Below, in pieces: positions 1 through 64,000 of a stretch of DNA of 64,000 nucleotides; the stretch's first letter is position 1; the number at the start of each line of letters is the position of its first letter. This DNA is from Apostichopus japonicus. Taxonomy: Eukaryota; Echinodermata; Holothuroidea; Aspidochirotida; Stichopodidae. The position numbers were made by a program, and so were the translations under genes. The notes under the pieces are model-generated. The model searched no databases. It was not told where the DNA came from and worked only from the letters and a program-made list of their open reading frames with translations. The stretch is taken from the NCBI RefSeq assembly GCF_037975245.1, contig NC_092571.1, positions 28,327,064 through 28,391,063 on the forward strand, read 5' to 3'.

Positions 1-868
1 GGCGGTGGGGTCTGCCTCTCTATTAAAAACGACGTTGTATTCAACTGCCGTAACGATATCTCTCCCTTGACCGACGATATCGAAAGTATCTTTGCTGAAA
101 TTGATGTTGGGTGTTGTGTATCGCCCTCCAAATGGTGACGTCACTAGCTCCATTGATCAACTTCATGATATTTTAAAGTGATATTCTGCCGCTGGAGATC
201 ATTGTTTTCTAATGGGTGAAGTTAATATTGATCTTTGTAAACCAGCCGCTAACTATTTCCTTAGTAACCTCACTGCCCGTGGCTTTCACCCAACTATTAG
301 CACACCCACTAAAATCACTACTAACAGTTCTTCTCCTATTGATAATATACTTACAAACTTAAATAATAACAATGCTGGTGCTAAGGTGAATATAGCTGGT
401 GTTTTCACAATTTATATCAGTGATCATTTTCCTATGATTTTACACTCTACTCTGAAATCATGTTCTATTCCTGGTAATGCTCCATTTTACTCTCGTAATT
501 ATCTGAACATAATATCCAGCATTTTGGCCTCCTGTATAACCAGCACTGATTGGAGCAAATGTTTCTGGCAAATGACACAAACATTGCATTTAATACCTTT
601 AATGATATTTTTAGCCAGTCTTATTCAGACTGCTTCCCACTGTATAACGTACGGCAAAGGCAAAAGAAAAAGCAAACTTGGATTACAAATGGACTCCTTG
701 TCTCAATTAAAAGTAAAAATAAACTGTACATTATGCGCATAGCAAAGAGAAAACATTTTACATACATATTCAACAGCTCAAAACATGACAACAAAAAGAC
801 ATGGGAAAACATAAACAGTCTATTTTAAACAATGGTAACAAAGTTTTCAATTACCCTAACATCTTCAT
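1..868 (+). mobile_element. Decayed non-LTR retrotransposon (LINE), endonuclease and linker region
   Basis: Three-frame reading gives pieces of an endonuclease/exonuclease/phosphatase (EEP) domain in the right order. They are a GGGVCLSIKNDV-like start (from base 1), GVVYRPPNGD near 108-140 in another frame, then from 212 EVNIDL, STPTKIT, IDNILTNL and ISDHFP, the usual C-terminal EEP motifs of CR1/jockey/RTE-like LINEs. Bases about 630-830 encode a Lys-rich stretch (WITNGLL, KSKNKLY, KKTWENIN) typical of the linker between endonuclease and reverse transcriptase. At least two frameshifts separate the pieces, so the copy is dead. It runs off the left edge of the window and stops at the (GAT)n tract. 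The clade is not certain from this fragment. Confidence 0.75.
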
Positions 869-1090
<222 letters not shown>

Positions 1091-3464
1091 CGATGTCTCT
1101 ATTTTGTGTTAATTGTCCTTGAAATGTGAGACATTCGGATTTTGATTCGTTTATCGAATTGATATTTTCGTCGTTTCGATTTTTGATTGGCTACACTGAC
1201 TTGGTTGTTATGTTGGCGTTGACCGGTGGTCAATTTAGGAAGTGAAACGCGCTACTTCAATAAACACAGAAGCCCTGTATGTGTGTGATCTCCTCTTTTG
1301 ATAGAGAACTAACTCCTATTTACAGATGGGTGCACTTAAATATAACTTAGAGTGCATTGCTAAAGAGATATAATGTATTTCTTATAAGCGTGTGCTAAAC
1401 TTGTGCAGTAGATATAAAAATGTGTTTAGATTGCAAATTAAATACAAATTTGACATGTAACATTTAGCATTCAGCGTTTTACCTTTTCAAGTAAACAAAA
1501 TATTCTTTTAGTTATAGGATTACTAATGTGTACAATTGATGAAGAAAAAGCATAGACCTGTTCAGCTTATTTGACATGACAACATTGAACTCATAAAATT
1601 TTTTAATTGAATTCACAAAAGTTTGGAAAAAAAATGATGATGCAAATTCTATAAGGAATTTGGTTTGACAAAGAGATGCAAGCAGTGTGATTGATTAGCA
1701 AAACATTGTCCTATGAACGTCGCTTTAAATATAAAACATTACTTTAAACAGATGTAGTGAAAACTAACCAATAACACACAAGCTATACTTATGGCAATGT
1801 TGATGCCACCTTGGTACATTGGCGGAAATGAATGAGACTGCTAGTTTACAAGAGATTGGAGATTTACACTCTAAAGGTATTTTATAATTTCTGAAAAGCA
1901 GAGACATTTTTTGTGAAGAATATAGCCGAATAAGGATAAATCATTTTTTTACAAAAAGAAAAATAAGGAGATGGAGGATTACGAAGTTAAATAATAAAAT
2001 TGGTCATACCCTATGGCAACAAGGGGTATTTAATGTAAACGCGAGCACGTTTGTTGGCTAGCGTGCTCATTTTTTTTATTATAAATACTGTTTTATAAAC
2101 CCCTCCTCCCCCACAAAATCATTATTTCTACTTCATTTTCCATATACTATGTACTTTTAAACTTAAAGAGTCAAGAGGTCTAGGAGGCCCTGGTAAAAGT
2201 TAAAACTGTTACCACTAGTGCGAAAAGACACATGTTATAGGAATAATCGGACATGTCAGGCCTTTTCGGACAGCGTATAATAGTTCAAAGGTCATACACT
2301 GAGACTATAAATGACACCGGTCGCAAAGAAATAAAACGTTCGAATGTGTCTTTTCAGACTGATTAGGATTCTGTGTTATTTTTGACCTTACGTTGTTAAA
2401 TATCCGAAAGTACAAATGAAATGATAAAGTCATTAGACATATTCACGCTAACGAATTCAACACAGTTGCTTAGCAACAATTATATGTGTTCCCTGTGTAC
2501 TTTCAAATTCGTCTTACGATGAATTTGTTTTCGTCGTTGATTTCAAGTGTTTGAAATGAATGGAGGGAACAAGGAAGTTAAAATAACCTAACAACACACT
2601 ATGATGATACAAAATGATAATTGAAGGCATATAATTGTCGCCATATAATATATTGTACATCAATATCACGAAATGTCAATTCTATGACACAATATTCAAA
2701 ATGAGCAAAAATCATTCCAAAATTTTGATTAGACAACCGATGTACTCTATTGTTTGTTGCCTGTTATACCTTTTAAGCTATTATTTTACGTTTCGATCCT
2801 GTTACCTTTTGATTTTTCTGTTATTTACTGAGCAAAAGGATGTTAGATTCATTTACTGATTAAACATTCTCATGAGCTTGATTTTATTTTTCATTACGTT
2901 GTAATTCTATGCGATATCGTCTAATATAGTAGGAATTTTTAATGATATATAGGTCACCATTGATATAGAAACACTGTTCATTTAAATGCAGTAACATACG
3001 AATAATTGAACTTTTGTACGCTCAATAGGCATTAAATTAACCTTTTAATGACAATGACGTTTATTTTTAATGTAAACTTAAAAAGACTAACAGTTGAGGG
3101 GAGACTTTAGACAAAAAACAGTTTCGAATTAGTTCAGCACATCATAACATATCATCATACAATCAATTCTGCTTATTACTTGGTTAAATACAAATGTGTA
3201 AAACAACGAAATACGTGCATTATTCCATGCGTCAAGACTTCAGATTCACCAAGCGACGAAACTCAAGGAAAGAAATAACGCTTCACCTGATAATGACACT
3301 ACGAGATGGACAATATTACACGTAGCCAGCTAATATTATCATCCGTATGTGGGAATTTCAAGACTCGTCTAGGGTCAAAAGAGACTGGTTTATCATATGC
3401 CCACATTGTATTAACTCACAACAAATAAACGCAGTATCAATATTGCTATTATCATTTCCATTAC
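1091..3464. other. Intergenic sequence without recognisable genes
   Basis: AT-rich sequence with stops in all frames. The longest open frame (74 codons, 2635-2859) has no recognisable domain, no splice context and a biased hydrophobic/Tyr-rich composition. No RNA gene or clear transposon end was seen. Confidence 0.6.
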
Positions 3465-3536
3465 AAAAGATCAAGTAATCATACACTAAAATGATCTATT
3501 AAAAGATCAAGTAATCATACACTAAAATGATCTATT
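3465..3536. repeat. Perfect 36-bp tandem duplication
   Basis: The 36-bp unit starting AAAAGATCAAGTAATCATAC occurs twice head to tail (3465-3500 and 3501-3536) with no mismatch. It lies about 55 bp beyond the stop codon of the first Ig-like gene, in its 3' flank. Perfect identity suggests a recent duplication. Confidence 0.9.
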
Positions 3537-3591
3537 TAAGGGCATTCAGATTGGCACCATTTGTAGCCACTGATAAGCTGGTACTTTAACG

Positions 3592-4991
3592 TTACATCAT
3601 CTGACTCGGAACGAGATATAATTGTCTGTCATAATTATACTTAGAGTCCTCAGAAATATCAGCATACTTTGCGGCTTCTTCCTCTGTATTTTGATTCAAT
3701 GTTATAGAGTGAGCATACACATGAGGGTCGTCTACATTAATTTGATGCTGATTTACATTTATACTTTCTGGTCGTATGGTAGTTGTATAAGTAGTGTTCG
3801 ACCTCGGGAATTGGCCAATCGCATGAGATGATGATGACGATGATGATGATGGTGCTAATCTACATACGCAACGACGGTAATTCAAGCGAAGTAATAATGT
3901 TAGTAGTACAATGATTATACAGGAGATAGCCAATATCATTAAATGCAACAGATCGATATGTTGTGATCTTACGAAATTAACACTGGCATGTTTGGAAATG
4001 TTCCTTCCACCATATGAACCACTGCATTGAAAAGTTATTGGTCCATCGGTACTTGATCCATAGTCAAATATCTTGAGCTGTAATGAATCGTTGATCTTAG
4101 TAATGTTAAACTGCCAATCTTCCAGTGGAATAGCAGTCCAGTCTAGTACAACTCCACTCACATTACTGGTACAGGTTAGTATAATATTTTCTCTCTTATT
4201 TGTGTTGACTGTGTTGCGAGATGGATTAATCGATACTGAGAATGTCGGTAAAAGCATCATCAATGGTCCGAAGGAACAAGATTTGCTGTAGCTCTGATAC
4301 GGAGCAGGTAACTGTTGGATTACTCTGCAGATCAAGCTGCTATTATGAAAAGAAGAATCTGCAGGTAGGTAGAGAATGATCGTGATTTTGAAAGCTGCTG
4401 CTCAGTGTTGATTAAATCTAGTGTGCTATTAACTTGTTGCTGCCTACCGTCCGTCTCAACGTAGAGATATATATTAACAGCTGGATTTCCTTCTTCTGTT
4501 GTACAGTTGAATTCGAACGGCACTTGTAATTGATCACTGAAGACTATAGGAAGTTCGTAGTTGGATATACATCGAGGATACTCTTCTGGTGGACTGTACA
4601 TAACCTCTACGTGTAAATGTTTAGTCGTTGGATGTCTACAAATGAAGTTGTCTTCATTGTTTCGTGATACATTGATAATAGTTAAAATACAAGCTAAGTC
4701 AGTTCTGGTAAAGATAATATTATCTGGTAAGGATGGGATCAACGATCCATTCCTAACGTATTCTTTGTCCTCTCCAACTATCTGACATTCATCAGTAGTA
4801 TGTTGCTGACAGATGAGCTCAATCGTATCCCCCTCAAGAACTTCACGAGGATAAATCTTCCTACTATAATCAGTAAAAGTAAATGATCTTCTGATTCCAC
4901 TGGAGCCTTCAACCACGCATAGAACGGCCTCAAACGCAATCAAAAATATCACAGATTTTGCAAGCAAACCGTCTGCTGTATTTATCTTCAT
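3592..4991 (-). CDS. Ig-like single-pass transmembrane receptor, frame broken once
   Basis: Two open frames overlap by four bases. The upstream one (4991 to 4332, 219 residues) begins with a signal peptide (MKINTADGLL..., hydrophobic to about residue 27) followed by two Ig-like folds, with Cys61 in IELICQQ, FICRHP, and FEFNCTTEEGNP. The downstream one (4335 to 3592, 247 residues) carries a third, classical Ig domain (ILTC55, W66, C104), a membrane span at about 127-149, a basic stop-transfer, a poly-Ser run and a cytoplasmic tail with Tyr224, Tyr233, Tyr235 and Tyr240. Comparison with the copy at 7243-8235 shows the frames should be joined: this copy has two extra bases near 4365 (CCTGCAGAT versus CCCAGAT). 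It could be a recent null allele, an assembly error or an unrecognised tiny intron. No intron separates the Ig domains, which is unusual. The tail tyrosines resemble SH2-docking sites, but no canonical ITIM or ITAM is present. Ligand unknown. Confidence 0.65.
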
Positions 4992-6030
4992 ATTCGGTAC
5001 GTCTTTAACAAAAAAAGACTGAATTATGTTCGATGATGTTTAAAATATTGTTACCTTAAAAAGTTCTGAAGTGACATGATAAATGACCAATATCAGGTGA
5101 CCACTGGCATATTGTTAAAGAAAATTAACAATCTGAAATGAGTAGTAAGTGCATGTCCACCTAAAGATATACTATTGGTTTGAACGTTGTCGTAGAAATT
5201 GAACTTACAAACATGAAAATATTTATGCAAATTGTTTAAATATGTTTTTAAAGATTGCCAACAAAGTGGTACTGAGCTGAGCAGTGTACATTTGAATTCA
5301 AATTCACAATAGATGCAAAATAAGACCTGATTGTGATATTTACTAAATCCCATAGTCAACCTTTCACACCATTTGATGCTATCTATATTAAAGAAGAGTT
5401 TTGAATAGTGTTGTGCAGAAAGGTGTAAATTGCCAACGGTGTATTGAGAGCGCAAAAGAAATCATACCTGTTTTTTGTTATGGTAAATGCGGTAGTTCAA
5501 ACTTGGTTGTTTTCGTAGATTAAACTAGAACTATAGTAAAGTTATCCGAACAACCGCCTCAATGAAAGTGTGACGATGACTCTTTAACAAGTGATATTGT
5601 TCTACACAACCTGTGAACACTTTCTATTCATCAAGACAAACAATAGTACGGGTTATTACTCATTTCATATTTGGTCAATAACATTAACAGTGTTCAATTA
5701 TTTATTAACGCTTTCGTTCTTATCTAAGTTTTAACAGTTACTTCCTTTCCCATGATGACATAACCGATTGTCATGCAGTATATTAGAGCTAGCATGGATA
5801 TATTACGCAGGTTTAAAACATCCCTGGGAGATGTTTATACTCACGAGATTACCAAAATCCATCATAAAGAACATGTTGAGGAATTGAATTGAAGTGATAA
5901 AATGAACCCTTTCGCAACAATAACATTTGCAGTGCTAGGCCTTGTTCTTTTCATGAAGGACCACTATGTAGGCGGAGCTTACTTGAGAACTTCTCACCTT
6001 CACTTCAGATTTGGCCTTTGAATCAGGAGG
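4992..6030. other. Upstream region of the first Ig-like gene; no gene seen
   Basis: AT-rich flank. A minus-strand open frame of 120 codons (5093-5455) has no signal peptide, domain or homologous copy upstream of the other Ig paralogs, so I do not call it. The region may hold the promoter of the Ig-like gene, but no clear TATA box or initiator stands out. Confidence 0.5.
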
Positions 6031-6292
6031 GGAGGGGAGGGGAGGGGAGGGAGGGAGGGAGGGAGGGAGGGAGGGAGGGAGGGAGGGAGGGAGGGAGGGA
6101 GGGAGGGAGGGAGGGAGGGAGGGAGGGAGGGAGGGAGGGAGGGAGGGAGGGAGGGAGGGAGGGAGGGAGGGAGGGAGGGAGGGAGGGAGGGAGGGAGGGA
6201 GGGAGGGAGGGAGGGAGGGAGGGAGGGAGGGAGGGAGGGAGGGAGGGAGGGAGGGAGGGAGGGAGGGAGGGAGGGAGGGAGGGAGGGAGGGA
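6031..6292. repeat. (GGGA)n microsatellite
   Basis: About 260 bp of nearly perfect GGGA/GGAG repeats with a short irregular start. All open frames through it (poly Gly-Arg-Glu, poly Pro-Ser) are artefacts of the repeat. Confidence 0.97.
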
Positions 6293-6554
6293 AAATTTGT
6301 GGCTATAAATAGAAAATAATGCGTGAGATTATTTATCCAAATCATATTTCGCGGTGGCTAACACTTCATCCAACACATGCTGCAAGAGGTAAATGACTCT
6401 TCGTGGTCGTTTCTGTGACCGTATAGCATGTTGTCACTCATGATTATATTATCATAATGTCTGTACATCTCTTGTGTATGAGTGTAAATACGTACAATCA
6501 TATATGTGATCCATATCGATATGGGTTCACTGGGTTGACCTGTTTCCTACAAAA

Positions 6555-7240
6555 TTTCTAACCGCAGGCGCGAAGCCAAGGGAGGGGGGGGGGGGTAAAT
6601 GGTGGAGACTGCCCCTTCCCCCTCGAGCATATTTTTTGGGTATTTTTTATGATATCGAAGTTTTATAGTAGCCATTATAAGAGGTTTTAATATTTGTACA
6701 CCAATAAATTAACTGTGTCTGAATTTTCGAAAATTCCTTGACCAACATTCTTCATCATACTTCCCTCGACTCGTGCAATTTTGACCGGTCTGTTAAGGGT
6801 TGAAGGGGGTTTTTCTATATTGGTTGTCCATAGATGAAATTTTGTGCAACATTATGGGTATGTTTTGAAGTGAATTTATTATTCAGATTCTTAACAAATA
6901 ATGGGCTTAAAACCGTGAAAAGTGGGGCTGACGGGTATTGTGGGGCATTACGTAGAATTACCTACAAAAGCAATGATCCACAGGAGATGTGTGACTGGTG
7001 ATAATCTTGAAAAAGGTTATGAATGAACAAAAAACTATTTGGGAAAAACTTGGTTCTCAGGCAAAAGTGTACCCCGAGAAGTGTCATTTCCGGTGATCTG
7101 GGGGGCTATCAAAACCAGAAATTTTCTTGTACGCTGCGCGCCAACCAATGGTGGCGCTCCGCTTTGTTAGTAATTCGCCTGCATCCAAGCAAATGCCCCC
7201 CCCCCCCCAATATTTGAACAAATCGCCGCCCCCTGGCCTG
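6555..7240. mobile_element. Probable non-autonomous transposon remnant carrying the GCGCCAACC module
   Basis: The Ig-like homology of the neighbouring pseudogene stops at about 7241, and the sequence beyond it contains a module (about 7078-7175: TTTCCGG, ATTTTCTTGTACGCT, GCGCCAACC, TGGCGCTCCGCTT) shared with four other places in the window, two of them inside well-bounded hAT-type elements. G-rich and C-rich blocks at both ends (6580-6595, 7197-7210) match the style of those elements. I could not find convincing terminal repeats or a target duplication, so the limits are approximate. Confidence 0.5.
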
Positions 7241-7242
7241 CT

Positions 7243-8235
7243 GGAAAATGTTATATCCTCCAAACGAACCGCTGAATTGAACAATTATTGATCCATCGAA
7301 ACTTGATCCATAATCGAACATTCTCAGTATTAGTGAATCATTCATCCTACTGATATTATACCGCCAATCTTCCAGTGGGACGTAAATCCATTCCAATACA
7401 ACTCCACTCACATTACTGGTACAGATAAGAGTAATATTTTCTCTTTTATTTTTGTTGGCTGTGTAGCGGGATGGATAAATCGATACCGAGAATGTCGGTA
7501 AAATCACCAATGGTCCGAAGGAACAAGATCTGTTATAGCTTCGATAGGGAGCAGGTAACTGTTAGGTAACACTACAGATAAAGGTAGCACCATTAAGGGA
7601 TAAATCTGGGTAGGTAGAAAATGATAGTGATTTTGAACGCTGCTGCTCAATCTCGATTAAATCTGTGCTATGTAGTTGCTGATGTTGTGCATCCCTTTCA
7701 ACGCAGAGGGATATATCAACCGGTGGATCTCCTTCTCCTGTTGTACAGTTAAACTGGAACGGCTCTTGCCATTGGCCAACAAATCGGGACACATGACTTT
7801 CGTAGTTAGACGTACACCGAGGGTACTCTTGAGATGGGCTGTAAATAATCTTTAAGACTAAATATTGCAAATTTGGCCTCGTGCAGACGAAAAAGTCCTC
7901 ATTGACTTGCGTTACATCGAAAATTGTTAAAATAGAAGCTGATTCATTTCTGTTAAAGATAACATTTTGTGGTATAGCAGGGCCAAATGAACCACTCCTA
8001 ACATAAGTGACTTTGTCTCCCTCTATCAGACAATCACCAGTAACATGTTAATGACATATGAGATCAATCGTGTCCCCCTCAAGAACTTCAAATATATTCT
8101 CCTTTGCTGTACATTATGTAAATTAGAATGATTTTCTGATTCCACTGGTGCTTTTAACTATGCAAAGACTGACAACTAAGGCAAAGAAAAGACAGCGTTT
8201 GAAGGGAATCGTCGAACGATGGTTATCTTCATCAT
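7243..8235 (-). pseudogene. Second Ig-like receptor copy, disabled
   Basis: Reads as a clear paralog of the gene at 3592-4991 in the same orientation. It shows signal-peptide remnants near 8140-8230, Ig domain 1 remnants, then PRCTSNYE, FNCTTGEGDPP, SFSTYPDL and FICSVT, and a third Ig domain with CTSNVSGVVLEW and FDYGSS. Damage includes an in-frame stop after FICSVT (about 7563), a stop and indels in the first Ig domain (near 8046 and 8085-8110), and loss of everything after the third Ig domain at about 7243, where repeat sequence takes over. The region homologous to the frameshift of copy 1 is in frame here, which identifies the lesion in that copy. No introns interrupt the homology. Confidence 0.8.
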
Positions 8236-8539
8236 ACTATATTTGTTGATCTTAGCTGGAAGAGAAAGATTGTAACCATGTTTAACATCACTATAAAATC
8301 TGGACAACAAATAGTGACCAATAATTGAATGCACGAAATACCATAGTATAAACTGGTATTTATCAACAGCATCCGAGTCCAAGCCCTTTACTATCTAAAT
8401 GTTTGTGCTTTGACATTTTTTTAACCAGCATTAAATGGCTACTTATACAACTCCATAGTCATATGGTTACCTCTTCATTCTTCTCACTATAGAATTTGTG
8501 ATCAGAAACCTTCATTCTTTGGAACTGGAGCCTGTCGTA

Positions 8540-11060
8540 ATTTAACTCGGAACAAGTTCAGAAAATTTCAGCATTTTGCTTTGCAGTTATTGTGCGACGA
8601 TTCGTATTGTCCTCGTTAAGTTGACGTACTGTAGTCTAGTAACAGCTAACCATAGAGTCCTTAGATCATGATGATCGTAGACTTGGGCGGACGGAACATA
8701 AAACAAACAAATTAACAATTATAGAAAAAATGATGGATAACAGCACAACTATATAATATTGTCCTGGACGTTTCCATCCAAATCTGCAGATAAATCCTAA
8801 CGTTCTCAGAACTTCTTGTTTCTTTCATAAAAACTGTTACACTGAACAGTGAGTGGTCCATCGATCTATACATATAATAAATCAAAATCATTCAGCTGTA
8901 ATGAATCGTTCATCCTATACTGATATTATTCCGCCAATCTTCGAGGGGAATATTAGCCCATTCCAAAGACAACTCCACTCACATTACTAGTACAGGTGAA
9001 TATTGTATTCTTTTATTGGGTTGATGCACTGGCGGATCCAAGGGGGGCCAAGGGGGGCCATGGCCCCCCCCCCCCCCAAGGTGAGCCAAAAAGTGTTTCC
9101 GAACATCCGCTAAATCATATGATTGGAAATTTAAAAAAAAAGAGAGGAATAGCAGTGGTAGACTAGTCCAGTGGCGGCGGAACCAGGGGGCTTGGGGGGG
9201 CTCAGCTAGCCCCCCAATGCAACAGTTGAGGGGGCAAATGCATGATAAGCCCCCCCCCCAATATTTACCAAGGCTCCGAAACGTGCATCTGCCCATTTTT
9301 CAATGCATACTTGTCGATCTGTCCGATGCACACGTAAACTATATAGGTGTAATAATTTTAGTAAATGCTGGGGGACCCTCGGCCCGTCCCCTGGCTATAG
9401 ACCACATTTTCACCCCAACCGCGTCTTCACGCCCCTTGAAAAGTGGAAGCAGTGAGTGTGAGTATACTGGTAAGCGCAACACAACTTCTCCTTAGGACAA
9501 TGACTTGCCTCATTTCAGCCAGTTCTCCAACATCCACTTACTGAGTGGCGGAGCGTCCATACGATCAGGGGGCGGATGCAACCCCCACCCCCCCCCCCCG
9601 ACGGACTCAAAGGCACTGCTGGGGCCCTTTTCAGCTTTTCACTACTTGTTACTTATTCGCGTTTATTGACTATTTTATTGCGCTCTCATATACCTATTGA
9701 CATTTGTCATATTCTGTTGGTGTAATTTTCCGACAAAATGGCAATGACACCTATTTATTCTCCGTTTATCTGCAAATTAGCAAGGCCCGGAATGGGCCAT
9801 TTCTTGCAATCTATAGAGTATCTTTACTCAAAAATTTTCTGTACGCTCCGCGCCAACCTGTGGTGGCGCTCCGCTTAGATAGTGTCGAAAGCGCCCCCCC
9901 CCCCCACCAATACCCCTAGCCCCGCCACCGTCCTTACTACACTCAAAAACGTCTTTGCGAGTACACTACGAGTAATAGCTACTCTCTTAAAACACCATCG
10001 AATATACAAATTACAATGTTTTTACAGACTTTTTCGTGCAATCTGAGAAATTGCAGGCTTGAGACCCATATTTTAGGGCTAGGTATTCGCAGCATAAAAC
10101 ACTCAGGAAGTGCCGTTTCCGGCCATCTGGGGGTTTGAAAAAACCTAAAATTTTCTTGTACGCTCCACGCCAACCGATGGTGGCGCTCCGCTTAGCTAGT
10201 CTCCACACATTGACTTAGCAACCATCATTTCTTTAGCATTTAGCATAATAGAGTATAAAACCTCCTTTACAGCATCATTTGAACCTCAAATTAGCCTATT
10301 TTCTTTTTATTGGGGCGAGCAGCGAACATTTTCATGCCACGGGAAAGAATGAATTATCACCTACTATTCAATTTATTGATGTTACACACAAAAAATGCAT
10401 ATTTCTCAGAAAATTTTGGGTGACAAAAGCCTTTCTAAGTGCCACCATTGTACATGTAGGCATCACCAGGATTAAAAAAAAAATCAACAATACCCCTCCC
10501 ACAGGACGGCGATTCGTGGCATGGACCAGCATTTGCCTTCTCAAGAGTTGGGAGCTATGTAAATGTATGAGCATGAGGATTTACAGTTTAACACCATTTT
10601 GCAGTTACAGGCTGGTTGTAAGAAATTTATAACCTATGAGAAATAAAATTTCTTGAGAAAGATGATCCCAACTTTGTTTTATAAATATTTTAGAAAATTA
10701 CACCTGGGAAACATTTTTTTAAAAGTAAATTAACATCACCATTGTACACTTTTGTCGCACCAAATTGCATCTGAGGGCATTCAGCAATAGAACATTTTCC
10801 AAAGGGGAGGGGGGCCACCCCCTCCCCTTAGACCCCTCCCCCATATCACTCTAATGCCACTTTGGCCCCTCCCAAACAAAGGCCCTGGATCCGCCAGTGG
10901 GTTGATGGAGCAGTGCGATGGATGGATCAATGCCGAGAATGTCGGTACGGCATCATCAGATTTGTGATAGCTTTGATAGGGAGCAGGTAACTGTTGAGTA
11001 ACACTGCAGGTTGACGAAGCATTGTTAACGACTGAATCCAGATAGGATTAAAGTGCTGCA
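8540..11060 (-). pseudogene. Third Ig-like receptor copy, split by a transposon
   Basis: The order on the minus strand is as follows. 11060-10900 matches the junction between Ig domains 2 and 3 of copies 1 and 2, including the AGAATGTCGGTA stretch at 10936-10947 on the plus strand. The insertion 9027-10899 follows. Then 9018-8835 matches the rest of Ig domain 3 (complement of CAACTCCACTCACATTACT at 8970-8988). A degraded cytoplasmic-tail match follows down to about 8540. Frameshifts occur in both parts. The target sequence reads through cleanly once the insertion and one copy of the 8-bp duplication are ignored. No start or signal peptide was found above 11060. Confidence 0.75.
9027..10899. 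mobile_element. hAT-type DNA transposon insertion, non-autonomous, composite
   Basis: Begins CACTGGCGGATCC and ends GGATCCGCCAGTG, a perfect 13-bp terminal inverted repeat. It is flanked by GGTTGATG on both sides (9019-9026 and 10900-10907), an exact 8-bp target-site duplication as made by hAT-family transposases. The 1873-bp interior has no transposase frame. It looks nested: CAGTGGCGGCGGAACC at 9172 and GTGGCGGAGC at 9545 resemble further hAT-type ends. Two copies of the GCGCCAACC hairpin module lie inside (about 9830-9890 and 10150-10200). It interrupts the third Ig-like pseudogene. Confidence 0.9.
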
Positions 11061-12774
11061 AGATCGGTATTTTAAAGATCGCTTATGTTTTCGTCCGTCA
11101 CGTGATATATTCTATCTTCTGGGTTAAGTGGGACAAACAATATGCTCTGCAAGAGGACAAATTAATACTGTACTGTTTTCACTTCCAGTGTTCATACGGG
11201 GTATAAGTGCAAAAAGAAAGCAACATAATAAATACACGCCAGTTGTTGTTGTACTCGGTGTATGGCTAAAATGAGATGTCGTCCAGGGCATGGTTAAGAG
11301 AAGGGACACCACCACCCTCCTCCCTCCCCAGTAAGAAATTTGTTATAGTGGAAAGGGTGCTCGCTGCCAAATGTTAGTAAATTTGCGACAAATGTTGAAG
11401 AATTTTCGACTATAGGTATAGCACTGCATATACCTAGTACATATTTACGTACTGTACACCAGAAATTTTAGTGATATTGTTTTCCAGGGGACCCCTGCAT
11501 TTAACTGGAGGGCTAAGGCAGCTGTCGGGATTATTTTATGTTGGCAGACTTCAAACTTCAGCACACTCTCCGTTAATTCTGACTGTTTTCCACGTACGTT
11601 GAACAACGATAAAGTTGATTCGGCTGCGATCTGTCTTTGTGGTGGGCTTTAGGAACTAGGGTTGAGGGCGGTGTAGCATATTGGTGAGATAATTGCACTT
11701 GTTAGTGCATAGGTTATATCCTCGCTGACCATTTTTGTAAATAATGTTTGTACGGATAGGGCACAATGTTAAATTTTGTGGCTCCAAATTACAACTGACA
11801 GTTCACAATTTAATGCCCAAAATGTGATTAACTGCATCATTTATATATATATTATTATGATTTACTTTTAAGCATTTGAAGTAAGAAAAATAAGGAGACA
11901 AAGAAGATCTTTCGGTTGATTAATTTTCCTTTTAATTTGCTATTCATGATGAGAACTTTTCATCGTGTTATAGATCCGCCTTGAAAAAGGACCTAACACA
12001 CAGGAACTCACAAGCCTGTTTCAAGTATACCAAGGAAAAACAGCAGCACAATGGTTACGTAGTAGCTTTCTGAAATCACAGAGATGTTGCAAACTTAAGG
12101 GTGAAAATGTTACACCTTAACGGCGAATTCCTTCATTAATCCGTATATACAACAACCGTAATTTTCTTTAAATCGCTTGATGTTTTTATTAAAGGAGAAT
12201 CAAGGCAAACCACCTACTTCGGCAATTAAGCTATACATCGTTGTGAAATGTTACTTCATCATTTAAATATCTCGTCCATATTTTTTTCTTTCCGTTTTTC
12301 TTTGCATATTTTCATAAATCAAATACCCTGGATTGCATGGAAGGTATGGTCACATTCCTGTTGTTATTAGAAAAGAATGCTTATTTGTCAAAAACATCAG
12401 ATAGTTACAGGAATATTAAAAAATGATTTATTTTTATAACACATTCTTTCCATGCAATTAACGTCCAAAAGGATACATTGCATGTACGTCAATAGTGTCA
12501 TTTCTAAAAATAGAAACTACTCTTTTGGCAATAATAACGAAACAACAAGAGAGCTGGAATTGTCCTACCGATAATCAGTAAGAAGTAACAACTGTTAAAA
12601 TGAAATTGTTTGAAGCTTATTAACATAAAATGTCAAAGGTCATGGGGTCAGTAAGATTCATGTACCTCAAACTTGATGAGACAGAGTGACGATATCATAG
12701 TGGACATTATACCCAAATTTTGGGATGAGATCTGCAACTCACTTCATTGCAAACTTATTTCATTTGCATTTTGA
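11061..12774. other. Intergenic sequence, no gene recognised
   Basis: No open frame with coding character, no splice-joined exons and no transposon ends seen. One short open frame (11124-11315, minus) has no domain. AT-rich throughout. Confidence 0.55.
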
Positions 12775-12965
12775 ATGTTGTCAAGTTAACAAGTTAAAAT
12801 AAACTAAAACTGTTAGCAAACTGCTTATCCACTAGAGAGCCTGTGTAATAGAATGTGTAAAAGTAAGTTGGCCTGACGTGTCGATCCTAGCAGGATCTTC
12901 TTCAGAGGCTGAAAAAGATCCTGCTAGGATCGAAACGTCAGGCCAACTTACTTTTACACAAGTTA
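12775..12965. mobile_element. Inverted-repeat terminus with hammerhead-like core (Penelope-type candidate)
   Basis: A near-perfect palindrome centred at about 12910. GTAAAAGTAAGTTGGCCTGACG on one side is mirrored by CGTCAGGCCAACTTACTTTTAC on the other, around two opposed copies of GATCCTGCTAGGATC. Read on the minus strand, the outer half gives CTGAAGA, a stem GATCCT-GCT-AGGATC and GACAC followed by GTC. The plus-strand half gives CTGAAAA, the same stem and GAAACGTC. Together these match the conserved CUGANGA / stem II / GAAAC pieces of hammerhead ribozymes known from Penelope-like elements. The flank 12778-12860 is the reverse complement of 31800-31890. Confidence 0.6.
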
Positions 12966-13180
12966 TTAAGGTGTTTGTAAAAGTCAGCATTTAATTAATC
13001 GACGAAACGGGATTATTGGCAGCTATCGAGAGGGTAGACTTAAAATGTTGTCTAAGGTTATACATAATATACTAAGATTGACAGAATGTAGTCGTTTTAA
13101 TGTCATCATCAGGAAATAATTTGTGTTGCTCCAATCTGAATGGGCTCTTCAAATGATTCCATGAGTACTGTATTACTCTG
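12966..13180. other. 3' flank of the LRAT-domain gene
   Basis: About 200 bp between the hairpin repeat and the stop codon of the minus-strand gene. Probably its 3' untranslated region and end; no unambiguous AATAAA could be assigned. Confidence 0.4.
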
Positions 13181-16100
13181 TCAACTCTTAAAATATTTTA
13201 GGACTTTTGGAAGTAATGGCAGAACATCTCCTACTACTTCACCTTGAATGGAAAAGGCTTTGCCTATTTTACAAAATGTAGCCAGAGATTCACAATTATT
13301 ATTTGCAAGGTCATACACCTGACTAGAATTAAACAGCATATCATAAGCCCTTGCCACAACAACATCAGCAGGATCACTTTTCGGGTATTGAACACGTCTC
13401 ACACCACCCTTAGGGAACGAAACATCTTCACATTTTATACGAGAAGGAGGACCTGTCCAGTGGATCACTTTGATGTTTCCTTTTTCCTTTTCAGATATGT
13501 GTAAAAATATCGCATGATGATCATAGATCTTAGCACGACGGAAAACAATGTGGTCTCCATGTTGTAACTTATTGACATCTTTAACATCTTCATGCTTCAG
13601 CTCAGACAAATCCAGTTCACGCGGAATCTTGTACGAGAATTTTTTATTATCCCAGACTAGAGAAGCTTCTTTTGCAGATTCTGTTGTTGGAAACCATTCA
13701 GCTGCACAGTTGTTGCATAGAAGACTAACAATCGATTCATCACTGTGAGATTTAAGTTCTTTATAAGAGTTGTATCCACATACGCATGCAGGAAGTATGT
13801 CTTCTGATGGAATGAAGAAAGAAAAAACAGTTAATATTGACACAAAAATGGGAATCTAAATTTAGTATTAAAATCATACTCAACTGACATGGATGAAAAT
13901 AGCTTAAATAGAGAATCAATAAAAAACATTATCATCGATACATGTAAATCAAAATTTTGACCAAAACATCTCCTATAGAATGAGCCATATCCCCCCCCCC
14001 CCACCCCATCCCCACAACAACCTCTGACTGTTATTTGGTGGGATATGGTTCAGTCTGGATTTCTGTATCCAGCCAGGAAAGAATTGGACCTCTACTATAG
14101 TTGTATCATTCCTCTACCCCTACCCTTTTTTATATCAACCACGCAAAGTATATATTAGCAAGACCTAGATTTTATACTTATATAGAACTGATTTAAAGTC
14201 TAAAGGTGCCTCAGAATAAACCATTTAAGTTTACTTTTCTGGGGGAGGACTCCCATACCCCCTGTAGTCAGTTTCAATGACCAGAGTGCAGTCCCTCTCC
14301 TTTAACAAGATTAAGCCCCCTACCAAAATCAGTTGGGGGAACTTATAATTCCCCCCCCCCCCCCCATCACCTCTCATAATACCTTTTAAATTCTGTGCAT
14401 GCTACTTTTGAGTTGGACTGAAATATTTAAACAACATCACTTAAATAAGCAAGGATTTTCTGTATGAGAGTGCAATTCAAACTCAGACTAGAGTGCCTGT
14501 ATGTAAATATGGTGGTACTCGCTTGACTGGATCAGCTGCTATCAATTTATCTGCTTGACTGTATAAGGTTCTTCCAAAGTTACTAATGGGTTAGTACAGA
14601 ACATGCATGTCAGTGGATGTAGTCTAAAAGAAGATGGGACAGGTTTCATCATTTACTGCTTTTTTAAAGTTTTGCTCAGAATTTAAGAAGGGATTTGTAT
14701 TTGGCGAAAAAAAAGAGTCATCTAAGATATCATAACATCATTAGTTTGTGTTAACATGTCCTGCAGAATGAGGCTTTCAGTAAAATACAACGCATACCTT
14801 TACTTGATGCTCTGGCTTTAATGGATGATGGTAGACCTTCTGAGTGTAGAATCAAGTTTTTAACTCGGATCATTCCACGATTTTGCAATGCAAAGAGTAA
14901 TGCATTGATGGTCGAATCACTGTTGTCTTTGCCTTTATTAATCTTATCAATCAAATCAACCGCACTGTTTTGGGATTTTTGAATCTCTTGAACGTAACGA
15001 GCTTGCAGTCCAAGAAATATTGCAATCTCGTAGCAGTCTTGAACAGTCAGTTCTTCAGAAAGAAGATCCTTAACGTCATGCAAGGTCAAGGTAGTCTCCA
15101 CCGGACCATCTGAAAATGGAAAAAAAAAAAACATTTTTTTATTGAGTGACAACCAGGTGGTGAATTGCAAAATTTAGAAACATTACTTGTTCTCCTAGTT
15201 TTAATTCCTTGTCGATAAGACAAAAAAAAACAGAATGCAATGATGCATAGTGGTTTCGATGATGTAACATTCAGCTATTTTCTGCATGAATCTGATGCAA
15301 TGTATAGTGAGGGTGTACAACATACTTGATATTAGTCATACAGTGAAAAGCAGTGTGATGTGACAAACAATAAATTCACAATGACACAGGCTGTCCTGAA
15401 ATGACCATTGACCTCAACAACAAGCTTCTTGTACTTAATGTGATAGATACATCAACATACTAAATATGACATCAGTCCTTGTTGAAATATTGTGTAAGTC
15501 ATGGTTCCACAATCTGACCACTGGTGAACTCAAACGACCATTGACCTCCGCCCACAACATTAAGGCTTCTTGTACTCAATGTTCACGGTACAATTACATA
15601 CCAAATATGCGATCTGTCCAAGCTCCCCTTACCATATTATGTTTAGGAAGATGTGTTAGTGTGGAGAGACAGGTAAGAGGGGAGTGAAGTAAATGTTTGG
15701 CATTTGCTGACTTCAAATCACCTTTGACCTCCACCAAAAGCTAGTCTCCTTAAATTTAATATGGTACATCTACAAACCAAATATGAGATCTGTCCTTTCT
15801 TGCAATATCATGTTTACAAGGTTGTCACGATTTGACCTGTTGTCCCCAAATGACCTTTGATCTACACCAAAATTATTAGGCTTCCTGTACTCAATGTGGT
15901 TCATCTACACACTAAATATGAATTAGTCCAACCTTCCCTTCTTGAGATATCGTGTTTACAAGGTTTTCAAAATTTGACCTCCAGATGGTGACCCCAAATG
16001 ACCTTTGACCGCCACCAAAAACAATAGGCTTGTTGTACTCAATGGGTACGTCTAAACACTTAATATGAGGTCTGCCCATGCTTCCCTTCTTGAGATATCG

Positions 16101-18734
16101 GGTTTACAATGTTTTCACAATTTGACCACAAATGACCTTTGACCTCCACAGCAAACAATAGGGTTCCTGTACTCAGTGCGGCAAGCTTCCCTTCTTGAGC
16201 TATCATGTTAACAAGGTTTCCAAAATTTGACCCCTAGTGACCCTAAATGTTTTTTTGTCCTCCACAGAAAACAATAGGCTTCCTGTAATCAATGTGTTAC
16301 CTCTAGACACTACATATGAGGTTTGCCCAAGCTTCCTTTCTTGAGATATCGTGTTAAGTAGATTTTCACAATTTGACCCCTGGTGACCCCAAAGGACCTT
16401 TGACCTCCACAGAAAACAATAGGCTTCTTGCACTTAATGTGGTACATCTACACACCAAACATGAAGTTGGTCCAACTTTCCTTTCTTGAGATAACGTGTT
16501 TACAAACTGGGCGTCAAAACGCACACAAACACACACACACTTACTCCATAATGAATGCAAAGGAATACGAAATTCATCAAAACCAATAATTAAGAAAAAT
16601 TAGATTTATTAAATATATTTTTTCCCAACAATCTATTCAGGAGACAAGACTAGTGCAGCCATGCTGTGGTAGCTTACACAAAGCTGTTTAATCAAGGATC
16701 ACTTTACAAGCACGCACTTAGATAAATAATGTCTATAAACACAGGAAAGCGGTTACGATACGAAGCAGTGAAATGTTTGGAGCAGTAGACTTTGATATCA
16801 GACTGGAAAGTAGACTTCGATCTCTGTTGATTTCAAATAACCTTTGAAACCCAAAGAAAATGGTAGAAAATGAGAAGCCATATAGACAGTATCAAAATTA
16901 AATCATTAGCTTGCTTTAGCTATTTAAAGTGTTTATCAGCAAAGGCATCACATGTACACACACACACTAACACCAGCATTACATTGATTCGTCTTGCCTT
17001 ATTCAAGGATTAAAAAATCACCTGGAATATCTTTGCTCGGTTGATTAAACAATTTCGTTGCTTTATGTGATAATCTGTTCAATTTACAGAATTTAAGTGC
17101 CTCACAGAGCTCATCTATCCCCTTTTCTTCACCAATCGTGCCACTATCTTCCAACACTGACAGCAACTCCAGTCCCTTGTTGTTGGCTTGTTTCACCTGC
17201 TCCTTCTTCTTAGGTGGGAGGCTGAAGTACATTGCCATTTGACCTACTGCATCACCATCAAACTCATCGGCTAGATCAGTCTTAAAGCTTCCAAACCATC
17301 CTCCTTAAGCAAAAAGGCAAAGAGAAATGTACACATTGCCAATTAGGCTTCTTCGTGAGTTCCTGCTTGCAGGAGGATCTAATATACGTACATACTGTAC
17401 ATACACACATACATACATTGTACGGTAGTAAAAATGTATATAAGTGATAGTTCATACAAGGAATCGGTTAAGAGGACTGATTGGCAAAGGAAAAAGAAAG
17501 GTCCTTTAAAAAGAAAGGCTGGGGGGGGGGGTCATTTGGGGAGGGAACCTTTCTTCCAGATTTATTACACACCCAAGCAATATTGCATACAGTACTGTAC
17601 AATGGCACCACTTAAAATTGTATTACCTAAATGTAAATCAAAATGATAACAATGATGGCATAAATTTATATCTAGAAAATTAAGTACTTTTACACAAATA
17701 CAAATTTCTAACAACTCCCCATAAACCATTCCAATTCTATAGCCTTTCTCCCCAGAATAGGCATCCACCAACTCGTGGATACCCTTCTCCCCCTCCCCCC
17801 CCCCCCCCCCGCCGCTCCCTTTAAACAGAAAATGATATTTATAATTCTGACTACAGGTGTGGTACAAGATAGACATGAATTTAGAACACTATGCTATTGC
17901 GAAGAGATACTTAAAACACTTTACACATGACTGGAAATATTTAAAATTTACTCCTAAACTTACAGAAGAATAAATACAGTACAGTAGCTTCATTAGACTC
18001 AGGAGACCCCATCAAACCCTACCCCAAGGAAGAGAGCAGGGGGAAGATCCAGAAAAGAAGCAAAACAACAAATTGAAGAAAATAAGCTACTGTAGAATAC
18101 AATGGAATAGTGATGTAACTTTAAAATTTTGACTTCCCAGTTCAACATTTTGTTAGTTGCAGTTAAGATCTGAATTAATTGAGATACTGTATGATTAACT
18201 ACAATAGTTTCAGCAAATGTATAAATTTTAACTATGAGAATTTAATTCTATTCAACTAAAACTGGTTGCTTTCTAGGCACTTTCATTTATGACTCCCTTG
18301 AAAAATGTCTCCAATTACCTAAGTTGAAATTTGTAATGAATTCAAAGCAAAATATTGCCATCTTTTTTGCCAAGCTGATGAAGTTGTGATCATGTTATCT
18401 TTGCATGGCTGTAGCCTTTAAGATGTACAGAATGTAGATATACTACACAATTAGTGCAATTAAGCTGTTGCTTAACATAGCAACCATCTTTTAGCTGTTA
18501 TTTTAAATATTGGACAGCTCTACCTGTACATATGTTATGATCATGATGTGGATAAGGAATTTCAAGTATATACTCTACTGTTCTTCACAAATTGTTCTAA
18601 CCCTGAAAAATTGAATGACACTGTACAGTAAGTCACAGCACTGATACTGAGATATATATATGAGTAGTTGATAGCACTAACTGTACCCCCAAAACTGTAT
18701 ATGATATATTAGTACACATACCTTTAGAAGCCAT
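13181..18734 (-). CDS. Death-fold / LRAT-domain (NlpC/P60-type) protein, 4 exons, 409 aa
   Basis: Coding exons on the minus strand: 18734-18722, 17303-17022, 15109-14798, 13803-13181. All junctions are GT-AG with phase 1, total 1230 nt. The ATG at 18734 has a good context (A at -3, G at +4); an in-frame ATG at 18764 would add ten residues. Residues about 5-95 form a helical death-fold-like domain (GWFGSFKTDLADEF, then KFCKLNRLSHKATKLF), possibly DED-like. Residues about 104-190 form a second, death-domain-like unit (LTLHDVKDLLSEEL, CYEIAIFLGL, INALLFALQNRG). Cys209, 211, 232 and 235 could bind zinc. Residues about 284-390 are an LRAT/NlpC-P60-type thiol domain: HGDHIVFRR, YDHHAIFLHI with His298, VIHWTG with His317, and NNCESLATFCKIGKA with Cys373, the positions of the His-His-Cys set of LRAT and PLAAT/HRASLS enzymes. 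The C-terminal about 20 residues are hydrophobic (VVGDVLPLLPKVLKYF). Likely a lipid acyltransferase/phospholipase-type or thiol-hydrolase effector coupled to death-fold assembly. The families are recognised by motif; the role is inference. Confidence 0.85.
15390..16510. repeat. Degenerate tandem repeat, about 110-180 bp period, with TGACCTTTGACCT core
   Basis: Seven or eight diverged units lie in intron 2 of the LRAT-domain gene. Each runs roughly: AAATGACCTTTGACCTCCAC, AATAGGCTTCTTGTACTCAA, TGTGGTACATCTACACAC, a GATATCGTGTTTACAAGG block and an ATTTTGACC block. Cores occur at 15402, 15535, 15718, 15851, 15999, 16133 and 16394. Chance open frames on either strand of the array are repeat artefacts. 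The unit looks like a dispersed repeat family rather than a local invention. Confidence 0.85.
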
Positions 18735-19064
18735 CGTATATACTTGGTGACAGAGATTAACCATGCAAAGTTGTGTTTTTTCCAGGAAACTTCAACTGCT
18801 ACATTCACTGACTGTCCGATGTATTTGATATGAATGGAGTCACCATTTAGTTATGAAGAAGCCGCAGGATCAATCTGGAATAGCTGGTTTAAGAACAGAG
18901 TAATTGTTTCAAAATCTTATTAAAAGAGACACCAGGATACTGTACACAATCATGCATTGGTCTTATGACATTGAGGTAACTGTCATGAACAACATGCATG
19001 TGTACCCAAACAGTTCTAAGAAAAACCTTATTGGGAGATACGGCTTCATGCAGGTTTGATTTGA

Positions 19065-19860
19065 TTTGTTTGTTTTATCACGTTAACATTGTGAAAGGAA
19101 GTCTTCTAAAAAGACTATATTGGTTTAATTAACAAAGTACTGTAGAAGACTCCCTGAAAAAGGAAAAGAAAAAGAAAATGAAATAAAAAATATTATAGTT
19201 CACAAAAAATCAATAGTAGTATGATATTTGAATTAATAAGATGCAATGATTTCTTTCATTAAATATTTTCGATCTTTTTGATAATTTATTTTTGTTCATT
19301 TCTGTTATAGAATTCCAAGTTCTTATAGCACGATTTCTTAAGCTTAACATTCCTATTGAAGTATTCGTTGTGTAATAATGCGCATTATCGGCGTATCTTT
19401 TATTGTGATAATGTAAATCCCTATTACTAATAAGGTAATTCTGAAATGCATTATAGGCATGCAGTAGTCCATTCCACGCCTTATAAGTGAAGGTGGCAAT
19501 ATTTACACGAATTATGTCATTAACTTTCAATAAATTAAGATTCTTAAATATATGGCTGGTGTGATCACGAGGAACAGCACGTGATATTTGTCGGATTGCC
19601 TTCTTTTGTAGTATAATAAGTGAATTGCGATTAGTTTTATACGTGCCAGACCAAATAATAGAACAATAAGAAATATGTGGTACTAGCTACCAGGGTTTGA
19701 TAAAGTGTCTTTAAAATGTGTTGTGGCAAGAAGTGTTTTAATTTGGATAGAATCCCTGCATTTTTAGCAACTTTGTTGCAGACTGTTGAAATGTGAGCAC
19801 ACCAGGAAAGGTTGTGATCAATCTGGACCCCTAAGAACTTAGTAGTGTTAATCATGGTAT
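19065..19860 (-). mobile_element. LINE fragment, 3' half of reverse-transcriptase ORF and 3' tail
   Basis: On the minus strand the reading starts with TKFLGVQIDHNLSW (19849-19806) and LKHFLPQHILKTLYQTL, standard C-terminal reverse-transcriptase motifs of CR1/L2/jockey-like LINEs. A frameshift near 19660 follows, then IIWSGTYKTNRNSL, ILQKKAIRQI and LLKVNDIIRVNIATF, and a final region to about 19210. It ends with a conserved 3' UTR (AGAAGACTTCCTTTCAC) and a (CAAAT)n-like tail at 19065-19075. The same 3' end without coding sequence recurs at 45485-45592. The copy is 5'-truncated and frameshifted. Confidence 0.85.
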
Positions 19861-21149
19861 ATAATCAGGTTTATAATCATGAACTTTCAAATACAGGGCT
19901 GAAAACAAAACTGGTACAAGTCTAGATATGACATCAGGAATATATTTGCTTGACAACAAGTTTAACCACTTGCGTATTTTAGACTACTGAAACTACCATA
20001 TTCTTGAAGTCATATATTGTAGAGATTACCTAGGCTAATGATATTAGCTTACTTATGGTACGTAAGCTGCCAACAGTAGAATACATACCGCGCAATTCAC
20101 TTGAGAGAAGATTTCCAGCCACACAAGGCTCAGGTACTTTGCACAGAGTTATAACCACAATTAACTCATGTCGTACTTCTGAATACACCCGATATCATGA
20201 TTTTCGAATACAACTTCAACCACAAATGAACTTTGTCTCCTGATGATCATTGCGCAAATAGGGGGAAGTCCCGTCAAACACTCTAAGGAACGCCAAGTTC
20301 TTACTTTACAAGTAGAAAATACATATACTATAAGGAAATGTGTAGTTTTGAAAGTGGCGGACGGGTCGCGATTTTTCCCCCAAACAGGTTTGCAACTACG
20401 CGAATAATCAAGGCTTAATTTACAAAAAAATTCTCTTCAATTATATGTATCTCCATTGGGGTAGATCCAATATAGAGGAAGCTACTGAATAAACATCGTT
20501 CTTATAGAACCGGTATAACTTCGTTGCAACGAATGGATTTTGGTAACCTCGAAGGTGATGTGCAGCGTAACTTATCCGATCAATCATGAGCGACTATTTA
20601 CACATACTTGCAAACTGGTTTGGAGAGAAAAACCGCGGCTGGGTCACACACGGAAACCCGGTGAAAACAGCCAAGATATGCTTATAATCAACTTCCGTCA
20701 GAATCAGCGTGACTTCATAATGTTCTAATAACGTAATGCAATCAGCTTGAAAGTCTGACAATTATTCTGAGAACGAAATTTTGTTGAAAGGATGGGGACC
20801 CTCTTTCCGGGTTGGGGCGGTTAATGGGGCGGTTAATGGGTTATTGGTGAAACACCAGAAGTGATTATAACCTTGTACAACTTGTATTGTACATATCGTC
20901 GATATGTAAAATAATTTTTGCTACCATAGTCATGAACATTTTTGGGAATTGGGACAACATCTCTCTAGCTGGGCGTCATTCTCTAAACAAATGAAACAAC
21001 AACAAAAAGGAGACAAAAGCCTTGGTTATTTCACTTGCAATGTGATATGTATCTCATTGTGTTTCCTATGTGTTTCAAGTATCTGAAAAGGGATGCATAA
21101 AAAATACAGCTGTATCAAAAGTAGTAAGCTGAGTTATGGCACTGATACA
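19861..21149. other. Intergenic sequence, no gene recognised
   Basis: No coding frame or RNA gene supported. A short repeated GGGGCGGTTAATG occurs twice at 20815-20840. Nothing else stands out. Confidence 0.5.
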
Positions 21150-21480
21150 GGGCAATAATAATAGTAATAATGTTGTAGATTTATAAAGCGCAGACATATC
21201 CAACGATAACTTCGGCGCTCAAGGCGCATCACAATATTACCCTGGTCAACGATAACCTGTCAAACATATAGAGACAATCCCTCCACAGGGCAGCAGCTAA
21301 ACAGCGCCCAGTTGACAGTTTATCTCACAGGTACCCATTTATACACCTGGGTGAAGAGAGGCAATGGAGATAAAGTGCCTTGCCCAAGAACACGACGCAA
21401 TGAACTGGATGTAATAAACATCACATAAAACTGGTCTCAACGTAATATGGCAATGAATGTTCCAGGTGCAGATCGAAACC
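21150..21480 (-). mobile_element. tRNA-derived SINE, older or head-damaged copy
   Basis: Shares a body with the SINE at 25985-26285: TATAAAGCGCAGACATATC, TACCCTGGTCAACGATAACC, CAGGTACCCATTTATACACC, GGGTGAAGAGAGGCAATGGA and GTGCCTTGCCCAAG, in the same order. The 3' tail is an (AAT)n-like run at about 21155-21172. The tRNA-like head expected near 21420-21480 is diverged; only a partial B-box-like GATCGAAACCC (21472-21482, complement) remains. Confidence 0.7.
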
Positions 21481-21554
21481 CATCCTTCCTAAATTTAAAT
21501 GAGATTAATTAGGATCATGTCTACAATGTATCTATATACATATAGGCCTATATA

Positions 21555-22240
<686 letters not shown>

Positions 22241-22241
<1 letters not shown>

Positions 22242-23527
22242 CTTACTGGTTTCAAACCTCTGGAATATCAGTTGAATGTCCAGTCGGTTATAGCGATCGA
22301 ATTATAGAGTAAGAAGCCCAGGTGCACATTCCAGTGGAGGGCTGGAAGTTTTTTGTCACTGCCCTGGAATATACCGTTTCATATAAACATGTATAAAACT
22401 ACCTTTTTTATTTGGTTTTCAGTGGTCCAACGAAACCATGTTATAAATAATCTTATGGCTCAAATGAACTTCTTCACCTATTAACTCATGTCCCTTATGC
22501 TTCTTGAATGATTCTTGAATCCAAGTCAATCCCTGGTTCCTTCATTGAGAGATTCATTCCAACCTATAATGACGGCAACCAAATGATGACTAATAGCCTT
22601 CATGCAATGACAAATATTTTCTCACAAAGAACCATAATAGTACTTCTTACTCTGATCTGAATTTCTTCACGTTTTCAAAACTTACTTCATTGCAATGTAT
22701 AAAGCTATTACATATTTTGTAATATAGAAACAAATATTCCATATCTCAAGATTTACAGTATGGTGGGAAATGAATTTTCAATTTAGTTTTTACAAAGTTG
22801 TGCAAATATTCTTTAACATCTTCTCAAAAGTCATCAAATGTACCATCTTCGCTTGCCACTGTAAAATGTCTCAATATAACATTAAATAACTAATTTTCCA
22901 TATTTCTTTATTTAATATATCCAATGGACTTTCAAACCACCCCCACCCCCCCCCCCCCCGCAAAAAAAAAAGATTAAAACTTGGTGACACACAGGATTTA
23001 TTGAAATATAATCACAAATGTTAAACTTCATATTTATAAGTTGTAGAATGACATGGAATGTTAATGAATTTATTAGCATTTCAGAAACCATGTTTTATAA
23101 TCCTTTGTGTAAATATAGGAATGGTACAAACCCTACATAGCCTCTCGGTCAAAACTATTTTTTTTTTCAAAACTATCTATAACCGGTGAATTTAAACGTA
23201 CTTAAATATGGAAGCTAAGACACATTTAGCGACGATGAGAGGTCATCAGTCAACCCTTATAAGTAGTTATTTTGTGAATTATTATAAGTAGGAAGACATC
23301 AATACAAGTTTTACAATCAAACGTCTTACGTTTAGTACTGTATGATGTGATATGATAAAAGAAAGCAGTTCATAAGTGTGGGTATCCTCACTGAAGAGAA
23401 ATTGGTCATAAATTATGGTGATTATCAACTTTTTTTTTAAAAGTTATTATAAAAGGAAATATGACTAGACTCTAAATGAGTTAATGAGACTGAACGTTCA
23501 GGTTGTGCTGATGATGATAGAGAGAGG
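22241..23527. other. Intergenic sequence and likely 3' UTR of SUMF2
   Basis: No coding frames recognised. On the minus strand AATAAA occurs at 23074-23069, about 455 bp past the SUMF2 stop codon, and could be its polyadenylation signal. The poly-C tract at 22940-22960 is simple sequence. Confidence 0.45.
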
Positions 23528-26500
23528 TCAAAGTTCATCTTTATCAAATTCATCGTCTTCATCAGGGACATCTGATGCACATCTAAATCCGAGATTGTTG
23601 GAACCAGCATCCCGTTCGTTGCCCATTCTGGGGGGAAAAAATGCAAACAATAATGAAGTTATCTTAATTATTATGCAGGTATCATAACTAATGAAAATAT
23701 TTTTTTTGGGATGCTTTAATGAAATGCATTAAGAAAACCTGGATTACCTGGAAATCGGGGTCAGGTCAAGTTGTGAAGAAATGTGAAGCACAATACACTA
23801 TTACAGTAACCAGGCCTGATAAGAGGGTGGGTCTGGGGGAGGAGACAGGGTTGAGTTGCGCTACAGCCTCGGGAGTGGGGGTAGAAGCCGGATATTGAAT
23901 CTGAAGAATTATGATGTATTTTCATTTTCAGAAGTATTCTTCATATGTACAAGAATGTACCATGAGTTTATGAGGACTTCAAAAATGGGGCCCAGTGGCA
24001 TTATCAGCCCCAGAAATCCTACTGGGTTCTCAAAGTAGAATGCAAATAGTACTGAAAAGAAATAGGAATAACTTGTGGTTGCAATGACAAAACATGTTCT
24101 ATTAGTGATTCGAATTTGAAGTGAGTCTTGGACTGCAGCCAGTAAATACATGTGTAGTATTAAACAATTATAATCGGTCAGATTTCATATCCACAAAATA
24201 CAGTGTCCAGTCAATAGAGGCTATGATGTATCTAACTTTTAATGTTCCAAATTTGTTTGTCCTACAATTGCTGTACCATAGTTCACCTTGTTTGAAGATG
24301 ACCCATTTTTATGCAATCTTTTCATCCTCTCTGTATTTGAGTACTGTGACAGTCTGTTAACATTTCAGATATTGATGGTTTAATAAATACCAAATTGTGT
24401 CCTGCGAAGCTAAATTATAATGAATTTTAAATTGATTCAATCATGCCATAATTTATGCCCTAACTTTCTCCTGCCTTTTAACTATCTCTTTTATCTATTT
24501 ATGAGATATCTGAGTGAAAGCGACAGATTGTTTTCAGATATCAATGGTTTAAATGAAGTAAACAAAATGTTGTGTCCCACAAGGCTGATGGAATGGAATT
24601 TAACATGCTCGAAATGTTACATATTATGTAATGATCTTGTCCTCCTTGGTACCAGCTTGAGAAACAAATAACAACGATATAACAACCAGTTTATTGAAAA
24701 GGTCGTCAGTATAGCTAGCAGATATGCTAGAATGTCAATCAATGGTCACGCAGACTCAAATTTAAACAAGGACAATTGTCACCCTTATATCAATTGTGCA
24801 CTTCATTAAAAACTCTTTCAGTGTTGGTGAATAATTTAGTGAGGTCAAAAAGTCTGCCAATCAAGGACTTTTTCTTTCTGAGCTAAATTTCTCTTTTTAG
24901 TTTTCCGCACAATAAACTTTTGTGGCCAATGCTTATCACTTGTTTGTATGGGTTGAAATTATGGGAAAGTTAAAAAAGCAAGACAGTATCAGGAAATTGA
25001 TAAACCAGCCAAAATACTTACTTGACTGTTGTTCCTGCTTTGTGGTTAAACGAGCCGCCCTTGGAATCAACAAATGATCCCCCTCTTAGCGTATACTGAG
25101 GGTTTCTTTCGGCCGTTCCACTCTGTTTATACACAGTCGAGGTCCACTCCCATACGTTGCCAAGCATGTCATACATTCCTATAGTAAAATGACATAAAAA
25201 AAAAACATAGTTGCTCATGCATATTCATGTAAGCCAATTTAAAGAAGCACAAACTACGGGCTTTATCTTCTATTTCTCGCTCTTCTCTATACGTCGCAGT
25301 TTATGTTCCATTTGCTACAAACTGGTGAAAACATACTCCACCCAAGTATAGGAAAGGTAGAGGTACATGACTACATCATCTGTGCTAAAACATACTCCAT
25401 CCTAATATAGGGAAGGTTTAAGGTACATGAACACATCATCTGTGTTAAAACATATTCCATCCTATTATAGGAAAGGTAAAAGTACATAAACACATCATCT
25501 GTGCAAGAACATACTCCATCCTAATATAGGAACGGTTAAGGTACATGAACACATCATCTGTGCTAAAATATACTCCATCCTTATAGGGAAGGTTAAACTA
25601 CATGAACACATCATCTGTGCTAAAACATACTCCATCCTAATATAGGAAAGGTTAAGGTACATGAACACATCATCTGTTGTTAAAACATCATCCACCTTAA
25701 TATAGGGGGGAAAAGAGGTAAAAGACCTGTGTCCTCCTGGATAGAATGAAATATCATGTTTATGTACTCACCGTAATCATTTTGTGGTGGGAAGGCATCA
25801 ACGGGTGCTACAGTTGGGTAACCATCGAGGGCTTTGTTCTCTTTGGGGAACTTTCCCTAAACGAAGAAAGATGACAAAGAGAAATTGTCATGGAGCAAAC
25901 TATACCCCGAACAGAATAGAAAATTATTTTAATAAAAATAGATTGTTTATGATCATACCTAAATGGAAGCTGTGAGTAATAATAATATCATAATAATATT
26001 GAGGATTTATAAAGCGCAGACATATCGATACCTGTGCTCAAGGTGCATAACAATGTTACCCTGGTCAACGATAACCTGTCATACTTTACATGGCAGCAAC
26101 TAAACAGTGCTCAATTGAAAGATTATCTCACAGGTCCCCATTTATACATCTGGGTGAAGAGAGGCAATGGATATAAAGTGCCTTGCCCAAGGACACAACG
26201 TAATGATCTAGCCAGGACTCAAACCTGCAAACCTTATATCACTTGGCACACAAGTCCACTGCCTTAACCACTCGACAACAACACTTTCAAGATATTTCCA
26301 ACCATTTGGGTGCAAGGCATCATGGCTGTTTGTCATGTGCATAAGTATCTTTTCAAATTTGCGGGGGGAAAACATGCCATGTTACTAACAATTATGCATC
26401 CAATCCAGAGTATCATAAAAATATTCATTAATCGAAGTTTTTTTAAGAAATGCTTGGAACTAACCTGCCATATATTCATCCTACGTTTCTCAAACTTATC

Positions 26501-29500
26501 TCCCCATGGGTACTTCTTCTCTGCAACATTGTAATGATATGCAAGAAAACAAATAGCACTTGATATAAGTACATTTCTATGAGACCTGTAGCATATTCAG
26601 TGAGACCAAAACAGAAGCAAACATAACAATCAAATAAAAGTCCTTTCAGCTTTCTTTCAGGTACAAGAGATATAATTACCATGGCAACACCTAGTACTAT
26701 TCAAAGCAAAAATAAAGAAGAAAGTATTGGCTTTATTTAGTTTCATAAATGTTGGCTCAGTACTAGAAGAATATCCACTGATAATATTTTGGTAACAAAA
26801 TTACAAAACCATTCTCTTAATAGACTGTGAATCTCTGAAGTTTTGTGTTTGCATCGATTGTCATCTATCTAGCACACTGAGCTGCAGAAAGGGGGGTGGA
26901 GGGGAGGGAATGGAGGGATGGAAGGATGACCTCAAGGAGGTACCATTCACTTATGAGAGTTCCTCTCACAGCAAATTCCCATTCATTTTTTTTGTAAACA
27001 AATTTACAAAACCATCCTCCTAATAGACTGTCAATCTCTGTTTTTTGTGTGTTCATTGATTGTCATTTTTCTAGCACACTGGGCTGCAGAAGGAGTGTAG
27101 AGGGTTGAAGATATGGCCTCTAGGAGGTACCACTCACTTATGAGAGTTCCTCTCACAGCAAATTCCCATTCATCATCAGTAGGCAGTCTGAGTCCTTTCC
27201 ATTTACAGTATGCCTCGGCATCTATATGACTAATATGGACAGCTGGCCAATTGAGCCTGTCATCAATGCTGGATCCTTCACCCTCTGGCTGTGAGATAAG
27301 ATCATTATAATCAAAACAATAACTACAAAAAAATAGGTTGAAATTTTGGCAAAACTGTCTTTCAACAAGTGGGAAAGAATATGGAGATATATATGGAGAT
27401 ATATGGCATTCTACACATCAGTTTGAACTATGCACTTAGATGAAAAAAAAAAAATTGTTGCTTGCAGAAGTATGTACCATACTAAATTGAATTTTGTTGG
27501 TGAACCTTCAAATTGCATTAGAAAGAAAATAATATTTGCAACAGGTAAGTTTATAATCACATTTCCAGAGATTGAGAATTAGAAGTAAAATTATTTACAA
27601 TAAATGATCGATACTTTAATATGAAACCACATTTACATGTTTCATAGTTGGTATAGGATTAGCATTCTATCCCACTGTTAAGACTTTACACTTACAGAAG
27701 AAAGTGTAGGCAGTTATTGTATTGCACTCATAAACTTGCTCATGCTTTGCATAAATAGAGAATATCGGCACAGTGGAAGTACAAGAAAGTTACCTCAATG
27801 TATTATTGATGGTTCTATGGAAAAGAGGAATTAAGCTGACCAGGTGTTTTGTAATTCCACAAACAAATTACAATTGTATATTTGCATAATGATATCAAGT
27901 CTTGCCCTCTACTGTTTCAAATCGTGGGGAGTATTTTATATTTTTTTCAATACCATTTGAATCACACTTCATTCAGGCCGAATCCTACACTGAGGATGAC
28001 AATTCTAAATTTTAACATAACGTTATTACTTTCTGTTTGGGCAAGACCAAGTGCATTAGAATCAATTGCTAGGTCAAAATTTCTCCTTAAATTCGAAGGC
28101 ATTTTTTACAGGGACAGGAATACTGGAACAAACCACTCCAGACATAATATAACAGAAAATATCTGAGAGGTGTGAGTTGGAGCCTGTTGCAACAAAGTCA
28201 CATTATTAGCGTCTCTTTCCAATATTGCAGTTAGTTCAATCTGAAGCTTGTCTTGAAAATTATATCAATTATTTATGAGATGCTTCTTGTGTTAATCCAA
28301 AGATAATAAATGTCTCCAGTGTAATCCAACATTCTCCACCTCTCCCAAACCTCCCTCTCACACCCCTCCTATTGCCTACCATATAACAAACCATACACCT
28401 AACCCTCCCTCAACCAAAAATAACCACCTACAGGGGTTCTTATTAAACATGTAAAAAGCCAGCATACCTGGTCCCATCTTGCTTCTGGAACAGGCATCCA
28501 CCATTCTGCATTCTGTGGTATTAAACATTTAAACAAAATCTAAAGTCAGTCACATATTCATGGAAGAAAAACTGTTCTGAGAAAGGGTCATGCATCCTTT
28601 ACGATATTTACCAACTGAAATCCTGAAAAATTATTCTAGACAAATTATTCAAAAGGAAATCATTTGATACAGGGAAACGTTCACCGACAGGAGTTGAGCA
28701 TCAATACTCTCTTCTTTCCTTTAGTGTCACATTTGTTCACCATATCCTTTCAAGCTTGCACTTTTAAGCGAAAGAAATGTTTTCAACTTACGGGTAATTT
28801 ATCAGTTATTTGGGATTTTATATTATCTGGAACATCAGACTCAAAGACAAAGCTCCATTCATACTCCTCTGCAGTTGACACATAGTCTTCTGCGACAGCA
28901 AATTTCCTGACAAATTGAAAGAAAGTCCGAGAGGGGGGGGGGGCAGAAAAAAGAGAAAACAGTTGATGAGAAAGTCAGTGTTTGTTTACCACAATAATCA
29001 TGTTTATATAGAACTAGAATGTACACCCATTCCGAGAAAACAACATGGTGTCAGCAGTGGGATCAGCTGGTAGACCAACTAAGTGAAATTTTGCATCACA
29101 TCGCGTTGACGATCACATGATTGTTTATAGTTCTTTTGAAGTAAACGAAAGTGGAGAACATGTAACAGCACAGGTACACTACTGTATGTGTACCATAAAG
29201 GTAAACAAAAATGACAAAATATCGTGGAAATACAGTTTCTTCTAAACCTTTAAGCAATAATTGTGGTGGAATGTCGTGTACCCTCCACCAACTCACCTAT
29301 AAGATTGTAAAGGGTCCCCCCCCTCCCCATTAAACAGTGTTTATGTATCAAGTGGTGTTGCATATTACTGTAATATACAGTAGATCTGGGTAGCAATTGT
29401 TTATGTACAAGTATGAGTACCACAGAGGTCATATTAACAAAAAATATACTGGCATATAGTACTGTAGCAGACAGCAAACTAATGCAAAGGCAAGTGGTCC

Positions 29501-32500
29501 ATATGGTTCTTCTGAAACCTGTAAGCAATACTTGTAGTTATAGTGGAATGCTGTGTACACTGTATCCTGTACCTGCTAACGCATACGATTGTGAAGGTTT
29601 CTTTCGCCCATTTAAACAGTGTTAATCGTCTATTTATGAAAAAATCGCTGCATATAGATCTGTGTGAAAGTAAGTTGGCCTGACCTTTGCTAACAGTTTT
29701 ATTTTATTTTGATTTTTTACATATAGATCTGGTTTAACAATTGTTTGACAAAGAGATTTCACAGTAATCCTGACCCCTCTTCATAAATTAGACATTAAAC
29801 AGTGCCTTACCTAAAAGAAAAATTGGTGACCGGATATTTGTTGATCTTGAATTTCTTGACGAAAGTGAGCTGCGGAGGAAAAGAACCATCTTTCGCCGAT
29901 CTGTCATCTGTTCCTTTCCAAAAATGTCCTCCGTCGAGTTCCACCAATTCTTCGTACTTCTCATTACCTGGTTAAAATTATGTGGAATCGAGAATATGAA
30001 CATTATATGATAACTTGTCAACGTAAAAAGAAAACTTTGAAAGAAAAATTTTAACTGCAAATTGCAAACTGTACAAGTTGCAAGGGCTTAATTATATTAT
30101 GTGGAAGGAAGAAAATGGTTGCATGGTGAATATTATATTTGGCAGGAAAAGAAAAGTAGCATTCTGGGTTTACTATACAATGGCTTTAGAGGCAGGTACT
30201 AGTGTTGTGGACTTATATAACATTGATATAATTTGCACTGATTTGAAAATACTTAATTTTTGTTTTAGAGAAAGCATCATATTTCTGCAAGATAATAACC
30301 TCTGTAATGACAACAGAAAACTCAAATATCACAAAAGTTTAATGTATAATTTTGGTCATGATTTTTTTTTTGGGGGGGGGGCAAAATGGGGCAACAGAGC
30401 ATATAGTAGCTTTCTGTATTCAACCTACAGTAACATTATCCTTGATTCTGTAGCTTGCAGATACATACATGTATACTGTACATACAGTATACTGTATGTA
30501 ACACATGCAATGTCACATGACTGCTGCCATCTCATTGCCAGCTTTCACATTGTTTATAACTGCATACATCTTGCAGTCTTTGCTAGTGAAGCTCAACAGG
30601 GAGAAAAATACTACCAGCAACATATGAGAGATGATTAATAAATACAGCAATCACCTCCCATATTGGACACTGGTCTATGAAAAACAAAGATATCATGAAA
30701 CGATAGTACTTACATGAAGGAAAACAAAACTATATGTGATATTACCAGGTCTGATCTTGTATATTGAGTGTAATAAAATACAGATCAGCTACCAGCAAAC
30801 TTAAACACTCTGATACATAATGGGCCTCGTAGGATATACTGTAATACCTTTGTCTGTGTGTATCAAAGTTGATACTGTACATACTGTACAGTATACTGTA
30901 CCGGTATCTCACAAGTCATGTTCATAAGTTTGAAAGGATCACACCCCATCTAACCGGTTACATTAACATAAATTAACATAAAGCATATATGAGATCATAC
31001 ATGGTTTAAGCTATACGTTTGATACATAGTATATGAGATCCAGTATTGGTTAGCTACACATTCGAAGCACATATGAGATTCTGTATTGGTTAAATAGCTA
31101 CACTTTTGAATCATATGAGATCCAGTATTGGTTAGCTACACATTCGAAGCACATTTGAGATCCTGTAAGGTTAGCTATACGTTTGAATCATAGTATATGA
31201 GATCCAGTATTGGTTAGCTACACATTCGAAGCACAGAATATGAGATCCTGTATATAATTGGTTAAATAGACTCTACACTTTGAATCACATTAGATCTGGT
31301 ATTGGTTAGCTACACATTTGAAGCACAGTATATGAGATCCAGTATTGGTTAGCTACACATTTGAAGCACATATGAGATCCTGTAATGGTTAGCTATACGT
31401 TTGAATCATATATGAGATCCAGTATTGGTTACAGTAGCTACACATTTGAAGCACAGAATATGAGATCCTGTAATTGGTTAAATAGCTACACTTTGAATCA
31501 TATGAGATCTGGTATTGGTTAGCTACACATTTGAAGCACAGTATATGAGATCCAGTATTGGTTATAGCTACACGTTTGAAGCACAGTATATGAGATTTAG
31601 TATTGGTTACTGTAGCTACATGTATGTACAGTAAAATTGTCATATTAAATTGTACTAGCCATAAATGCAATTTGTTTTGTGCACAGCTTACTTCATAATT
31701 TTAGTCTGTATATATTCTGAGTGTGTTTTTGTCCCTTCTGTTACTGTTACTTGTCATTTAGCCTTTGAAGAAGATCCTGCTAGGATTGAAACGTCAGGCC
31801 AACTTACTTTTACACATTCTCTTACACAGGCTCTCTAGTGGATACACAGTTTGCTAACAGCTTTATTTTATTTTTATTCATATTTTTAGTGTAAACCAGA
31901 ACATATTCCCATTGTGTGGTGATCAAGATTTACTCTGATCTACAGTATTGTGTTGTACAGTATATACTGTATTATACCATTCATCAAAAGTGAATAACTT
32001 ACACCTTGATTGATCAAAATCCTAGCACTTTTCTTGAAGGAAGAATGATTAGAGAAATTTAGCTTCTGACCAATAATATAAATAAAAATACTGTAGCCTT
32101 GTCCACCACAAGAAGCAATAGCAATGGAGACTTGCTTTACAGTAAGAAAAGGCAAGTTATATACAATGCATGGGATTCAAGTAGGCTGAGTCAAATGACA
32201 TTTTAGCCTGGTTACAAACTATTCAAATTTGGATCATTGTTAAACTCTTAGCCATAGACTTTTGTACACTACCAACAGTGAGAGCAGGTACAGGTGCCCA
32301 GGCTTAGTTTATGTAAACATGTACGATGTAACACAATACAAATAGGCCACAATGTTCTGTACTACAAAATATTCAGCAGAATTCATGTGATAATGAATAG
32401 AATATGACAGTTTAAAGTTGTGCGTCTGCCATTGGATACCAATGGAGGATGTTAGATGTGTTGAGTAACTGCAGTACTTTTCTAGGCTAGGCATTACGTA

Positions 32501-32764
32501 CTGTATCAATATCATGTAGCATATACTGTACCTATCTACTAATTAGTTAGGCAGGCCTACTAATTTGGTTAAGTTGGTGAAATACATGGAATAAAATGAC
32601 TCCCCACGGAGGCTAGAGAATTACTGGATATTATGATAAAAGAAAAACTTTTGATACAAACCCGTACCTATTGTTGACTCGGTTGACTCATCGTTTGCCC
32701 CAAGCCTTTCTGCTTCGTGTAATAGCACTAGGCCAATGCAAATCACTACTGCAGAACGTAACAT
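23528..32764 (-). CDS. SUMF2: Sulfatase-modifying factor 2-like protein (FGE paralog), 9 exons, 320 aa
   Basis: Minus-strand coding exons: 32764-32668, 29967-29811, 28906-28792, 28512-28468, 27288-27138, 26520-26465, 25856-25772, 25178-25022, 23627-23528. All have GT-AG borders and consistent phases, 963 nt. Residues 1 to about 25 are a signal peptide ([15 protein letters not shown]). The formylglycine-generating-enzyme fold follows: [117 protein letters not shown]. The two catalytic cysteines of SUMF1 (GGSYMCHRSYC) correspond to Asp273 and Ser278, so this should be the SUMF2 type, an ER-lumen paralog known to bind SUMF1 and sulfatases without generating formylglycine. The last four residues, 317-320, are KDEL, an ER-retrieval signal; human SUMF2 ends PGEL. 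Length agrees with SUMF2. Confidence 0.95.
25325..25705. repeat. Minisatellite, about 60-bp unit, six copies
   Basis: Unit contains AAAACATACTCCATCCTAAT, ATAGGAAAGGTTAAGGTACA and TGAACACATCATCTGTGCT, repeated about six times with few differences. It lies in intron 7 of the SUMF2-like gene, between the exons at 25022-25178 and 25772-25856. Confidence 0.93.
25985..26285 (-). mobile_element. tRNA-derived SINE
   Basis: On the minus strand the 5' head contains a box A-like GTCGAGTGGTTAAGGCAGTGG (26276-26256) and a box B-like GGTTTGAGTCC (26225-26215, one mismatch to GGTTCGANNCC). This layout matches a tRNA-Ser/Leu-type RNA polymerase III promoter. The body then runs to TATAAAGCGCAGACATATC (26008-26026, plus strand) and ends in an (ATT)n tail (about 25978-26000). 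A second copy is at 21150-21480. It is inserted in intron 6 of the SUMF2-like gene. Confidence 0.85.
26795..27170. repeat. Tandem duplication of intron plus part of SUMF2 exon 5
   Basis: A block of about 190-205 bp occurs twice. Matching landmarks are ACAAAACCAT (26802 and 27006), TAATAGACTGT (26818 and 27021), CTAGCACACTG (26870 and 27071) and CTTATGAGAGTTCCTCTCAC (26950 and 27137). The copy at 27138-27170 is the 3' end of the real exon 5. The copy at about 26941-26988 is a ghost: it still encodes [12 protein letters not shown] and keeps the GTGAAT/GTGAGT donor region (GTGAATGG here) but has no acceptor-linked upstream part. It lies downstream of the true exon, inside intron 5. Confidence 0.88.
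28920..29810. other. SUMF2 intron 2 with a truncated dispersed-repeat fragment
   Basis: Mostly unique intronic sequence. At about 29668-29712 it contains GAAAGTAAGTTGGCCTGACC followed by TTTGCTAACAGTTTTATTTTATTTT, an internally deleted copy of the hairpin/hammerhead-like repeat found whole at 12775-12965 and 31750-31890. Confidence 0.5.
31000..31640. repeat. Minisatellite, about 45-bp unit
   Basis: Roughly 14 diverged units of the form ATATGAGATCCAGTATTGGT, TAGCTACACATTTGAAGCAC, with units alternating between CCAGTATTGG and CCTGTAATGG types. It lies in intron 1 of the SUMF2-like gene. Open frames through it are repeat artefacts. Confidence 0.93.
31750..31890 (+). mobile_element. Hammerhead-like repeat, Penelope-type candidate
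   Basis: Contains TTTGAAGAAGATCCTGCTAG, GATTGAAACGTCAGGCC and AACTTACTTTTACAC, then TTAGCATT-free unique sequence and GCTAACAGCTTTATTTTATT. Relative to the copy at 12775-12965 it is inverted. The hammerhead-like core differs from CTGAAGA by one base (TTGAAGA), and the stem has one G-T wobble. A shorter, diverged relative is at 35738-35810. Confidence 0.55.
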
Positions 32765-33050
32765 TATAACTTAATTTTACTGATACAATGCTTGGCTAAG
32801 TCCGCACAACAGACGACGATAGTTGAGAAGCAACAGCAAATTCTGCGCAAATTTGTCGATGAAAGATAGTATATGAGATGAGATTTTTTATTACAACAGC
32901 TACTGTAGCTAAAATGCTGCTAACTTGCAGACAAGAAACCCTCGTATGTAATTGAGGGCTCAGAGCATAACTACTCAGACTATTAAGCTTAACCCAATGG
33001 GCGATCCCGATTTTTCGACTCAACAACCAATCGCTAAGTGAGAGGGGGAA
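32765..33050. promoter_or_regulatory. Probable bidirectional promoter region
   Basis: 286 bp separate the SUMF2-like start codon (minus) from a plus-strand start codon at 33051. The region contains two inverted-CCAAT-type signals (CCAATGGGCG at 32995 and CCAATCGC at 33027, plus strand ATTGG complements). No TATA box is obvious. Divergent close spacing plus CCAAT boxes fits a shared housekeeping promoter; this is inference. Confidence 0.4.
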
Positions 33051-33534
33051 ATGGCGTTTCCCAATCTGTACAATAGCACATTACCCGTTGACTCCTTTCA
33101 TAAATATTTATCGAATAACATTATTGACAATCTTGTCAGGTATCTGTATGCTATAACTGAGTTTTTTGCAAGTGCTCAGTTTTTGACTGAAAACAAACAT
33201 GATGTCAGATTATACATAAGCGTCCTGGATAACATTATACTTTCAACAGTTCTTGTTAAAACAACAACCTTTTAAAGACTATAAGGGTAAAACGACTCGG
33301 TTAGCAAAGTGTTTATTTCCCACGAGACTCTCCCTAAGAAAATTTAAAAAAAAGCCAAAAGAAATTAAATTAAAGCAATTAAGAGAAATAAGATCAACAG
33401 ACAAATTAGATGAAGTCAAGAAGCAGTTTATCAATAAACCTTTGATATTTTCACATCAAGTGGCAATTGATTTCATTACTTTGCAGCAACAAACGAAAAC
33501 ATTTTCTTATGGTAATTGGTTTTTCCTCCTTTGA
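33051..33534 (+). CDS. Unknown protein, two overlapping frames (possible frameshift or missed intron)
   Basis: From ATG 33051 an open frame of 74 codons begins MAFPNLYNSTLPVDSF and contains NIIDNLVRYLYAITEFF and LYISVLDNIILSTVL. It stops at 33273. A second frame, open until 33534, overlaps it and continues with KDYKGKTTRLAKCLFPTR, then a very Lys/Arg-rich helical stretch (KFKKKPKEIKLKQLREI). Composition and the helical pattern look like real protein, and the two halves would join by a one-base shift near 33258-33275. A candidate donor, TCTTATG|GTAATT, follows at 33512. No domain recognised. A basic nucleolar-type protein is one guess only. The start lies 287 bp from, and divergent to, SUMF2. 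Confidence 0.45.
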
Positions 33535-33539
33535 GTAAT

Positions 33540-34517
33540 GAGTTCAATGTTGGCGTTAACCTTAGTGAATGGTTCCCTCCCCCCCCCCTCCCCTGCCCCA
33601 TTTAGCTACATTTATAAGTCATAATTAATCTATTTTCCTTTATTTTATTGGCAAAACCCTGTCATCTTACAAGATTAAGCATGTCGATTTAGACCTTTCC
33701 TCGAAAAGGGTATATGCATTTATAACTATTCTAGCTGCCGTAAGCTTCCCTTTGCATTACACCATTATTGCAAGTACCCCACCCTATATTATACAGTAAT
33801 CTAAAATGGGTAAAATATAGCCATTATAGTATAAAACACTGATATCATGTTCATTAAATGGTTTTAATCGTCTGACTAATGAAAGTCTTCATTTGACCAT
33901 TTCGCAAGCGGATAACTTTGCTCTTACCATAATAAGTATACTGTCAATTTCAGCGATAAGCAAGTTTCTACCTGTCATATTTACAAGAAGAGTCTCATGG
34001 TGACAGATAACAAGTCTTCGTGAATAAGTGCACCTAGCAATAAGTTCTGCTTCGAATCAGTCAACATTGTTTAAGTTTTGATCAATGGGAAAACATACGA
34101 ATTTCATGTCCTCATTTGACATGCTTACAATTATGTTCGTGTTATCCAAATATATCAAGGACAATAGGTATTTAATGACGTACAAGGATGCACTGCTGTT
34201 TATATGAATTTAAAATAATAGGTTTTGTTGAGTTATTTTCAAAGAATAACATGTTAAGGCCTGTCCGATCTTCCCAATATTTACAAGACGGGGATAATCC
34301 CATGACAGGCCAATAATTACTGGCAATATCAATGCTATACTAAAAATAAAAAACAATTTCGGATTTTAAATTTTATTTCATCATTCTGTGATGCTTTCTG
34401 TTACTTTACCACGAATTTCACTCTTAAAACAGATGGTATGCAGCAAATTTTGAACCCGATTCATTACAATACTGGACACATCTGATATGTATCATCACTC
34501 ATTATACAACTTCCTTT
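33540..34517. other. No gene recognised; short imperfect inverted repeat at 34258-34312
   Basis: AT-rich. GGCCTGTCCGATC near 34259 and GACAGGCC at 34304 form a short inverted pair 55 bp apart, of uncertain meaning. If the upstream open frame is a gene, its further exons may lie here but none was recognised. Confidence 0.4.
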
Positions 34518-34905
34518 TTGAAGAAAGTCTTTAACTCTGATAAAAAAATGCTCTCTTCAACTCCATTTCGAGTTAACATCAAACTCAACTATACCAATAA
34601 TCTTCGTTACTTTCGGCATTATGGACAGAAATGGCATAATTTTTGCCAAATTCGTTATAGGAGACTTTGGAAACGCTTTCCTAAACAACAAAGCGACAGA
34701 GCGACACACACGGTTTCTTTTCCTTGACGTTAATGACATGCATGAGTGCATGGCATTCTAGAAGCTGCCTTCCTATATACAACCGATATTAATCAATTTA
34801 AATGGACTATTCATTCCACAACCGAATATCTCGAAAATAATAGAATTGAAGTTCATTTCCTTGACAACGTATCTTTAGTAGATGACTCACTCAAACAAAC
34901 TAGGT
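34518..34905 (+). pseudogene. Coding-like remnant, possibly reverse-transcriptase related
   Basis: A 69-codon frame from 34518 is followed, in another frame from about 34765, by LYTTDINQFKWTIHSTTEYL and NRIEVHFLDNVSLVDDSLKQ. The pattern of a hydrophilic spacer then I-x-FLD-x-x-x-L-x-D resembles the segment after the catalytic motifs of Penelope-like reverse transcriptases, where IKFT and ISFLD motifs occur. Nearby 35738-35810 holds the hammerhead-like repeat. The match is weak and the frames are broken. Confidence 0.25.
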
Positions 34906-35302
34906 CGTCATAACCCCAGCCCCCACCCCCGCCTTCACTCCTTCCCTGCGAAACAATCACGATTACGCAGAATTTCAAATGGGGTCATAAACCTGTATGG
35001 AAGGGCGATGAGCTAAGACGTCAAATGGTGCATTTTGCATGGGGAATATTCAGACAACAAATTAGGTATGAAAGGGAGGGGATGTGCACCCCTGGTAGTG
35101 GTCTAAGCCTTCCCCGGCTGAATGTGAAAAATCCCCGACTGGACTCCCCCCCCCCCCCCTTTCGAGTGACGATTAGATGTGAGGGCGCTACAATCTTCCA
35201 AGTTAGTGTCAACACTAAGTTAGAATGCAGGTATTGCAAATTCCAGGGCGTATCTGTTCGTCTGAAGCATAATCCGACTGTCCCATCAAGCACCCGATTC
35301 AT

Positions 35303-38300
35303 ATAGCATCATGCAATAATATTGTGTCATGATCATATAACATAAAACATCCAGTAATATTAAAACAACAGTAATATTTTTGTCTATAGTATTATTATAT
35401 TTATGATAAATATGATATTTTTATATTTTTAATTTTAATGTACAATAGTATAATTGTATATATTCTAGCATGTGAATCGTCTGAATGTACCGAGCTGCCT
35501 GAACACAAGTTCAAAGCCGGATTTTCCTGTTGAAAATTCCTCGTTCCACAGACGCTGACTCAGAAAGCACTCAAGCGAAACTCCAGTAATTATAATTATA
35601 TTAACAATAATTTATATATATAAAACCCCCAAGAATTTCTATTCAGTAACTGGGTAGTAAGTAATGACGTCCATATTTGGAGTATATTAGTAGACTTAAT
35701 CGGCAATTTCGGTTAAACTATTTGGAAAAATAACGTGTCAAAGTAAGTTGGCGCCTGACATTGTTTCGATCATATAGAAGGATCTTCTACAGAGGCTGAA
35801 TGGCAAGTTACAGTTCGTGGTAATTTTTGGTTTTTTGGGTTAAATAACAACAACAAAGCAATAATTGTCGCGGTGTACGGTTCATTTCCTATATTCAATA
35901 ACTAATTATTATATAATTCAAGAAAAATAGTTCTGTTACTAGGGTGATACGTAAGATAAACTATTCCGTTTCTATACAAGTTGAAATATGATAAACCTCC
36001 ACGTTGATATTTGTATAGTCTTGCATGAACTTGGCGTGGATTTTAATGGCTATAATACGGTGGTATATACCACATCACTTGACCGTATATTTACGAAATA
36101 ACCTCAAAACAGCTCGGAGGATAAATGAATCCGTCCTGAAAAATGGTGACCTATAATCTATACGAACCCTTGGGACGTTTTCATTCCAAGTTCTATGTCT
36201 AGACGCAACTTTTGTGATGATTTTAATCATTTAAGCGAAAAGGGTGGGCAAACAAAGCGAAGGATGAGTGTGTGACGGGTGATGGGAGTGGAGAGGGGTC
36301 AATACGGAAAGGGGGGGGGGGTGGAAGAGACATGAATATGTTTTTTTTTGTCTATGTGGTATGTTTGAGGTCCAGGTTCTGTTTTTTTTTTTTTCGCCGG
36401 CGGGTGAAGCGGACAGCACAATGTTCATGCACGATAGTGACAACTCCATAAGATTATATGCAAGTATAGTAACGCCGGCCTCACGTGTCGCATAAGTTTA
36501 CAGGACTATTGGTGATATCTAGTCATGAGCATCGTATTGCCTCGATGGGAATGTAAGTGTGTGTATTGGACAGACGAGTGAGCGGAGGGGATGATCACGA
36601 GGGTCGTAACGGTGCATCATTTCCAACTTTCGCCTTAGACGGATGTAGATTTGACGGGTTTTTTAGCCGATTTACCGTATGTGTTTTTGAGAGGGAGATG
36701 ATGGATAAGGATAAAGGTGTGGGGGGGGGGGTGGAGATCAGGTATACGGTACTGTACATAACTTTGTTCAAGTTGTAACGAAGTTATAAAAGGGATTTAT
36801 GTTGGGTCCAGTAGAGTTTTTACTATCATTTGCACTGCGTTCAAGATGTATGTATAAACATTCTCGAGTCTGAACTGCCTTCACATGCTTTTAAACTCCC
36901 TTGCTTATCCCCCCTACCCCATCCCCACACCCTTCCATCTATTCGGAAGGGACTATGGAAGATGATCGACACGATTTCTAAGTTTTGTTCATTCTTCTGG
37001 GACTAGAAATTTCAGACAATCTTTCAAGAAATTATTATCATCGGGTTCTTATATTTCCTATCGTAAGTTAAAACTCTCATTATATTTACTGTAACAGTCT
37101 TTTATTTATTAATCTTATTTCAAATTTAGAAGGTAAAAGATGAAGAGGAAAAAGGATATCAGAAGATCTTTACGAACTATCTGGTATAATAAATGTAATA
37201 TAAACGAGTCACAACTTGAATATATTAGCTTGCAAATAGTAACAAAATATGTACATAATCATGCTATGTAATAATATAATGTTGTATGTCACCCCACTCT
37301 ACCCAGTTTGGTTATCTAAAACATCAATATTTGCATCTTTTCTCGTTCCATTAAATGGTATTTTTTAGTAATTGTCATAGAAACGTGACTGCCAGAGGCA
37401 TTGAAAATATGCGGTATTTAAGCGGTTCACCCCTCCCAGCCCCCCCCCCACCACCCACCCCGTACCATTGTCCAAGGTTCCTCAAACGGCAACAGATCAC
37501 AACTGTCAAACACTTTTTTTGCGAGAACAGTTCAATGCAGGAGAGAAGTAGACCAACATGACCGGTTCATTACCAGATTTTCTCTGGTGACTGTTCTTGA
37601 ATGTTATACATTTAAGATGTTACGTCAATTGATATCAGTTTAAGTAAAATAAAAAGGTGAATTAACGACCCACTTCTCGAACTTGAGTCGGTATTTCCGG
37701 TGACTGCTCAAAAATGTCATTATAGTTTTTATGTAAGATTACGTAAGATTAAGAAAAAATGACAGTTCCATTAATTATAGGGTTTCACTTTCAACCTGTG
37801 AATCAGTTTTAAGACAATTGCCGAGAAATAGTATTACCTTTCATTATAAAGTATCGTATATAGTGACACACCCATAGGAATATTTTTAAGCACAACAAAT
37901 ACAAACAGATACAAGTACAGAGTGTATAACACTTACAAAATTTGAAAATGGTTCCCCAATACCATGGTTAACCATTTATTGTTGATTATCTTTGTAATAA
38001 GGACCGTACCAATCTTACGAAGTCTAACCCCTTTAAGGAATGGTCCTTATATGCCCCCTCTTTAATATACTGCACTTTACTGTCTTCATGCCATTCATTA
38101 ACACTAAGTACACTGGAAGGAATAATATAGAACACGATTCTAAGAACATTTGAAAAAAAAGGAATTAGCAACATAATATATAACAAGCTTGAATATTTTA
38201 TTATCATCATCAGCTGCTATGAATTGTTCATTTAAAATACAGCAACGAAATATTTTGCATAACATTGTTAAAGGCCTGTATCCAGGAATTCTCAGATGGA

Positions 38301-39200
38301 GGGGAGGGGAAGGGGGAGGAGGCACCAATAATTGACTGAGGGGGCACAATATATTTCGTGTCCGGTAACTCGTGAATATTTTTGACCCAATTTAGTTTCA
38401 CTTATGCGGAGGGGGGGGGGGGTAAGGTGGTGCAAAGAAATGGTCTACAAAGGAGAGATTCGATTGAATGATCTCATTAATATGGCTTAATTGGTGATAT
38501 TGACGTCATACTTGATGATATCATTAATCCGCATTAATGATATTAAGAGATTCGAATTAATGATATTAGAACCCAAACAAATATACACAATCTTATTCAA
38601 TGTCATGAAAGATATAGCAAGTGACGACTTGAGTAAGTCTAAATATTATATCAGTGAGCGGTAAGTTAATGCCTTGACTTTAAAAAAAAATTCTCTTTTG
38701 TTTATAGAATCGTCAAATTTTCTTGGGTATGCCAATGCACATTCCAAAATATTGATGATTTTTTTTAGTATGATCTAATTTTCTAACAATAATTTTGTTT
38801 TACACAAACCAAAGTAGAACATTTCATTTCCCAGTGATACTTTGGCATCTCCCATTGAATTGAATATGAGCACCCTAATTCCAGCTAATATAGGCTACCT
38901 TAATTTTGGTACATAACAATATTGGCTTGTGTGTTTTTTTCTTATATTATTGGTGGTGAAGGGGTGGGGTTCAGATGGGTAATCTGGTCACTAGGGACTC
39001 TAACAATTGTATGGTTCATTAAAAGATCTCTATCATTTAACGTGACCATGCTGTTTCTTAAACGGAAGTAAAAAATGTTCCAAAATAAGAATGAATTTCC
39101 TCACAGTTTCTAAAGTGATGTATTCTCTACCAGAGACTCTTGCGCAACATTACAATCATTATTTCGATCCATGAACCAAGCCGCCCATAATATACCGAAG
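35303..39200. other. Intergenic sequence with scattered repeats, no gene recognised
   Basis: Contains one fragment of the hairpin repeat (35738-35810: GTAAGTTGGCGCCTGAC, GTTTCGATC, GGATCTTCTACAGAGGCTGA). Also present are poly-G or poly-C runs (36310, 36720, 37440, 38410) and a small cluster of ATTAATGATATT repeats (38515-38570). Short open frames lack domains or splice partners. Confidence 0.5.
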
Positions 39201-39265
39201 TGTGACGACGTCACCTTGACGTGTGATACCCCAGTGATATCCGGGTGATATCCGGGTGGCAGGGG

Positions 39266-42200
39266 TCATGGCAGTACCCCTGCTCGGCACGTTGGAACGC
39301 AAACATCTCTTATTTCGAAAGCATTGTCATTTCCGGTTAGAACTAAAACGTAGGCCTTCCTAACTGTAACGTCTAAAACGCAAACAACACCTGCCACGAG
39401 TCCCACGTCCCGTTCGCAAATCTGTGAAGGGAAAAGCTGTTTGGCAAATTCAAGCTATGTGGAGACAGAAAGAGAGAGAGGGGTGGAGAGAGAGAGAGAA
39501 AAGGGAAGTATTTAACAAAATCAGAACTTGTATAACCATTATGAGATGTTTAAAGAAGGGCATCAGAACAGTGGCGTAGCTATAGGGGGGTCAAGGGAGG
39601 GCATGTGCCCCGGGCGCTAGGTTTAGGGGGCGCGCTGAAATGGGAGAATGAAAGTAAAAAAAATATGCACTTTTTAGAAAAACATGACGAAATTGATGTA
39701 TGTCGTCAGGCATGAATATTTTCCAGTTAGTAATAAGAATCTAAACTGAATGTAGTTGTTTTTATTAGCAAATTTATAGATTGTGATTTCTTTTCAGTTC
39801 ATTTTGACCGTTTTCTCTTTTTTTTATATCCTGTTCTGTATTCTGTAATGGCTAAACGTCACGGAAATTTCGGGTATTTCAGTAAACACTTTCAAGGCCG
39901 TAGATTTCGAAAGGTGGAAATATCATAGGCGGGGGGGGGGGGCTGTAACGACTTGCCGGAAATATATAACCGACATTTTTCGCGCGTTTCGCGCGCAATT
40001 TATTTTCTTTCAGTAGTGGGTGGTGGGCGCAATTTTCTACTCTTGCACCCGGACGCCAAAACCTCTAGCTACACCACTGCATCAAAATTCTCCCTTAAAT
40101 CCGCACATGAGGAGAACTTATCTCAGGTAAGTATTGTTCTACATTTCTTGGTGTAGAATGCCCCAATGGAGCGTCTAATTCCACATTCTTTGAATTGTAC
40201 TATACAAATCGATATGAAGCGGCATTGAGACATCAATTTTACCGGAGAGTGCCGCCCTGATTCTAGCCAGGAATAGTATAGATACAAGGACAAGTCCATC
40301 CCATGCAGCAAATATAATTATGTTTTTCAAATATCAGGAAGATGTTTGGACAAATAGTGTGTGTACCTCTTCATAACATTATATTAACGTTCAATGTTGA
40401 GTCGCTGCAGGGAAAACTGCATGAGAACGTTGTCACAACATTTTCTAAAAATCGCATTTCGATATTAGCATGACGTTTATACAACGTTATACAAAAGAAT
40501 GTTCTAGGAATGTTGGCATAACGTTGTGTAGAACCTTTTAATAATGTTTAATGTTGAGTCGCAATGAAAGTTGGAGAACGTTGTCACTATACATTTTCCT
40601 TAAATGATCAAGGTCTTGACTAAGTGCGTGATAAAAATATAAAAAAACTCTCGATTCACAGAAGATTGTAATTGACTCCGTCGTACACTGTACCATTCAG
40701 TTCTCATGATTCCGAGTCTGTCACATATAAGTAACGAGTCATTTAAAAGTCAAATCAGCTGGCTACATTAAGCATTGGTTAACAATTACATACGGCAATC
40801 ACATCTTACGCAAGGTTATTTTTAGACTTTCGCAAGTCTTTTACTTTGATGTGATAGATCATATCCAAAATGATATTGATTTGATCTATATTCCTACTAG
40901 TTCTATCCGAATGGTGTGCGTGTACTTGAATACTTCCACTGCTTTAAGTAAGTAAGTAAAAATTAAATTTCGATACTCGCACATTATAAGAAATACAAAA
41001 TATCAATATAACTAAATTCATATTTACAATTAATAACTAAAGAAGGTAATATCAAGTTAAATAGTTAAAGTCAGAGAGCCTATACCCATCCAAGGACTAG
41101 GCAACCACCTGTAACGACTCAAATTGCTGTTGTAAAGTTTTATTGCATGAAGGATAAATGAATTGCGGTGCCGGTTAGTGTCATTTCTATTTCTCTCCTA
41201 CGTCCCACTTCCAATTTTCCACTTCCAATGCCCCTTCATTCCTTCCCCACCCTTCCACTCCCCTCCCCGTCCTTGCTCAACATGGATTTTTAACGTTGTG
41301 ATAGTTACCTGCACAACCTGCACTAGTTCTCCTCTAGTATCAACTGCCAACCCTACAGCAATCATATCATCTTCTGTGGGACACACAGATAGGAAGGTAG
41401 ACCTACGTCGTCTGACGTCATCGTCGTCATCATCCTCGTCATTATTAACGTCTTCCTCGTCACTGTCATCATCACTATCATCGTCATCATCCTCGTCATT
41501 ATTAACGTCTTCCTCGTCACTGTCATCATCACTATCATCGTCATCATCATCGTTATCATCCTCCTCGTCATTACTAATGTCTTCCTCATCACTGTCATCA
41601 TCACTAGTATCATCGTCATCACTGCTGGAGCCGCTCTCGATAATTGCAATGCCTGATGAGTGTATATTTCCCTCCTGTATAAAAAACTCTCTGTAAAATA
41701 ACAAAATATGACACCATGGAAAGCCGTCGTCAGGGCGGGGAAAATCGTTAAGTCGGGGGATTGTTGCATTAAGTCGGGGAAAGTTAGACAACGACTACAC
41801 CTCAGAATGCACGTTTTGATTTTTGGGGGCTGGGGGAAGGGGTTGAGAGTCCCCAGACCCCCTACCTGGGAGTCGGCTTCAATTGCCACAGGTTTACACC
41901 CCCTGACTTGCTTCTGGCCTTAACAGGAAGGTTCAGGCGTCTCCCTCGGGGGAATTTTGAATTAATTATTATTTTTAACCATAAGCTTGCGTTTAGAGCT
42001 TAATGTTTGGTTGAGTTATTATAATTTATCAAACAATATTTTCACATTAACACATTTAGATCAGCACCGAGGAGCAAATTAACATCATCAAGTGAGACTT
42101 AAAAATTTATGAAATATCAACGCTGAACATCATGAAAACTCTGTATATCAAAAGCATTAATATAGCAGTCAGATTTTTCTTGCATCCTTTGGTCTAACTA

Positions 42201-42962
42201 CGAAATCTCAAGACTATAAATTCTGCATGAAGTCGTCCTGTATACATCTATAACTGTGTCGTAGTGAAACAATTTCGCAAACCCCATTTTTCTCTCTTTT
42301 TAACCATTTAGTCTACTCGAATAGCATGGATTATATGCCCTATATACTGATAGTATATAGGTGACAACATGTTCATCTGTATTGTGTTGTATATACTGTT
42401 AAGAATGGTGCTATTTGACACAGACTATACATATATATGTAACCGTGCAAAACGATGCCAATAATGAAGATTCTGTATATAACGGTGGGTGGGGGAAAGG
42501 CGAGTATGATAACTCCAAGGAGTGACTTGGTGAAATTCCAATGGATGTTCGAAACTACTACTACAAAACTATGACGGTAGTTCGATCGAATACATATACA
42601 TACTTTTTCTTTGGGGTAAGAGGGGGGGGGGGTGAGAAGAGGTGCGGAGAAATATAAGACAGTTTCAGCACTCACCTAAATGATTCCCAAATCATATTTT
42701 CTTGTTCCGGTAAAATCGGTATAATAAGATCAGACGATGCTTGACCATTGGCTGACATACTCGGGTCAGTTTCTAAAATGTTTAATTGGATTAGATAATC
42801 ATTCATCCTGTCATATATCATAGCTACCTGCTCAGCGTTTGGACTAATCTTAGGCGTACACTCATGTTCTACGGGTTCTGTTGCACCGATAAGATGAACC
42901 GATGCTAGTAAGTAAGATACTGTTATAACGAACAAGTTTACTGACCAAGTACGGAGATCCAT
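39266..42962 (-). CDS. Secreted neurotrophin/Spatzle-like cystine-knot precursor (partial model)
   Basis: Exon 1, 42962-42676, encodes a signal peptide (MDLRTWSVNLFVITVSYLL) and part of a propeptide. It joins in phase 2 to exon 2, 41690-41309, giving 223 residues. Exon 2 encodes a Ser/Asp/Glu-rich acidic tract with a 57-bp in-frame repeat, then RRRR (189-192), a furin-type site. STFLSVCPTEDD and AVDTRGELVQVVQ follow, closely matching the start of mature neurotrophins (LSVC, then A-V/T-D-x-x-G, then V-x-V-L). Exon 2 ends CAG|GTAACT in phase 0. A candidate last exon, 39421-39266, starts after CTTTTCCCTTCACAG and encodes 51 residues with C-x11-C-x26-C-x3-C and AYVLVLTG, then a stop. That mirrors the last four cysteines of NGF/BDNF (C-x11-C-x27-C-x1-C). 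The segment carrying the second knot cysteine was not found and must lie in 39422-41308 if the model is right. Exons 1-2: confident as a gene; exon 3: tentative. Confidence 0.65.
39569..40079. mobile_element. hAT-type non-autonomous element
   Basis: Left end CAGTGGCGTAGCTATAG and right end CTAGCTACACCACTG form imperfect terminal inverted repeats of about 15 bp. The 511-bp element is flanked by CATCAGAA (39561-39568) and CATCAAAA (40080-40087), an 8-bp duplication with one difference. CAGTGGCGTAGCTA ends are common in animal hAT elements. There is no transposase frame. It sits inside the proposed last intron of the neurotrophin-like gene. Confidence 0.82.
40370..40610. repeat. Diverged direct duplication rich in AACGTT
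   Basis: Two related blocks, about 40374-40450 and 40539-40610, share AATGTTGAGTCGC, GAGAACGTTGTCAC and ACATTTTC. The DNA between them is also rich in AACGTTATAC-like words. It looks like a short dispersed or satellite-like repeat in the neurotrophin-like gene. Confidence 0.6.
40940..41165 (-). mobile_element. LINE 3' end fragment
   Basis: On the minus strand 41165-41040 encodes RHRNSFILHAIKLYNS, resembling the NSFFPRAI-x-LWN motif at the C-terminus of many LINE ORF2 proteins. An open stretch and a stop codon follow, then AT-rich 3' sequence and a (TTAC)n tail at 40946-40963. It is a short 5'-truncated insertion just downstream of exon 2 of the neurotrophin-like gene. Family uncertain. Confidence 0.5.
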
Positions 42963-43850
42963 ATTGTCTCTCTATACTTTTTCAAGAGTATTACCAATTT
43001 GAAAACTGATAATTAAACCTTTCTACCTGTTATACTTGCGGTTGTGTAAGCTGCATATAAACACGAACAACATAGCACACTTTGCCAAATTATCAGGCTA
43101 TATTTTAGTGGCCGATAAATAGAAACATAGAAACACATGATTTCGCGGCTTGTAGAATAATTTCACTCTTCTTCCAAAGCAAAGAGAGAGAGAAAACATT
43201 CCTCATTATCTATCTACACAGAATAGGCGATAATTTTGTGCATAATTATCTCCTTGATGCGATAAATCCGCTTTGGCGTTCAGACGTAATTCTCAAATAT
43301 CATCTGAATTCCTTTCAGCTATTTAAACGATATCGCGAAGACGAGAATAAAATAAACTTCCATTAAGTTTATGTTGATGTTTAAAAATGGTCACCGATTC
43401 CTTCCGGCTGTAGATACCGTGAAAGACTACTCTTGTCAACGGGATCAGTAAAATATAGGACACAGGCCATGGACTTCAAACTGCCTACTCCAATGTATTT
43501 TCTGCCTCCCTCACGTTAAACCAACTGTATCAGTTCTTTAACAATTGGGTTATAAACGGACACGTTGTACAAATCACTCGTTTTTATTGTTTTTTGTTGT
43601 TGTTATACCACTACAGTTTGCTATGAACTCAATAATATTCGACATCTATATAGACATTTGGCTTTTCCGCGGATTCCACGTTGATTAACTCTATTGTTAT
43701 CGTACGATTATGAATTATAAGTTGGCTGGCAACCGTCAGTTGTCAGCAATGCTTTTTTATACTTATTTCTATGAAGTGAACGAAGTGTGGTCGCGTTCCC
43801 CAGTATAGCCATCTCAACTATCAAGTATCATATACAAAGATGGAAATTAT
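42963..43850. other. Upstream flank of the neurotrophin-like gene, no gene seen
   Basis: AT-rich, no supported open frames. It may contain the promoter and 5' UTR of the minus-strand gene. Confidence 0.4.
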
Positions 43851-44062
43851 CAAGGGCGGCGGAACCGGGGGGCACAGGGGGGGAACGTGCCCACCACTTT
43901 TGCTCAGGTTAAAAATGTACCCTTTTTCTACATAAAAATTGAGGTGTCTCAAGTTAGCAATTAGAGGCCAGGGAACCAGATTGAACAGATCGAATTTCTG
44001 CGAAGTGCCCTTTAATGTCGGTGCCCCCCCCCCCCAGATTAAAAGTGCTTCTGTCGCCCTTG
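43851..44062. mobile_element. Short TIR element (hAT-type MITE candidate)
   Basis: Left end CAAGGGCGGCGGAACC pairs with right end GCTTCTGTCGCCCTTG (complement CAAGGGCGACAGAAGC), 12 of 16 matches. Flanks GAAATTAT and GAAATGCT agree at six of eight positions, suggesting an old 8-bp target duplication. The interior is G-rich then C-rich, like the other hAT-type copies here. Confidence 0.6.
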
Positions 44063-45484
44063 GAAATGCTTACTACTTTTCATCAATAAAACTGGGGTAG
44101 GTCTACTTTCAATTTTTTTTAAAAGAGTTACTATGAAATTGGACGGATAGCTCACGCCGACCTGTTTATTAATTTGTCCAGATTTTTGTCTCATTTAATG
44201 CCTGTACATATTTATCCAGTAATGGTTCTTCCGACCAGGAAGTATAGTATATATTGAACCATATCGTCGTTCCTTAAAACGCGAATAACGTAGCGTACCT
44301 GGGACGAAAAATATTAGGCCTATTCTAAATAGGGTTGAAACTAGAGCAGTGAAATTAGGACCGTGTATGCCTTTTTTTTTGCCAGAAGCCCAAGGCAACA
44401 AAATGTGAGCACTGTGCGCGGAGCGCACTGAATATTTTCCTTCCTGATAAACAGATGAATAAAGTCCAGCCGCCCCCCCCCCCCCTCCGCTGAGAGAGTG
44501 TCACACAAACTGACATATGCAGTTTTTTGACCCTGCAGAAGGTTCGAATAATTGAATATATAGCTTCAAATTGTTATCAATAAATCTGCTCACTAAAATT
44601 TCGCACTGTAGAGCATCTCTGGTAGGCCGGACGCAACCCTGCGGCTGGCCGGACTGTGGCCCGCGGGCCGTAGGTTGGAAGTCAATCTTTGACAAGAAAG
44701 AAATTCATCAAAAGGATTCACCGTTAAATTTTACCGTTTTTGACATATATCAACGAAAATTCTGCTCAGTCATGCACCCAGTATATTGTCAAATACAAAA
44801 ACAAATATTGCAACGTATATTAACGAATTATTTGGTCAACGTCCTCCGGACTGATCCAATGGAATTAGTCAAGTCTAATTTAACAATAGAAACCCAGAAA
44901 AGGCTTTGTGAGCAGTGTATATAGGAGAGCCGAGATATTCTGTAGGCCTATTACGTACGTGTATCATATGCATTGGTACCCGGCCTACTATAGTTTCCCT
45001 AGCTACCACACATTTGGAAGTAAGATATTTGTCCCAAGTATCCCCTTTGTATATCGGCGACCTGGAATGGGCGTGATATGGGCAGATTCCAGGTATCGGA
45101 CGTAAACTACTGCTGTTCTCGTTAACCACTTTGAATTGGGGGGGGGGGGGGTATATGCCGTCTCATATGCACAGGGGCGAGCCAACACCGTCATCGCGGG
45201 GAACAATAACATATGTTACCGTCTTGACCCCATTCGTCAGACTTCACTATCCTGAAACCCATATTTTCTGTTCACCTCCAATTTGTTTTAGTCCCTGCAT
45301 GTTGGCCTGGCTTCCTTGGCACTGGGACCCTAACAACAATCAATTCCCTCCCGTACTGGCGAAGCCACAGCTGGAGCCAGGGGACTGCTAGGGGTCTGCC
45401 TAGACCCCCAATTATTTGTCTCGCTTTCCTCAATAACAAGGTCACATTTTTTTTAATGTTTTGTTTCTTCTGTTTCTTCTGTAA
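44063..45484. other. Intergenic sequence, no gene recognised
   Basis: Poly-C/poly-G runs at 44472-44485 and 45140-45150. The stretch GGCCGGACTGTGGCCCGCGG near 44645 is GC-rich and may be a repeat fragment. Open frames of 60-117 codons show no domain and overlap on both strands. Confidence 0.4.
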
Positions 45485-45592
45485 TCTTCTGTTTTGTTAA
45501 GCCAGCATAGGCTTTTCAGAAGACTTCCATTCACATTGTAACATTTATGTGAAAAAACAAATAAATGAAATGAAATGAAATGAAATGCTGGG
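45485..45592 (+). mobile_element. LINE 3' UTR stub with (GAAAT)n tail
   Basis: Contains AGAAGACTTCCATTCACATT, TTATGTGAAAAAACAAATAA and (ATGAA)n. Apart from the tail unit, this corresponds to the 3' end of the LINE at 19065-19860 in the opposite orientation. It has no coding part, a strongly 5'-truncated insertion. Confidence 0.75.
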
Positions 45593-46510
45593 CTCTGCCT
45601 TCCCCACTCGAAAGCACTGTGTCATATTAAAACTACACTCAAAAAAATGAAGTGTTGAAAAGTAATCGATAAGTGTTATATCAAACACTTCAGCCTAGCT
45701 CGTACAGGGACAACACCCTCCTTGCTAATTTTACACTTTCCGAGTGTTGAAAATCTAACACCTCGCTGGTGTTGAATTTATCAACACTTGCAGGTGTCAT
45801 TGTCACACCCAGTCCCCTAAATTTAGCTCTTCAAAGGTGTTTATTACTCAGTTGATGGGAGAGCTGTAGTAACACCACATGTCTGGCTATTCTTACACTT
45901 TTTGCGTGTTGAATATAGCCAACACCTTACTGATGTTCAGTTGACAATTGCAGGTGAAATTGCAAACCCCAAATCCCATAAATATAACACTTACACTCAA
46001 AAAACGTGATACACAGGTTAAGTAAAATTAAACTTAATTTTCATGTGAAATAAGAACAATTAAACATTTAAGTAAAAATTACTTAACTGCTGGTTTGTAC
46101 AGTTTTACATGTTTATTATGTAACGCAAATGCAACACTGTTATGTAAAATTTTGCCACAGAAGTTTACATAGCACCCATTTAGTAAATAGTTTATACAGG
46201 TTTTAGGTTAATTATTACCTAGTAATTAGGTAAACAATATATGGATGCATGTTTGAATCGCTCACAGCAGAGAGGTACATTTAAGAGAGAGCTAAAAGCA
46301 AAGACAACACAAACAATTCAGAATGTGCGATTTTCAGCAATTAAACACCCTACTACCTTCCTATTCCAGAGGTCCATATATTATATCCCATTAAATGTAA
46401 AATAAACAATTTAGGCTATAAAAGTACTGTCTTGTGGAATGAAGTCAACTTAAAAGTGCCAACATTTTCAATTGCTACAGTTCAGTTACTTGGTCCTTAA
46501 TGTTTGCGCA

Positions 46511-47005
46511 TGCCTTTTGGTATTCCAGATTAAACACAAAGAAACAATTCTTCCCAAAGTCAATTTCAAATATGCAACAACTTTAGAGAAATTCTGATCC
46601 ATGGGATGAGAAAACATGGAGTGCTGTGTATGATGACTGCAACACTACAGTGACTATGTATTTGTTGTTGGCAAATGCCTTTTGGTATTCCAGATTAAAC
46701 ACAAGAAACAACTCTTCCCAAAGTCAATTTCAAATAGGAAACAACTTTAGATATATGCTGATCCGTGGGATGAGAAAACGTAGAGTGCTGTCTCTGATGA
46801 CTGCTACACTGCAGTTACTTTGTCTTTGTTGTTGGCTCGTGCCCTTGGTATTCCAAATTAAACACAAAAGAAACAACTCTTCCCAAAGACAATTCCAAAT
46901 AAGCAACAACTTTACATACATTCTGATCCTTGAGATGAGGAAACGTGGAGTGCTGTCTATGACAACTGCTAAACTGCAGTTACTTTGTCTTTTTTGTTGG
47001 CACGG
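46511..47005. repeat. 165-bp tandem repeat, three copies
   Basis: Copies begin at about 46511, 46676 and 46841 (TGCCTTTTGGTATTCCAGAT). Each contains GAAACAA-TCTTCCCAAAGTC and TGGGATGAGAAAAC-TGGAGTGC-like blocks. The open frames on both strands of this array follow its periodicity and are not taken as genes. It lies inside the element 45631-48617. Confidence 0.88.
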
Positions 47006-47106
47006 TAAGCATAAAAATCTCGAATCTGGTTGCACTTCACACCACCAGGCAACTGGTAGACAACTTTTTGGAAAATTCCCAGGCACCGAAACTTGCAATT
47101 TGGTAT

Positions 47107-48289
47107 AATTCAGATTTAACGCGTAGAATCATTTGAAGCAACATCAATGGCTTCATAAATGTCCTCTGGGGTAGCGCATGTCTTTCGATGATCACAAATG
47201 ACTGCTGAGGATGTATTTTGCTTCCTCCAAGAAGTAACACATATTGCTGAGGTCTTTCTGAAATCTTTTGCAAATAGAATTCCAAGTTGATGCTACCTAA
47301 GTAACAAAGAAAAGAAAAGAAAATTCCCATCATAATGAAGTTGTGTTAAAACATTCTTGGAGCATAAGCAATTATTTACATGTACCCCTCACAAAACATT
47401 GACATTCCTAAAGAAAATGCACACAAATTTAATCAGTTGTGGTTGTCTTCTTCAAGCACGTTTGAAACTAGAAAGCCAGATGGCCTATAGTGATTCCTTG
47501 TCAAACAGGAACTTGCATTAAACTTTCATCAGACAATGAAGGCAACTATTACAACGAATGCATCATGTTAACAATGCTTAAAACAGTGCTCACTCCCATT
47601 GTATGCAATTGTGTAGATGGCTATGAACTATAACAGCTAGATCACTTCCATAATATCGCTAAATTATAGTTGGGCCTAGGTCTAAAAGTATCACCGATCC
47701 ACATCAGCTTCGGCCTACTTGCTACAACTTACAAGCTAAAATGGCAAGTAGTGGTATTTATATATTGCATTACATGAATATATGTTTATCCTTTATTAAA
47801 CATAGTACCAGCGTAACTATAGGCCCATGCCAGATGCTATTAAAAATGCATTGCCTTGAAATAGCTTAAGTATATCCTACTAGTACTACTACTACTTAAA
47901 AAAGTGACTCGCAGGGTATACGAAGTTACGGTTAACGCCCAAAAGGAATAGAATGCACTAGGTTACATAAAAGGCCTAGATCAAGGTCCTCCACCCGTCC
48001 GTAGGCAATTCTGTTTAATTTTACTTGTATGTAGGTTACAAAGATTCGTTGACAATTATCAGTTGACTATGACAAATAGCACCTAGCCTATTATATTAAC
48101 TTATCGTATGACTTTAACGTTAGGTCTACGTCACGCAAGCGATTCAAATGCATTGGTCTACCCAACTTAGTCGTGGGTCTCTAAGCATATCTCGTTCTTT
48201 TCACGTTCACTTATATAACATCAAAACATACCTCCGAATTTTTCAATCAATTCTTCCAGGTCCCAGTCTCCTATAACGTCATTTTCCAT
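47107..48289 (-). CDS. Putative element-borne gene fragment (two exon-like frames)
   Basis: Exon-like frame 1, 48289-48232, encodes MENDVIGDWDLEELIEKFGG and ends at GGAG|GTATGT. About 930 bp further, 47295-47112 (minus) follows an acceptor TTACTTAG. It can be read as FAKDFRKTSAICVTSW, then SSAVICDHRKTCATPEDIYE and AIDVASNDSTR, a convincing-looking soluble protein frame, though its phase does not match frame 1 directly. A different frame there is also open. No known domain recognised. Position inside a terminal-inverted-repeat element suggests a transposon or captured gene. Confidence 0.3.
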
Positions 48290-48713
48290 GCCATTGTAGC
48301 TCGTTATCGCACACTGAGTACGTAACGTTATGTGGCTTGCACGTATATATGGCCGTGTAGTGGTTACTATAGTACATTTAGTAACGATAAATGTTGTCAG
48401 TGGTTTAAACACTTAACTTGCACTAAGAATCCAGCTGATGGGAGGTTTGACCAATCGGAATGCTCGAACTGAAAGTACACTTTCTGCAGGTGTAAAAAAT
48501 ACACGCTACATGAATTATGTTACCCTACTCAGGGTCAGAGTAACCCTTCAGGTGTAGGGTGAACGGTTACACCTGGAAAGTGTTCAAATTCAACACTCCA
48601 TTTTTTTGCGTGTAGTTACACACATGTCACTCTATAGTCCCGTCGCTTACTTCGGACAACTGTGCAGTTGGTCAATGATATTTGATATATTACTGTGCAC
48701 CCTTCGAGAAATC

Positions 48714-51700
48714 ATGTCGGTCGCAAATGGCCCCTCGTTGCGTTCAGTTTCATCTCTGCTGAGAAGAGTTTCTTTCAAAACATCATGTAGTATAGACTCT
48801 ACTAGACGTTTTGTATCATCTCCCAGGTAACAAATTGTTTTATTTACCGTCTGCATAGGTACATTTAGAATATCAATGGATTGCTAATATTTCTTCGTTT
48901 ACGTAAATGAATAGATCAGTCGTATACACTTGACGTCTTGGTAGTGGTTAGGCGAAATATTCCATGTAACAAATGGCGGTCATACTAATTAGCGTCAACA
49001 GGCCGATTTCACGACAACTCAAGACAACAAGTGTAAAATACCATCAAATACAATGGTTGTAATCAAAGTGTTACGCTAATTAGTATGACCCACAAATGGT
49101 TGTGCCTAAGCCTAACAGTACATGCATTATTTGCACGACAACCGAGGTGGGGGTGTGATTTAGCGTAGGAAACATATCGTGTTATTCAACAGAAAGCCGG
49201 ACGAAATATCAGGGACCAAGTTTCTTATTTCCTGGTGAAAAATTATTTGAGTACGACACTTCGCATCCCTGGCCTAGCCTGTACTTATTTCAATTAAGTG
49301 GTGGGTGAAATGCATGGAATACTGATGTTGGAGGTCCTACTGCAGATTATATCCCTGAGCGTTTTTCCATTTCCATATAGTCTTATATAGGAAAGGAGGC
49401 CCATTCCTCACCTGAGTTAAATTTAAAAATGTGCACTTACATACATTTACCGAAATCTAGGGTTTTCACCATTAAATTAGCATATATAATAGATGAAACA
49501 AGTCTTGCATGCGGATGTTAAAATAACTTGCAGCTCTCCAAATCCTCAGTCACCAGCACATAAACTTTAAAATACATACTACATTCCTGTAGGTCACTTG
49601 GTAGACTGTAACAATACATGAGTTAACATGTTCATTTGATCTTCATCCAGTGCCATTCTTAATACACAGTACCTACTGTACTGTATTGTAGTATTGAAGT
49701 GTAGCACACTGTAAACATTCCAAAATATTTCTTCCATTGACAGGTGGTTGAATATTGGATGTCATTACTAAAGTGACACCTACCTTTGACCTCAGAGATA
49801 CTGAATTGTGATTGCCCCACCCCCTCCCCTCTCCCACATTTAGGGATGCACCGGATCCAAATTTTTGGATCCGGCTGGAACCGGATTTTGCCGGATAGTA
49901 CATGAAATCCGGCCGGATAAAATCTGGCAGGAACCGGAATTTTTCATTATGTCACAAAAGAAAATCATTAATAAGAAGTAGAAGTATGAAAAAAGGAGTA
50001 TTATTTTGGTTGATCTTTAGAAAAAGTGGGTCAGACCATTGAGAAAATTAAGTTAAACGTGTTAAACCTAATTTTTCCTTACTTTGAATGTTTTTATTAA
50101 TTTTTGGAAATAGTTTACATTTATTTTAGTTAATACCAACACCTTTTTAAGGAATAATTCAGGCCAGATTTTGAAAAAGATTCGGCCTGATTATGAAAAA
50201 TATCTGGCCGGAACGGGATAATTGCTCACTATCCGGCCAAATAGTCCTGCCGGACCGGATATCCGGTGCATCCCTACCCACATTCCCAGTTTTTGATGCA
50301 GTACTAGATAACTTATTTCTTGAGATAGCCGGATCTTAAAGTTTATCATTTTTGAACCATGAACTTTGACATCATTTCAAACCTAATTCTACTAAACAAC
50401 TAAACATCTCATTGTCACAAAGCCCCATGAACTGGGTCTAGATTTAAATGCAAATACTGTATTACAGATAGAGTTGTCATTCTTTTGCCTGCACCTGACA
50501 GATATGTAGTGGTTGGTCTATAAAAATGGTAAAAAAGTTGATTCTCATCACGGTACTTTTGAAGTACAGTATGGATAAGACTGATTGTTTTCTCCCACAA
50601 TGTGGCAAACTTGTGTTGTTTTGGAAAGAAATTTGGGAAAGTTTTTCAAGGACAAGTGATCTGTTAATCAACCTAGTCCCACAGAATGAAATGTGAATTG
50701 TTGATCATGATGAATTCTCTCATGACACTTCTTATTTAACCAAGTGTTGAAATTGTGTACTCTGGTTGGTAAAAGACTGCTTGTCTAAAAGTTAGTACTA
50801 CTGTACTGTACATTGCATTCACCAGACGAATAGCCATGATGGTTGAAAATTGTCTAAACAAGTACCCATGAAAATAATGTGTTTTCCCAACAAAGGGGAA
50901 GGGAAACCCCTCAAATTTGACACAAGTCTTAGTCTTGACGACTAACCACCAGCCTCTATAAGTTAACTAGCATCTGCATGATTTTCAAACTACAGTACAA
51001 AGAAATTATGTTTCTTTAGCCCAAGGACTCAATTTCTCAATTTTTTTAAATTTTATTAATCGGATCCTTTCTTCTAATTCAGAGGACAGAGACCATCTTG
51101 TGTCGTTCATCAACAAAATTCTGCAAAACATCTTGAACAAAAGACACGGCTGGTGTCAGGAGCAAGGCAGCTCCACACGTCACACGCAAATCTGGGCTTG
51201 GAAGAGTTCTTTGGCGATCCAAAATTATGGAGTGAACCTGATATTAAGTCAGGTAGGTATTACTTTAACAGTAACTTACCTACAGGGATCATTGTTTGTT
51301 GTGGACTGAGATGCCATCATAAACTGAGATGCTAAATATTTGTTCCCTTGTACAGTATATCATATTATTTCTCAGATTGCAAAATTTACTCACCATTTAG
51401 ACTGTTTAAATTAACAAAAAAATTTATTTCGTTTTGGGTCCATTGCTCTTTCAAGCTTTTGCAAATGATGACTGTAATACAGTGTAATAAGTTCCCACAA
51501 GCTACAGTACATGTCCCCCAAGCTATAGTACATGTCTCCCCCAAGCAACAGTATGTCCCCCAAGCTACAGTACATGTCCCCCAAAATACAGTACATGTCC
51601 CCCCAAGCTACAGCACGTCTCCCCCAAGATACAGTACATGTCCCCCAAGATACAGTATATGTCCCCCCAAGCTATAGTACATGTCCCCCAAGCTACAGTA

Positions 51701-54700
51701 TACAGTATCTCCCCCGAGAAGGGCCGAGATACAGTATGTTCCCCCAAGTCCTTGACCATTTTCCAAAATGCTCAATTACAGTTGCTACATTTTAGATGTC
51801 AGTAACTTCACACTTTGCAGAAAATTAACCAATGGATCACTTTTGTACTGTTTAAACATCTCTCTCATTATGGAATTCATACAAAAATTGCAAAATAGTT
51901 ACATAGAAATTTGAACAAATGTTCAGTGTATCATCCATTTTGTCACTGCAAGTTGTTTATGGTTTGGGAATTGGGAAGTTAATGGGGTTTCTGTGCTGGT
52001 CTTTCAATGTTCTGAAATTTACTTTGATCTCACCATGTACAGTACTGCCCTGCAAGTGATGATGATTGGGGTGTCTCAGTATTTTAAAAAGTGGTCAGAT
52101 ACTGCAGTACAGGATGTTAACTGGCAGTCCATGCAGGTAGCTGGAAAGGGTGCAACAATTTAATGCCTCTCCTTTTAACTCTCTGAGCACTCATCCAAAA
52201 GAGAACCCTTGGTATAAGCTGACCATACTCATTCATGACCAGCATGTGGATGTTTATGTTTGCATTATATATATCCCTTTAAGATTACTAAACTAAACCA
52301 GATTTTATGAATCCTGAGTGCTTGGTTGTCAACGAGATTAAAACTGGCAAAGTCATGTTCCCCAGAAAGTTTTCACTTCTGGATTATTGTACAAAAGTAT
52401 ATAAATTATAAGGTTAATAAGAAGTTAAGAATACAGTTTAATTTAACTTAAGAATGAATTTCTTTGTAAATTTTGGTTTCATTTAGATCTATTTAGAATC
52501 TCATTTTCCTAAAGTTCATAAACTAAAGAAAAGATGAAAGGAAATGATTACTGTTCAGGGTAAAAAGGTTGTTAACAATAACCTACTGTAGCAACTCACT
52601 GAATAACTCAATCAGACAAAATTTATATTTTCTAATATTGTCATGCCTGGACAACTTGTTTGTTAAGAAGGAACTGCACTGGGAATAAAATAGAAAGGAA
52701 ATTTTCTCTTTTTTTATTTTTTATAAAAATGGTTTCTAGTACAAAGTGGATCGATGCAGTAGCTGTTGCATCATCCTTTATGGGAAAATTGTTTTTTGAA
52801 ATTTTTATTTTGTCATATTTTATTTCATTTAAAAAAAAAAAAAACAATTTTGGGGTCAACAGTATTTAAAGTGTGACAAATTTTTGCATAGTCATGAACT
52901 GCTGTATAGATAGATATTAAGTTATTCGTTTCTCAGCATATATTCTGCGTACTAGTATCATTTTCTTATTATTATTTTAATTTTTGTTAATTTGTGGTAT
53001 ATTGTATCCGGTAGAACAGTAATTTTTGTTCTCTTAAAAGTGCAGTAAATTTTATACTACAGTACGGTATATATCCTTACAATATTGAGTTCAAAGTTCA
53101 CAATAATTTGAACAGTGCTGGATGCAATGAACAAAACTACAAACTAATGATCAGTTTACCGTAATTGGAATCCATATGTAATACAAAATATATGTACTGT
53201 ACAAGAGGGAGGGAGGGAGGGAAACAACGGAGGGAGGGAGGGAACAACATTGGTGGCAATTTGCATGTACTACTACTACGACCCGTAATCCCGATAGGCC
53301 TTGAAACCAACGGAAAAACTGGGCACTACAACCCGCCTGAGAGAGCCACCCTTCCCCCCCCCCCCCCCCCCCCCCCGCAAATGTAGAGGGTACATATCAA
53401 TCTGTAAGGAATAGTGTTAACCATCTTGGAACACTTGGTGCACATAACAGTAAAAAGTCTTCCCAAAGGATAAATGAATCCCAGTGTAGAATGCATTTTG
53501 CAATTTAATTGCGTCAGCACATAATTAATAACTTTGGTGTAAATTATGATGAATTGTGTACACTCATTATCTGCATTCATTCATTCTCCCTAATCCCACC
53601 AATCCCCCCCCCCCTACCACTCTGCCTGCCTTCCCCCTCCCCCTCCTCCGTGTATCCTACACCCCTTTGCCATCCCCTTTTCTGCTTTTCTGTGTTAAAC
53701 TGATTTTTTCTTTTTCTGTCCATCTTTGCAGGAAGAGAATGGAAAATTGAAGATCTTCGGTTAAAGGATAATGAGACCATCCACAAACTATGGTAAGTAT
53801 GCAACAATGTATGTATGCCGACTAATAGTAGATTGGTTGGTGGCACCTCCTCAGACACAGTTTAGAAATGGCATACTTATCACAGATATTTACACGATCA
53901 TATATCGAAAGCTTTTCTGTGGGTGCCCATTTCTAGATGCACAAGTCACTCACATAACAATTTGGTACAGTGGTTGACATGTACAGTACATGTACAGTAC
54001 TAACAGGGCACAGGGCTAGAGTGCTATGAAATACTTCATGGAGTTTAGATTTAGTTCAATCAACCATTTATATATACAGTTAGGGCCAATAAATTTTAGA
54101 TCAGAGGTTTTCAGATTTAGTGTAGAATTTTTGTTTTTCTGAATAAGACAGTACCTTGACAGTTGGCTATGAAGAGGTCTCAAGCTTTTGTTGTCTGTTT
54201 TTGTCCCATCATCATAAGTTGTGTATTGTGTTTGTTGCATTCTTGTCTGTGTTTTCTAAAGAGGTAGCATGTAATTTGTGTCATTCCAAACGTAAATAAC
54301 ATATTATGATCTCAATCCAGGCCATAACCTGTACATGGGTATGATGCCATGCTTGATCAATTAGTAAGAGGTAGTAAATACTGTATATAAACCTCCCAGT
54401 TAAATACAGTAGTTCAAACAAAATTGAAGCTTTTTAATCCACAAATTTGTATCTCCATGATAAATTTTCCAAAACAGTCAAAACGACTACAAAACAGTAG
54501 AGTACAGTTCTGTAAGTCGGTCATCTGTGTACAAGGAAATCTGGCGACAATTCTGGGGAATGTTTTAATCCATGGACAGTGCATGGACCCTGGGAACATG
54601 GGCGGCGATCCGTACTTCTGAGTGGGGGGGATATGACCTTGTTGACTATCTAAGCGTAGCGCCACCATGAGTTGGCGCGAAGCGTACAAGAAAATTTTGG

Positions 54701-57700
54701 GATTTACAAACCCTCTAGATGGCCGGAAACGGCACTTGCCGAGGTTTCCATGCGGCATATACCCAACTTTAAAATAGGGATATCATGTCCGAAATATCTC
54801 ATAATCAGGATCCAAAATACTTTTTTTTAATTTCGGGTGTTATTTTGGGAAAATTGCCCCTGTCAATCTTGTTTCAGGCGCTACGTTAGAATGTTCGAGA
54901 GCTCTTTATATTATTCGATGAAGAAAATGGCCTCATGCAGGCTATTATAGGCCTATACACATGCAATACACAATTACACATAGTTACATTCCTAGGTACC
55001 GATTGCTAGGGCATCCAGGTGAAACGTACGTGTATTAACAGGGGCGTCGGAAGCTATTTGGGATTGGTACGGAAGATCAGAGTGTGGCCATCTACCATAA
55101 TTATCGGGGGGGGGGGGACGTTTGGAAGGTCAAACTACTGTACGCTACGCGCCACCATTGGTTGGCGCGTAGCGTAATGGAGAAAATTTTGAAAAAATGC
55201 CTCCCAGATTGCAGGAAATGGCACTTCCCGAGCTTTTCTTATGTGCATTCTCCCTTGTCTGTTTTTGTACCCGATTAATCTTCTGAAACACATTTTGAAG
55301 TTTCATTTTGGTTCTTTATTTTTTGCCTTTTTTTTCTTCTTAGTGCTACTTTTTTTCTCCTTTTTTTTGCGCCGTGAATATTGGTCCGGCGAACCGCTCC
55401 GACGCCCCTAATTAAGCATTACCCTGGTAACATGAGATTCTCAGCTGTTCGAGGGAACATGTACGTGTGTAGGCCTACTATAGGGCCTATATGAATACTA
55501 TGAGGGTGCATATATGTACTATATAAATACCGTGGGCGCAATAATACATTTTGTTGTTATAGGGCCAATGAAGCCTACAGACAACTATTCTTGCTTTATA
55601 AAGACGGTTTATTTGAAAAGATCGCACTGCGTTTATGGTAGGCGAGAAATGAAGCTAAAATAGAGCCGTACATTCACGATGATGCATAAATGAAGGCATG
55701 AACATATTCTTATTCCTGGCATTTGGTGGGGGGGATATGGTGTGTTACATCCCCTCCACCCATTTTCATGGGGGGGATATATCCCCCCCATCCCCCCCAG
55801 GATCGCCGCCCATGCCTGGGAACTGATATAATCAGAGAAGATTGGTTGTGTTAGGGTATGATGTTAACACCTCTAGTAGTGTGAGCATCACATTGATAGG
55901 GGACATCTTGTTGGTACCTTACCTGCACCCCTCTCCCTCCCCCCTCTCACCCCCATTTTCCATCTCTCTCTCATAACGGTGATCCTTTGAGTATATACTA
56001 CAAAACTATACATGTACTGTACTCTACATACAAAACATTTAACAAAACAGCAAACAATTCTAAATCTGTAAAATGGGTAGGATATTAAAGCTTAAAGATT
56101 TGAAATAAAAATTGTTATATTCAATACTGAATAGCCATGCAGCTACATTGCTGTGCTAATCTGTTGTTACATACAGTAATACATTCTGTAGGGTGTGGTG
56201 CAATTATGGTTACAAAAAAATATGTTGGTGTGATAAATTATTACAATATTACAAATTGTTTTGTCTGTGGACTCCACCCATTTATTTCTCCCTTTGATAT
56301 TTACTAACTGGTACACACCCAACCGGTTTGTTTTTCATATTTGTTTTGTTATCCATAGAACTGATGAATCGTAAACAATTTAATTTTGCGAGAACAATGT
56401 CAGGAATGATAATGATGACAAAACTCGCTGTGAATTGGGTTTCAATCAAATTCCCTGGGTGTGCCGAAGGACTTTAATGGGTGTTATTGTAACTTTGAGC
56501 TCAACAGATACTAATAACAGTTAAGTTAAGTTGTGACTTATGGATGATTTTTAAAAGGTGGTCAAAATTATAGTTTTGTCTGGAGTGTCTGTAGATTGTG
56601 TAAGTATATATACTGTATTAACTTTTTAAGAAGAAAAGAAAGTGGAAATATTTGTTTTCTGGTGTTGATTTAAACATAATTGAACTAGTCTATTGTATGT
56701 TTAATTTCATGTTGAACATCAATTTATTGCGATGTCTAGAAAATTGTTAACAAAAATGATTAAAGGTGAAAGAAAAAGCATGCTGTGGTGTGGTTTATAT
56801 ATGTTAAGATGATTGTGAAAGGAACACATGTGAATACATTTACATGAAGAGTGGGTTTTGCATACAGGGCTCATTAAAACCCTTTGGGCAATTCCGTAAA
56901 GTCGGACGTACATTTCGGACAGTTTGTTGATCCATATCTCAATGGCTATATATAGGAGATAACTTTTCATTTGGGTTTTAAGGAACATCTACCTTGTACT
57001 ATTCTTGTATGGAGTTTCATTCCTTGTCCGTCTAAATAAACTACAAAAATACTTAAAAAACCTCCCTGTGACGGACGTACCCAGAGAAAGTGACTTTTTC
57101 AGATCGTAATTTTCTTTCGAAAATTTCTGTGAATTGGGATGGGATGCAATTTAAAACTACTATACATGTTATGAAGAAGACTCTTAACTACACATATCAG
57201 TAAACAAGCAGTTGAAACCTATATCACTTCCCTGCAATATATTCAAAAATTCCTCTGTGACGGACGTACAATTTTTTGTGACGGACGTACACGTGTGAAA
57301 TTATATAGTAAATGTACGTCCGTCACAAACAAAAGTGCTACTTGGTATCCCTAAAATTTTAATTTGTGACAGAGCTTTACCCAGAGTTTCCATTGTTGAC
57401 AGATGTACACAATAATGCAGCTCATTTACTTGTGGCTAATGGAACAACTTAGGTAAAAGTAATAGTGAAAAGAAGGTTTACCCTCTCACAAAATTTCTAT
57501 TCTATTGGAAATCTATATTTCACTTTAAGTTTTATGCAAATCATCAATGGTAAGCTCATGTAAAAAAATGTGTGCATCATTTCAAACAATACAGATGTTA
57601 GACCCCTAGGGAGTTGAAGTTCTTTAGTGGGTCAGAATGATGGGTCTTTATTAATGGTATGAGCACCAAACCATTTTTCTTTCACTTTTCTTCACACCCT

Positions 57701-60700
57701 GTTTATTTACTTGACAATTTTTTTTTATTAAAGTACATACATGCTGCAAGCTTCTGTATGGATGATATAACAGCACATTTCAGCAAACAAGAAATTCAGA
57801 ACTTCAGATGTGTGATACATTGTGTTGTATTGCTTCAGGAGTTCTTAGGCTGTGTTCATATTGGATCCCCTGTTCTTAGTCCTGTGTTGACAATTTAACC
57901 GCAGATATGTTTCCAAAATCTCCTATTTTAGTGTTCACACTTGAACTCATGCTCCAGCTCTGATTTCCCACTCTGAGTCAATGAAGAGGAAGTTACAATA
58001 TTTGTATGGTGACTCTCACATAAGTGCAAATGCACAAAGTGTATGGCAAATTTCTTATAAAGATGAGTGTCACTAACTTCTGCATGCAGTGTATATTGAT
58101 TCAATATTGAGGTGAAAGTGGGAGAAAGAAGTCAGTGTTATAACACTGTTATAACAAGTGAAGTCAGTGTTATAACCAGGGTGTGCATACTACAAATAGC
58201 TATTCAGCAGTACTGCTGAATAGCTATGAGAGCATTAACTGGCAATAATTCTTAAATATCTCATGTCAAGATACAGAGATATGGCGGCACACCCTTGGTT
58301 AGTATAGCAACTATGAAACATATATAAAGGTAATACACACAAACACTGTGAAGTTAAGGAAGAACCATCTGGTAACTCTGTCCACCAACATAAAACTATG
58401 AGCACATGTGGTTCAAAATTAACTTTTCTTCCACATAATGATACCTGAAACCCAACACAAAAGGTAATGAACCTAAAGCAAATGTAGAACAAATTACATC
58501 AAAACAATAACATGCATACTACAGCGGTAACAAAATACTAACAATTGCAATAACAGTTCTTGATGACTCTCAGACAATCTTCCTTCTAAAACTGATTTAT
58601 TATTTACTAAAACTAGTTGAACACAGTGTAAAATATACAGTGTGTTGGATATTGAAAGGAAACCTTATGGTCAGAGGGAAGAATAAATGGCAGAACTACA
58701 AGAAACAATGTTGTACACAAACAAATAGTTTGTAGCTAATAGTTCCATATATGTCCATGGTTAGTTTGCCTAATATTTAGTGAGTTGAACAGACATGGTG
58801 TTACTGTATGTAGTTTGTTTGCCTTGATCTCCGGTCACAAGTTTGGTCCCCGAGTCTTCGCACTCTGGAACTGATACCCCCCAGAACAGGGGACCAACAT
58901 GTCATGGTCTGACCCTGAGAAGGATAGTATTTACATTAGGATGTTGATCTCGAGCAGGGGATATGATTCGGTCGGATCCCCTCTGTGTTTTCTCATGTGA
59001 ACAAGGCTTTCAGATGAAAGTGTTAGATCAATGTAGACAATAGCATACTGAACATGTGGTTCAATACCATGCCATTTCTTTGATATTTTGCCAAGTGCTA
59101 ATTCCAATAACACAAATATATATGCTAGTTGACACTGAAGTATGCAATGTTTGCATACCACTACATTTATGCTAATGAAGCAACCACAAAACTACAGTAC
59201 CTAACATCTGTGTTAATGACTAAATGGGTTTGATTATTAAATTCAGAGGTACTGTAGTGATAAACATGTTAAAATACATTGTTTATCTAAACAAAAATAA
59301 TGTGACGGACGTACGCGTGACGGACGTACGTGACGGACGTACGAAAATACGTACGTCTGTCACAGCATTTTCTGAAAAAATAAAATCCTAGGGATTAAAG
59401 ACACATTATGTAGTTATTGAGTGTTCAAAATGTGCATTGAATTGTAGATGTCTTGAAATCTGGGTACCTCCTTCTGTATGAAATTTTAAAAAATGTGATT
59501 TTTCTGTGACGGACGTACACATGACAATTTACATTTGTACAAAAAGTTATTCTCAGAAAACTAAAAATCCCTGCAACTTTATCTGTTTGTCAACTGAATC
59601 TATATATTATATCACTTCAGCAAATCCAAGAATATTTATTCCTCTGAAGATACACAGGCAAAAATAGGCATTTTGTTTTTGGGTAATTTTTGTGAAGCAA
59701 ATTTGAAATTTTTTTGGTTGACTAATACACACCTTAATCTGCCTGAAAACAATGTGTTCTGTGAAAATTAGCTAAATATTATGAAACTTCAGAGTTTTAG
59801 CTTTCATCTGATACCCTATATGTAATGATTCAACGTTTTTTAAGTTTTGGTGAAAAGGTTTACTAGTTTACGGAACTGCCCCTTTATTATTTAAAGAAAC
59901 ACATGTGAATACATATACATGGAGAGTGGGTCTTGCACCCAGGGCTTATTAAAACCCTCATAAAAAGAAACACATGTGAATACATATATACATGGAGAGT
60001 GGGTTTTGCATCCAGGGCTCATTAAAACCCTCATTAAGACTTTGATACTGTGTTTTTCAAGACCTCTGATTGCCAGTTGTAGGTCATTTGGGAGGCCAGA
60101 ACCCTGTTGCATGTTATATTAATTTAAGTACATTAATTCACTAATGTACTGTACCGTGACTATTACAACTTAAAATGTGAAAAATATCAGTATAGTAATC
60201 TATAATGAGTTGATATTTAAAAGTGAATTTTATCAGGTTTACCTCCTACAGTATCAGAAGAGGAACGAGGAAGAATAGCGCGGGAGGTGGTCGTGTTTGA
60301 CCATATGTGATACAACTTTTATTAACATGTGTGCCCATTTGAGTGGAAATTTTGCAAATAAAATAACCCATTTTACTAAATTTTCTCCGTAAACTTGTCT
60401 TAAATCTAGTGGTTACTGTACCTTCATGTGTTCTTGTGTTAAGCTAACAACTTTTCAAACGCTCAAAATTGGAAGTCAAAGTTTGCTATCTGTGTATAAA
60501 CAGTGCCTATTTCAGGGTTTGATTTTCGCGGTATACCAAGGATGATGTCACACGGTGACGAGAGGCTCCTTTGGGTTAATCTCTGTTTTTAGACATTCCA
60601 GAGGTACATGTCCATTTTCGTAGTTGTTTTTTGATGGGTTATAGTAGGTTTTGAAGATGTTTTACACATGTTCATTATGGGTGTGTAAACTCCCAAATTA

Positions 60701-62884
60701 ATGGAAAATCCAAAAAATAAAATTTTGTCTCCATAGTTGATGTTTAACAACAGTTTGTGGAATCCTTGGAGTATACTGCACAATACAGTGAACCTATCTA
60801 TAAGTCTACCATTGCGATTTTTATCCTCGACTCTGCTCTCTGTCTACAAGTAGCTCTTTCAAACTTGATTAATTTCTCTTGAAGACTTTGGCTATAATCT
60901 TTTCCTTTATGTCACTAAGTTGAGTCACTTTGACTAGAGCTTTCAACAGAAACTTTTGATATCCTTTGCTAAATTGTTTGACATTACAGGTATGTTTTAC
61001 TGAAGGAGAGGAATATGTTGCTTACTTTAGAAACAGAGGCGGAACGGCAAGAGAAGTTTATGCCTGGAGATGATCGGCTGGAAAAGGTAAAAACAGCAAA
61101 AAGATGATAATAATAAATTACATAGAGACTTATTAATGGCTATTGTATGCAGAATAGTAAAGTGTCATCTTTATATTCGGGAAAGGGGATGATTTACTTG
61201 TTTATCAAAAGAGAGAAAGACACTGTCAATAGACTGCTTTAATATCTACTGCAAAGAGCCGACAGACGTACAGGAGAGTAAATATACAGTAAATATACAG
61301 TAAATATGTATAGTAAATATGCAATAAATATAGAGTAAATATACAGTAAATATACAGTAAATTAACAGTAAATATACAGTAAATTAACAGTAAATATACA
61401 GTTAATATACAGTAAATATACAGTAAATATACAGTAAATTAACAGTATATATACAGTAGATAAACAGTAAATATACAGTAAATATGCAGTAAACATACAG
61501 TAAATATACAGTAAATATACAGTCAATATACAGTCAATATACAGTAAATTTGTACAGTAAATATACAGTAAATTTACAGTTAATATACAGTCAATATACA
61601 GTCAATATATACAGTAAATATACAGTTAATATACAGTAAATATACAGTAAATATACAGTTAATACACAGTAAATATACAGTAAATATACAGTTAATATAC
61701 AGTAAATATACAGTATATACAGTAAATATACAGTAAATATACAGTGTGAAGGTAATAGAGAGGCTGATGTTTTGTATCTTGGCAGGATCTTCTTCAAAGG
61801 GTCAAAATTAGTCAAGTTTATATTTGTTTTAAGATCTTAAAATTTTTACTGTTGATGCTGGGACAGATGTGTGTGTGTGTGGTGGAATATGGGTGGTGAC
61901 ATTGGGGTAGGAGAAAGGCATATGGGAAGGCATTGATATATTTAATGTTTCTGGTTGGATGGGGGGGGTTGAGCAGATGGGAGGAGGGATGTGTGCTGAT
62001 GGGCATAAGGAAAAGGTGTCCACACAAAGCCTGTGACCGGTAAATTGGTACAAGTTTACTAAAAGCTTAAAGTCATTATCATTGTTAGCATTCTTTATGT
62101 ACTGTTTTACAGTAAATAAAGGATTATTTTCATATCTTGAAATAATTTCTCAGGTGGAACTGTCCATGGCAAATATCAAGGAGTTGATCAAAGAGAGGGA
62201 TGAGGCTGTGAACCAACTCCAGTTTGGAAGAAAGGAGAAACATCCAGGCCGCTGGGAGTACACACCGTTCGGGTTTATGCAATATGTTAAACCAAAAGAA
62301 CACCTCGTCCCAAAATTCATGAACAAATATGTAAGTATCCTGTCATTTGATACCCTTTTCTTATTAGGGGTTTATTTTGGTGCGCTTACTAATATGTACC
62401 AGCCTTAAATCTGGACAGACAAATAGAAGTATAAACAGTCAATTTTGGATGGTTTGAAATTTAGTGGACACTGTCCTCCTGTTTTTTTGTTCACCATGAA
62501 AACTTTGAAACACAAAGACTTACCCTCCCCCCCAACACCCTCCTAGCACCATATTTCAAATCTTTGAATATGGATGGCCCCCCCTCGCTCCCTCCTAGCA
62601 CCATCTCTCAAATCTTTGAATATGGATGTGGTATTAAACCTTTAGTATTAACTTTAATAACAAAGGGATGTGGGTAACCATTGGCAACCTATCCTCTCGT
62701 TTGCTTTTAGTGGGCATCACAGAAAAGACAATACGATCCTTACATGAAGAAATACATCAACCTCTGGCTGGAGAAGGTGAAAAAGGAACGTTGGCGCCGG
62801 GCGAGAATGGAATACAAGCGAATCCAGAAGCTAAAGGCGAGGTTTCCAGACTCTGATATGTGGAAAGAAGAGAAGGATAGATGA
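48714..62884 (+). CDS. MRPL47: Mitochondrial large-subunit ribosomal protein L47 (uL29m), 6 exons, 263 aa
   Basis: Exons 48714-48826, 51083-51252, 53732-53792, 60990-61086, 62154-62330, 62711-62884. All have GT-AG borders, phases match throughout, and the total is 792 nt. Residues 1 to about 40 ([20 protein letters not shown]) are Arg/Ser-rich without acidic residues until about 28, a typical mitochondrial presequence, which is why I choose this ATG over an in-frame one at 48606. Then [13 protein letters not shown] (75-87), [20 protein letters not shown] and [20 protein letters not shown], the uL29 signature (L-R[19 protein letters not shown]). [26 protein letters not shown] and [20 protein letters not shown] follow, with a basic C-terminal helix. 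Human MRPL47 is 250 aa. uL29m sits at the polypeptide exit tunnel of the mitoribosome. Introns are large (up to 7.2 kb) and full of repeats; a transposon ends about 96 bp before the start codon. Confidence 0.97.
49841..50276. mobile_element. hAT-type MITE with TAGGGATGCACCGG ends
   Basis: Starts TAGGGATGCACCGGAT and ends ATCCGGTGCATCCCTA, a perfect 16-bp terminal inverted repeat. It is flanked on both sides by CCCACATT (49833-49840 and 50277-50284), an exact 8-bp target duplication. The interior is built from repeated CCGGAT/GCCGG words near both ends. No coding capacity. It lies in intron 1 of MRPL47. The TAGGGATGCACCG end is a known style among animal hAT elements. Confidence 0.93.
51490..51745. 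repeat. Minisatellite, about 21-bp unit CCCCCAAGCTACAGTACATGT
   Basis: About ten imperfect units of CCCCCAAGCTACAGTACATG, with variants AAGATACAGT and AAAATACAGT. It lies in intron 2 of MRPL47. Open frames across it on both strands are periodic artefacts. Confidence 0.92.
54597..55814. mobile_element. hAT-type non-autonomous element with nested insertion
   Basis: Ends CATGGGCGGCGATCC and GGATCGCCGCCCATG are a perfect 15-bp inverted repeat, flanked by CCTGGGAA on both sides (54589-54596, 55815-55822), an exact 8-bp duplication. The 1218-bp interior has no transposase. It carries two copies of the GCGCCAACC-type hairpin module (about 54645-54745 and 55130-55225, complement orientation). A second element appears inserted at 55040-55412. 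It lies in intron 3 of MRPL47. Confidence 0.93.
55040..55412. mobile_element. Nested short TIR element
   Basis: AGGGGCGTCGGAAGC at the left and GCTCCGACGCCCCT at the right give a 12-bp inverted repeat. The flanks ATTAAC and ATTAAG are similar, but no exact target duplication can be fixed. It contains a perfect 14-bp-arm hairpin at 55141-55176. Confidence 0.65.
56818..60035. repeat. 69-bp minisatellite split by a transposon
   Basis: One unit at about 56818-56885 and two units at about 59895-60035 share AACACATGTGAATACAT, CATGGAGAGTGGGTTTTGCA and CAGGGCTCATTAAAACCCT. The element 56886-59881 lies exactly between the first and second units. Confidence 0.85.
56886..59881. mobile_element. TIR transposon with subterminal GTGACGGACGTAC repeats
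   Basis: Left end GGGCAATTCCGTAAA and right end TTTACGGAACTGCCC form a 15-bp inverted repeat with one mismatch. Both are bordered by CTTT (56882-56885 and 59882-59885), a possible 4-bp target duplication. The word GTGACGGACGTAC recurs at 57068, 57257, 57278, 59302, 59317, 59330 and 59506. It is inverted at 57314 and, with one mismatch, at 59351; a partial copy is at 56901. All copies lie within about 600 bp of an end, and none was seen in the middle 2 kb. This arrangement is typical of transposase-binding subterminal repeats. No transposase frame was found. It lies in intron 3 of MRPL47. Confidence 0.8.
60036..60989. other. Remainder of MRPL47 intron 3
   Basis: Unique AT-rich intronic sequence up to the acceptor at 60988-60989. 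No coding frame or repeat recognised. Confidence 0.5.
61270..61745. repeat. Minisatellite of about 11 bp, ATATACAGTAA
   Basis: About 43 units of ATATACAGTAA with variants (AATTAACAGTA, ATATACAGTCA, ATATGCAGTAA). It lies in intron 4 of MRPL47. The minus-strand Leu/Tyr-rich frame through it is an artefact. Confidence 0.95.
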
Positions 62885-64000
62885 TAATGGTGGCAGTGTT
62901 GATAAATTGATTTTAATTCAGATGCTATATAATAATTGCTGGAGTGTCAGGAAGGTGTTAATGACAGAGAAAAGTGCTGACAATTTATTGAGCAGCAAAA
63001 GTAACCAGGAGCCAGCAAACATATGTACAAAAGGAATGAACTTGAAGACTTGAATCCTCATCAACGGAGGAGGGTCCGGGAGATAGGTGAGGGAGGGGAT
63101 GAGAGAGGGCAAGGGGTTTTTGGGCTGGGGGGAAGGGGGGAAGGGGATTGATCACAATGTGGAATTGAAATGGCTGGTAAGAGTTCAGGCAGGATAGTGA
63201 CATAAAAAGAATCTCATTTTAAAAAACAAAAGTTTTGTGGGTGTGGGGAGGGAGGGGAGGGGGAGGGAGGGGAGGGAGGGATGAGGTAATTTTGTAATCA
63301 AGCAGCTGTGTCGAGGGTGTCATGAGTACATTAAGAGCTGACATTGGCAGTGTCAAACAGAGTTTTCAGTTTATATGCACCCCTGATTGTTTAGTATGGC
63401 AACTAGATGCATGAACTCATGAATTGCTATGTAGAGATTCAGTCAAGATATTCTAAACCAAATGAATCGCTTTTTACTGTCCTTTGATTTTTTGTTTTAT
63501 TTCAAATAACTTTCATTCAATGCACAGACCAATATACTTGAGAATGACATCCAAGGGGAGGGGGGGGGGTGTATAGTAACTATTCACAGTTGAAAATTTC
63601 TTAAGAAATGTTTGGCATCATAGCCACCATTTACTGTGTACCAATACTATTTTATTTGGTCTCTCTGTCTAGGCTGTTTGAATGCCATCGACTTTCGGTT
63701 CAAAAAGACTATACCGTAAACAGTCCATCCATTGTACCACTAATAAGTGCAGACAGCACAGGGTTTAATAATTATGTCGTCCGCTTTACGGTCTGTTTTA
63801 CAAAATTTACATTGTAACGCCATCATGCATTGACGCATAGGCGTATACGTCTTGGTAAACTGTAACCTAGTTAAATTCTTTCTTTTGCTATTGTTTAATA
63901 ATCGAAGAGTCATATCTGGCCAATTGTTACAATCATATGTCATTCATTGTCTGTTCCGCATAATTAAAAAGAATTTTTTTTAATTAATGGAACAATCAAA
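62885..64000. other. 3' flank of MRPL47, no further gene recognised
   Basis: Includes the MRPL47 3' UTR, then purine-rich low-complexity DNA (63060-63290). A minus-strand frame at 63740-63943 has a small C-x2-C ... C-x2-C pattern (CKFC, CAVC), suggestive of a zinc-finger scrap, but it is too short to call. Confidence 0.45.

Follow-up and report, generated by a model that had tools for sequence, protein, structure and literature searches.

The locus analysed here raises the question of whether one gene joins death-fold modules to an LRAT-type enzyme and, if so, what its product would do. The window, by which we mean the whole stretch of 64,000 nucleotides of Apostichopus japonicus contig NC_092571.1, contains a gene that suggests a lipid enzyme switchable by immune sensors. 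The sequence itself gives a splice-consistent gene model and an LRAT domain with its catalytic residues; it also ties exons 2 and 3 by homology to the N-terminal modules of NACHT genes, and nearby a sister gene has a Death-LRAT arrangement. All family comparisons (exon 2 modules, LRAT ORFs and sister gene) were made within the A. japonicus genome.

Gene model and LRAT domain

Four minus-strand exons (18734-13181) were joined in phase into a protein of 409 residues, with GT..AG borders at the three introns, which confirmed the phase-consistent exons proposed in an earlier note on this DNA. The features of the gene are the following:

Exon 1, 18722..18734, minus strand: 13 bases with the start codon, coding for MASK plus one base; ATG and GT donor in phase
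Exon 2, 17022..17303, minus strand: 282 bases, phase 1-1; probable first death-fold-type module, about residues 5-98; homologue of NACHT-gene N-terminal exons
Exon 3, 14798..15109, minus strand: 312 bases, phase 1-1; possible second, divergent death-fold-type module, about residues 99-202
Exon 4, 13181..13803, minus strand: residues 203-409, with a CxC...CxxC cluster, the LRAT domain and the stop codon (13183-13181)
His298, 13517..13519, minus strand: proposed general base of the triad
His317, 13460..13462, minus strand: proposed third triad residue
Cys373, 13292..13294, minus strand: proposed nucleophile, in NNNCESL
Cys209, Cys211, Cys232 and Cys235, 13706..13786, minus strand: N-terminal to the LRAT domain; positions derived from the reading frame of the exon

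Alternative splice sites gave protein lengths of 405-411 residues, and exon 1 is the least secure part of the model.

The LRAT family (PF04970) has a papain fold of the NlpC/P60-like type. Its Pfam model, which has a cut-off of 24.3 bits, matched residues 281-385 of the 409-residue protein with 35.2 bits (E 1.8e-8), and exon 4 alone with 33.3 bits. When a profile of the exon-4 family was compared with PDB, the seven sequences at E <= 0.01 were all PLAAT or LRAT proteins. In view of the Pfam score and of these matches, a chance occurrence of the LRAT motif was rejected. The LRAT/PLAAT-type set His298-His317-Cys373, which had been described as complete, was indeed found at these residues. His298 and His317 presumably correspond to His23 and His35 of PLAAT3, an equation resting on the motif, since the PDB alignment of the exon-4 profile spans the Cys half only. 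The third triad position is occupied by Glu in 14 of 22 other LRAT ORFs of the genome, and both the window gene and its sister keep His-His-Cys. The Cys-His-His catalytic set of LRAT/PLAAT proteins is described in excerpts of PMC10318531 and PMC4624172. Phospholipase or acyltransferase activity is predicted for the domain, and the four cysteines ahead of it could form a putative metal site. Pfam matches to TPR_TRIP12_N, Penicillinase_R, DUF and NlpC/P60, as well as 8rc5 matches obtained with the full 409 residues and with exon 3, were too weak to name.

Death-fold-type modules and the sister gene

Two death-fold-like modules had been placed at the N-terminus of the protein. Family comparisons bore this out for exon 2 and, less strongly, for exon 3, but no Pfam death-fold model reached its cut-off on the 409-residue protein (DED, residues 40-86, scored 15.3 bits against 35.9), so that the death-fold reading rests on family evidence.

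Exon 2 was similar to 65 other places of the genome at E <= 10, ten of them at E <= 0.001. A NACHT ORF lay downstream in two of the three exon-2-like loci fetched with downstream sequence; one fetched locus had no NACHT ORF within 7 kb. The phase-1 acceptor of exon 2 was common to the nine GFG-type modules read. When the exon-2 family profile was run against PDB, eight of its 11 matches were death folds, each weak (best E 0.036), and FLIP and viral FLIP were weakly matched as well (E 0.54 to 0.96). At E <= 1, DED was found in five and Death in four of eight family members (best 8.7e-5), five of which also matched DUF2095, and a rescan of two members gave Death at E 0.1 in one and none in the other. 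These comparisons support exon 2 as a death-fold-type module homologous to the N-terminal exons of NACHT genes. The genome holds at least 106 NACHT matches (scored among 488 candidates), and the window gene was absent among those listed; neither NACHT nor LRR was detected in the window protein at E <= 10.

Exon 3 on its own had no Pfam or PDB death-fold match, and a Blastp comparison with exon 2 yielded no similarity. On a profile of the exon-2-type modules that was built without exon 3 and contains neither L045 nor L044, exon 3 scored 22.3 bits (best of 5000 shuffles, 10.5); against a background of 1790 translated sequences and reversals, it reached E 1.2e-5. Shuffles and translated-ORF decoys are easier controls than real helical proteins. 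This profile alone was counted as evidence, because the profiles 'all' and 'noE2' (exon 3: 36 bits) contain L045, itself retrieved by exon 3, and the profile 'nolr45' (23.3 bits) contains L044. Exon 3 is therefore proposed, less strongly than exon 2, as a second and divergent death-fold-type module.

The strongest support for the fusion came from a sister gene located about 80 kb from the window gene, in which a textbook Death domain appears to be joined to an LRAT exon 79% identical to that of the window gene. Its four exons, in one frame, give 325 residues with Death and LRAT domains. The Death domain (PF00531) scored 42.2 bits against a cut-off of 22.6, covering profile positions 17-80 of 86, and matched RIPK1 (E 8.1e-8) and also FADD; the LRAT domain scored 33.1 bits. 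With a Death domain above the Pfam cut-off in the sister gene, the death-fold plus LRAT architecture put forward in the earlier note stands on firmer ground.

Among the matches listed, the sister gene was the only death-fold/LRAT pair within 10 kb, the next pair being 62 kb apart. This survey covered 51 LRAT positions, itself a lower bound, of which 40 came from a main list that lacks the window's own LRAT exon and 11 were additional, and 50 same-contig positions picked by eye from 340 Death, DED and NACHT matches; the remaining ones were compared with LRAT matches by eye only, and the Death matches, with 150 of 204 candidates scored, are likewise a lower bound. No report of a death-fold/LRAT fusion was found among the matches listed in the open-licence literature, and the architecture may already stand in databases of eukaryotic domain architectures.

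Proposed function and relation to known systems

The reading that we tentatively favour, with a little less than even confidence, is that of a soluble modular enzyme with two death-fold modules, the first of NACHT-receptor type, and an LRAT/PLAAT-type thiol acyl-enzyme recruited by sensors. Sensors with matching death folds would recruit and cluster the window protein and so bring the LRAT domain to its substrate. Through its other type of death module, the sister would couple the same enzyme to another upstream partner. A role in innate immunity fits, exon 2 being a homologue of the exons at the N-terminus of NACHT genes; the switching-on of a lipid-modifying effector by death-fold oligomerisation, as suggested in the earlier note, is a step that we infer.

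The window protein resembles PLAAT/HRASLS and LRAT proteins in its over-cut-off LRAT domain and its Cys-His-His set, and it has NCESLA where PLAAT has NCEHFV. In published descriptions, PMC9338259 among them, the N-terminus of human PLAATs is proline-rich and their C-terminus forms a membrane span, which is missing in HRASLS5/PLAAT5, whereas the window protein has death-fold modules in front and no span was seen. The short hydrophobic tail previously noted did not hold as a membrane anchor: analysis of 19-residue Kyte-Doolittle windows revealed no membrane span, the best mean being just 1.06 (residues 386-404), and an anchoring C-terminus was rejected. Because the C-terminal span is missing, we consider the product an LRAT-domain protein and not a typical PLAAT.

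DD-NACHT and DED-NACHT genes are reported from amphioxus, sea urchin and Nematostella in excerpts of PMC2575513. Exon 2 is homologous to the N-terminal exon of such receptors in the A. japonicus genome, but the window protein has an enzyme instead of NACHT and LRR. Initiator caspases and RIPK1 are death-fold proteins with an enzyme output and, like the window gene, carry death fold and catalytic domain on a single chain; their catalytic part is a caspase-fold protease or a kinase, whereas that of the window gene is an LRAT acyl-enzyme. As far as excerpts of PMC9338259 describe it, the engineered, recruited PLAAT3 shares with the proposed enzyme an LRAT effect governed by recruitment, but this recruitment was artificial (FKBP/FRB) and required at least 18 span residues, whereas the window protein has no span.

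Competing explanations

Pairwise dN/dS between the LRAT exons of the window and sister genes was 1.03 over 205 codons, which shows no constraint on the LRAT enzyme, and the two genes diverged to a similar extent in exon (12.1%) and intron (13.1%). These values, as well as the shrinkage of the sister's exon 3 to 63 bases, would be expected from a young duplicate pair that is drifting or decaying, in which the fusion exists in the DNA under little selection and maybe without a working gene. We consider this explanation unlikely. Modest arguments against it are the open frames, intact splice sites and catalytic triad of both genes, and the fact that both exon-4 indels are of 3 bases whereas the 12 indels of intron 3 vary in length. 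Moreover, in a simulation 7.2% of randomly substituted exons stayed free of stops, also a modest argument, and fast change is also compatible with an arms race.

Quite unlikely, in our opinion, is a membrane-rupturing killer, in which the death folds would concentrate LRAT on an organelle or on a pathogen-containing membrane that its phospholipase activity breaks, so that the cell dies. The complete His-His-Cys set would allow it, and according to excerpts of PMC9338259, mitochondria or peroxisomes are disabled in a phospholipase-dependent manner once a shortened PLAAT3 (18TM) is recruited to them. However, mitochondria were left undeformed, in the same excerpts, by PLAAT5, for which no span is predicted, by PLAAT4 stripped of its span, and by the 15TM and dTM versions of PLAAT3, and the most hydrophobic segment of the window protein has a mean of 1.06. 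Since the span is missing and span-less engineered PLAATs were inert in those excerpts, the sensor-recruited enzyme would more likely remodel phospholipids locally or give rise to a lipid signal than destroy membranes.

The tandem death folds resemble FLIP-like regulators, in line with the weak FLIP and viral FLIP matches of the exon-2 family profile. A protein of this kind would act on receptor assemblies as a decoy or brake, with LRAT as a structural remnant or binding module; we judge it improbable, given that both copies keep His-His-Cys while most other LRAT ORFs carry Glu at the third position. A mis-joined model, with the LRAT exon in a transcript separate from exons 2 and 3, could draw on the tiny exon 1 and the repeat-rich intron 2 of about 1.9 kb, but is highly improbable in view of three in-phase introns and of the sister gene, which keeps the splice sites of exons 3 and 4 and again has an in-frame death module upstream.

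Returning to the sensor-recruited enzyme, a wider proposal, more doubtful than that reading itself, is that death-fold-gated lipid enzymes exist in which exchange of death modules rewires the LRAT output, the fast change of LRAT reflecting an arms race. Death folds drive proteases and kinases; a natural LRAT enzyme driven by them would give invertebrate NLR networks, which the NACHT matches show to be large in the A. japonicus genome, a new kind of output. If so, NLR-type or death-receptor-type assemblies would fire an LRAT enzyme alongside caspases and pore formers, and module exchange (two NLR-type modules versus one classical Death domain) would tie a single lipid output to different sensors. 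Since the two neighbouring copies differ in their death modules while their enzyme is nearly identical, such exchange is directly testable.

Gene model and LRAT domain

The window, which lies within contig C11 of the genome (671.6 Mb, 35 contigs), holds four minus-strand exons that splice at GT/AG junctions into a predicted protein of 409 residues, as the earlier note had read from four phase-consistent exons at 13181-18734. Other splice-site choices gave 405-411 residues.

18734-18722, minus: exon 1, 13 bases, the least secure exon
17303-17022, minus: exon 2, 282 bases, phase 1-1
15109-14798, minus: exon 3, 312 bases, phase 1-1
13803-13181, minus: exon 4, the LRAT exon

Pfam LRAT covered residues 281-385 (35.2 bits against a cut-off of 24.3), and His298, His317 and Cys373 occupied the triad positions, in agreement with the complete LRAT/PLAAT catalytic set that had been predicted and with the Cys-His-His set that sections of two papers describe for LRAT enzymes (PMC10318531, PMC4624172). 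PLAAT enzymes are already known, and a profile made from exon 4 and nine genomic relatives, including a sister copy about 80 kb away, matched seven PDB sequences at E ≤ 0.01, all seven of them PLAAT or LRAT proteins; the single alignment shown for this profile covered the cysteine half only. The genome contained at least 40 LRAT matches at E ≤ 0.001, a lower bound because the window's own LRAT exon is missing from that list. When 26 distinct LRAT ORFs were aligned and three reads of the window gene and one of the sister were excluded, the third triad position was Glu in 14 and His in 3 of the remaining 22 (one Glu row being poorly aligned). A CxC...CxxC cluster (13706-13786), possibly a metal site, precedes the domain, and its second pair recurs in many LRAT relatives. 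The hydrophobic tail noticed earlier is not a membrane span, its best 19-residue hydropathy mean being 1.06.

Modules upstream of the LRAT exon

Exon 2 matched DED below the cut-off, also when scanned by itself (in the whole protein, 15.3 bits compared with a required 35.9). Searched against the genome, it matched 65 other places at E ≤ 10 (counted by eye among 103 rows), including 10 at E ≤ 0.001. Downstream sequence was read at three of these loci: L042 and L040 were followed on the same strand by NACHT ORFs (44.7 and 32.7 bits, respectively), and L041 had no NACHT ORF within 7 kb. The phase-1 acceptor of exon 2 was present in all nine GFG-type modules (exon-2-like N-terminal modules) read, three of which also had a simple-pattern phase-1 donor. 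At E ≤ 1, DED was matched by five and Death by four of eight aligned family members (best 8.7e-5); DUF2095 was also matched by five of the eight, and a rescan of two members gave Death at E 0.1 for one and no match for the other. The family profile retrieved 11 PDB entries at E ≤ 1, eight of them death folds (Fas, Pelle, FLIP and viral FLIP; best E 0.036). Taken together, the genomic relatives, NACHT neighbours, shared phase, and family DED/Death and PDB matches identify exon 2 as an NLR-type N-terminal module, very probably with a death fold.

Exon 3 alone produced no death-fold match in Pfam or PDB, and its three non-self genomic matches had E values of 3-5: L044, an exon-2-type module; L045, an exon with sub-threshold DED (17.2 bits) adjoining a NACHT ORF (53.5 bits); and L046, also with sub-threshold DED (16.3 bits). 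On a profile made without exon 3, L044 and L045 it scored 22.3 bits, a value attained by none of 5000 shuffled versions (top 10.5), and it stood at E 1.2e-5 in a set of 1790 sequences (translated ORFs, reversed sequences and the query itself), where the top unrelated sequence scored 7.3 bits. Judged by these scores, exon 3 is a divergent relative of the exon-2-type modules. Of the two death-fold-like modules proposed earlier, the first stands as very probable on its family matches, and the second as such a relative with no death-fold match of its own in Pfam or PDB.

Invertebrate DD-NACHT and DED-NACHT genes are already described in the portion of PMC2575513 consulted. In the literature searched, no paper describing a death-fold/LRAT protein was found.

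The sister gene and selection on exon 4

The sister LRAT exon (C11:28259978-28260595) is 79% identical in protein to exon 4, and DNA similarity between the two genes runs from past exon 4 into intron 2. Sister exon 3 is 63 bases long against 312, with aligned losses of 201 and 48 bases that keep the frame. A Pfam Death match (44.7 bits) lies about 3 kb upstream of the sister LRAT exon on the same strand. A four-exon model, its first exon picked by eye and its three introns all bounded by GT/AG, gave a predicted protein of 325 residues carrying Death (42.2 bits against a cut-off of 22.6, over positions 17-80 of the 86 in the profile) and LRAT (33.1 bits); the Death domain matched RIPK1 (E 8.1e-8) and FADD (E 3.3e-4). 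Since Death and LRAT share one frame in the sister, death modules accompany this LRAT exon in both genes, and differ between them. Intron 2 of the window gene contains diverged repeats arranged in tandem (about 15380-16540); the sister locus has the array too, and similarity between the two stops there.

That the two copies are a decaying young duplicate pair is unlikely. In this one pair, the LRAT exons had dS 0.128 and dN 0.132 (ratio 1.03; 205 codons), and divergence was 12.1% in exon 4 versus 13.1% in intron 3. Exon 4 had two indels, both of 3 bases, against 12 in intron 3, four of them multiples of 3, and 7.2% of copies simulated with 74 random substitutions were stop-free (mean 2.5 stops). 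Evidence for coding constraint on exon 4 is thus modest, and its fast amino-acid change, seen in a single pair, may be relaxed or diversifying.

Possible output and other features

The earlier note proposed an effector that modifies lipids once its death folds oligomerise. Building on the architecture and homology demonstrated here, we infer that sensors with matching death folds would recruit and cluster the window protein, and that clustering would place the LRAT enzyme onto its substrate. Such an enzyme might rupture membranes: in the part of PMC9338259 consulted, a shortened PLAAT3 disabled the mitochondria or peroxisomes to which it was recruited, an effect that depended on phospholipase activity. 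However, the same part reports no mitochondrial deformation with PLAAT5, PLAAT4 without its span, PLAAT3 15TM or PLAAT3 dTM, and an excerpt of PMC4624172 states that HRASLS3 without its hydrophobic tail loses membrane binding and activity. The window protein lacks such a span, and rupture is rather improbable. Because of this lack, we think it likelier that the enzyme remodels lipids locally or generates a lipid signal, unless a partner provides membrane insertion. There is little likelihood that the protein is a brake on receptor assemblies and not an enzyme, and a mis-joined gene model is very improbable.

Other LRAT ORFs on contigs C5 and C7 (L002, L003, L008, L004 and L028) were long and in places strongly hydrophobic (19-residue means of up to 1.8-2.7), with a glycine-rich hydrophobic middle in L002, L003 and L008. 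L002 and its kin seem to have a second LRAT-like part, and L002 matched a pore-forming profile below threshold (16 bits vs 27). Domain matches in the genome numbered at least 106 for NACHT (106 of the 488 candidates scored), 150 or more for Death and no fewer than 84 for DED, with large NACHT and Death/DED clusters on contigs C12, C16, C7 and C22. Elsewhere in the window, ORFs at 182-742 (plus) and 19210-19686 (minus) resembled non-LTR retroelement pieces by eye, with no Pfam match at E ≤ 0.01. Two similar minus-strand ORF sets (3592-5039 and 7109-8047) look like duplicated Ig-type surface proteins, with one Ig_3 match below threshold (19.6 bits vs 30) and none in the other three ORFs scanned. 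An exon of a sulfatase-modifying-factor-like (FGE-sulfatase) protein lies at 27034-27417, minus (59.3 bits).
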